This document shows, piece by piece, positions 1-41,608 of a DNA stretch of 41,608 nt. Numbering within the stretch: position 1 is the stretch's first letter; each line of letters begins with the position of its first letter. The stretch is from an uncultured Burkholderiales bacterium. Its GTDB lineage: Bacteria > Pseudomonadota > Gammaproteobacteria > Burkholderiales > Burkholderiaceae_C. The stretch spans positions 1 through 41,608 of the forward strand of contig CAIKNE010000057.1 of assembly GCA_903828695.1 (NCBI GenBank). Reading direction: 5' to 3'. Both the position numbers and the translations under genes were made by a program. The notes beneath the pieces were generated by a model. That model was not told the origin of the DNA. It saw only the letters and a program-made list of their open reading frames with translations, and ran no database searches.

Positions 1-11
1 CGCACTTGCGC

Positions 12-464
12 CTACAACTTGGTGGCGACCCCCCCTTGGCTAAAACTGGTGGCTTGATTCTCAAAGTAAAGGCCGGCACTCTTGACTTGCTCATCGCTCA
101 GCCCTCTGGCAAGTCTCGCCATGACAGAGGTAGTTGGACTCGCAAGCCTAAAGGCTTGCATCTTCTCATAAAACTTTTCACTGGATAAGCCTGCAAGACT
201 GGGGATGTTGGATCCTGGCTCGGATACACCGAACGTGCCGTGGCACTGGGCGCACATACCTGCGTTGGTCTGTTGCAAAAGTGCATTCTGTGCAGCACTA
301 GTCGTCGAACCTGTAGGCAAGCTTTGATGCTCACTCTCAGAATGTGCAGGCATTTGTAGTTGAGCTACAAGAACCAAGACTGAGACACTCAACGTCCGTG
401 CAAGGAACTTAATTCGCTGGCAGTTTGACGGATGGACTTCAAAAAAAGGGAATAAGGTACTCAT
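12..464 (-). CDS. Small periplasmic monoheme cytochrome c next to sox genes
   Basis: A 150-residue protein with one heme c motif, CAQCH (C71, C74, H75), and a likely distal methionine ligand near M115 in SVMARL. The region around residues 20-42 is hydrophobic and ends near PAHS, so it is probably a Sec signal preceded by a somewhat long N-terminus. It is a class I small cytochrome c, like the c4/c554-type or flavocytochrome-c subunits often found beside sox clusters. It diverges from soxY with 109 bp between starts, so a shared promoter region is likely. By inference it accepts electrons from SoxXA or a sulfide dehydrogenase and passes them to the oxidase. The exact partner cannot be read from the sequence. 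Confidence 0.82.
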   Translation of the reverse strand: MSTLFPFFEVHPSNCQRIKFLARTLSVSVLVLVAQLQMPAHSESEHQSLPTGSTTSAAQNALLQQTNAGMCAQCHGTFGVSEPGSNIPSLAGLSSEKFYEKMQAFRLASPTTSVMARLARGLSDEQVKSAGLYFENQATSFSQGGVATKL

Positions 465-573
465 TGGGTGCGCTGCGTTTGTCTTGATGTAATTTCTGAG
501 TGTTGGCTAATTCAGGCACAATGATAGGTTATTTGAAAAATATTGGCTGAATCAGTGAATGGGAGTTTGAAAA

Positions 574-1032
574 ATGATCAACACTCGACGTGAAGTGTTA
601 AAGAAAAGTGCTCTTATTGCGGGACTGTTAATGCAGTCCTTGGGCTACATGCGAGGCGCAAGTGGTTATCAGCAAAATGCGTTCGATGCTAAAACTGTTT
701 TAGAACTTTACAAAAGCTTGGGATTGGCTCTACCACTTGAGAGCAAGCAAATTGTTTTAACAACCCCTGAGATAGCTGAAAACGGAGCAGTTGTTCAAGT
801 TGCTGCTAACACTTCGCTTCCCAATATCCAGCGCTGGATTTTCTTGGTGGAGAAAAATCCAGTCCCCTTGGTAGCCCTGTTCAACATGACCGAACAAGTC
901 GCGCCGGCGGTGACTCTGCGCTGTAAATTCGCACAGACATCGGACTTCATTGCACTGGCCCAGTTGAGCGACGGTAAGGTTTACTTCTCCAAGAAAGAGG
1001 TGAAGGTGACTCTGGGGGGGTGTGGTGGCTAA
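574..1032 (+). CDS. soxY: SoxY, thiosulfate-oxidation carrier protein
   Basis: SoxY carries sulfur intermediates covalently on a cysteine at the end of a flexible C-terminal arm during periplasmic thiosulfate oxidation. The 152-residue product ends in the diagnostic GGCGG, with the carrier cysteine third from the end. The N-terminus carries a twin-arginine motif (TRREVLKKS) followed by a hydrophobic stretch, as expected for Tat export of the folded SoxYZ complex. A GGGAG lies about 8-12 nt before the ATG. It is first in a soxY-Z-A-X run; a 92-nt gap separates it from soxZ. A run of seven G lies just before the carrier tail, so indel errors there would destroy the carrier motif; in this sequence the frame is intact. 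Confidence 0.95.
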   Translation: MINTRREVLKKSALIAGLLMQSLGYMRGASGYQQNAFDAKTVLELYKSLGLALPLESKQIVLTTPEIAENGAVVQVAANTSLPNIQRWIFLVEKNPVPLVALFNMTEQVAPAVTLRCKFAQTSDFIALAQLSDGKVYFSKKEVKVTLGGCGG

Positions 1033-1124
1033 TTTATTGATGCTAAAGTTCGTTGAACCACCGCTGCCCGTGACTGAGACGTGTAAGGTTTTTTTGTTTA
1101 TCCATTCAGCTTTTGGAGTCCATC

Positions 1125-1436
1125 ATGTCTGATCCCATGAGAATACGTTTGCAATCACAAGGTGAGCTGACAACTGTAAAAATATTAATGAGTCATGAGA
1201 TGGAGTCTGGTCAAAGGAAAGACGATAGCGGCAAAATTGTTCCTATATGGAACATACAAGATGTGATTGCAACTTTGAATGGGAAGGTCGTGATGACGGC
1301 GGAGTGGGGGGGCGGAGTTTCTAAAAATCCATTCTTTCAATTCGTCTTGAAGGGCACTAAAGCGGGGGACAAGTTGAGCGTGACTTGGCGCGATAACCGA
1401 GGTGATTCGCGCACAGACGAGGCCGTTATAAGTTGA
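1125..1436 (+). CDS. soxZ: SoxZ, partner of the SoxY sulfur carrier
   Basis: SoxZ forms the heterodimer with SoxY and is co-exported with it. The 103-residue product has no signal peptide, consistent with hitch-hiking export by the SoxY Tat signal. It shows the family's immunoglobulin-like beta pattern (KILMSHEMESGQRKD near the start, NPFFQFVLKG in the second half) and is of normal length. The ATG at 1125 is chosen over an in-frame upstream TTG because GGAG sits 8 nt before it. soxA begins 18 nt downstream. Confidence 0.95.
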   Translation: MSDPMRIRLQSQGELTTVKILMSHEMESGQRKDDSGKIVPIWNIQDVIATLNGKVVMTAEWGGGVSKNPFFQFVLKGTKAGDKLSVTWRDNRGDSRTDEAVIS

Positions 1437-1454
1437 TGGTGTTTAAAGAGTAAT

Positions 1455-2297
1455 ATGCCAATTATGAACTTCCTCTCCATACGCTCAGGCATAAAGCTAC
1501 TCCTGCTGTGCATCCTAGGCATTCATGCATTGACGGGCTCGGCTCAAACTCCACAGCCCAAAGACTCCACAGACGCTGCGCTGGCGCAGTACCGTCAAAT
1601 GCTTCAAGAGGCCAATCCTGCTGATTTGTATGCGGCTAAGGGACAAGCCCTTTGGGCACAAGCGCGTGGTCCTAAAGCTCAGTCCCTTCGGACCTGTGAT
1701 CTGGGCTTAGGTCCTGGCGTTGTGAAGGGGGCTTGGGTTCGATTGCCTCGGTATTTCTCAGACACTCGACGGGTTCAGGACCTGGAGTCAAGGTTGCTCA
1801 CCTGTATGCATGACATTCAAGGCTTTGACGAGCAAGAACTGATTGACCTGGATTTCTCCAAGGGCGAGCGCTTAACTATTGCACAACTAGCTGCTTACGT
1901 GTCTTCAGAGTCGCAAGGCATGCCTTTTAACGTGCCCCAAACTAACCCATTTGAGCGAGAAATGTACGCTATTGGACAAGCGCTTTTTTACATGCGAGCG
2001 GGCACACATGATTTTTCTTGTGCAAGTTGCCATACCCAAGACGGGCGAAGAATTCGCCTGCAAGACTTGCCGAATCTGAGCACTCCTGCTGGTGCTGGGT
2101 TTGCATTTGGAACATGGCCAGCTTACAGGATTTCAACTGGATCTATTTGGAGCATGCAACAGCGTTTAGCTGATTGCTACAGGCAACAGCGCTTTCCAAA
2201 GCCAAAGTTCGTGAGTCCAGCCACAATTGCATTGTCTGTCTACTTGGGCGTTAATGCGAGTGGGCAAGTTGCGGATGCTCCTGGTTTGAAAAGATAA
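1455..2297 (+). CDS. soxA: SoxA, diheme-family cytochrome of SoxXA (single CXXCH)
   Basis: SoxA is the catalytic subunit of the SoxXA cytochrome, which oxidatively couples thiosulfate to the SoxY cysteine. The 280-residue precursor has a Sec signal ending near GSAQ. It has one heme motif, CASCH (C189, C192, H193), and the conserved active-site cysteine C241 in RLADCYRQQR, which ligates the catalytic heme as a persulfide in this family. The N-terminal half keeps cysteines (CDLGLGPG and LLTCM) but no second CXXCH, so this is the monoheme-type SoxA that has lost heme 1. AAAGAG precedes ATG 1455; ATG 1464 is an alternative. Its stop overlaps the soxX start by one base (TAATG), suggesting translational coupling. 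Confidence 0.95.
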   Translation: MPIMNFLSIRSGIKLLLLCILGIHALTGSAQTPQPKDSTDAALAQYRQMLQEANPADLYAAKGQALWAQARGPKAQSLRTCDLGLGPGVVKGAWVRLPRYFSDTRRVQDLESRLLTCMHDIQGFDEQELIDLDFSKGERLTIAQLAAYVSSESQGMPFNVPQTNPFEREMYAIGQALFYMRAGTHDFSCASCHTQDGRRIRLQDLPNLSTPAGAGFAFGTWPAYRISTGSIWSMQQRLADCYRQQRFPKPKFVSPATIALSVYLGVNASGQVADAPGLKR

Positions 2298-3160
2298 TGT
2301 TTAAATTAGCAATGAATTCTCTTTTTAGAAAATGTCAATCCTCTAACTTTACGCAGGTAAACACAGGGTACGGCGGGGTTCGTGTGAGACACTCAAAAAA
2401 ATATCTGTTGGGTGTGATGCTAGCCCTAGCGCAACCGCTCTTAACGAGTTGTTCTATCTTTGATCAAAACACGTCTGGGTCAGATCTGGATTCCCGTTTA
2501 AGAGAACAAACACAAAACGTTGTTGCGCTGTCCTTTGAGCCTAAAGGGCAGGCAGGGTTGGACCGTTTAAAACAAGACCGCACGCAAGAATTTTGTTCAA
2601 CACAACGAGCTTTTAAGGGGGTAGCTTCGGCTGAAAATGCTTTGGACCCTCAATCTCCGCAAAATAATTCAATCTCCCAATTGACAGAGCAATTAAGACT
2701 GGAAAATCTTGCATTGATCCAGCAACCCAAAGATAGTAATTATGTCGGAGACTTTAAAAGAGGTGAGCTGATCGCCCAAGACGGACGAGGCAAGACCTGG
2801 ACTGACCCCCAAGGCTCTGCGAACGGGGGCAATTGTTATAACTGTCATAGGCTCAGTAAGAACGAGATCTCCTATGGAACACTTGGCCCAAGCCTATATC
2901 AATACGGTAAATTAAGGGGCATCAGCAGTTTGGACGTCTACTTGAATAAGGTCAAAGAAGGCGCCAGTGACCCTCTTATTCAGTACACCTGGGGTGTGCT
3001 AATGAATTCCAAAGCTTATGATCTTTGCACCGTCATGCCCAGATTTGGTGTGACGTTCAACGCTTCAGCTCACGAACAAAACTCACCTATCTTGACTCAA
3101 GAGCAAATCAAGGACTTAATGTCTTTGCTGTTGGATCCCCGCTCACCGGTTAATGATTGA
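2297..3160 (+). CDS. soxX: SoxX, lipoprotein-type cytochrome c subunit of SoxXA
   Basis: SoxX is the small electron-accepting subunit of SoxXA. The C-terminal 110 residues are a class I cytochrome c domain with NCYNCHR (CXXCH near residue 180) and the SoxX-like YGTLGPSLYQYGKLRG segment. A methionine in CTVMPRFG is a likely distal ligand. The product (287 aa) is longer than simple SoxX proteins: residues about 50-150 form a hydrophilic, Q/N/S-rich spacer after a lipobox (LLTSC), suggesting a membrane-tethered lipoprotein. From ATG 2297 the signal peptide begins unusually late. A GTG at 2384, directly before RHSKKYLLGVML, gives a better lipoprotein signal and may be the true start, but the coupled ATG overlaps the soxA stop. 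Confidence 0.88.
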   Translation: MFKLAMNSLFRKCQSSNFTQVNTGYGGVRVRHSKKYLLGVMLALAQPLLTSCSIFDQNTSGSDLDSRLREQTQNVVALSFEPKGQAGLDRLKQDRTQEFCSTQRAFKGVASAENALDPQSPQNNSISQLTEQLRLENLALIQQPKDSNYVGDFKRGELIAQDGRGKTWTDPQGSANGGNCYNCHRLSKNEISYGTLGPSLYQYGKLRGISSLDVYLNKVKEGASDPLIQYTWGVLMNSKAYDLCTVMPRFGVTFNASAHEQNSPILTQEQIKDLMSLLLDPRSPVND

Positions 3161-3339
3161 TCAACGCCTTGGGTCTTAGCGCCAAGCTCCCTGGCAATTG
3201 CCGTGCTTTATTGCACAGATCCATAGCCTATTGAGCCTTCAAAAGCTTAAGTCCCTCTGCCGTATATTGGTAAATACGGGTTGAATTGGGAAAAAAATGT
3301 GGCACAGTGATCTGCAATCAAAAGCATAGGGAGTTGGTG

Positions 3340-4506
3340 ATGAAAACCGATCAGGAAGTGAGCCGTATGAATAATTCTGCAGTTAAGGGTGTGGCAACTG
3401 TTTCTAGTGTGGATGCTGATTTAAAAATTCAGCAAGCGCCGAAGGCTTGTGTCAGTTGTTCTCACTTAACGCGGCGAAGGGGTTTATTGACAGGACTGCT
3501 CGGGGCGGGTCTTTTTGCTGGCGCTGAGATGATGGGACGCGCGCCCTTCGGGCGGGAAGCGGCTGCTCAGAGCACCAACAACGACTCGCTCTTAATTGAT
3601 GTTCACCACCATGTGTTCGCTCCTGATTATGTGAGGGAGTTGGAGAGTGCTAATTTGGCAGAAAACCCTGCGCGCAAATGGTCACTCAGCAAGAGTATGG
3701 ATGACATGGATAAGGCGGGTGTAAGTAGGGTGTTCACCTCTCCGACCACGCCTGCAGCAAGTTTTGGGGACGCTACGATGCGCGCGCGCGTTGCTCGGAT
3801 GTGCAATGAGTATGCGGCAAAATTGGCGCATGATTATCCCAACCGGTTTGGTTTTTTTGCAACCCTGCCGATGTTGGATGTTGAGGCGAGTTTGGCAGAA
3901 ATTGCTTACAGCATGGATGTACTCAAGGCCAATGGGATCGCTATGCTCACCAGTTACGACGGGAAGTGGCTCGGAGACGCCTCCTTTGCGCCCATCATGG
4001 AGGAGATCAACCGGCGCAAACTGGTTGTTTATACACACCCAGCCAATCCTAAATGCTGCTCTGGATTGCAAAGCGGTATACCCGGCTCGACCATTGAATT
4101 TGCGACCGACACGACCCGAACTATTACGAGTTTGTTGTTTTCTGGTGCTGCCCAAAAATACAAGGACATTCGCTTTATCTTCTCTCACGCAGGAGGGACG
4201 ATGCCCTTTTTGATTGAGCGCCTCACCATGCTTCCTACTTTGAATGCAGAATTTGGTAAAAAAATAACCCCAGAGCAAGTTCTGCAACTGATTCGAGGCT
4301 TTTATTACGACACAGCGCAGGCGGCTCACCCTGGTGCATTGTTGTCCTTACTCAATTTGGTTGATGTCTCACAGGTTCTGTTTGGCACCGATTACCCCTA
4401 TAGAACCTCGCTGGATCATGTGCAGGGTCTGGCGAATTACGGTTTTAGTAAGGGCGATTTAGCCTCGATTCGGTATAAAAACGCTCAAAAATTGCTTAAA
4501 ATTTAA
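3340..4506 (+). CDS. Tat-exported amidohydrolase (amidohydrolase_2 family)
   Basis: A TIM-barrel metal-dependent amidohydrolase or decarboxylase of the ACMSD-like amidohydrolase_2 family. Visible motifs are the metal ligands in LIDVHHHVF near residue 89, a histidine in VYTHPAN, a second in FIFSHAGG, and the catalytic aspartate in LFGTDYPYRT. The N-terminus has a twin-arginine motif (TRRRGLLTG) and a hydrophobic stretch running to AAAQS, so it is predicted to be periplasmic via Tat. That is less common for this mostly cytoplasmic family. ATG 3340 is preferred because AGGGAG lies about 8 nt upstream; an in-frame ATG at 3286 would add 18 residues with a weaker site. It follows soxX after about 180 nt, so it may or may not be in the sox operon. 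The substrate is unknown. Confidence 0.85.
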   Translation: MKTDQEVSRMNNSAVKGVATVSSVDADLKIQQAPKACVSCSHLTRRRGLLTGLLGAGLFAGAEMMGRAPFGREAAAQSTNNDSLLIDVHHHVFAPDYVRELESANLAENPARKWSLSKSMDDMDKAGVSRVFTSPTTPAASFGDATMRARVARMCNEYAAKLAHDYPNRFGFFATLPMLDVEASLAEIAYSMDVLKANGIAMLTSYDGKWLGDASFAPIMEEINRRKLVVYTHPANPKCCSGLQSGIPGSTIEFATDTTRTITSLLFSGAAQKYKDIRFIFSHAGGTMPFLIERLTMLPTLNAEFGKKITPEQVLQLIRGFYYDTAQAAHPGALLSLLNLVDVSQVLFGTDYPYRTSLDHVQGLANYGFSKGDLASIRYKNAQKLLKI

Positions 4507-4741
4507 GCGGAATTAGCTGTGCGGCACAAAAAAGGAATCCGAATCCAACGCTATGTAGACGATATGCCCATGAAAGCCCATGGTCAATAAAATATCACTT
4601 TAAACGGTCGTGTGGCGTCGTTCAACAATTGCTACAATCACACCCAGTTAGAAAGCTAGGGTAACCCCTGGATTGTTGTTGGCCATATCAACTTAGGGAT
4701 AACTCCTTAATTTTTTGATTCTTTTTTCTTAGGCAATTAAC

Positions 4742-5917
4742 GTGAACAAGATGATCGATCTTTCCAAAAAGCTGGCCTCAGGCCTTTTATTCATTGGTGC
4801 TTGGGTCTCAAGTGCTGCATGGGCGGTAAATGATTTACCTGGAGGTCCTGGTGTTCGTGAATTGAATATCCAAATGCCAGCTACCAAAATCGCTGAAGAG
4901 CAGGTTTGGTTGCATTGGTTCATGATGGTCATTTGTACGGTGATTTTTATTGCTGTGTTCGGAGTTATGTTTTACTCCATACTCAAGCACCGTAAATCAG
5001 TGGGACATAAAGCCGCAAATTTCCATGATTCCGTAAAAGTAGAAATTGCTTGGACTATTATTCCTTTCATCATTGTTATTTTCATGGCTCTGCCTGCAAC
5101 CAAGGCTGTTGTGGCTGAGAAAGATACCTCCAATGCCGACCTTACCATTAAGGCAACCGGACAGCAGTGGAAATGGGGTTACGATTACTTGAAGGGTGAG
5201 GGTGAGGGTATTTCTTTTGTTTCAACCCTTGATAACGATCAGCGCGTCATGTCCAACAACGGCGCCAAAGGTGTTGATATTGATGACTACTTGCTCAAAG
5301 TAGACAATCCATTGGTCGTGCCTGTAGGTAAGAAAGTCCGGATCATCACGACGTCAACTGATGTCATTCACGCGTTCGCAGTTCCTTCATTTGGTATCAA
5401 GCAAGATGCGATTCCCGGATTTGTTCGCGATACCTGGTTCAGAGCGGAGCGGGTCGGTGACTTTCATGGGCAGTGTCAAGAGCTGTGCGGCAAAGAGCAC
5501 GCCTACATGCCTATTGATGTCAAAGTTGTGAGTCAAGAAGACTATACAAAATGGGTTGGTGAGCAACAACAAAAATTAGCATCCATGAAGGACGATCCCA
5601 ACAAAGTATGGTCTAAAGAAGACTTGCTTGCTAGGGGCTCTAAAGTCTACGCGGCCAATTGCCAAGTCTGTCACCAGCCCAACGGCAAAGGTGGTGGTCC
5701 AGTTAAGCCTTTGGACGGCGCAGCTGTAGTCTTGAACGCTGATAAAACAAAGCAAATCATGGTCTTGTTGAATGGGCAAAACAACGGCGCTATGCCAAGT
5801 TGGAAGGCTTTGAGCGATACAGATTTGGCGGCTGTCATCAGCTTTACAAAGAACAACTGGTCCAATAAAACAGATCAGATCGTTCAGCCATCAGAAGTTT
5901 TAGCAAACCGTAAATAA
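4742..5917 (+). CDS. coxB: Cytochrome c oxidase subunit II with fused cytochrome c (caa3-type)
   Basis: Subunit II accepts electrons from cytochrome c at its CuA centre and passes them to subunit I. The 391-residue product has a signal peptide, two membrane helices (about residues 57-85 and 98-120), and a periplasmic cupredoxin domain. The CuA ligands are visible: H in VIHAFAVPSFG, then C245, E247, C249, H253 and M256 in CQELCGKEHAYM. A cytochrome c domain follows, with CQVCH (C307, C310, H311), making it a caa3-like fusion. The start is a GTG with AGG 8 nt upstream; an ATG lies three codons in. coxA begins 38 nt later. The preceding 235-nt gap probably carries the operon promoter, but I see no convincing -35/-10 pair. 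Confidence 0.96.
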   Translation: MNKMIDLSKKLASGLLFIGAWVSSAAWAVNDLPGGPGVRELNIQMPATKIAEEQVWLHWFMMVICTVIFIAVFGVMFYSILKHRKSVGHKAANFHDSVKVEIAWTIIPFIIVIFMALPATKAVVAEKDTSNADLTIKATGQQWKWGYDYLKGEGEGISFVSTLDNDQRVMSNNGAKGVDIDDYLLKVDNPLVVPVGKKVRIITTSTDVIHAFAVPSFGIKQDAIPGFVRDTWFRAERVGDFHGQCQELCGKEHAYMPIDVKVVSQEDYTKWVGEQQQKLASMKDDPNKVWSKEDLLARGSKVYAANCQVCHQPNGKGGGPVKPLDGAAVVLNADKTKQIMVLLNGQNNGAMPSWKALSDTDLAAVISFTKNNWSNKTDQIVQPSEVLANRK

Positions 5918-5955
5918 TTGAAATTTTTAAGCATTAGTCTTTAAAGGAAATCAGC

Positions 5956-7584
5956 ATGAGCGCAGTTCTTGACCCCCATGGGCATATTGCAGGCGATCAC
6001 GATCATGATCACCACGGAGCACCTCACGGTTGGCGTCGTTGGGTGTTTGCGACCAACCACAAAGATATTGGAACCCTTTATCTTTTATTCGCATTCACCA
6101 TGTTCTTAATCGGTGGTGTGCTTGCTTTGTTAATCCGTGCAGAGCTCTTCAAGCCAGGTCTTCAAATTGTCAATCCTGAGTTGTTCAATCAACTCACAAC
6201 GATGCATGGATTGATCATGGTCTTTGGTGCGATCATGCCGGCCTTTGTGGGTTTTGCCAATTGGATGGTTCCCCTGCAAATTGGTGCCTCAGACATGGCC
6301 TTTGCGAGGATGAATAACTTCAGCTTTTGGCTGATGATTCCTGCGGCACTCATGTTGGCTACATCTTTCTTTGTGCCAGGCGGCGCCCCCTCTGGCGGCT
6401 GGACTTTGTATGCGCCCCTAACGCTACAAATGGGGCCCTCAATGGACTCCTCTATTTTCGCGTTGCACTTGTTGGGTGCAAGCTCCATCATGGGCTCTAT
6501 TAACATTATTGTCACCATCTTGAACATGCGGGCTCCTGGCATGACCTTGATGAAGATGCCCATGTTCGTATGGACTTGGTTGATTACGGCCTATTTGTTG
6601 ATTGCGGTTATGCCTGTGCTGGCTGGTGCAATCACGATGACGCTTACAGATCGTCATTTCGGTACTACTTTCTTTAACCCAGCAGGCGGCGGTGATCCAG
6701 TGATGTTCCAACACATCTTTTGGTTCTTTGGTCACCCAGAGGTATACATTATGATTTTGCCGGCATTCGGCATTATTAGCCAAATTATTCCGGCCTTTGC
6801 GCGTAAGAAATTGTTCGGTTATGCATCAATGGTGTATGCAACATCTTCAATTGCCATTTTGTCATTCATTGTTTGGGCTCACCACATGTATGCCACAGGT
6901 ATGCCTGTGACTGGACAGCTTTTCTTTATGTATGCAACTATGTTGATCTCTGTCCCAACAGGCGTGAAGGTCTTTAATTGGGTTGCTACGATGTGGAAAG
7001 GATCCATGACGTTTGAGACGCCAATGCTTTTTGCGGTAGGGTTTATCTTTGTGTTTACGATGGGCGGTTTCACGGGGCTGATTTGCTCAATGGCTCCCAT
7101 TGACATGCAGATACAAGACACTTACTACGTTGTGGCTCACTTTCACTATGTTTTAGTGGCTGGTTCACTCTTCTCTATGTTTGCCGGTTTTTACTATTGG
7201 AGTCCAAAATGGACTGGCGTGATGTACAACGAAACACGCGGCAAGATCCATTTCTGGTGGACCATCATTGCATTTAACGTTACTTTCTTCCCCATGCACT
7301 TTTTGGGATTGGCGGGTATGCCACGTCGTTACGCTGACTACCCGATGCAGTTCGCTGACTTCAATGCGCTTGCGTCAGTGGGTGCATTTGCTTTCGGTCT
7401 CGCTCAGGTCTACTTCTTCATCTTTGTGGTGTTTCCAGTTCTTCGTGGTCACGGTGAAAAAGCACCTCAAAGACCTTGGGACGGCGCTGAAGGGTTGGAG
7501 TGGGAAGTACCTTCTCCTGCACCTTTCCACACTTATGAGAATCCTCCTAAGTTGGATGCAACCGCCACTAAGGTTATTGGTTAA
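5956..7584 (+). CDS. coxA: Cytochrome c oxidase subunit I
   Basis: The catalytic subunit reduces O2 to water at the heme a3-CuB site and pumps protons. The 542-residue product has about twelve membrane helices and the family signatures: WVFATNHKDIGTLYL at the start, HPEVY (H260 to Y264, the CuB histidine cross-linked to tyrosine), HH at 309-310 (CuB ligands), and HFHYVL near residue 395 (heme a and a3 axial ligands). The first 25 residues are histidine- and aspartate-rich (GDHDHDHHGAPHG), a feature seen in some proteobacterial CoxA proteins and plausibly metal-binding. It is preceded by AAAGGAA. It forms an operon with coxB upstream and a 36-aa gene, then ctaG, downstream. Confidence 0.98.
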   Translation: MSAVLDPHGHIAGDHDHDHHGAPHGWRRWVFATNHKDIGTLYLLFAFTMFLIGGVLALLIRAELFKPGLQIVNPELFNQLTTMHGLIMVFGAIMPAFVGFANWMVPLQIGASDMAFARMNNFSFWLMIPAALMLATSFFVPGGAPSGGWTLYAPLTLQMGPSMDSSIFALHLLGASSIMGSINIIVTILNMRAPGMTLMKMPMFVWTWLITAYLLIAVMPVLAGAITMTLTDRHFGTTFFNPAGGGDPVMFQHIFWFFGHPEVYIMILPAFGIISQIIPAFARKKLFGYASMVYATSSIAILSFIVWAHHMYATGMPVTGQLFFMYATMLISVPTGVKVFNWVATMWKGSMTFETPMLFAVGFIFVFTMGGFTGLICSMAPIDMQIQDTYYVVAHFHYVLVAGSLFSMFAGFYYWSPKWTGVMYNETRGKIHFWWTIIAFNVTFFPMHFLGLAGMPRRYADYPMQFADFNALASVGAFAFGLAQVYFFIFVVFPVLRGHGEKAPQRPWDGAEGLEWEVPSPAPFHTYENPPKLDATATKVIG

Positions 7585-7609
7585 AGCCTGATAAACCCAT
7601 AAAGACTCT

Positions 7610-7720
7610 ATGTTGACACCTGAACAAAAGAAGAAGAATTTGAAAATGGGAATTGCCCTGGGCTCCATTGCCATCATTTTCTTCTTAGGCTTTTTTGCCA
7701 AGATGTTGTTGCTGGGCTAG
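7610..7720 (+). CDS. 36-aa cytochrome oxidase small assembly protein
   Basis: A short gene in the 162-nt gap between coxA and ctaG. It encodes a 36-residue peptide: a lysine-rich cytoplasmic N-terminus (TPEQKKKNLK) followed by a single hydrophobic helix (GIALGSIAIIFFLGFFAK) and a short tail. Position, length and shape match the 'cytochrome oxidase small assembly protein' found between coxA and ctaG in many betaproteobacteria. The function is not well established; a role in oxidase assembly is inferred from position. No strong ribosome binding site is visible, so translational coupling to coxA is possible. Confidence 0.75.
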   Translation: MLTPEQKKKNLKMGIALGSIAIIFFLGFFAKMLLLG

Positions 7721-7746
7721 GCTCATTTTTACCTTTAAGCTTATTA

Positions 7747-8376
7747 ATGTCCGGTCTGAACAAACAACTGCTCTATAAATTAGTTTTCATAGCCTTTGCT
7801 ATGTTTGGCTTTGGGTATGCACTGATCCCCATGTATAAAGCAATTTGTGAGTATTCGGGTATTAATATTTTGGCTTTGGGCGAGAAGGAGCAAGTAGGCA
7901 CAGGAAACGCTCGCTACGTTGTTCCAAAGAACACGCAGGTTGACTCAAGTCGCACGATTACCGTAGAGTTTGATACCAATGTAAGGGGTCCTTGGCTTTT
8001 TAAGCCAGAGACAAACTCTATGCAAGTCCATCCCGGTGAGTTGGTAACTGTCATGTATGAGTTTCAAAACTCTCAAGATAGAGTGATGTCTGCTCAGGCC
8101 ATACCCAGTTACGCTCCTAAGGAAGCAGCGGCGCACTTTAACAAATTAGAGTGTTTCTGCTTTAATCAATACACTTTAGCACCGGGCGAGAAGAAGTCGT
8201 GGCCAGTCGTTTTTGTGATCGATTCAAAATTATCGAAAGAAGTCAACACCATTACTTTGTCCTATACCTTCTTTGAAGTCGGAAGTAAAATTCCACCAGC
8301 TCCTAAGTCTCCTTTAGCTGATTTGGGTAACCCGTCGGCACCCCTTTGGGTGAAGGCTGGGGGGAGATGGGGATGA
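7747..8376 (+). CDS. ctaG: Cytochrome c oxidase assembly protein CtaG/Cox11
   Basis: CtaG/Cox11 delivers copper to the CuB site of subunit I. The 209-residue product has an N-terminal membrane anchor (LVFIAFAMFGFGYALIPMY), the conserved MYKAICEYSGIN segment directly after it, and a periplasmic domain with the copper-binding CFCFNQ motif near residue 138. Length is normal. Its stop overlaps the start of the DUF2970 gene (ATGA), so the two are coupled. Confidence 0.96.
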   Translation: MSGLNKQLLYKLVFIAFAMFGFGYALIPMYKAICEYSGINILALGEKEQVGTGNARYVVPKNTQVDSSRTITVEFDTNVRGPWLFKPETNSMQVHPGELVTVMYEFQNSQDRVMSAQAIPSYAPKEAAAHFNKLECFCFNQYTLAPGEKKSWPVVFVIDSKLSKEVNTITLSYTFFEVGSKIPPAPKSPLADLGNPSAPLWVKAGGRWG

Positions 8377-8591
8377 GTGAAGGTGATGCGCCCAAGCCTG
8401 CGAAAAGAAATAACTTTTTGAGGACAGTTTTAGCTGTGATGTGGTCCTTTGTAGGTATCAGAAAGAGTAGTGGATTTCAAGAGGACATTGCCAATATCAA
8501 GCCCCTGCAGTTGTTGGGGGTAGGTGTGGTGATGGCATTATTGTTTGTGATTGGATTAATCGTAGTGGTTAATCTGGTTGTTACGAGTTAA
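8373..8591 (+). CDS. DUF2970 single-pass membrane protein
   Basis: A 72-residue protein with a hydrophilic N-terminus, the family-typical segment TVLAVMWSFVGIRKSSGFQED, and one strongly hydrophobic C-terminal helix (about residues 46-70). DUF2970 proteins are regularly encoded between ctaG and coxC in betaproteobacteria. The function is unknown; involvement in oxidase assembly is inferred only from conserved position. ATG 8373 is chosen because it overlaps the ctaG stop and follows a GGGGAG-rich site; an ATG nine codons upstream exists but lies inside the ctaG end. Confidence 0.82.
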   Translation: MSEGDAPKPAKRNNFLRTVLAVMWSFVGIRKSSGFQEDIANIKPLQLLGVGVVMALLFVIGLIVVVNLVVTS

Positions 8592-8603
8592 CTAGGAGTT
8601 GAG

Positions 8604-9485
8604 ATGAGTAGTACTTCCCACGGCGGAACGCCCTATTATTTTGTGCCCGAGCCTTCACGCCATCCCGCGAGTGCAGCCTTTGGATTGTTCTTTGTAATCC
8701 TCGGCGCAAGTCAGTGGGTTAACGATGTATCTTGGGGCAAGTACGCACTGTTCTTTGGACTGGCGGTTTGGTTATTCGTGTTATTCCAGTGGTTTAGCGA
8801 ATCCATTTCCGAGAGCCAAAACGGTCAATACGGACGCAAAATTGATTTGTCCTTCCGGTGGAGTATGAGTTGGTTTATTTTCTCGGAAGTGATGTTCTTT
8901 GGAGCGTTTTTCTCTGCGCTTTGGTGGATGAGAGTCCACTCAGTGCCAGCCCTTGGAAACTTAAGTAACGCCGTTTTATGGCCTGAATTCAAATCTGTAT
9001 GGCCCACAGCTGCGCCAGGCGTAACGGCTTCACCTGCCAATATCATTGAGCCGTTTCAGACAATGACACCCTTTTGGTTGCCGACCATCAACACTGCATT
9101 GCTACTCAGTTCTGGAATCACAATCACTATCGCCCACAACCTCTTTAGAGCCAATGACAGAAAAAACACCATCATCTTTATGTGGTTGACTGTTCTTTTG
9201 GGAATGGTTTTCTTGGGTGTCCAGGGTTACGAGTACCATCATGCCTATACAGAGATGAACTTGAAGCTCACATCGGGTGCCTACGGCTCAACGTTCTTTA
9301 TGTTGACCGGTTTTCACGGTTTCCACGTGTTCATGGGTATGTTGATGCTACTGATCATCACGCTTCGCCTACAAAAAGGACACTTTACACCTGAACAGCA
9401 CTTCGGTTTCGAGGGGGCAGCTTGGTACTGGCACTTTGTTGACGTTGTTTGGTTAGGGCTGTACATTTTGGTTTACTGGATGTAA
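8604..9485 (+). CDS. coxC: Cytochrome c oxidase subunit III
   Basis: Subunit III stabilises the oxidase core and proton uptake. The 293-residue product has about seven membrane helices and the subunit III signatures HGGTPYYFVPEPSRHP at the start, SEVMFFGAFFSALWW in helix 3, and FHGFHVFMG plus WYWHFVDVVWLGLYILVYW at the end. AGGAG precedes the ATG. It ends the first transcriptional block of the cox locus: a strong hairpin terminator lies 30 nt after its stop. Confidence 0.97.
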   Translation: MSSTSHGGTPYYFVPEPSRHPASAAFGLFFVILGASQWVNDVSWGKYALFFGLAVWLFVLFQWFSESISESQNGQYGRKIDLSFRWSMSWFIFSEVMFFGAFFSALWWMRVHSVPALGNLSNAVLWPEFKSVWPTAAPGVTASPANIIEPFQTMTPFWLPTINTALLLSSGITITIAHNLFRANDRKNTIIFMWLTVLLGMVFLGVQGYEYHHAYTEMNLKLTSGAYGSTFFMLTGFHGFHVFMGMLMLLIITLRLQKGHFTPEQHFGFEGAAWYWHFVDVVWLGLYILVYWM

Positions 9486-9514
9486 TGCAGTCGATCCCAA
9501 GATAGACTCAAACA

Positions 9515-9540
9515 ACAAAGGCCGCTTGAGCGGCCTTTGT
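9515..9540 (+). terminator. Hairpin terminator after coxC
   Basis: A perfect 11-bp inverted repeat (ACAAAGGCCGC / GCGGCCTTTGT) with a TTGA loop. It starts 30 nt after the coxC stop and precedes the convergent DUF2909 gene. The run of T within the right arm makes it usable as an intrinsic terminator for coxC. Confidence 0.75.
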
Positions 9541-9640
9541 CACTTATTAAGAAAGTATTTTGTTGAATGTAAAAGGACAATCCTGCTGCGGGACAGTGCC
9601 TTGTTGTTCTTTAAAGGGAATGATGTACTGAGGGAATTCT

Positions 9641-9862
9641 TTACTGACCGACTTGTATGCCTGTAGGCTGTATATAGCCTAATTTCCAAGAAACCAAAAT
9701 ACAAATAAAGAGTAAAACCGAAAAGCCAATTCTGAATGCCAGTGCCTTGGCCATTCGACTTGTTTTGGGTTTACCGTCTTGACCATCTTTGATCATGAAA
9801 TACAGTGCTCCGCCTAAGCTTGCGATAATGGCGATGAATGCGGTGATGACTATGATTTCCAT
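9641..9862 (-). CDS. DUF2909 twin-transmembrane protein
   Basis: A 73-residue protein with two hydrophobic helices (MEIIVITAFIAIIASLGGALYF, then the segment around FRIGFSVLLFICILVSW) joined by a charged loop (KDGQDGKPKTSRMAK). It matches the DUF2909 'twin transmembrane protein' shape, which recurs between coxC and SURF1 on the opposite strand in Burkholderiales. The start at MEII (9862) is preferred; a longer in-frame version would run into SURF1. It diverges from SURF1 with only about 15 nt between starts. Function unknown. Confidence 0.78.
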   Translation of the reverse strand: MEIIVITAFIAIIASLGGALYFMIKDGQDGKPKTSRMAKALAFRIGFSVLLFICILVSWKLGYIQPTGIQVGQ

Positions 9863-9877
9863 AATAGGGATTATCTC

Positions 9878-10756
9878 TTGAAAATGCCTTTTAATTTGCA
9901 GACGGAACTTCAAAATAGTTCGACTCCAACCACCTCTCCCCTTCAACGTCTGGTGATTGGTGTGGTTGCGCTGTTGGGTGTGGTTGCGACTTTAATGCTA
10001 GGGCAGTGGCAATTGGCAAGGGGGGATCAAAAAGTTCAAATTCAAGAACAATTGACGAAGCAAATGAGTCTACCCGCGTTGGAGCAGCAAGAGTTCATTG
10101 GGCTATCAGAGGCTGAAAAGAGTGCTTACCTGAACCGGCGCATCAACTTGAATGGTCAATGGATCGAGTCAATGACTATATACCTTGCTAACCGATCACA
10201 CGCAGGTAGATCCGGCTTTTGGGTGATGACTCCTTTAAGAGTCAATACTTCTGACGTGGTGATGGTAGAGCGAGGTTGGGTTGCTTGGAATCCGGCTAAT
10301 CCTTCTGAAAAGCCCGTAAGCGTGCAAACTCCCCTCGGGCGCGTTAACATTGAGGCTCTGGTTGTTGAGCCGCCCTCCAAGATGCTGGAGTTGTGGGGGG
10401 CAACTGCAAGTGCGAGTGCGAGTGCGAGTGCGAGTGCGAGTGCAACTACTAGCACTGAAAGGGAGGGTGCCGCGGATGCCCAAGCCCCTTCGAGTCAAAA
10501 TTACACGGCAAGTGCAATTTGGCAAAATTTCGATTTGAATTTATTTGAAGCACAAACTGGTATCCAACTACGTGCAGTGGTGCATCAACTGGGAGCCCCT
10601 TCTGAGGGCTTAGTCAGGGAGCTTCCAGCGCAAGGAGTCAGTGCAGATAGAAATTTTGGTTATGCAGTGCAGTGGTTTTTGTTAAGCGCACTCATTGCAG
10701 TTCTTTACTTATGGTTTCAATGGATTAAACCGCGTATACATGCAAGAAAACTCTAA
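9878..10756 (+). CDS. SURF1-family cytochrome oxidase assembly protein
   Basis: SURF1 (Shy1) proteins help form the heme a3/CuB centre in subunit I. The 292-residue product has the expected two membrane anchors: the segment around VIGVVALLGVVATLMLGQWQLARGD near the N-terminus, and VQWFLLSALIAVLYLWFQW at the C-terminus. Family motifs LGQWQLARG, VNIEALVVEP and NFGYAVQWF are present. A low-complexity Ala-Ser block (about residues 176-190) encoded by a hexanucleotide repeat sits in the periplasmic loop. The TTG at 9878 has AGGGA 7 nt upstream; an ATG two codons later is the alternative. The end overlaps the next gene by 17 nt. Confidence 0.93.
   Translation: MKMPFNLQTELQNSSTPTTSPLQRLVIGVVALLGVVATLMLGQWQLARGDQKVQIQEQLTKQMSLPALEQQEFIGLSEAEKSAYLNRRINLNGQWIESMTIYLANRSHAGRSGFWVMTPLRVNTSDVVMVERGWVAWNPANPSEKPVSVQTPLGRVNIEALVVEPPSKMLELWGATASASASASASASATTSTEREGAADAQAPSSQNYTASAIWQNFDLNLFEAQTGIQLRAVVHQLGAPSEGLVRELPAQGVSADRNFGYAVQWFLLSALIAVLYLWFQWIKPRIHARKL
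10409..10443 (+). repeat. In-frame hexanucleotide microsatellite in SURF1
   Basis: Five perfect tandem AGTGCG units plus a sixth imperfect one (AGTGCA). They encode alternating Ser-Ala in the periplasmic loop of SURF1. Because the unit is six bases, gain or loss of copies keeps the reading frame and changes only loop length. Confidence 0.9.
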
Positions 10757-11561
10757 ACAACCTAATGAGAGCACCGTCAGTGATCATCCTTTATCGATGA
10801 CAGTTTACGATTTGCCCAACCCAAACGATTTGCTCCAAGTGGACTCCAAACGAACCATGAGGGGTCGCCTCTTTATGATGGGAGTCTTGATCATATGCGC
10901 AGCCCCGGTCGTTTTGTCCTATCTCACTTATTACATCATTCGTCCCACTTCATTTAAAAGTTACGGCGAACTCATTCAACCAACACTTCCCATTCCATCG
11001 ATCCAAGAACGCGTGCTAATGCATCCGGCAAGTGACTCAGCAAGCGAATTGATCAACTTAAGTCAGCTGAAGGGACAGTGGCTGCTTGTCAGCGTAGGCG
11101 ACTCAGGTTGCAACAGTGTTTGTCAACACAATCTTTATTTTCAAAGACAAATCCATACCGCACTCGGCAAAGAGCGTGACCGTGTTGACCGCGTTTGGTT
11201 GGTCACAGGGGAGGGCGCAATTGCACCGGAAGTTTTAAAGGGATTGGGGGATGCTTGGGTCATTAGGGTGTCAAAGTCAGATCTATCTAAGTGGCTTGCA
11301 CCGGGTGCGAACCAATTACTAGAGGATCACTTGTATTTGGTGGACCCCATGGGTGAGTGGATGATGCGCTTTCCGCCGTACTTGGGTATCGATACAGCCC
11401 CCAAATTGCGCAGAGATTTAGAGCGCCTCTTAAGGGCATCAGAGAGTTGGGATTTGCCCGGACGTAGCGTGTTACCTAAGGGTACTTTTGAAGAGCCTAA
11501 TCCCCCAGAGCATCAGACCCATCCCATTCCCAGTCAGCCCAATGTCAGTGAGAAACGCTAG
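10740..11561 (+). CDS. Membrane-anchored SCO/thioredoxin-like protein of the cox operon
   Basis: A 273-residue protein with a cytoplasmic N-terminus, one membrane helix (about residues 41-62, LFMMGVLIICAAPVVLSYLTYYI) and a periplasmic domain. It has a CXXXC pair (C124 and C128, in GCNSVC) placed as in SCO copper chaperones, and a downstream LYLVDPMGEWMMRFPPYLG strand resembling the thioredoxin-fold region. The SCO histidine is not obvious. Genes of this type recur between SURF1 and ctaA in betaproteobacteria. Its exact role is unproven; thiol or copper handling during oxidase assembly is inferred. The ATG at 10740 lies inside the SURF1 end; a later ATG near 10798 is possible. Confidence 0.75.
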   Translation: MQENSKQPNESTVSDHPLSMTVYDLPNPNDLLQVDSKRTMRGRLFMMGVLIICAAPVVLSYLTYYIIRPTSFKSYGELIQPTLPIPSIQERVLMHPASDSASELINLSQLKGQWLLVSVGDSGCNSVCQHNLYFQRQIHTALGKERDRVDRVWLVTGEGAIAPEVLKGLGDAWVIRVSKSDLSKWLAPGANQLLEDHLYLVDPMGEWMMRFPPYLGIDTAPKLRRDLERLLRASESWDLPGRSVLPKGTFEEPNPPEHQTHPIPSQPNVSEKR

Positions 11562-12941
11562 ATGATCACCAGTGCTTCTTTGGTTAATTTGGCGCCAGTC
11601 TTAAACGTAGCGCTCATGGGCTTTATTGTTGCCCTTGGTCCCCTTTGTTGGGTTTGGTTGAAGACTCGGCGCAATCACATGCTTTACTTGCCCGATCAGC
11701 AGGCGTTGGGAACAGCGCGAACCGCGGATGAAGGGTTGCAGCAATTGCGAAGCCGCCAACGTTTGTTACTCTTATCGCAAATCACTTTGTTTTTAACCTT
11801 TGATCTGCTGATCTTTGGTGCCTTTACCCGCTTGACCGATTCAGGCCTGGGTTGTCCGGACTGGCCCGGGTGCTATGGTCACGCCAGTCCAAGCGGCGCA
11901 GATGCGATGATCCAGGGAGCACAAGCGCTCATGCCTACGGGCCCTGTCACCCACCTCAAAGCTTGGATCGAGATGATTCATCGTTACTTGGCGACAGGTG
12001 TTGGTGTTTTGATATTGACTATTGCACTATTTACCGTATCTCAAAAGTATCCAAAACAATTAAAAGTAGAAAGCCTGATTATTTTGCTTTGGGTCTGTGT
12101 ACAAGGGGCTTTTGGTGCATTCACTGTGACGATGCGTTTGTTCCCCGCTGTGGTGACGATGCATTTATTAGGGGCAATCGTACTTTTGATCCTTCTTACA
12201 CGTTATGCAATGGCGCAAAGGGCTTGGGTGGATTCGACCCTGAGCGGACTTAAGGATGTTGTGGATCATGTGCACCGTCAATCCAGCACTGACTCTGGTT
12301 ATTCAAAGCACCTGGATAAGGCGGCACAAGCGCTCAGCAAAGTGAGTCAAAGCAGCGCAAACGTTGACACTCATCCTTATTTTTACCCATTGCTGCTCAC
12401 AGGCGTGATCCTTGTGATCATGCAGATTGCGCTAGGGGGTTGGGTAAGCACAAACTACGCAGTGACGGCTTGCACCAGTTTTCCAATGTGCCAAAACAGC
12501 TGGTGGCCTTTGATGAACTTTGCCCAGGGGTTTGAGATCTGGCGACCCCTTGGACTCACATCGATGGGTTCGAACATTGATTTTGAGGCCTTAACGGCCA
12601 TTCACTACACACACCGCTTAACGGCATATGTGGTGTTTGGTTTTGTGTGTGCGCTCGGATTTGTACTTCGAAGGGATGAGAAATACAAAACACTGGGTCA
12701 GCTGCTTTGGCTTTTGATTGCGCTTCAAGTGTTGACGGGTATCTCTAACGTCATCTTCCAGTGGCCTTTGATTGCAGCGGTGATGCACACGGGAGGCGCA
12801 GCTGCATTGGGGATTGTCTTGACAGTAGGGTTGATGATGGCCAAATCTTCGCCCGCTAACCCTAACCCTAACCCCACGCAGGGGCATAAGGTAGGGGAAG
12901 TCGATTCCCAGTCCATTGATCTACCCAAGGGTTCGCTATGA
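11562..12941 (+). CDS. ctaA: Heme A synthase (CtaA/COX15)
   Basis: CtaA oxidises heme O to heme A in the membrane. The 459-residue product has about eight membrane helices and the conserved histidines in [41 protein letters not shown] and [13 protein letters not shown]. It also has the paired-cysteine loop [14 protein letters not shown] and a second ([15 protein letters not shown]). A hydrophilic insert at about residues 223-270 (rich in S, D, Q) separates the two four-helix halves. The C-terminus has an NPNPNP tail encoded by CTAACC repeats. The start directly abuts the previous stop, and the end overlaps ctaB (ATGA). Confidence 0.96.
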
Positions 12942-13828
12942 GAGTGGATGCTTTTTTCTCAGTCGCCAAATGGCGTCAATACAACACGCTAACCAAGCCG
13001 CGTGTCATTCAGTTGATCGTATTTTGCGCGCTCATAGGCATGGTCCTCGCTGTGCCCGGGGTACCTTCTTGGGCGGACATACGTTTGGGCGGCGTGGCTT
13101 GTTTAGGTATTTGGTTGGTCGCAGGCGCTGCAGCCGCGTTTAACTGCTTGGTCGAGAAAGCCATTGATGCAAGAATGAAGCGAACCTCTTGGCGGCCCAC
13201 AGCGAGAGGGGAAATTGCAGACTACGAAACTGCGATGTTATCGATGGTGCTTGGAGCATTAGGTTGTATCGTGCTATATGTCTGGGTCAACCCAATCACG
13301 ATGGTGCTGACGTTTGCAACTTTTGTGGGCTATGCGGTCATATACACCGTTATATTGAAACCCATGACACCTCAAAATATCGTGATCGGAGGCGCCTCTG
13401 GTGCCATGCCCCCTGTACTGGGGTGGGCTGCAATGACGGGGGATGTTGGACCGGAGGCGTTGATTTTATTTTTAATTATTTTTCTGTGGACGCCCCCTCA
13501 CTTTTGGGCGCTTGCACTATACAGGGTTGAAGACTACAAGAAAGCGGGACTGCCCATGTTGCCCGTAACCCATGGCAATCAGTTCACGCGCCTACAGATA
13601 CTGCTCTACACATTTGTGTTGATGGCTGCATGTTTGATGCCCTTTGCCTACCGAATGAGTGGGTGGCTTTATTTAATCGTGGCTTTGGTTTTGTCGATTT
13701 GGTTTTGTGTTTACGCTTTTGCTTTATGGCGCAATTACTCAGATGAGCTTGCTCGCAAAACCTTTAGATTTTCACTTTACCATTTGAGTTTCTTATTTCT
13801 AGCCCTTTTGGTTGATCACTATATTTAA
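12938..13828 (+). CDS. ctaB: Protoheme IX farnesyltransferase (heme O synthase)
   Basis: CtaB adds the farnesyl group to protoheme, giving heme O for CtaA. The 296-residue product has the UbiA-family features: about nine membrane helices, a first aspartate-rich motif as [15 protein letters not shown], the [21 protein letters not shown] segment, and the second loop ([23 protein letters not shown]). It overlaps the ctaA stop by four bases, so the pair is translationally coupled. SCO follows 24 nt later. Confidence 0.97.
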
Positions 13829-13852
13829 TACCCCTGTGGTGAATGTGAATTT

Positions 13853-14446
13853 ATGAAAACGATTTTCAGATCTTTGCTGTGTCTACTTATTGCTGTAGTA
13901 GCCGCTTGCTCGCCCAAGCTGACATTTAAGAGTGTCGATATCACGGGGGCAGACTACGCCCAGGGATTTGTCTTCAAAGATCAAGAGGGACGCAACCGAA
14001 GCCTATCGGACTTTAAAGGGCAAGTGGTAGCGCTTTTTTTTGGCTACACCCAGTGTCCCGATGTTTGCCCAACGACGCTTGCTGAGTTTGCAAAAATAAA
14101 ATCAGATTTAGGCGCATCAGGCTCGAAGTTGCAAATTCTTTTCGTATCCGTAGATCCTGAGCGTGATACGCCTGAAGTATTGAAGGCGTATATGGCCAAT
14201 TTTGATCCTGGTTTCCTAGGATACAGTCCAGCCCCCGCAGAATTAGAGCAAATCACCAAGAGCTTTAAGATCTATTACAAAAGGGTTGCCAGTACCGCTC
14301 AAGATCCAAAGATTTATACGGTGGATCACTCTGCAGGCACTTATCTCTTTGATACTCAGGGAAGAATAAGACTCTTTAGCCGCTATGGGATGCCCGCAGA
14401 TGAGTTAATGCAGGACATCAATGCCTTGTTGAAAGAGGGCTCTTGA
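13853..14446 (+). CDS. SCO1/SenC copper chaperone lipoprotein
   Basis: SCO proteins deliver copper to CuA of subunit II and act as thiol reductants. The 197-residue product has a lipoprotein signal (LLIAVVAAC, lipobox VAAC), a thioredoxin fold with the copper motif CPDVC (C68, C72) in GYTQCPDVCPTTL, and the third ligand H159 in YTVDHSAGTYLFD. FVSVDPERDTPE is also family-typical. It is the last gene of the cox block and converges on rpoH, with a large hairpin between them. Confidence 0.96.
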   Translation: MKTIFRSLLCLLIAVVAACSPKLTFKSVDITGADYAQGFVFKDQEGRNRSLSDFKGQVVALFFGYTQCPDVCPTTLAEFAKIKSDLGASGSKLQILFVSVDPERDTPEVLKAYMANFDPGFLGYSPAPAELEQITKSFKIYYKRVASTAQDPKIYTVDHSAGTYLFDTQGRIRLFSRYGMPADELMQDINALLKEGS

Positions 14447-14535
14447 GCGTTTAGCGCGGGTAAGTGGTAAGAGGCTAAGGGTTTAGAGCCGTTCAAGCGC
14501 GTCAAGCGTTTGAAGGAAGGAGGTTCAACTTTTAC

Positions 14536-14589
14536 AAGGGCAAAGGTTAGCTTGAGCTTAACCTTAAGCTCAACCGTAACCTGCCCTTC
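14536..14589. terminator. Large imperfect hairpin between convergent SCO and rpoH
   Basis: Centred on a perfect 10-bp inverted repeat (TTGAGCTTAA, CC loop, TTAAGCTCAA). It is extended outward by GGTTA/TAACC and AAGGGC/GCCCTT with small internal loops. It lies after the SCO stop and ends at the rpoH stop, so it could end transcription from both sides. No good T-run follows on either strand. Confidence 0.5.
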
Positions 14590-15538
14590 AAGCAAACTCG
14601 CTTAACGTGGTGCGCATTTTCTTCATGGCTGCAGTTTCGATTTGGCGAATTCTCTCGGCACTGACTCCAAACTCCTGTGCAAGTTCGTGTAGGGTCATCC
14701 CACCTGAGCCGTCATCATTGACTTTAAGCCAACGTTCTTCAACAATCTTTCTGCTTCGCTCGTCCAGTGCTTTGAGGGCGCACGTAATCCCGTCGCCCGA
14801 CATAAAGTCACGCTCATGAGATTCGATGACAGCAGTTGGCTCATTGTGAATATCAGTGAGATAGGAGATGGGTCCATAGGTCTCGTCCCCGTCATCACTT
14901 GGGCTAGGGTCTAAGATGACATCGCCGCCTGACATGCGTGTTTCCATCTCAATGACTTCTTCACGTTTGACGTTCAGATCCTTTGCCATTGAGTCGATTT
15001 GCGCTTCAGTTAAACACTCGCGGTGAGTGGGCGCGTCAGTGTTGGTGCCTTCGTCTGATTTGAAGCCTTGCTTCATGGACCTAAGGTTGAAGAAGAGTTT
15101 GCGCTGCGCTTTGGTCGTAGCAACTTTAACCATTCTCCAGTTGCGCAAAATGTATTCGTGAATCTCTGCTTTGATCCAGTGCATTGCATAACTCACCAAA
15201 CGAACGCCTTGGTCTGGATCGAAGCGGCGTACCGCTTTCATCAGTCCAATGTTGCCCTCTTGAATCAAATCAGCGTGGGGCAAACCGTAACCCAAGTATT
15301 GGCGGGAGACTGAGACAACAAGTCTCAGGTGGGACATGATCAACTTACCTGCGGCCTCTAAGTCATTGGTCTCTTTGAGTTTGCGTGCGAACTCTTGTTC
15401 CTGCTCTAAGGTGAGCATGGGTAAACGGTTCACAGCAGAGATATAGGCATCCAAGTTTCCTAATGGCGGCACCAATGCCCATGGGTTGGCTACCGATGCG
15501 CTTGTGGATCCTGGATTAGCTAGGCTTAGATTAGTCAT
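14588..15538 (-). CDS. rpoH: Heat-shock sigma factor RpoH (sigma-32)
   Basis: RpoH directs RNA polymerase to heat-shock promoters. The 316-residue product has sigma-70 region 2 (HLRLVVSVSRQYLGYG, DLIQEGNIGLMKAVRRFDP, VSYAMHWIKAEI), the RpoH box (QRKLFFNLR) that separates this group from other sigma factors, and a region 4 helix-turn-helix (LHELAQEFGVSAERIRQIE). AGAGGAG precedes the ATG. A perfect CIRCE operator lies 36 nt upstream, and its cognate repressor gene hrcA is about 19 kb away in this window, so transcriptional repression by HrcA is likely in addition to any post-transcriptional control. The gene is monocistronic as far as visible. Confidence 0.97.
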   Translation of the reverse strand: MTNLSLANPGSTSASVANPWALVPPLGNLDAYISAVNRLPMLTLEQEQEFARKLKETNDLEAAGKLIMSHLRLVVSVSRQYLGYGLPHADLIQEGNIGLMKAVRRFDPDQGVRLVSYAMHWIKAEIHEYILRNWRMVKVATTKAQRKLFFNLRSMKQGFKSDEGTNTDAPTHRECLTEAQIDSMAKDLNVKREEVIEMETRMSGGDVILDPSPSDDGDETYGPISYLTDIHNEPTAVIESHERDFMSGDGITCALKALDERSRKIVEERWLKVNDDGSGGMTLHELAQEFGVSAERIRQIETAAMKKMRTTLSEFA

Positions 15539-15570
15539 ATATAAGTACTCCTCTTGAATACGTTAACCTC

Positions 15571-15579
15571 ATTTTAGCA
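15571..15579 (-). promoter_or_regulatory. Possible extended -10 of rpoH overlapping CIRCE
   Basis: On the minus strand TGCTAAAAT reads as an extended -10 element (TGnTAAAAT) that shares bases with the downstream CIRCE arm. HrcA bound there would block polymerase directly. No clear -35 is present. The leader would be about 25 nt and contain the AGAGGAG ribosome site. Confidence 0.4.
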
Positions 15580-15600
15580 CTCAGGGCTTTAGAGTGCTAA
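15574..15600 (-). promoter_or_regulatory. CIRCE operator (HrcA binding site) upstream of rpoH
   Basis: TTAGCACTC, a 9-nt spacer, then GAGTGCTAA: both arms match the CIRCE consensus at all nine positions with the canonical spacing. It lies 36 nt before the rpoH start. HrcA, which binds CIRCE, is encoded at 34677. Confidence 0.95.
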
Positions 15601-15862
15601 TTAAAACCACCTCAAGCATAGGGTTAACTAGGGGGTGGTGGTGCTTTGTTGATATATTAAACAAAGTTAATCTATAAGTATTGATTAAAATCACAAATCA
15701 TCACTTAATTAATATTTAATATTAGTATTTATTGATTAAGTTTTTGTGAGCTCCGTAACCCCCCCCACAGTTCACTGCCCATCCAAACTGATCTAGCCCC
15801 GCGCGTGGAGCGCGGTTGAAGTCATTGATTGAGATTTTTTAGTGGATTTGCTCCATTAAGCC
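15601..15862. other. Non-coding gap between rpoH and the TctC-like gene
   Basis: No ORF is supported. Contents from left to right: a G-rich stretch near 15630; a very AT-rich block (about 15650-15745) with two direct TATTGATTAA copies, which could hold an upstream rpoH promoter; a run of eight C near 15759-15766; and a short GC hairpin (CCGCGC/GCGCGG, 15799-15815) that may end the minus-strand TctC-like transcript but lacks a T-run. Confidence 0.6.
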
Positions 15863-16861
15863 TTAATTATCCAATTCAATATTTCTGTCTTTTGCAAGCT
15901 TGGTCCAGCGGGCTAGATCTGATTTAATGTATTGTGCAAACTGATCGGAAGTCATCGGCATGGGTTCGACCGCTTCCACTGACATTTTCTCCTTCAAATC
16001 GGGTTCGCTCAAAGCTATTTTCAACGTCTCATTGAGTCGGCGAACTACTGCAGGTGCCATTCCAGCGGGTCCGCACACACCGTACCACTGAAGCGCTGTA
16101 AACCCCTTAAGACCTGACTCCTCTAAGGTTGGGATATCTTTGAGCTGGGTATTTCTGGTCGTGCCCGTCACTGCTATAGCCCTCACACGGCCTGAGCGGA
16201 TGTGCGGCAGCGCTGCAGCCAGACCGGGGAACATGGCCTGAATTTGGCCTCCCATCAAATCATTAAAGGCCGGAGCAATTCCTTTGTAAGGAATGTGAAC
16301 AATGGGACTGTCTTGGACTTGTTTGAAGAGCTCCATGATGAGGTGGGTCAAGGAGCCCTGTCCTGAAGATCCGTAACTGACTTGGGAGGGATTTTTCTTG
16401 ATGTAATCGATGAACTCTTTGAGGTTTTTGGCAGGTACGCTTGGGTGAACAACCAGTACATTGGGCGTTCCACCGATCATGCCTATCGGAGTGAAATCTT
16501 TGATAGGGTCGTAAGGTAAGTTCTTTCGGGTTGCGGGGCTAGTCCCAAGCGTTGCAACATAACCTTGCATGAGCGTATAACCATCAGGGGCGGACTTGGC
16601 CGTGTTTTGACACGCAATGACGCCGCCACCTCCGCCCTCATTGTCAACAATCATCGCTTGACCCAGAGCGCGGCCCCAGCGCTCACATACAGTCCTACCA
16701 ATCATGTCGCTGCCACCGCCTGCCGAGACCGGCACGATATATTTGATGGGCTTGTTGGGGTAGGGGGCTTCAGCCAGAGCGTTGTCCGAGCATGAACCGA
16801 AAAGACCAGTCGTAAGACCAGTTGCACCAAGTAAAGTTTTAAGGGTAGTACGACGTTTCAT
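15863..16861 (-). CDS. TctC/Bug-family tripartite tricarboxylate receptor
   Basis: A periplasmic solute-binding protein of the Bug (TctC) family, expanded in Burkholderiales, that binds small carboxylates or related compounds. From the ATG at 16861 the product is 332 residues. It has an N-terminal MKRRTTLKTLLG signal with an RR pair and a predicted cut after NALA. The family opening follows (YPNKPIKYIVPVSAGGGSDMIGR), with LPYDPIKDFTPIGMIG and GSSGQGSLTHLIMELFK as further family segments. No tctA or tctB permease genes are beside it, so it is an orphan receptor, as is common for this family. The ligand cannot be predicted. An in-frame TTG five codons upstream is an unlikely start. Confidence 0.9.
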   Translation of the reverse strand: MKRRTTLKTLLGATGLTTGLFGSCSDNALAEAPYPNKPIKYIVPVSAGGGSDMIGRTVCERWGRALGQAMIVDNEGGGGGVIACQNTAKSAPDGYTLMQGYVATLGTSPATRKNLPYDPIKDFTPIGMIGGTPNVLVVHPSVPAKNLKEFIDYIKKNPSQVSYGSSGQGSLTHLIMELFKQVQDSPIVHIPYKGIAPAFNDLMGGQIQAMFPGLAAALPHIRSGRVRAIAVTGTTRNTQLKDIPTLEESGLKGFTALQWYGVCGPAGMAPAVVRRLNETLKIALSEPDLKEKMSVEAVEPMPMTSDQFAQYIKSDLARWTKLAKDRNIELDN

Positions 16862-16910
16862 TTTGAAGGTTTCCAATTCAAATACAAAAATTTTGCTGTT
16901 CTCAAATCAA

Positions 16911-17984
16911 CTAGTCACTGATTAAGGCCTGTGCAAACTCACCAGCGTTGAAGGGTTGCAGGTCTTCTAAGCGCTCACCCACACCGATAAAGTATACGGG
17001 GACACTGGGTAAACCCAGTTTGATGCGCTCAAGATTCCAAAGCGCTACAGCAGCTAACACCCCGCCTTTAGCCGTTCCGTCTAATTTAGTAATGACAAGC
17101 CCCGTCAGCGCAATGGCCTCATCAAAGGCCTTCACCTGGGTCAGCGCATTTTGCCCTGTATTTCCATCGATGACCAATATCACCTCATGGGGTGCGCTCA
17201 GATCTGCTTTTTGAATGACGCGCTTGATCTTTTTCAGCTCCTCCATAAGGTGCGCCTGAGTGGATAGACGACCTGCAGTGTCAATCAACACAACATCTCG
17301 ACCTCTGGCCTTGCCCGCGCTTACCGCGTCAAAGCTCACCGCGGCAGGGTCGCCCGAGTCCTGTGAGATGAGGTCAACCTGATTTCTATCGGCCCATGTC
17401 AAAAGTTGCTCCTTGGCAGCGGCTCGAAATGTATCGGCTGCTGCTAGGAGAACGCTGACACCAGAATCACACAGATGGCGTGTAATTTTCCCGATCGAGG
17501 TTGTTTTGCCTGCCCCATTAACACCTGCTACCATGATCACTGTTGGAGTATGCTCTCCTAGAATTAACTGCTTTTCCAATGGTTTCAAAAGAGCAGTTAA
17601 GATCTCAATCAGAAGAGCTTTAATAGCCTTAGGGTCAGTTACAGAGTCCCGGCGTATGCGTTCTTTTAAGTGGCTGAGAACATACTGTGAAGCACCAAAG
17701 CCTGTGTCTGCACTTAAAAGGGCGCTCTCAAGCTCCTCGTATAAAGTGTCATCTATCACGGTTAGGTTCAAAATGCTTTTGAAACTCTGCCCAGTCCGCT
17801 TCAAACCTGAGCGAAGCTTTGTTAACCACTGAGCTTTTGGGGGAGAGACTGTTTCGTTTTTAATATTTGTGGTGATAGGGGTTTGAGATAGGGGGCTCTT
17901 TAAAGACGCAACATCGCTACTCGCCAACTCAGGGATTGGATTTGTATTTGGATTTGTGGTCTTTTTTCGAAAAATGCTAAACAT
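16911..17984 (-). CDS. ftsY: Signal recognition particle receptor FtsY
   Basis: FtsY docks SRP-ribosome complexes at the membrane for cotranslational insertion. The 357-residue product has a short, poorly conserved N-terminal segment (about 50 residues), then the N domain and the SRP GTPase G domain. Motifs are GVNGAGKTTSIGKI (G1), DTFRAAAKEQL (G2), DTAGRL (G3), TKLDGTAKGG (G4) and the closing FIGVGERLEDLQPFN. The N-terminal acidic region is much shorter than in E. coli FtsY. It diverges from the M16 peptidase pair with a 90-nt gap. Confidence 0.97.
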   Translation of the reverse strand: MFSIFRKKTTNPNTNPIPELASSDVASLKSPLSQTPITTNIKNETVSPPKAQWLTKLRSGLKRTGQSFKSILNLTVIDDTLYEELESALLSADTGFGASQYVLSHLKERIRRDSVTDPKAIKALLIEILTALLKPLEKQLILGEHTPTVIMVAGVNGAGKTTSIGKITRHLCDSGVSVLLAAADTFRAAAKEQLLTWADRNQVDLISQDSGDPAAVSFDAVSAGKARGRDVVLIDTAGRLSTQAHLMEELKKIKRVIQKADLSAPHEVILVIDGNTGQNALTQVKAFDEAIALTGLVITKLDGTAKGGVLAAVALWNLERIKLGLPSVPVYFIGVGERLEDLQPFNAGEFAQALISD

Positions 17985-18074
17985 AATTGAAAGTTTCTAA
18001 AATATGAATTTCGCCCAAGAAGATACCAGAGAAGCACCCCATCCTATGAAACGTTTAACTTTGAATCGAGTTTT

Positions 18075-19571
18075 ATGATCAACCGCCTTCTATTATCCAA
18101 CTATTTGCAGCGTGCGTTAGAGTTATTGCGTCTTAAAAACCTCACTCTTCTCCTCTCCTGTGCCTGCCTACTTGCGGGGCCGGTGCTGAGTGCACAAACA
18201 GCTCCCGACTCCTTACCCAGTGCAACCCTGGATACCTCTCCCATACAAAAGTACAAGCTCTCCAACGGGATGGAGTTGATTGTTCTCCCCGATCACAGAG
18301 CGGCCACGGTGGTTCACATGGTTTGTGTGCGAGTAGGATCGATGGACGAAGTTGACGGCACCTCCGGGGTTGCTCACGCCATTGAACACATGATGTTCAA
18401 AGGGACTCACAAAGTCGGGGTGGGTGAGTTCTCAAGACGAGTGGCTGCGTTGGGGGGGCGAGAAAATGCTTTTACAAATCAAGACTTCACCGGATTTTTT
18501 CAACAAATCCCAGCTAACCGCCTAGAGGCTGTGATGCGTTTGGAGGCGGACCGCTTTGAGCACAACAGCTGGGTTGATGCGGAGTTTAAAAAAGAAATTG
18601 AAGTCATCAAAGAAGAGCGGCGCATGCGAACAGATGACGTTCCTCGAAGTATTTTGAACGAACAACTGAATGCGGTCCAGTTCACGGCCTCGCCCTACCG
18701 TCGTCCAGTCATTGGGTGGATGAACGATTTAGATTCAATGACAGCGGATGATGTCAGACACTTTCACAATACTTGGTACAAGCCCTCCAACTCCGTAGTG
18801 GTGGTGGTGGGTGATGTACAGCCCTTGGACGTTAAAAAAATGGCCGATCGTATTTACGGCGTTATACCCAAGGGAGTTACTCCAACGCGCAAACCCAGAG
18901 TCGAACCCGAACAAACGGGCTTAAGACGACTGAGCGTGAAAGCGCCTGCTGAGCAGGGCTTTTTGATCATGTCTTGGAAAGTTCCGGGGTACAACTCAGA
19001 TCCCAAGAGTTCTGAGCACCAAGACGCACTCGCCCTCCAAATGCTGAGTGCTGTACTGGACGGATACAGCGGTGCGCGTCTTGACCGCACCTTAACCCAG
19101 GGAGAGCACCCACTCGCTGATGAGGCGGGGGCTGAGTACACATTTAGTGGGCGCGGGCCCCAAGTCTTTCAACTTCAAGCGGTGCCTGCTGCTGGACAAA
19201 ATACTGACCAGTTGGAGGCCGCTTTAATGGCACAAATCAAACGTATTGCGGATGAAGGGGTGAGCGCCGCTGAGTTGAACCGCGTTAAGGCCCAGTGGAT
19301 CGCTGCAGCCGTTTACAAACGCGACTCACTGTTTAACCAAGCCCAGGAGATGGGTAGCTACTGGATTGAGGGGCTGCCTTTGGATACCAGCGATCGATTG
19401 ATCAGCGAGTTATCCAGCATCACGCCAGCGCAGGTTCAGTGGGTGGCGCAAAAATACTTTGGTGATGACCATTTAACTGTTGGTACTCTTGTTCCAATGC
19501 CAATCAAGAGTGAAGCGGCTCGTAAAGCTGCGAATGCAGCCAATGCTTTGAGAGAAGGGATGTTACGGTGA
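18075..19571 (+). CDS. M16 zinc metallopeptidase (active subunit)
   Basis: A pitrilysin/processing-peptidase-like protease. The 498-residue product has a signal peptide (hydrophobic to about VLSAQ) and the inverted zinc motif HAIEH (H101, E104, H105), with the third ligand in the downstream VIKEERRMR segment. M16 domains follow (KYFGDDHLTVGTLVP at the end of the last). Together with the next gene, which lacks the zinc motif, it forms the usual two-subunit periplasmic pair. The stop overlaps the next start (GTGA), so the two are coupled. The physiological substrate is not known from the sequence. Confidence 0.94.
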   Translation: MINRLLLSNYLQRALELLRLKNLTLLLSCACLLAGPVLSAQTAPDSLPSATLDTSPIQKYKLSNGMELIVLPDHRAATVVHMVCVRVGSMDEVDGTSGVAHAIEHMMFKGTHKVGVGEFSRRVAALGGRENAFTNQDFTGFFQQIPANRLEAVMRLEADRFEHNSWVDAEFKKEIEVIKEERRMRTDDVPRSILNEQLNAVQFTASPYRRPVIGWMNDLDSMTADDVRHFHNTWYKPSNSVVVVVGDVQPLDVKKMADRIYGVIPKGVTPTRKPRVEPEQTGLRRLSVKAPAEQGFLIMSWKVPGYNSDPKSSEHQDALALQMLSAVLDGYSGARLDRTLTQGEHPLADEAGAEYTFSGRGPQVFQLQAVPAAGQNTDQLEAALMAQIKRIADEGVSAAELNRVKAQWIAAAVYKRDSLFNQAQEMGSYWIEGLPLDTSDRLISELSSITPAQVQWVAQKYFGDDHLTVGTLVPMPIKSEAARKAANAANALREGMLR

Positions 19572-20974
19572 AAGCTTTATTTAAACTACAGTGTTTAGGC
19601 GCGCACACTCTAAACACTTCACGTCTTATCTTAGTTCGAATCTCTGCCCTAACCCTTTTTGGATTGATGGGCTTCGGCTTTTTAGGCAGTGCAGTTGCAG
19701 GGATGCCCATCCAGCACTGGTCGCTGAGTACTGGGGCGCAGGTCTACTTGATCACAACCCCCAATTTGCCGATGCTTGATGTGCAAGTTGATTTTGATGC
19801 GGGCTCTCGTAGGGACCCTGCAGACCTCACAGGTGTGTCCAGCGCTGTAGCGATGATGGTCTCCAAAGGAGTCCATGAGAGTTTGGGGCGGGCGTCGTTG
19901 GATGAGAATCAGTTGGGTGAGGCGTGGGCTGATTTGGGTGCTACCTTTATGGCCAGCTCTAGTCAGGATAGATTTAGTTTTAGGTTAAGAACGCTTACAG
20001 AGCCTACCCTACTGGGCGCGGCCATTGAGTTGGCTGCGCAGCAGATGAGCAGTCCGAGTTTTGACGCCAAAATTTTCATCCGTGAACGAGATAAAGCATT
20101 GGCTGGACTAAAGGAGTCACTGACTCAACCGGGAACTGTTGCAGGACGCGCATTTGCAAAAGCTTTGTACCCCGATCACCCCTACGGTGCGCTGGTAACT
20201 CCACAATCTTTGCTGGCAACCCAAATCAGTGATGTGCAAGACTTTTATAAAAACTACATCACCCCTTGTTCCGCTCGAATCAGCATGGTTGGGAACGTCT
20301 CACGCGAGCGGGCAACTCAAATTGCTGAGTCGCTAATGGCTCAATTTGAGAAACAAAAGGGATGCGCAAATTTGGCCCCCATCACCCGCGTGAAGGACTT
20401 GCAAACCCCCAGCGAACAGCGCATCACATTTGACTCGGCTCAGGCACACGTGCTCATTGGAGCGCCTGCAATTGATCGTGCTGATCCGGATTATTTTCCA
20501 TTGACGGTTGGAAATTATGTGCTCGGAGGCGGTGGTTTCGTCTCCCGCCTCACCGAACAAGTTAGGGAAAAGCGTGGACTCAGTTACAGCGTTTACAGTT
20601 ATTTTGCACCTGCCAAGCAAGCGGGTCCCTTTACCATCGGTCTTCAAACGCGACCAGATCAGGCGTTGCAAGCGGTTACGTTATCCAGAGAGATCGTGGC
20701 TGAGTTTGTGAAGAACGGACCAACCCCCGCTGAGCTTAAGGCGGCAAAGGATAATTTGATGGGTGGATTTGCGCTGCGATTGGATAGTAATAAAAAACTT
20801 CTGGATAATTTGGCCAATATCGCTTGGAACGATCTACCTTTGAATTACTTGGATACTTGGGTCACTGAGGTACAGCGCGTAAGCATTGATGACATCCGGA
20901 CTGCTTTTAAAAAGCACGTACATCCTGATGTCATGGCCACTGTTATTGTTGGAGGCAAGTATGAGACCCGGTGA
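19568..20974 (+). CDS. M16 peptidase-like protein without the zinc motif
   Basis: The second member of an M16 pair, 468 residues from a GTG start overlapping the upstream stop. Where the partner has HxxEH, this protein reads SSAVAMMVSKG, so it cannot bind catalytic zinc. It keeps the substrate-binding Arg/Tyr signature REKRGLSYSVYSYFAP in the C-terminal half. In known pairs such a subunit completes the closed chamber with the active one. It has an N-terminal hydrophobic signal (LTLFGLMGFGFLGSAVAG). It overlaps rsmD by 14 nt. Confidence 0.93.
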   Translation: MKALFKLQCLGAHTLNTSRLILVRISALTLFGLMGFGFLGSAVAGMPIQHWSLSTGAQVYLITTPNLPMLDVQVDFDAGSRRDPADLTGVSSAVAMMVSKGVHESLGRASLDENQLGEAWADLGATFMASSSQDRFSFRLRTLTEPTLLGAAIELAAQQMSSPSFDAKIFIRERDKALAGLKESLTQPGTVAGRAFAKALYPDHPYGALVTPQSLLATQISDVQDFYKNYITPCSARISMVGNVSRERATQIAESLMAQFEKQKGCANLAPITRVKDLQTPSEQRITFDSAQAHVLIGAPAIDRADPDYFPLTVGNYVLGGGGFVSRLTEQVREKRGLSYSVYSYFAPAKQAGPFTIGLQTRPDQALQAVTLSREIVAEFVKNGPTPAELKAAKDNLMGGFALRLDSNKKLLDNLANIAWNDLPLNYLDTWVTEVQRVSIDDIRTAFKKHVHPDVMATVIVGGKYETR

Positions 20975-21518
20975 AGTCCGCATCATTGGCGGACAATGGC
21001 GAAGAACCCCGATACGTGTGATCGACATGGAGGGTCTTAGGCCTACACCGGACCGGGTTAGGGAAACTCTTTTTAATTGGTTAGGCCAGGATTTAACCGG
21101 CTACAACTGCGCAGATATGTTTGCGGGAACAGGGGCACTTGGGTTTGAAGCCGCGTCTAGAGGGGCCACTAAAGTTTGGTTGTTTGAGCAAAGTCCACCG
21201 TTGGTAGAGTTGCTTGAGAAACTCAAGTCAAAGCTTAAAGCGCAGGCCGTGCAAATCAAAAGGGGCGAAGGCGTCTCGCTCTTAAAATCTTTGCCTGCGC
21301 TGAGTTTGGATCTCATTTTTATAGATCCTCCTTTTGATACCACCTCGCTTTATGAGTTAGCCCTGAGTGTTGCGCCTGCTCAGCTAACTCCAAGTGGATG
21401 TATCTACTTGGAGAGCGCCAAGAAGTATGATGATGAACAGTTAAAGGCCTACGGCTTGTGCGTGGTTAGACACCTAAAGGCAGGTGCGGTGAACGCTCAT
21501 TTGCTCAAAAAAGCTTGA
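20961..21518 (+). CDS. rsmD: 16S rRNA m2G966 methyltransferase RsmD
   Basis: RsmD methylates G966 of 16S rRNA in the small subunit, using S-adenosylmethionine. From ATG 20961, preceded by GGAGG, the product is 185 residues, the normal size. Motifs are GEVRIIGGQWRR at the start, LRPTPDRVRETLFNWL, the SAM-binding DMFAGTGALGFEAASRGA, and the catalytic DPPF in IFIDPPFDTT. The start lies within the end of the M16 gene, so the gene is read through from that operon. Confidence 0.96.
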   Translation: MRPGEVRIIGGQWRRTPIRVIDMEGLRPTPDRVRETLFNWLGQDLTGYNCADMFAGTGALGFEAASRGATKVWLFEQSPPLVELLEKLKSKLKAQAVQIKRGEGVSLLKSLPALSLDLIFIDPPFDTTSLYELALSVAPAQLTPSGCIYLESAKKYDDEQLKAYGLCVVRHLKAGAVNAHLLKKA

Positions 21519-21705
21519 CTTTTAATTCAATGCGCCAAAGAGGTAACTCAAGTCAAAGTGGTAACCCAAGTCCCCAGGCTTTGCAAAGCGAACTTCCCAC
21601 GAACTGAGTTGCGCTTACCTATAATGAGTCAAGGCACGTTAAGAGGCCCCCCAACAGAGCTCTTGGGATTGAAGAGTTCTGGTCCCTTTCTTTCGGAGTT
21701 AACTT

Positions 21706-22200
21706 ATGTCCAATGTCGTTGCCTTGTATCCAGGAACATTTGATCCACTGACCTTGGGGCATGAGGATATTGTTCGTCGATCTGCAAAGTTGGTAGACAA
21801 ACTCATCATATCGGTTGCTGCAGCGCACCACAAAAAAACACTCTTCTCCCTTGATGAGCGTTTGGAGATGACGCGCGAGACCTTAAAAGACTGCCCAAAT
21901 GTGATGGTCGAGTCTTTTACGGGCTTGGTCAGCGAGTTCGCCGTATCAAGGGGCGTTAACGTCATGATCAGGGGCGTGCGCTCGATGACGGACTTTGATT
22001 ATGAGTTTCAACTCGCTGGTATGAATCACCGCTTGGCTCCTGGTGTTGACACGATTTTCTTAAATACATCGGATGTTTTCCAGTGCATCTCAAGTACATT
22101 GGTGCGTGAGATTGCCAGCCTTGGGGGAGATATCGCTCAGTTTGTCTCCCCACACATTCATCATCAAATTATGAAGAAGCTACAAAAGATCTCCGGTTGA
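21706..22200 (+). CDS. coaD: Phosphopantetheine adenylyltransferase
   Basis: CoaD makes dephospho-CoA from 4'-phosphopantetheine and ATP. The 164-residue product has the nucleotidyltransferase motif YPGTFDPLTLGHEDIV (T/HxGH), VMIRGVRSMTDFDYEFQLAGMN and the ISSTLVREIASLGGD motif near the end. Length is normal. The 187-nt gap from rsmD holds a perfect TATAAT at 21620-21625, though without a good -35, so a separate promoter is possible. Confidence 0.97.
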   Translation: MSNVVALYPGTFDPLTLGHEDIVRRSAKLVDKLIISVAAAHHKKTLFSLDERLEMTRETLKDCPNVMVESFTGLVSEFAVSRGVNVMIRGVRSMTDFDYEFQLAGMNHRLAPGVDTIFLNTSDVFQCISSTLVREIASLGGDIAQFVSPHIHHQIMKKLQKISG

Positions 22201-22328
22201 CGATACTTTTGGTGAATCAATAGAGAATTAATGCGCCCACCCAAGGTCAAGCAGGGGAGTCATTCCAAATTGGATGATCTGTACGTAAGTAAGGTTGTGC
22301 AACACGCACTAACGCTAGAGGTAACTGA

Positions 22329-22637
<309 letters not shown>

Positions 22638-22660
22638 CAGCACATCGCTAATCTTTGCCC

Positions 22661-23305
22661 TCAAGCCTCAGGTGTTTTTGGGATAGCCTGGGCGGCGTTG
22701 TTGGGGTCTTGTCGTGGGGGCTTAGGGCGGGGTGGCTTGCTGGTGTGAATTTGCTGGGTCGCTCGCTCAGTATCCCCATTGATCAATAGCGGATAAGCCT
22801 TCAAGGTGCGGTCGATACATTGATCAATGAGTATGCTTTGATCAAGGGACGGCTTTTGCAGGACCCATTTAAGTACTTCTGATTTTGCGCCAGGATGACC
22901 AATCCCGACTCTGAGTCTCCAGTAAGCATCGCTGCCGAGTTTCTCGTGAATATCCCGAAGCCCATTGTGCCCGGCATGTGATCCACCAAATCGAAGCTTG
23001 GCCTCTCCAGGAGGAATGTCTAACTCATCGTGCACCACCAAAATCTCTGATGGTTGTATTTTAAAAAACCTTGCCAAAGCTCCAACCGATTGACCCGAAA
23101 GGTTCATAAATGTTTGGGGCTTGAGAAGCCACAACGCATGGCCTTCAAACGAGCCTTTTGCGGTGTGCCCACTAAATTGACGCTCAGACTTAAAGCTAAG
23201 CCCAAGCTCCTTTGCAAAGGCGTCCAGCCACCAAAAACCAGCATTGTGACGAGTCGCCTCATATTCAGGTCCCGGGTTACCCAGGCCGACAAATAATTTA
23301 ATCAT
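22661..23305 (-). CDS. pth: Peptidyl-tRNA hydrolase
   Basis: Pth frees tRNA from prematurely released peptidyl-tRNA. From the ATG at 23305 the product is 214 residues with the family motifs [19 protein letters not shown] (active-site His), [26 protein letters not shown] and [15 protein letters not shown]. The C-terminal 25 residues are a proline-rich, low-complexity tail ([11 protein letters not shown]). An in-frame TTG 33 nt upstream is rejected because the domain begins at MIKLF. It is likely cotranscribed with or follows rplY, although a terminator-like hairpin sits between them. Confidence 0.97.
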
Positions 23306-23417
23306 GGTTAATGGGTGATGCACATCAGATAGGTTCAAACTCCATCGTATTGGATATAGGGTTGTGTTGTATTGGCACTTTCAAACAAAAGACCAAAATT
23401 GAATGACAAACAAAGAA

Positions 23418-23447
23418 AAGCCCACAATACTTGAGCATTATGGGCTT
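23418..23447 (-). terminator. Intrinsic terminator after rplY
   Basis: An 11-bp stem with one mismatch (AAGCCCACAAT / ATTATGGGCTT) and an 8-nt loop. On the minus strand it is followed by CTTTTCTTTG, a T-rich tract. It lies about 75 nt after the rplY stop and before pth. Confidence 0.7.
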
Positions 23448-23524
23448 ATTCCTTAAAGAGAGCTAGAGCGTTCAGGGGTACAGCCCCCTCAGTCTATAGA
23501 CCTTCTTTTGCGAGAGCTTAAAGC

Positions 23525-24148
23525 TTACTTCTTAGCTTCAGCCGCTGGTGCAGCCGCAGCAGCAGGTGCTTTGGTATCAGCTGCCTCTTCAGCAACGGAC
23601 ACAACAGAGACAATCACTGGATCTGTTTTGCCGCGCGTGACAGCTGTAACGCCTTTAGGCAATGTGATGTTGCTCAAGTGCAGTGATACACCTTTCTTCA
23701 GATCGCTCAAATCAACAGAGATGAACTCTGGGAGATCGGCAGGCAAACAACTGATCTCAAGCTCGTTGATCACATGGTTAACCAAACACTGATCCACTTT
23801 GACCGCTGGAGAGTTCTCAACTCCTGTGAAGTGAAGGGGTACCTTCATGTGCAGTTTTGTTGATGCATCAACACGTTGAAAGTCAACGTGAATGACGGTT
23901 GGTTTGAAGGGGTGATACTGAACATTTCTAAGTAAGACCTTAGACTCTTTACCCGCAATCTCCATTTGCAAAATGGAAGCATGGAACGCTTCCTTTTTCA
24001 ATGCGTACCAAAGTGCGTTGTGGTCGAGTTCGATGAGTTGTGGCTCACCTGCTCCACCGTATACGATACCTGGTGTTTTACCAGTATTGCGCAGACGGCG
24101 GCTCGCACCCGTACCCTGCTTGTTGCGCTCAAATGCGACGAATTTCAT
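23525..24148 (-). CDS. rplY: 50S ribosomal protein bL25 (Ctc form)
   Basis: bL25 binds 5S rRNA. The 207-residue product has the N-terminal 5S-binding domain ([30 protein letters not shown]) and the longer C-terminal beta domain of the Ctc/TL5 form ([37 protein letters not shown]). It ends in an Ala/Lys-rich tail. It is preceded on the minus strand by AGGAG and lies directly downstream of prs, the standard order in betaproteobacteria. Confidence 0.97.
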
Positions 24149-24281
24149 AACTATCTCCTGAAGAAGCCCACCGCGACCAGTGTGACTTCGGTTTTAAAAA
24201 GTGGCGAATTCTCAAAATACTGCCGATATTGGGCCAACTCTGAAACCCACCACTGCTTTTTGTAACAAACCCAAAAGACTC

Positions 24282-25256
24282 TTAAAAGAGTTGATTCTGG
24301 TCTGAAAACAAACTCATCACCGACTCTCCCTTTGCAATTCTTTGAATCGTCTCTGCGATCAAATTGGCTACGGAGATTTGTCGAATTTTTTTGCACTCCA
24401 ACGCCGCTGGACTCAGCGGGATGGTATTTGTGACCACGATCTCGTCGAGCGCACCGCCCTGGGTGATGCGCTCAATGGCGGGACCTGAGAAGATCGGGTG
24501 TGTACAGTAAGCGTAGACTTTCTTAGCTCCCTTATCCTTTAACACCTCTGCAGCTTTCACCAACGTCCCTGCAGTATCAATCATGTCATCCATGATGACG
24601 CAGTTTCTGCCGTCAATGTCCCCAATAACGTGCATCACCTCTGAGACATTTGCCTTAGGGCGTCGCTTATCAATGATTGCCAAATCGCAGTCCATTTGTT
24701 TGGCAATAGCTCGGGCTCTCACCACGCCGCCAACATCTGGGGAGACGACCAACAAATCATCATAGTTTTTCAAACGCAAGTCGCCCAACAAAACAGGGGA
24801 GGCGTAAATGTTGTCAACAGGAATATCAAAGAAACCTTGAATTTGGTCAGCGTGTAAATCCATGGTGAGGACTCTCGCAACACCGACCGTTTGCAACAAA
24901 TCGGCCACCACCTTGGCTGATATAGGCACCCGCGTGGAACGAGGTCTTCGGTCTTGTCGAGCATAACCAAAGTAAGGAATCACTGCGCTGATACGTTCAG
25001 CAGACGCTCTCTTGAGCGCGTCTACCATGATCAGTAATTCCATTAAATTCTCGTTCGTAGGCGCGCAGGTGGACTGGACCACAAAGACATCTCTTGCGCG
25101 AACGTTTTGATTGATCTCGACCGTTACTTCACCATCAGAGAATCTGCCCACTGATGCGTTTCCCAGTTCGGTGCCAAGGTGCTTGGCGATGTCAGCGGCT
25201 AAGGCGGGATTCGCATTGCCTGTAAAAACCATGAAGTCTGTTGAAGGATTTGACAT
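24282..25256 (-). CDS. prs: Ribose-phosphate pyrophosphokinase (PRPP synthase)
   Basis: Prs makes PRPP from ribose 5-phosphate and ATP for nucleotide, His and Trp synthesis. The 324-residue product shows [18 protein letters not shown] at the start, [10 protein letters not shown] (ATP binding), the PRPP-synthase signature [34 protein letters not shown] and the PRPP loop [14 protein letters not shown]. Length is close to the usual 315. A small palindrome (24278-24291) overlaps its stop codon and may act as a weak terminator before rplY. Confidence 0.98.
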
Positions 25257-25401
25257 ATTGGAGGATGTATTGAATGCTTGTTACACAGACTTGCAATGAA
25301 CTGACCTAAACCGAATATCACACGACCAAAGCGTGCTCACTAATTCAACTTCTAAAATACACCCATAAGTCTTAAACCTGTTAAGTGACTTACTTCATTA
25401 C

Positions 25402-25478
25402 TGGCAGGGGAGGAAGGACTCGAACCCTCGCATGCCGGAATCAAAATCCGGTGCCTTGACCAACTTGGCGACTCCCCT
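25402..25478 (-). tRNA. tRNA-Gln (UUG)
   Basis: On the minus strand a 77-nt cloverleaf including encoded CCA: acceptor AGGGGAG/CTCCCCT, D arm GCCAAGTTGGTCAAGGC, anticodon arm CCGGATTTTGATTCCGG with anticodon TTG, T arm GAGGGTTCGAGTCCTTC. It lies between prs and ispE, the usual place in Burkholderiales. Confidence 0.96.
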
Positions 25479-25511
25479 ACACGGGAGAGCCTGATTTTCT
25501 CAGGCCCACCG

Positions 25512-26417
25512 TTATTTGTCGCTGGACACCCAATCCGAATGAGGATGTGTGTCCAAATTGCTGCACAGCCTTAGATGCCAACCCAGCTCAGCCCGAGGTG
25601 TTGTGTTTAACTCAACCCCAAGCGGCAAGTTTGCAAAAACGGCGCTACCGGAACCTGTCATTCTCGCTTTGAGCCCCAGTTTGTCTAGCCATTCAATGGC
25701 CAAAGTGATTTCAGGGCATAAACGCTCAGCTACCGGTTGCAGATCATTATGGCCAAAGCCAAATGGATGCGCAGCGAAGTCAAATATTGTAACAGTTTTA
25801 CTATCGCGTTGTAACAACGGATCACGGAAAATTTGCTGCGTTGAGACCCCAAGACTGGGTTTTAGGACTGCCCACTTAGCACTTGGTAGGGAGATGGGCT
25901 CCAATTTATCCCCAATACCCTCTACCCAGGCACTCGAGCCCAGTAAAAAGAAGGGCACATCAGCACCTAAAGGTACGGCAATTTGCATCAAGTGCTCCCG
26001 GCTGAGGCCCAACCCCCAAAGCCGGTTCAGAGCCATCAAGGTGCTGGCAGCATTGGAGGATCCTCCCCCCATCCCCGCCTGTTGGGGGATTGTTTTGTTA
26101 AGGGTTATCCGAACTCCCAAGTCACAACCTGTGGCTTTTTTAAGGGCAAGGGCAGCCAATACACACAGGTCTTGACCGGGGAGGGCGGGCTGTGTTGGTT
26201 GTGCAGGCACAGTGGATTGCCGGTTTTGAGCGTTCTCGGCTCTTAAATCAACTCTCTCAATGAGCCCGTCGGGTCGGAGCTCAAAATCTAGATAGTCGTA
26301 CCAATCGATCAGCATAAATACAGATTGCAACAAGTGGTAGCCATCAGCCCTTTGACCCGTGATGTGCAAAAAAAGATTAAGTTTTGCCGGGGCTAAAACA
26401 CCTTGTATAGATTTCAT
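25512..26417 (-). CDS. ispE: 4-diphosphocytidyl-2-C-methyl-D-erythritol kinase
   Basis: IspE is a GHMP kinase of the MEP isoprenoid pathway. The 301-residue product has the opening APAKLNLFLHITGQRADGYH, the ATP-binding glycine loop PQQAGMGGGSSNAAS, LGADVPFFLLGSSAWVEG, and the late motif MTGSGSAVFA. It contains a short extra loop (NAQNRQSTVPAQPTQPALPG, about residues 61-80) compared with shorter homologues. It is downstream of lolB by 34 nt and followed by tRNA-Gln. Confidence 0.96.
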   Translation of the reverse strand: MKSIQGVLAPAKLNLFLHITGQRADGYHLLQSVFMLIDWYDYLDFELRPDGLIERVDLRAENAQNRQSTVPAQPTQPALPGQDLCVLAALALKKATGCDLGVRITLNKTIPQQAGMGGGSSNAASTLMALNRLWGLGLSREHLMQIAVPLGADVPFFLLGSSAWVEGIGDKLEPISLPSAKWAVLKPSLGVSTQQIFRDPLLQRDSKTVTIFDFAAHPFGFGHNDLQPVAERLCPEITLAIEWLDKLGLKARMTGSGSAVFANLPLGVELNTTPRAELGWHLRLCSNLDTHPHSDWVSSDK

Positions 26418-26451
26418 AGGGCTTGATCAGAACTTTGATGAATCACTTGTA

Positions 26452-27000
26452 TCAGTCACTTGTTTTCTTTAGCCACAGGCGTAACTGCACCCTGGGGAGG
26501 GGGAATTCCCGAGTCGCCCTTAACTCGTTCATGGCACCATCGACTTGCGAGCTCGACTGAGCACTAGCTTTGACGATACTCCAACCTTGCGGCGCGCGCA
26601 CTGGCTCCCCATTTGCCCAAGCAAAAATGAGGTCTACGGGAAGTGTTGCGCCCATGTACTTTTGGGAAAGTGCTTCTATGGAGGTGAAGTGAAGGCTCTC
26701 CCCGCTCGAGCTAAGCAATTCAGCGCCTGTAGCGTTCCACTGCGCGTAGGCAAGCGTTGTCCCCAAACTCGTGTAAAACTGCATTGCCCCATTAAGCGCG
26801 TCGCCTTGCAGATCAAACTCAGCTGAGAAGCTTTGTTTGGGTTCAGTCTCAAGAGTTAAATTTAATTTTCCACTCCACGTTGCATCTGGGTTTGTAGCAA
26901 GTCCGAGGCGAGTGGGGCGCTGGGTCGAACAGGCGCTGAGTAAAAGAAGGCTCAGCACAGTGCAAAAAATCCAAACCAATCGAGGAGAACGTCTTAGCAT
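26452..27000 (-). CDS. lolB: Outer-membrane lipoprotein receptor LolB
   Basis: LolB receives lipoproteins from LolA and inserts them into the outer membrane. The 182-residue product has a lipoprotein signal (LLLLSACSTQ, lipobox LSAC) and a LolB-like beta structure with WSGKLNLTLETEPKQSFSAEFDLQG and PVDLIFAWANGEP. Identification leans on context as well, because the family is divergent: it sits between a TPR gene and ispE, the standard arrangement in beta- and gammaproteobacteria. Confidence 0.9.
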   Translation of the reverse strand: MLRRSPRLVWIFCTVLSLLLLSACSTQRPTRLGLATNPDATWSGKLNLTLETEPKQSFSAEFDLQGDALNGAMQFYTSLGTTLAYAQWNATGAELLSSSGESLHFTSIEALSQKYMGATLPVDLIFAWANGEPVRAPQGWSIVKASAQSSSQVDGAMNELRATREFPLPRVQLRLWLKKTSD

Positions 27001-27122
27001 TTATTGGGTTTAAAAATGGGAGCTGAATAAGACTCGATTTAAAGCAGCATTGAAATGATGTGAACAGATATGATCGGATCTCAAGGAGCGTAGGCGTATT
27101 AGAAAGTATTTTAGATATCAGT

Positions 27123-28910
27123 TCATAGGGGGGCTTTGAGTCGCTCGATGGTTTCTTTTAAAACGTCATCATCAGGATTCAATTTGAGACCCTCGCCCCA
27201 AATTTTTAGGGCGTCGGAATTTTTTTTAAGAACCCACAACACCTCCCCCAAATGAGCTGCGATTTCGGGGTCGGATTTGCTCGCGTAAGCACGCTCCAAA
27301 ATAGCCAGGGCCTCCACCTTATTGCCTAAGCGAAACTCTACCCAACCTAAGCTGTCGGTGATGAAAGGATCATCGGGGGAGAATTCCAGGGCTTTGGTGA
27401 TCAACTTCTTAGCCTCTGGGAGCATTAGATTTCGGTCCGCTAGAGAAAAACCAAGCGCGTTATAAGCTTGTACGTAGTCGGGCTGCTTTGCAATGATGGA
27501 GCGCAAAATCTTCTCCATATCGCTGTATCGTTTGAGCTTTTCGGCAACCATCGACATCTCATAAGCTATGTCAAAATCGTTAGGATTCGATTTCAAGTAC
27601 TTGGCCAAGATGTTGTAAGCACTCTCGTAGACTTTGTTCTCTCGGTAGAGTTGCGCTTTAGCAAGGACTTTACTCCTTACTTCGCCAGCGGTTTTGCTAG
27701 GCAAACCGTCTATCAGATCGATCGCATCCTCCAATTTGCCTTTGCCGGCCATAATACTTGCCCGTTGGAACTGAGCCCGCATCACCAAAATGGGATCCTC
27801 TATTTTGAGCAGCCAACTGTCAGCCAAACTAGGGTCGTTTTGCTTTTGAGCAATCTGTGCCATCATAAGGTAAGCCTGCCCCATGCCTTGTGAGTTAACG
27901 CCGCCTGGATTCTCGCCGGCTAGCTTCAGGTAAGTCTTGATCGAATCTTGAGCCTTCTCAAGCTGACCTTGCTCGAGTTGTAAGCTACCCAGTAGCAACC
28001 ATCCGTCAGGGAACTCAGGGGACTTGAGTGTGATTTGAACAAGCTGATCGCCCGCCTCACTCAAGCGGTCCATCTCTATCAGGCTTCTAACCCACTGTAG
28101 GCGTACGCTGGGATTGGTTTGCATCTCCAAGGCTGGTTTAAGTAAGTCCTCTGCACCTGGGGTGTGGGTGCTGGCGAGTTCAATCGCTAAGAGTGTTCCC
28201 TGTGTTGATTGTGGGTCAGCGGCAAGGCCTTTTTGAAGGGCTTGTAGCGAAGACTCAGACATGGCGGCCATCAGACGCATTCTGGCGATCGTAATCCAGC
28301 TCACAGCGGTCGTGTCAGCCCGGGTTTTAAAAGAAACCAGGCTTTGTTCAACGACTTTTAAGGCAAGAGCTTTATCGTTGACCTGTGCGTATAACTGAGG
28401 AATGAGGGAGATGGCCTTTGACTGCTCAATTTGCGAGGTCAGGGCTAGATCAGTTTTGAGAGGTTCCTCGGTTTGCTCAATTTTATTGAGAGCCAATAAA
28501 ATATCTAAAACATAGCGATTTGCTTCCTTAGAGGTTGGATCTAAATGTTTCCAGGATTTAGCGGCCTCTAACGCAGAAGGTCCAGAGCGGGCATGCAAGG
28601 CGATATCTACGGCTCGTTTGTAGAGCCCAGGATCTTTTGACTTCTTTGCGGCGTCCATAATGAAGGAGTATCCAGTTGAGGGTACCCCTTGCTCGTTGTT
28701 GAGTTCACCCAGCAAAATCTCTAGTAACAATTCACCACTTAAATTGGAATTGGCAACGTGCTCCTCAGAACTCTTTGCCGCGCTTGGTGCGCTTTGAGCC
28801 GGCGCTTTCAAATCTTTGGTGCTTCTGGTCTTGGGGGGGGCAGCTAAACTGGCGTTGACACCCATCAGAACACTCAGGGCTAAGCCAATGATGGATGCCG
28901 ACCTTGACAA
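27123..28910 (-). CDS. Exported tetratricopeptide-repeat protein
   Basis: A TPR-rich protein encoded upstream of lolB, as in many betaproteobacteria. The chosen TTG at 28910 has AAAGGGA upstream and gives a clean signal peptide (SRSASIIGLALSVLMGVNASLA, cut before APP) and 595 residues. Longer in-frame starts exist (ATG 29009, ATG 29054), but the reading frame then continues antisense into mutM and loses any signal-like character. At least a dozen helical repeats are visible, with TPR-like segments such as LLLGSLQLEQGQLEKAQDS, AYNALGFSLADRNL and DSLGWVEFRLGNKVEALAIL. By inference it scaffolds envelope protein or lipoprotein complexes; the function is unproven. Confidence 0.85.
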   Translation of the reverse strand: MSRSASIIGLALSVLMGVNASLAAPPKTRSTKDLKAPAQSAPSAAKSSEEHVANSNLSGELLLEILLGELNNEQGVPSTGYSFIMDAAKKSKDPGLYKRAVDIALHARSGPSALEAAKSWKHLDPTSKEANRYVLDILLALNKIEQTEEPLKTDLALTSQIEQSKAISLIPQLYAQVNDKALALKVVEQSLVSFKTRADTTAVSWITIARMRLMAAMSESSLQALQKGLAADPQSTQGTLLAIELASTHTPGAEDLLKPALEMQTNPSVRLQWVRSLIEMDRLSEAGDQLVQITLKSPEFPDGWLLLGSLQLEQGQLEKAQDSIKTYLKLAGENPGGVNSQGMGQAYLMMAQIAQKQNDPSLADSWLLKIEDPILVMRAQFQRASIMAGKGKLEDAIDLIDGLPSKTAGEVRSKVLAKAQLYRENKVYESAYNILAKYLKSNPNDFDIAYEMSMVAEKLKRYSDMEKILRSIIAKQPDYVQAYNALGFSLADRNLMLPEAKKLITKALEFSPDDPFITDSLGWVEFRLGNKVEALAILERAYASKSDPEIAAHLGEVLWVLKKNSDALKIWGEGLKLNPDDDVLKETIERLKAPL

Positions 28911-29094
28911 TCGGCATCCCTTTGAGGTGCATCTCAAGGTACCACCCTTTGATGGGGTGATCCAGTGTGCGAATGTGTGTTTTTTGCCATACGAAGTCAG
29001 AGATTTCATCGAACTAATTAGGGCTAAATTTCGGAGATTGAGTAGGGCTTGCATAGTGAGATGATAATGCCAAGGAACTATATTTTGCACATCC

Positions 29095-29916
29095 ATGCCC
29101 GAATTACCAGAAGTTGAAGTAACCAGACTTAGTTTTGCCCACCAAATCAAAGGGGCACAAATACAAAGTGCGCACCTAGGAAAGCCGCTCAGATGGCCGT
29201 TGGGGTGTTCGACCAGTGATTTGCAAGGACTAACGGTAAAGCGCGTGAACCGACGCGGCAAATATTTGTTGATTGAAATGGACCCATCCCTCTTAATCTT
29301 GCATTTAGGGATGTCCGGTTCCCTCAGGTTTGAGTCCTTAAACGAGTCCCGCTTGAATACCAAATTGCACGATCATTTTGTGTTGAAGACCAACCGGGGT
29401 ATCCTCACGCTAAATGATCCGAGGCGGTTTGGGGCGGTCGTTTTCGCACCTGAATTCAACGCCCCCATAGTCAGCAAGTTGCTCGGTAAATTGGGTGTGG
29501 AGCCTTTAGGTGAGGATTTCACGCCTCTTCAACTCTACAAAGCCCTAAGACAGCGCAGGGTTAATATCAAACAAGCGTTATTGGGGGGGCAGATTGTGGT
29601 CGGTGTTGGAAACATTTATGCGAGTGAATCTTTATTTATGGCACGCATTCGGCCAACCCGCTCAAGCTCAAAAATTACCAAATCCCAGTGTTCGCTTTTG
29701 CACCGTGCAATACGGGAGACTTTAACGCGTGCCATAGAGGTGGGGGGCAGTACCCTTCAAAACTTCTCAAACGCGATGGGTGAGAGTGGATACTTCCAGT
29801 TAGAGAGTTTTGTCTACGCCAGACAAGGACAGCCCTGCAAGCTATGTCAAACCCCTATCAAACAAATCGTTCAAGGTCAGCGCTCGACATTTTTTTGTCC
29901 TGTCTGTCAGAAATGA
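29095..29916 (+). CDS. mutM: Formamidopyrimidine-DNA glycosylase
   Basis: MutM removes 8-oxoguanine and ring-opened purines. The 273-residue product begins PELPEVEV (the catalytic N-terminal proline after Met removal, with E2). It shows [15 protein letters not shown] [13 protein letters not shown], the H2TH domain ([20 protein letters not shown]) and the C-terminal zinc finger CKLCQTP...CPVCQ. It diverges from the TPR gene and is followed by mutY 18 nt later, so the two GO-repair enzymes are together. Confidence 0.98.
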
Positions 29917-29934
29917 ACACATCATTTTTAAATT

Positions 29935-31086
29935 GTGGCGAGCTCTAAACCAACTTTGACACCTCCCTTTGGTTCTAATACACCAGTGGGAAAGAGAGAT
30001 AGTTTTGCCTCTGTTTTGGTTAAATGGCAACGAACTCACGGTCGACACGACTTGCCTTGGCAGGTGGTTTTGGATCCCTACAGGGTTTGGGTGTCGGAGA
30101 TCATGCTTCAGCAAACGCAGGTCGTAACCGTTATTTCTTACTATGAACGCTTTATGCAGCGCTTTCCAACCGTTCAAAGTCTGGCAAAGGCAAACCAAGA
30201 CGAAGTCCTGGGTCTGTGGAGTGGGCTTGGGTATTACTCGCGGGCCAGAAATCTGCACCGCTGCGCACAAGACATTGTGCGTTTGCACGGTGGAGACTTT
30301 CCGCGTGATTTCCAAACGCTCCAAACGCTTGCTGGAATTGGTCCTAGCACCGCGGCTGCAATTGCCTCTATCTGCTTTGCCGAGCGTGTACCCATCTTAG
30401 ACGGAAATGTTAAGCGCGTTTTAACCCGGCTGATGGGGTATGGATTAGATTTATCAGTTTCCTCAAACTTAAAAGAGCTTTGGGGTTTGGCGATGCAGGT
30501 ACTGCCCGCATCCAATCAAGACATGCCAACGTACACCCAGGGCATCATGGATTTGGGGGCAACGGTGTGCACACCCAAAAATCCAAAATGTGGAGTTTGT
30601 CCTGCGAAGAATTTGTGTGTCGCGGTGCGCAGTGGTGAGCCGCACCTATACCCGGTAAAAACCAAGAAAATCAAGCGCACGACACATTCTTTGTGGTTGC
30701 TGTGTCTGATCAACGAGAGGCATCAAATTTGGCTTGAAAAAAGACCTGCCAAAGGCATATGGGCCGGACTTTATTGTATTCCTGTACTCAATACCCAGGA
30801 GGAATTAGAGGCGTGTGCCGCGCTTGTTGGAGCTAAAAAGCTTCATCATAGGGAGCCGGTGACGCACGCGCTAACGCACAAGGAGCTGATTTTGCACTGG
30901 ACTCAAACGAAGCACTTTAACTCTAAAAAATTGAGCCAACCCAACCCAGCCCAACTCAATAACCCACACAACACAGACGGCCCCTTCTCAAATGGAGCCT
31001 GGTTTAGCATGAGGAGTTGGTCGCCTCTGGGTTTGCCCGCGCCGGTTAGAAAATTGATGATGCAGGTGGTGTCTGAACTCAACTAG
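29935..31086 (+). CDS. mutY: A/G-specific adenine glycosylase
   Basis: MutY removes adenine mispaired with 8-oxoguanine. The 383-residue product starts at a GTG (no nearby ATG keeps the domain). It shows [23 protein letters not shown] (catalytic Glu), the helix-hairpin-helix [17 protein letters not shown], the catalytic Asp in [11 protein letters not shown], the iron-sulfur motif [17 protein letters not shown], and a C-terminal NUDIX-like 8-oxoG recognition domain. Its stop TAG and the stop of convergent rapZ overlap within a shared CTAG. Confidence 0.97.
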
Positions 31087-31985
31087 TCACCAAGTTCACG
31101 GTGACGTTTTAAGGTGACCCAGTTGGTGGAGAATTCTGTAGCCAGTTTTTCAACCAAATAGACGGACCTGTGTTGACCACCCGTGCAGCCAATTGCAACA
31201 GTGACATAGCTGCGGTGGTCCTCATCTAAGGCAGGGAGCCAATTGCTTACAAATTGTGAGATCTGTTGAGCCATGGCCTGGACACTTGCGTGTTGATCTA
31301 GCCAATGGGATACAGGCGCATCCCTGCCCGTTAAAGATTTAAGATTGGATTCGTAGTGCGGATTGGGCAGCATTCTGACGTCAAATACATAATCAGCGTG
31401 AACGGGAATTCCACGTTTGAAGGCAAATGATTCAAACATGAGAGTGAGCGCTGCAGCAGGGGCGCCAATCAATGCGTGAATGTAGCTTTGCAGTTTGGAG
31501 TTTTTTAGTAAACTGGTATCAATAATGTGCGACATCTCCCGTAGATCGGCGAGCAACTCTCGCTCCAACTCAATGGACTCACCCAGGTTTCGAATACTTG
31601 GGTTGCTCGAGTTCCCGGACTCGCCAGTGGGATTGGCGGTGCTGGGTGGGGTTGATTGAGATAGGGGATGACGTCTGCGGGTCTCAGAGTAGCGGTGAAC
31701 GAGAGTGTCCGTGTTGGACTCTAAAAAGAGCAGTCTAATATTAATATTTCTTTCCCTGAGCTTTTTGAGTTGAGCAGGTACTAAGTGAAGTGCTCCACGA
31801 CTCCTCACGTCCATGGCAATTGCGACTTTCTCTGCTTTTAACTTGTTCTCCAGATCCACAAAGGAGATGAGCAGTTCTGGGGGGAGGTTGTCCACGCAGT
31901 AATAACCCAAATCCTCCAGGGCGTGCAGCGCAACGGACTTGCCAGAGCCAGACATGCCAGTGATCAAAACGAGTTCACTGCTCAT
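31083..31985 (-). CDS. rapZ: RNase adapter protein RapZ
   Basis: RapZ is a nucleotide-binding protein; in E. coli it guides RNase E to the small RNA GlmZ. From the ATG at 31985, which has AGGAG 8 nt upstream, the product is 300 residues. It has a Walker A ([21 protein letters not shown]), [11 protein letters not shown], and the C-terminal signature [18 protein letters not shown] Ser/Pro/Asn-rich insert of about 25 residues follows RRRHPLS near residue 110, absent from typical homologues. The start lies 11 nt inside the recN end. An in-frame ATG at 32042 is an unlikely longer start. Confidence 0.95.
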
Positions 31986-33702
31986 GACTGGTGCTCCTGC
32001 TTTTTTGGGTCGGCGCTTTAGCTGAGGACGCTTTATCGTCAACTTTACTCATCTGTTGTAGCATTTCTTTGGCATGTGCAAGCGTGGTCTCTGAGAGCGC
32101 CTCGCCGCCCAGCATCCTTGCAATTTCCTTGACCCGTTCCTCATTTGTCACGCACTGCATTTGACTTAATGTTCCGCCCGAACTGGGGGATTTAGAAACA
32201 ACCCAGTGGTGATCCGCGCAGGCTGCAACTTGGGGGAGGTGGGTGACGGCTAGCACCTGGCGGTCTTGGCCAAGTTTTTTCATGAGTTTTCCAACCGTCT
32301 GTGCAACCGCACCGCCCACTCCTGAATCAACCTCATCGAAGATCAGGGTCTGTGCCTCACCCAGTTGACTCGTTGTAACCGCTATGGCCAAAGAAATGCG
32401 AGAGAGCTCGCCCCCCGAGGCTACCTTCGCGACAGCTCTTGGGGTCGCGCCTGAATGAGCCGCCACCAAGAACGCAACCTCCTCAAGACCGTAAGGTCCT
32501 GGTTGATCAGCGGCGTCGATTTGAACGACGAAGGACCCTCCCTGCATCCCAAGTCCTTGCATGGCCTGGGTGATGGCGCTGGAGAGTTTAGGTGCTGCCT
32601 GCCCCCTTAACTTACCGATGTCTTTGGCTTGTGCGTTGTACGCCTTTTGCGCTGCTAACTCACTGGCCTCTAGCGCGCCTAAATCGACGGCGCGGTCTAG
32701 CCTTTGGAGCTCTGTTTTCCAAGAGACATAAAGTTCGGGAAGTTCACCGGGCTGCCTTTTATAACGCCTGGCTAAAGACAGCCACAAAGACATCCGCTCA
32801 TCGAGTTCAGCAAGTCTTTCAGGATCAAGGTCAGTTCTTTTGAGCCAAGACTGAAGGGAGTGTGCTACATCCGATATCTGAGCGCTTGCAGACGCCAGTG
32901 CCTCACTTAACTCGTTAAATTCAGGATCAAGGTGGGCGTTCGAGTCAAGTTCGGACTGGGCGTTGGCAATAAATTGATTGGCCCCTTCTTCATCTCCTTG
33001 CAATGCGTTGTATGCCTTTTGAGCAACTTCGATCAGGGTTTGTGCATTGGCAAGTCGGGTGTGCTGCGTATTCAGGGTTTCCCACTCGTTGGCTTCTGGT
33101 GCGAGCTTATCGACTTCTGTGATTTGCCAAATAAGGCGTTCACGCTCGGAGTGCAGTTTATCTTGCTCAGTGCGCGCGCGCGCCAATTCTAGTTTAGCCT
33201 CACGCCATTCGTTCCAAAGCCTCAATAATGGTGCAGTGGATATGCCCGCATAAGCGTCCAAGAGCGCTCGAACGGAATTGGGCCTAGTGAGGCTTTGCCA
33301 AGCGTGTTGACCGTGAATGTCAATCAGTCGCTCGCCAATCTCTCTGAGTTGTGTTGCCGTAGCTGGACTTGCGTTGATCCAAGCTCTGCTTTTGCCCCCC
33401 GTATCAATAACTCGTTTAAGAAGTAGTTCGGTTTGGCCGGGCTCGAAGCTAAAACCTTGTTCTTCAAGCCAAGGCTCGAGACTTTTGGAGGCCTCAATTT
33501 CAAGGGTGATCTCAGTTTTAGAGGCTCCTTCACGAATAACGGAGGACTCCGCCCGACTTCCAAGTGCCAACTGAATGGCGTCGATCAAAATAGATTTGCC
33601 CGCACCCGTCTCGCCGCTTAGGACTGAGAATCCGTTGGAGAGGTCCAACTCTAGGTGCTTGACGATGACAAAATCTTTCAGTGTGATCCGCTTTAAACTC
33701 AT
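31975..33702 (-). CDS. recN: DNA repair protein RecN
   Basis: RecN is an SMC-like ATPase acting at double-strand breaks. The 575-residue product has the Walker A ([20 protein letters not shown]), a long central coiled-coil region rich in Glu, Ala and Leu (about residues 150-370), the signature [14 protein letters not shown], and the Walker [13 protein letters not shown], followed by [13 protein letters not shown]. The start overlaps the nadK stop by four bases (ATGA), showing coupling. The C-terminal tail is Ser/Lys-rich. Confidence 0.97.
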
Positions 33703-34643
33703 GCCACACCCTCATTCCAGTGGAGTTTTTTACGAAGAGTATCAAAATAACTCCAGCCCACAGGGTGCAAAAAGCGTGCTCTGTGCTCTGATTTAGATAC
33801 CTCAATGCGGTCCCCTTTGATGAGGGACGCTAAGGACTGCATGTCAAAGTTTGCACTCGCGTCCTTACCCGATACGAGCTCAACGGTGATTTGTGCATCA
33901 TCCCCTAGAACAATGGGACGGTTGGATAAGGTGTGCGGAGCAATCGGCACTAGCACCCAGCCCTTTAACGCGGGGTGAATGATCGGGCCCCCCGATGAGA
34001 GGGCGTAGGCGGTGGATCCTGTTGGGGTTGCGATGATTAATCCGTCTGCGCGTTGGTTGGACAAGAAGTATCCGTTCACCTCTACCCTTAGCTCGACCAT
34101 GCCCGATGTTGCACCTCTATTGAGGACAACGTCGTTCATAGCAAGAGTGCTGAAAACGCAGGCATCATCTCGAATGACTTTACCGAGAAATAAACTCCTA
34201 AAATCCTCTGTATAGTTACCTTGGAGCATAGGCGCTAAGGTGGTCTCAATTTGATCAAGCGCGATGTCGGTAATAAATCCGAGGCGCCCTTGGTTGATCC
34301 CGATAAGGGGGACGCCGTAAGGTGCGAGTTGTCTACCGAATCCAAGCATGGTGCCGTCTCCGCCGACCACGATGGCTAGGTCACACGTTTTGCCTATTTG
34401 TTGAATGTTTTGAATCTGAGGGCTTATCAGATCGCAGCTTGCTGCGGTCTCTTGCTCAATAATCACATCTGCACCTTGAAGATGCAAAAAATGAGTTAAG
34501 CTCTGCAATATCTGAGAGGTTGTGGGGGCGGGTTTGGCTTTTGGTTTAGACGAATGCAATCCGTCCAAAGCCCTTGGAGCTTTTTCTCTGACTTCTTTGG
34601 CATACTTGCCAATCAGCGCTATTTGTCTAAATTTTGATTTCAT
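33699..34643 (-). CDS. nadK: NAD kinase
   Basis: NadK phosphorylates NAD to NADP. The 314-residue product has the catalytic [11 protein letters not shown] motif, [28 protein letters not shown], and the glycine-rich [17 protein letters not shown] short variable stretch near residue 30-45 ([11 protein letters not shown]) follows the first strand. It is first in a nadK-recN-rapZ minus-strand operon and diverges from hrcA with 33 nt between the starts, so promoters must overlap coding ends or be shared. Confidence 0.97.
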
Positions 34644-34676
34644 AGGGAAATTAAATCACTAAAATCTGTCTTCTGT

Positions 34677-35684
34677 ATGAATATGCTTGATGAACGTGCC
34701 AAGTTTTTGTTAAAAACACTGGTCGAGCGCTACATTGCCGACGGGCAACCTGTGGCCTCTCGTACTTTGTCTAAAACCTCTGGCATTGAGCTCTCTCCGG
34801 CAACGATTAGAAACGTGATGGCTGATTTAGAGGACTTGGGTCTGATTACGAGTCCTCATACCTCAGCCGGTAGGATCCCCACATCTAGGGGGTACAGACT
34901 CTTTGTTGACACGATGCTGACCACCAAACTGGACGTTCTTGAGACGCCCGTTTTGCAATCCGATCAGCCGCAAAAAATTATTTCAAACGCCGCCAATTTG
35001 TTGTCGAGTCTCTCACACTTTGTGGGTGTTGTCATGGTTCCTAAGCGAGGCATGGTTTTTCGTCACATTGAGTTCATGAGACTGTCCGAAAAAAGGCTCC
35101 TGGTTATTATTGTTTCTCCTGACGGCGATGTACAAAATAGGGTTATTCTGACGGAATCGGACTACTCAGCACAGCAGCTCATTGAAACCTCAAACTACCT
35201 GAATTCTAATTACTCCGGCATGAGCTTTGATTTGGTTCGGGAGAAACTGAAGGCTGAGATGGATTCCCTTAGGGGGGAGATTGGTAAGTTAATGCAGGCA
35301 GCGGTCCAGGTTAGCACAGAGGTCCTAACGCAGGCCCAAGACGAGGTCATCATCAGTGGTGAGCGCAATTTGTTGTCGGTCAGCGATTTTTCGGGAGATT
35401 TGGGGCAACTTAGGCGCGCTTTTGATTTATTTGAGCAAAAGGCGCAATTGCTTCAACTTATGGAGAGCTCTGCTAAGGCAGATGGCGTGCGTATTTATAT
35501 AGGTGGAGAGAGTCAGGTCGTGCCAGTAGAGGAGTTATCCGTGGTCAGCGCAAAATATGAGATGGACGGTCAAGTTGTTGGAACATTAGGCGTAATTGGA
35601 CCAACAAGAATGCACTACGAGCGGATGATCCAAATTGTTGACCTTACCTCAAAGCTTTTGACAAATGCGCTGAGTCACAAGTAA
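34677..35684 (+). CDS. hrcA: Heat-inducible transcription repressor HrcA
   Basis: HrcA represses heat-shock genes by binding CIRCE and depends on GroE for folding in studied bacteria. The 335-residue product has the N-terminal winged helix ([52 protein letters not shown]) and the family effector domain ending [17 protein letters not shown]. Length is typical. It diverges from nadK. A CIRCE copy is seen in this window only upstream of rpoH; none is visible before hrcA itself. Confidence 0.97.
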
Positions 35685-35749
35685 AACATTTAAGATTGTT
35701 AACTTGCTTGACTGTTAGCGATCAATCTTCAGGTTAAAATAAGCCTTTA

Positions 35750-36037
35750 GGGCCTATAGCTCAGTTGGTTAGAGCAGAGGACTCATAGCGAGAGTTGTGC
35801 CATAGACGTGGAAACTGTTTATGGGATGGTGTCAAATTCGGAGAAAGCTAAAGGTAGAAATATCCAAGCTAACGCCGAGCCAAGCTTCAGTATGAAAGTG
35901 CTGTTGAAGGTGTAGAGACTAGACGGCACCCATCTAAGTTGAGCAATCAATATGATGAAGGCATAGTCCAGGGAGTTGTGAAAGCAACACAAACCGGAAT
36001 CCTTTGGTCCCTGGTTCGAGTCCAGGTGGGCCCACCA
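35750..36037 (+). tRNA. tRNA-Ile (CAU, lysidine type) interrupted by a group I intron
   Basis: Exons 35750-35786 and 35998-36037 join into a perfect 77-nt cloverleaf: acceptor GGGCCTA/TGGGCCC, D arm with AGTTGGTTA, anticodon loop CTCATAA, T arm CCTGG/CCAGG, encoded CCA. The anticodon CAT together with the GACTCATAATC and TGGTC features matches tRNA-Ile2, whose C34 is converted to lysidine by TilS, rather than initiator or elongator tRNA-Met. The intron sits directly after anticodon position 36. The spacing of TTGACT (35708) to TAAAAT (35735) upstream is too long for a standard promoter. A strong terminator follows. Confidence 0.95.
35787..35997 (+). ncRNA. Group I intron (IC3-like ribozyme) in tRNA-Ile
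   Basis: A 211-nt, ORF-less intron. The 5' splice site follows U (CAU) and the intron ends in G, as the class requires. Pairings: the guide GTG (35797-35799) to exon CAU (P1); P2 at 35800-35824 with a GGAAAC tetraloop cap; P3 GGTGTC (35828) with GGCACC (35925); P4 TTCGG with CCGAG; P7 GACTA (35917) with TAGTC (35964); P8 CATC/GATG; P9 closed by GAAA. The core segments GAAGGTGTAGAGACTAGACG and GAAGGCATAGTCCAGGGAG match those I recall for the Azoarcus tRNA-Ile(CAU) intron (about 205 nt), the model small self-splicing ribozyme. All core elements are intact, so self-splicing is expected. Confidence 0.95.
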
Positions 36038-36047
36038 ATAAAATCAA

Positions 36048-36078
36048 TGACTTAGCGTGAGAACGCTAGGTCATTTTT
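36048..36078 (+). terminator. Intrinsic terminator of the tRNA-Ile gene
   Basis: An 11-bp stem (TGACTTAGCGT / ACGCTAGGTCA, one G-U pair) with a GAGA loop, followed by TTTTT. It begins 10 nt after the encoded CCA. Confidence 0.9.
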
Positions 36079-36085
36079 CATTAAT

Positions 36086-36102
36086 GTGTAGTCGGTGTGT
36101 AG
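36086..36102 (+). repeat. Repeated GTGTAG motif beside the tRNA (integrase-arm-like)
   Basis: GTGTAG-TCG-GTGTGTAG lies just past the tRNA terminator. Its inner 11 bases, GTCGGTGTGTA, recur in inverted orientation at 41461-41471. Short direct repeats of this kind often lie between a tRNA attachment site and an integrase gene. No integrase is present in this window. Confidence 0.4.
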
Positions 36103-36235
36103 TAAATATCACCGCTATACCCCAATAGATATATGGATCTAGCTTGGAGCAATCAACTATTTCTTGCCCGTGGTTTATAGGTGCTCAAGGACTACTATCG
36201 GCCAATAGCAGCCATCCACCTAGCCCATACATGTT

Positions 36236-37177
36236 TTAATCTAAATCTTTATCACTAGTCGTTTTTAAGGCGGCAATTATCTTTTCCATATTGATATTAG
36301 GTATGCAAAGCCCTATGAATTCATAGGTGAAGCCTCGCAAAAAGTAGCCTTTTCTTAATGCAATCCGGGTCGTATTGGTTTCAAAAAGGTTTCCTGCATC
36401 TAGCAAACTTAGCTTGGTATCTCTCTCTGCTTGATAGGCCATGGATGCAATGATGCCGATACCAAGACCCAACTCTACATATGTTTTGATGACGTCAGCA
36501 TCTAGAGCGGACATTACGATGTCAGGCGTAATACCAGCTTTGGAGAAAGTTTCATCTACCGATTTTCGACCAGTAAATCCCTCGTGATAAGTCACTATTG
36601 GATATTCAGCTATATCTTCAAGGGATAAATTCTTCTTACCCTCAAGAGGATGACCCTTTGGCACAACAACAGTGTGGTGCCAACTGTAATACGGAAAGGT
36701 GACTAGCTCTGGATATTGATCAAGCGCCTCAGTAGCAATTCCAATATCTGCTCGACCCTCTAATAGCATTTGCACAATTTCGTGTGGACTGCCTTGATGA
36801 AGCGCTAGATGAACTTTTGGAAAACGTTGCTTAAATTGGCTGACCACATTTGGCAAGGCGTAACGCGCTTGAGTATGGGTAGTGGCAATTGTTAACTGAC
36901 CTTTATCGCTCTGACTAAATTGCTCACCCAATTGCTTGATGTTTTTTGCATCCAGCAATATTCTTTCAACAATAGTGAGGAGCTCTTTACCGGGTTCTGT
37001 AAGGCCAAGAAGTCGTTTGCCCTTGCGAACAAAGAGCTCAATGCCAAGTTCATCCTCCAAATCTAAGATATGTTTGCTTACACCGGATTGTGAAGTGGCC
37101 AATGCGTTGCCAACCTCGGTGAGGTTGAAGTTGCGGCGAACTGTTTCGCGGATGATGCGGAGTTGTTGAAAGTTCAT
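36236..37177 (-). CDS. cysB: CysB-type LysR regulator
   Basis: CysB activates sulfate-assimilation genes in response to N-acetylserine and is inhibited by sulfide or thiosulfate in enterics. The 313-residue product has an N-terminal helix-turn-helix (FNLTEVGNALATSQSGVSKHILDLEDELG), and the CysB/Cbl-specific ligand motif TIATTHTQARYALP near residue 100, followed by HQGSPHEIVQMLLEGRADIGIATE. It is the last gene of the minus-strand sulfate unit, 17 nt after cysA. Cbl is an alternative label, but CysB is more likely next to cysTWA-sbp. Confidence 0.9.
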   Translation of the reverse strand: MNFQQLRIIRETVRRNFNLTEVGNALATSQSGVSKHILDLEDELGIELFVRKGKRLLGLTEPGKELLTIVERILLDAKNIKQLGEQFSQSDKGQLTIATTHTQARYALPNVVSQFKQRFPKVHLALHQGSPHEIVQMLLEGRADIGIATEALDQYPELVTFPYYSWHHTVVVPKGHPLEGKKNLSLEDIAEYPIVTYHEGFTGRKSVDETFSKAGITPDIVMSALDADVIKTYVELGLGIGIIASMAYQAERDTKLSLLDAGNLFETNTTRIALRKGYFLRGFTYEFIGLCIPNINMEKIIAALKTTSDKDLD

Positions 37178-37194
37178 ACTTAATTATCTATGGT

Positions 37195-38304
37195 TTAGCT
37201 GTTGCTTAGTGATGTTGTTGGCTTAGTATTTTCAAAAACGCGCAACTGCGAAGGAATGATGCGAACCCGCTGGCCTTCTGCTAACCCGCGCTTACTTACT
37301 TCAGACCTAGGTAGTTCTACTTCATAATAATGCGGGACTGTTTTTGAGTCAGAGCTTGCACTCGAAGAGAGTTCAATTCTAGAATTTAGGCCAAAAGACA
37401 GAATGCGATCAATATGGGCAATGACCCCTTCATTACTGTCATTTTCACTAACAATATCCAACTCATGTGGTCTAGCAAAAGCCAACACAGCTGCGCCCTG
37501 CGCAATCGATTCGGATTGGTCATGGTTTAACTTATGTTTACCTACTTGAATACCTTCGCCTTCTACACGTCCATGGAATAAATTCACATTTCCGAGAAAA
37601 CCATAGACAAATGGTGTAGCAGGATGGTCATAAACTTCATCTGGGCTGCCAATTTGCTCGATATTGCCTTGATTCATGAGGACGACACGATCAGCAACTT
37701 CAAGAGCCTCTTCTTGATCGTGGGTTACAAAGATGGAGGTGATGTGTAATTCGTCATGAAGTTTACGCAACCAGCGACGCAGCTCTTTACGAACTTTGGC
37801 ATCTAAGGCGCCAAATGGTTCGTCTAACAGCAATACTTTTGGTTCTACAGCTAAGGCTCGTGCTAAGGCAATTCTTTGGCGTTGTCCGCCCGAGAGCTGA
37901 GCTGGAAAACGATCATGTAACCAGTCCAGTTGTACAAGATTTAAAAGCTCATGTACTTTATGGGCAATCTCATCTTTACTTGGACGCTCTTTACGACTCT
38001 TCACATTCAAACCAAAAGCAACGTTGTCAAAAACAGTCATGTGCTTAAAGAGGGCGTAGTGCTGAAATACAAAGCCAACTTGACGGTCACGTACTGGGGT
38101 TAAGGAAGTATCAACGCTATCCAAAATGATATTGCCGCTATCTGGGGTTTCAAGGCCCGCAATGATTCGCAGTAAGGTGGTTTTGCCACAACCTGATGGC
38201 CCCAGTAATGCAACCAGTTCGCCAGATGGAAAGTCTAAAGAAACATTGTTTAGGGCAACAAAGTTACCAAATGATTTGCTAACGTTTTTAACTTCAATAC
38301 TCAT
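37195..38304 (-). CDS. cysA: Sulfate/thiosulfate ABC transporter ATPase
   Basis: CysA powers sulfate import. The 369-residue product has Walker A ([18 protein letters not shown]), Q-loop ([24 protein letters not shown]), ABC signature ([15 protein letters not shown]), Walker B ([11 protein letters not shown]) and H-loop ([15 protein letters not shown]). A C-terminal TOBE-like domain follows. The [18 protein letters not shown] segment is typical of sulfate CysA. Its ATG overlaps the cysW stop (ATGA). Confidence 0.96.
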
Positions 38305-39176
38305 AATGGTCCTTCGATTGCGGGCACTGCATTTGTTTCGGATTTAAGGTGCCACTCAACATAGGTTTTTGCAGCTAAAGTGAGAAGCGCCAAAAGAGCA
38401 AGTAATGATGCAACTGCAAAAGCAGCTACATAGTTGTATTCGTTATAGAGAATTTCTACTTGAAGTGGGATGGTGTTGGTATAGCCGCGAATGTGGCCAG
38501 ATACAACGGATACCGCACCAAATTCACCCATGGCTCGGGCGTTACAAAGAATGACGCCGTACAGCAAGCCCCATTTAATATTGGGTAGCGTGACGTACCA
38601 AAAGGTTTGCCAACCGCTTGCGCCTAATACGGTTGCAGCCTCTTCCTCTTCACGGCCTTGAGCCTCCATTAACGGAATAAGCTCACGAGCAACAAATGGG
38701 AAAGTAACAAAAATCGTTGCCAGAATAATTCCGGGAACTGCAAAAATAATCCTGATGTCATGGTCAGTAAGCCAAGTCCCAAACCAGCCTTGTGCGCCAA
38801 ACACTAGTACAAAAATCAAGCCCGCAATGACTGGTGACACTGAAAAGGGAATATCAATCAGCGTGATTATAAGATGTTTGCCTTTGAAATCAAACTTGGC
38901 AATAGCCCACGAGGCTGCAACACCAAATACTAAGTTAAGTAGTACCGCCACTCCAGCGGCAAGTAAGGTGAGTTTGATGGCGGACCAGGTATCAGGCTCT
39001 GCGATCGCCTTGAAATAGTACACCCAGCCTTTATAGAGGGCTTCGGTAAACACAGAGAACAATGGTAATAGCAAAAAGATACCAAAAAAACTTAAGGATA
39101 AAAACAATATAAACGTTTTAACAATGGTCGAATCTCTGGTTGCAGAGCTACGTTCAAATCGTGTGGTGTTGCTCAT
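38301..39176 (-). CDS. cysW: Sulfate ABC transporter permease CysW
   Basis: CysW forms the membrane channel with CysT. From the ATG at 39176, with GGGAGGG upstream, the product is 291 residues with six hydrophobic helices and the EAA loop ([32 protein letters not shown]) that contacts Cys[17 protein letters not shown] is family-typical. The start overlaps the cysT stop by one base (TAATG). An in-frame ATG at 39209 is less likely because it lies inside cysT and has no site. Confidence 0.95.
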
Positions 39177-40012
39177 TAACGAACCCTCCCAGTTTTCTTG
39201 GTAGCCCATGCCTGAAGGCCATTAATAGCCAACAGAAGGAGTAAGGAGATGAGAAGCATTACAGAAGCAATTGCTGTTGCACCCGCATAGTCATACTGCT
39301 CTAGTTTGGTAATAATGATCAAAGGTGTGATTTCGGAAACCATTGGGATGTTACCGGCGATAAAGATCACAGACCCATATTCACCAACTGCGCGGGCAAA
39401 GGCGAGGGCAAAACCAGTTAATAGTGCGGGGAATAAAATTGGCAACACCACTTTTTTAAATGTTTGCCAGCGGCTTGCACCTAGGCTGGCAGCAGCCTCT
39501 TCTAGTTCAATCTCAATCTCTTCTAAGATGGGTTGTACTGTTCTCACTACAAAAGGTAATCCAATAAAAATCAACGCTACAAGAACACCCCAAGGCGTAA
39601 AAGCAATCTTAATACCGAGAGGCTCGAGGTATTGGCCTATCCAACCATTTTTAGAATAAAGCGCTGCAAGTGCAATGCCAGTAACAGCAGTTGGCAGGGC
39701 AAATGGAAGATCTACCAAAGCATCTACTAGGTTTTTGCCAATGAAGGTATAACGAACTAAAGCCCAAGCAAGCAACAAACCAAAGATCGCATTAATGAGG
39801 CCAGCAAGCAAGGCCATGCCGAAACTCAGTCGATAGGAAGCCATTACCCGTGGCGCAGTCACAGCATCAAGAAAGGCGGGAAATGTGAGACTGGTCGTTT
39901 TTAATACCACCGCAGACAGCGGAATTAAAACAATGATGGATAGATAAACGATGGTGTAACCAAGCGATAAACCAAAACCGGGAAAGATACTATTTTTCTT
40001 TGCACTAGACAT
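39176..40012 (-). CDS. cysT: Sulfate ABC transporter permease CysT (CysU)
   Basis: The partner permease of CysW. The 278-residue product has six predicted helices, LPFALPTAVTGIALAALYS, the EAA loop (EEAAASLGASRWQTFKKVVLPILFPALLTGFALAFARAVGEYGS) and a C-terminal GATAIASVMLLISLLLLLAING helix. It is separated from sbp by 154 nt that include a terminator-like hairpin, so its expression is probably lower than that of the binding protein. Confidence 0.95.
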   Translation of the reverse strand: MSSAKKNSIFPGFGLSLGYTIVYLSIIVLIPLSAVVLKTTSLTFPAFLDAVTAPRVMASYRLSFGMALLAGLINAIFGLLLAWALVRYTFIGKNLVDALVDLPFALPTAVTGIALAALYSKNGWIGQYLEPLGIKIAFTPWGVLVALIFIGLPFVVRTVQPILEEIEIELEEAAASLGASRWQTFKKVVLPILFPALLTGFALAFARAVGEYGSVIFIAGNIPMVSEITPLIIITKLEQYDYAGATAIASVMLLISLLLLLAINGLQAWATKKTGRVR

Positions 40013-40105
40013 CTGTACATTCTAGGGTTGACCCTCATAAAAGGGAAACAAGAAAAGATCATTAACTTATATGCAAAATGAATATAAGCATTATGAAGAC
40101 GGAAA

Positions 40106-40135
40106 AACAGCCCAGAGAGTGTTGTCTGGGCTGTT
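40106..40135 (-). terminator. Partial terminator between sbp and cysT
   Basis: A perfect 11-bp stem (AACAGCCCAGA / TCTGGGCTGTT) with an 8-nt loop. On the minus strand it is followed by TTTTT. It lies just after the sbp stop, which would let most transcripts end after the binding-protein gene while some read on into cysTWA. Confidence 0.85.
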
Positions 40136-40166
40136 AAGGGTTAATGCATAAGTTAGCGTCTAAAGC

Positions 40167-41171
40167 TTATTTAACAATAATCTCATCGAATACACCACCA
40201 TCATTAAAGTGAGTCCTCTGGGCTTTTTGCCAACCACCAAACACTTGATCGATGGTTACTAGTTTCACTTTAGCGAATTGATTGGCATATTTCGCTGCCA
40301 CTTTAGGATCACGCGGACGGTAATAGTTTTGGGCCGCAATCTCTTGACCAATTGGGCTGTAAAGCTTTTCCAAATAGGCGGTAGCTACTTTTCGAGTACC
40401 TTTTTTATCCACCACCTTGTCTACAACGGCGACCGGTGGTTCAGCAAGAATGGATATTGAAGGGGTAACAATTTCAAACTTATCTGGACCCAATTCTTTG
40501 ACTGATAAGTAGGCTTCATTTTCCCAGGCAATCAATACATCGCCAATACCACGCTCTGTAAATGTCGTAGTTGATCCACGAGCGCCAGAGTCTAATACCT
40601 TCACGTTGGCAAACAGTTTTTTGACAAACTCTTTAGCTTTGACCTCGTTACCGCCAGGTTGTTTTAAGACGTAGGCCCAAGCTGCTAAGTAGTTCCAGCG
40701 TGCCCCACCAGAAGTTTTTGGGTTGGGCGTAATGACCTCAATACCTGGTTTTACCAAGTCATTCCAATCTTTAATGCCTTTTGGATTGCCCTTGCGTACC
40801 AAGAATACGATAGTGGAAGTGTAGGGAGAGGAGTTATCTTTAAATTTCTTTTGCCAATCTTTAGCTACAAGACCTTTTTCCGCTAAAACATCGATGTCAT
40901 AAGCCAAGGCTAGGGTCACTACATCAGCATCCAAGCCATCTAATACTGCACGTGCTTGTTTACCTGATCCGCCGTGAGATTGTTTAACGGAAAGATCTTC
41001 GCCAGTTTGTTTTTTCCAATCTGGGATGAAGAATTTGTCATAGTCTTGATACAGTTCGCGAGTTGGATCGTAGGAGACATTCAAGATTGTTGTCTCTGCA
41101 AGGCTAGTAGTTATCAAGCCAATCCCCAAAAAGAGGGTTGCCGCTACTTTACTTAAATTAATTCGTTTCAT
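40167..41171 (-). CDS. sbp: Periplasmic sulfate-binding protein
   Basis: It captures sulfate or thiosulfate for the CysTWA importer. The 334-residue product has a Sec signal ([13 protein letters not shown], cut before ETT), then the sulfate-binding signature region: [51 protein letters not shown] and [25 protein letters not shown] precedes the ATG. Sbp and CysP cannot be separated with certainty; Sbp is favoured by the pattern. It is the first gene of the minus-strand unit. Confidence 0.95.
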
Positions 41172-41352
41172 TGCGCTTCCTTTTTAACAATAGATCTAAT
41201 GTAGAAGGGAAGGCTTATGGTGTGAAGCAAGAAAAAGTGGATTGTTTATCTTTAAATAGAATTAGCGAAGCAGGTTCGTCCGCTATGGGTCGTTAGCTGC
41301 CGTCCAGCAAATTGAGCTTTACTTAAAGTAACGCTCATTTACTCAAAACTAC

Positions 41353-41387
41353 TTTGGAGCAACGAGGTGTTAGATGGTTGCTCCAAA
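41353..41387. repeat. Perfect 11-bp inverted repeat
   Basis: TTTGGAGCAAC and GTTGCTCCAAA around a 13-nt loop. It is directly followed by a 7-bp hairpin, CTTTGGT/ACCAAAG, at 41392-41412. Neither fits a simple terminator with a T-run. Function unknown. Confidence 0.6.
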
Positions 41388-41442
41388 AATCCTTTGGTAT
41401 TGAAAACCAAAGACCGGGAGACTGCCTCTTTAAATCCATGAA

Positions 41443-41471
41443 TTTGCTTACACATTTGCTTACACACCGAC
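41443..41471 (-). repeat. Tandem TTTGCTTACACA with inverted arm-like motif
   Basis: Two identical, adjacent 12-mers (TTTGCTTACACA) run into TACACACCGAC, the exact reverse complement of the GTCGGTGTGTA next to the tRNA at 36091. The arrangement resembles the direct-repeat arm sites of tyrosine integrases at an island end. Confidence 0.45.
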
Positions 41472-41528
41472 ACTGACCACCCGCAGACCTCCTGTTTATA
41501 TGGGTCTACCTTGGGCTTCTGCTCTCAT

Positions 41529-41608
41529 AACGAAAGTTGTGCCATAGACGTGGAAACTGTTTATGGGGGGGGTGTCAAATTCGGAGAAAGCTAAAGGTAG
41601 AAATATCC
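41529..41608 (+). ncRNA. Partial second copy of the group I intron (cut by the window end)
   Basis: These 80 nt align with the first 79 nt of the tRNA-Ile intron: two G-to-A changes near the 5' end, and GGGATGG replaced by eight G. The rest is identical, including the guide GTG, the whole of P2 with its GAAA loop, and the 5' strands of P3 and P4. It is preceded by CTCAT, the same last five bases as the tRNA 5' exon, but no tRNA 5' half is recognisable upstream. The 3' part is beyond the window. Confidence 0.85.

Follow-up and report, generated by a model that had tools for sequence, protein, structure and literature searches.

The question raised by this locus is how a group I intron can come to lie outside any recognisable tRNA gene. 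The window (the whole stretch of DNA analysed, 41,608 bp) is one entire contig (C57) from the 3.02 Mb draft genome of an uncultured Burkholderiales bacterium. It contains a tRNA-Ile(CAU) gene with an intron and, at its right end, a second copy of that intron cut by the contig end. The first-pass annotation had read the second copy alternatively as a remnant, as an intron transposed by reverse splicing or as an artefact of assembly at a repeat. Based on comparison with related genomes, it is very probable that positions 41316–41608 form an attR-type junction, at which the end of an integrative element meets the 3' part, now displaced, of a tRNA-Ile gene with an intron.

The intact gene lies 3' of hrcA (34677–35684, forward strand; from the list of open reading frames, named from its translation), and in some relatives, such as L061 and L067, an hrcA homologue precedes a tRNA-Ile gene that lacks the intron. 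ARAGORN, with introns allowed, places the gene at 35750–36037 and labels its CAT anticodon Met. Exon 1 (35750–35786) ends in CTCAT and is followed by an intron of 211 nucleotides (35787–35997) and by exon 2 (35998–36037), all on the forward strand. A default tRNA scan missed this gene. The Rfam model RF00028 matches positions 35774–35990 with 47.6 bits (E = 6.0e-11), just under the gathering score of 50, and full displaced copies in relatives exceed that cut-off (53.4 bits in L262 and 54.2 bits in L114). On inspection, no open frame able to serve as an endonuclease was noticed in the 211-nt intron.

The intact tRNA is followed by arm-like repeats in inverted orientation (36084–36109, reverse strand). 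Five genes on the reverse strand (36236–41171) then fill the interval between the two intron copies; read from the translations in the list of open reading frames, they encode a LysR-type regulator, three sulfate ABC transporter components and a sulfate-binding protein. This region is only ~65–75% identical to its best matches in other Limnohabitans genomes, of which 52 of 84 have a match; the low identity would fit foreign cargo. The profile of the element integrase family described below finds no match anywhere in the window, these five genes included, and searches with the arm repeats and an exon 1 pattern found neither a split exon 1 nor a left arm at the present locus. The interval 36038–41523 was considered as a complete island; this was dropped because no integrase or left arm was found in it and because a close relative (G054) has the intron without the same 3' flank.

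The second copy comprises the first 80 nucleotides of the intron (41529–41608, forward strand), as defined by alignment to the intact one, and exon 2 would fall past position 41608. Together with the preceding CTCAT it was recovered at 94% identity to 35782–35865 in a search of the 3.02 Mb genome (E = 3.6e-30 and 2.6e-30). The columns of the alignment of the two copies are identical at 80 of 85 positions, and the longest exact repeated suffix is 38 nucleotides. The copies are 5.7 kb apart in the same orientation. The end copy differs in having AACGAAAG in place of AGCGAGAG and a run of eight G where the other has GGGATGG. These results bear out several statements of the first-pass annotation, namely the identity of about 94%, the CTCAT preceding the intron at both places and the clustering of the changes at these two sites. 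It had also stated that no tRNA 5' half precedes the second copy, and none was found before 41524. A whole-tRNA query matches the draft genome in two places only, the intact gene and the window end, and the exon 1 pattern occurs only in the intact tRNA-Ile gene. An Rfam search of the last 609 bp, in which the end copy is cut by the contig end, gave no score at E values up to 1.

In place of exon 1, the second copy is preceded by a 208-bp right end, or arm, of an integrative element (41316–41523, forward strand), defined by its matches in three other genomes. The identities are 185/210 in G051, 158/182 in Polynucleobacter sp. AP-Kaivos-20-H2 and 191/216 in Polynucleobacter sinensis, and the P. 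sinensis version of the right end is matched in 100 of 186 Polynucleobacter genomes. Positions 41182–41608 used as a query against 84 Limnohabitans genomes gave matches in 20, most of them to the intron only. In G051, 215 bp of the window's flank are present at 88% identity and continue via CTCATAA straight into exon 2, with neither intron nor exon 1. The arm contains the direct repeats GCTTACACATTTGCTTACACAC (41446–41467, forward strand), which end 57 bp before CTCAT. This spacing is 57 bp in 69 of 73 distinct right ends, 56 bp in three and 58 bp in one, and it holds in all three cases that lead into an intron, the window included. A probable core half-site, GGGCTTCTGCT (41513–41523, forward strand), has an inverted partner, GAAAGAAGCCC, in junctions between tandem elements. 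The two inverted half-sites GGGCTTCTGCT and GAAAGAAGCCC flank CTCATAA exactly in three of the five tandem junctions printed, and the other two differ in the first half-site. A second occurrence of AATCCTTTGG, the word with which exon 2 starts, is present inside the right arm (41388–41399) and is followed by a short inverted repeat.

Alignment limits on both sides map the joint to CTCATAA (41524–41530, forward strand), which is the tRNA anticodon loop and the likely 7-bp crossover. Element-side alignments to the window end at 41530 (53 cases), 41531 (19) or 41536 (30), with 16 more ending earlier (41412–41476) and five running on into the intron at the P. sinensis and AP-Kaivos loci; intron-side alignments begin at 41524 in 134 of 143, and in all of these tallies overlapping loci are counted more than once. 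The crossover would thus fall in the anticodon loop. Intact introns of this kind mostly read CTCATAG or CTCATGG. The sequence CTCATAACG is found in two of six displaced introns (the window and AP-Kaivos) versus none of 44 distinct intact ones; its A is the footprint that the CTCATAA loop of an element would leave, although these counts are small.

The first-pass annotation had called for a search of related genomes for the same insertion, and two examples were identified. In P. sinensis MWH-HuW1 (L262) and in Polynucleobacter sp. AP-Kaivos-20-H2 (L257), a right end of the window's type leads through CTCATA into the whole intron, the displaced copy running on into exon 2, and exon 1 is lacking. 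The P. sinensis joint can be traced to two parents. One, matching nucleotides 1–1998 at 99.5% identity, is an element end at another place in that genome; the other, matching nucleotides 1993–6507 (4515 bp) at 98.5%, is a P. yangtzensis locus at which the intron resides in an intact tRNA. The two parents overlap in CTCATA only. Elsewhere in P. sinensis (L263, 8262–8999), two consecutive split copies of exon 1, each followed by arm repeats, precede a complete intron-bearing tRNA, an arrangement that reads as nested insertions. The only tRNA-Ile found in P. brandtiae is intronless, and a fragment consisting of intron and exon 2 lies ~12 kb downstream, past two exon 2 fragments; this would fit loss of the intron from the working gene through later insertions. 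A match in G039 was considered as an orthologous site and rejected, being, by eye, a decayed fragment of intron and exon 2 beside an arm.

Both ends of an element at one tRNA gene can be seen in Limnohabitans sp. B9-3 (G002). Exon 1 is interrupted there after CTCATAATC and followed by a left arm whose repeats are similar. Next come a complete tRNA-Ile gene with the intron, an integrase of 472 amino acids and further open reading frames, and then the right arm and the native exon 2, which has no intron. The left side is the same in G006. Several relatives have an intact intronless tRNA-Ile (e.g. G001, G003, G005 and G027), and in G028 the downstream context is that of the intronless relatives, with exon 2 present and exon 1 missing. 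Integrase relatives lie beside the tRNA in G002, G006 and G051. Matches to PF00589 are above the cut-off for L040 and L031 and below it for L054, and a Pfam search matched no family for the integrases of L039, L146 and L259. The motifs RHTYAT and E(R/Q)HYS (ERHYS or EQHYS), which we take to be the catalytic-residue motifs of tyrosine recombinases, align in all five integrases compared. By their Phage_integrase domain and these motifs, the integrases of the relatives can be classed as tyrosine recombinases. An iterative profile recovers 21 open reading frames of the family in the collected loci, including those of Limnohabitans, Polynucleobacter and several other proteobacterial genomes.

The present genome has an apparently full-length member of this family on contig C27 (L054, G000:C27:1-6418) and a truncated one on C41. 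In our own reading, the former follows the apparent 5' half of another tRNA, whose last bases are the loop ATCATAA; the family may therefore use several CAU tRNAs. A more distant integrase (L276, G091:C56, 17291–18706; E = 5e-100) occurs behind another split exon 1 that continues as AAAGTTGG, so that this tRNA may also serve a second type of integrase. The intron word is also held by 28 stretches of viral contigs, ~10 of them, by eye, in tRNA-like genes; the integrase profile gave no match among the open reading frames of the 28 stretches. Apparent tRNA-Ile-type genes with related group I introns are found on the IMG/VR contigs L198, L204, L207, L209, L211, L213, L214, L218 and L219.

Several features can be read directly from the sequences: the element end is conserved, the joint spans 7 bp and recurs in two other genomes with the intron entire and exon 2 behind it, the P. 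sinensis joint has two parents, and in Polynucleobacter the intron is linked with element-borne tRNA genes. We propose that an element with a tyrosine integrase would enter an intron-bearing tRNA-Ile(CAU) by recombination in CTCATAA, just 5' of the intron. The integrase would thereby make the joint, and the right end of the element would become joined to the displaced intron and, presumably, past the contig end, to exon 2. The elements often bring a tRNA-Ile of their own as a replacement, which usually includes a copy of the intron, so that a functional tRNA would be kept and the intron would spread as a passenger of elements attacking its own host gene. Recombination between exon 1 copies would be one way to arrive at an intact tRNA behind hrcA with neither split exon 1 nor left arm.

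The frequency of such junctions was assessed among 82 distinct ones (from 89 loci). The right end continues into exon 2 in 43, into a left arm in 13, into the intron in three (the window, AP-Kaivos and P. sinensis) and into other sequence in 23. By eye, 19 of the 23 others continue into AACCAGAGAACC or close variants (15 of 73 in a stricter count). This continuation was tried as a second left arm and rejected, the arm repeats being in the expected interval in 0 of 15. The sequence CTCATAACCAGAGAACCTAAA follows the right end in many Polynucleobacter genomes (e.g. L330, L335, L362 and L369), with no arm repeats in the expected interval. Other types of right end, absent from the count of 82, also precede displaced introns (L114, L120 and L135).

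The intron itself is closely associated with elements. Of 81 Polynucleobacter genomes sampled, 69 yielded a total of 115 exon 1 ends, of which 41 were intronless, 40 had the intron and 34 were split. A split exon 1 occurs upstream of 24 of the 40 intron-bearing tRNA-Ile genes (at 197–256 bp) versus three of the 41 intronless ones (Fisher p = 3.4e-7, a value that overstates the certainty because the genomes are related). Left-arm repeats are found upstream of 12 of the other 16 intron-bearing genes and a right-arm core upstream of one, the check for arms having been made as a set on the intron-bearing genes. Thus, element sequence or a split tRNA 5' half immediately precedes 37 of the 40 intron-bearing genes. 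Neither split exon 1 nor arm was found upstream of the remaining three, one of which (L419) has less than 200 bp of upstream sequence. These observations suggest that the intron travels on, and is displaced by, elements inserting where the intron sits.

It is conceivable, if on balance unlikely, that the intron is in addition an immunity device of the elements. By interrupting the attachment site in the replacement tRNA-Ile, it would leave rivals to hit intronless tRNAs or to stack in tandem; splicing would keep the tRNA working, and the elements would be the vehicle of the intron. If so, arm–intron joints such as that in the window would be breakthroughs. The displaced fragments in 16 genomes, picked for holding the intron and with complete genes tallied apart, bear on this idea. 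Five fragments have the whole or nearly whole intron, 12 matches begin inside its 3' half (query positions 111–197) and 25 begin at the exon 2 boundary, one of the latter being an intact intronless gene. Some fragments follow right-end sequences unlike that of the window. Displacement of intron-bearing copies would thus be less rare than the three of 82 junctions imply, which makes the immunity reading less likely.

Reverse splicing would invert the order of events. An element would first enter an intronless tRNA, giving an arm–CTCAT–exon 2 junction, and intron RNA originating from the intact tRNA would then reverse-splice after CAU and be copied into DNA. Suitable targets are common, as the 43 junctions into exon 2 attest, and such a route would explain both the closeness of the two introns of the present genome and the absence of a split exon 1. 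However, in P. sinensis the 4.5 kb downstream, together with the intron, match an intact intron-bearing tRNA locus, and the element loop, unlike reverse splicing, predicts the A of CTCATAACG seen in two independent displaced copies. Reverse splicing therefore appears improbable; for the copy in the present genome it would not be needed, although a slight chance of it is left.

Even less probable is a tandem duplication or a homologous exchange between tRNA loci that set the second intron beside unrelated DNA. The proximity and common orientation of the copies agree with this, as do the recombinable exon 2 repeats that are frequent in Polynucleobacter (the 25 matches in 16 genomes mentioned above), but the conserved right end, its fixed spacing and a breakpoint that in many genomes falls at the anticodon loop would be left unexplained. 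A chimera assembled at a repeat, to which the position at a contig end, the shared exact stretch of 38 nucleotides and the eight-G run in place of the GGGATGG of other copies might point, is very unlikely because the arm–CTCATA–intron joint recurs, with full intron and exon 2, inside contigs of two named genomes. Among the three readings of the first-pass annotation, the remnant is thus the one retained, as a displaced 3' part of a tRNA gene after site-specific integration; the artefact falls with the recurrence of the joint, and reverse splicing is superfluous given the two long parents of the P. sinensis joint.

Islands at anticodon loops are of a known kind. As outlined in the Islander paper (PMC4383910), a tRNA gene split by a tyrosine integrase is made whole again by the island, and the displaced fragment marks the far end, which resembles the present elements; 2083 islands there have anticodon-centred sites. 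The present case differs from those islands in that a group I intron is part of both the target and the displaced fragment, and in that the tRNA on many elements is complete and intron-bearing, not just a 3' fragment. The word 'intron' is absent from the main text of PMC4383910. Like the present intron, that of the Azoarcus pre-tRNA-Ile, as described in portions of PMC3984707, is a group I intron in tRNA-Ile; here, however, the intron-bearing tRNA resides on integrative elements in many Polynucleobacter genomes. For intron mobility, the same portions give homing endonucleases and reverse splicing as routes and make no mention of 'integrase', and a paper known by its title in the reference list of PMC3984707 concerns an intron moving together with tRNA DNA, as proposed here. 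How small group I introns of tRNA genes pass between bacteria is poorly understood. In the Azoarcus intron, CAU and GUG presumably pair. An intron that rides on elements targeting the same tRNA at the same spot would make its mobility directly testable.

A proposal by Randau and Soll, as recounted in part in PMC4390854, holds that disrupted tRNA genes protect the host against integration. The two cases have in common an intron at the target of integration, but here the gene is mostly borne by elements, and in the examples identified insertion took place despite the intron; the system would offer a natural setting in which to test whether introns shield tRNA genes from integration. Searches of the open-licence PMC literature, judged by titles and the starts of abstracts, listed no item on both group I introns and integrases at tRNA genes, and they gave no precedent for a tRNA group I intron carried on, or displaced by, elements that target its host tRNA. 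Stray copies of the intron and pieces of tRNA-Ile in Polynucleobacter and Limnohabitans could be used as markers of element ends.

Comparison with the close relative G054 indicates a further step at the intact gene. The 5' flank (286/293) and the intron (207/211) are nearly identical in G054 and the present genome, and the 3' flanks are unrelated. The 3' flank was therefore changed without the intron, which one insertion at the anticodon loop would not by itself produce. In the present genome this flank resembles (111/126 identical) the one behind the tRNA-Ile of P. brandtiae, a gene that has no intron and a different upstream neighbour, and the 3' flank of G054 resembles the displaced fragment of P. 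sinensis (57/59). These likenesses across Limnohabitans and Polynucleobacter suggest that DNA downstream of the tRNA is exchanged between genera, here with the intron unchanged, and recombination between exon 2 copies is a likely extra step. Both introns of the present genome have CATAGACG, at which position G054 has CATATACG, and in a comparison limited to 80 nucleotides the displaced copy has GAAAG in common with G054. The shared CATAGACG hints at gene conversion or a local source.

Two further arrangements were observed in relatives. Limnohabitans parvus II-B4 has two intron-bearing tRNA-Ile genes ~16 kb apart on one contig (L172 and L193), one of them near an integrase open reading frame. 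Upstream of displaced fragments in L264, L276, L278 and L281, small open reading frames end right at the joint, and by eye these recall a toxin–antitoxin protein and a STAS-like domain.
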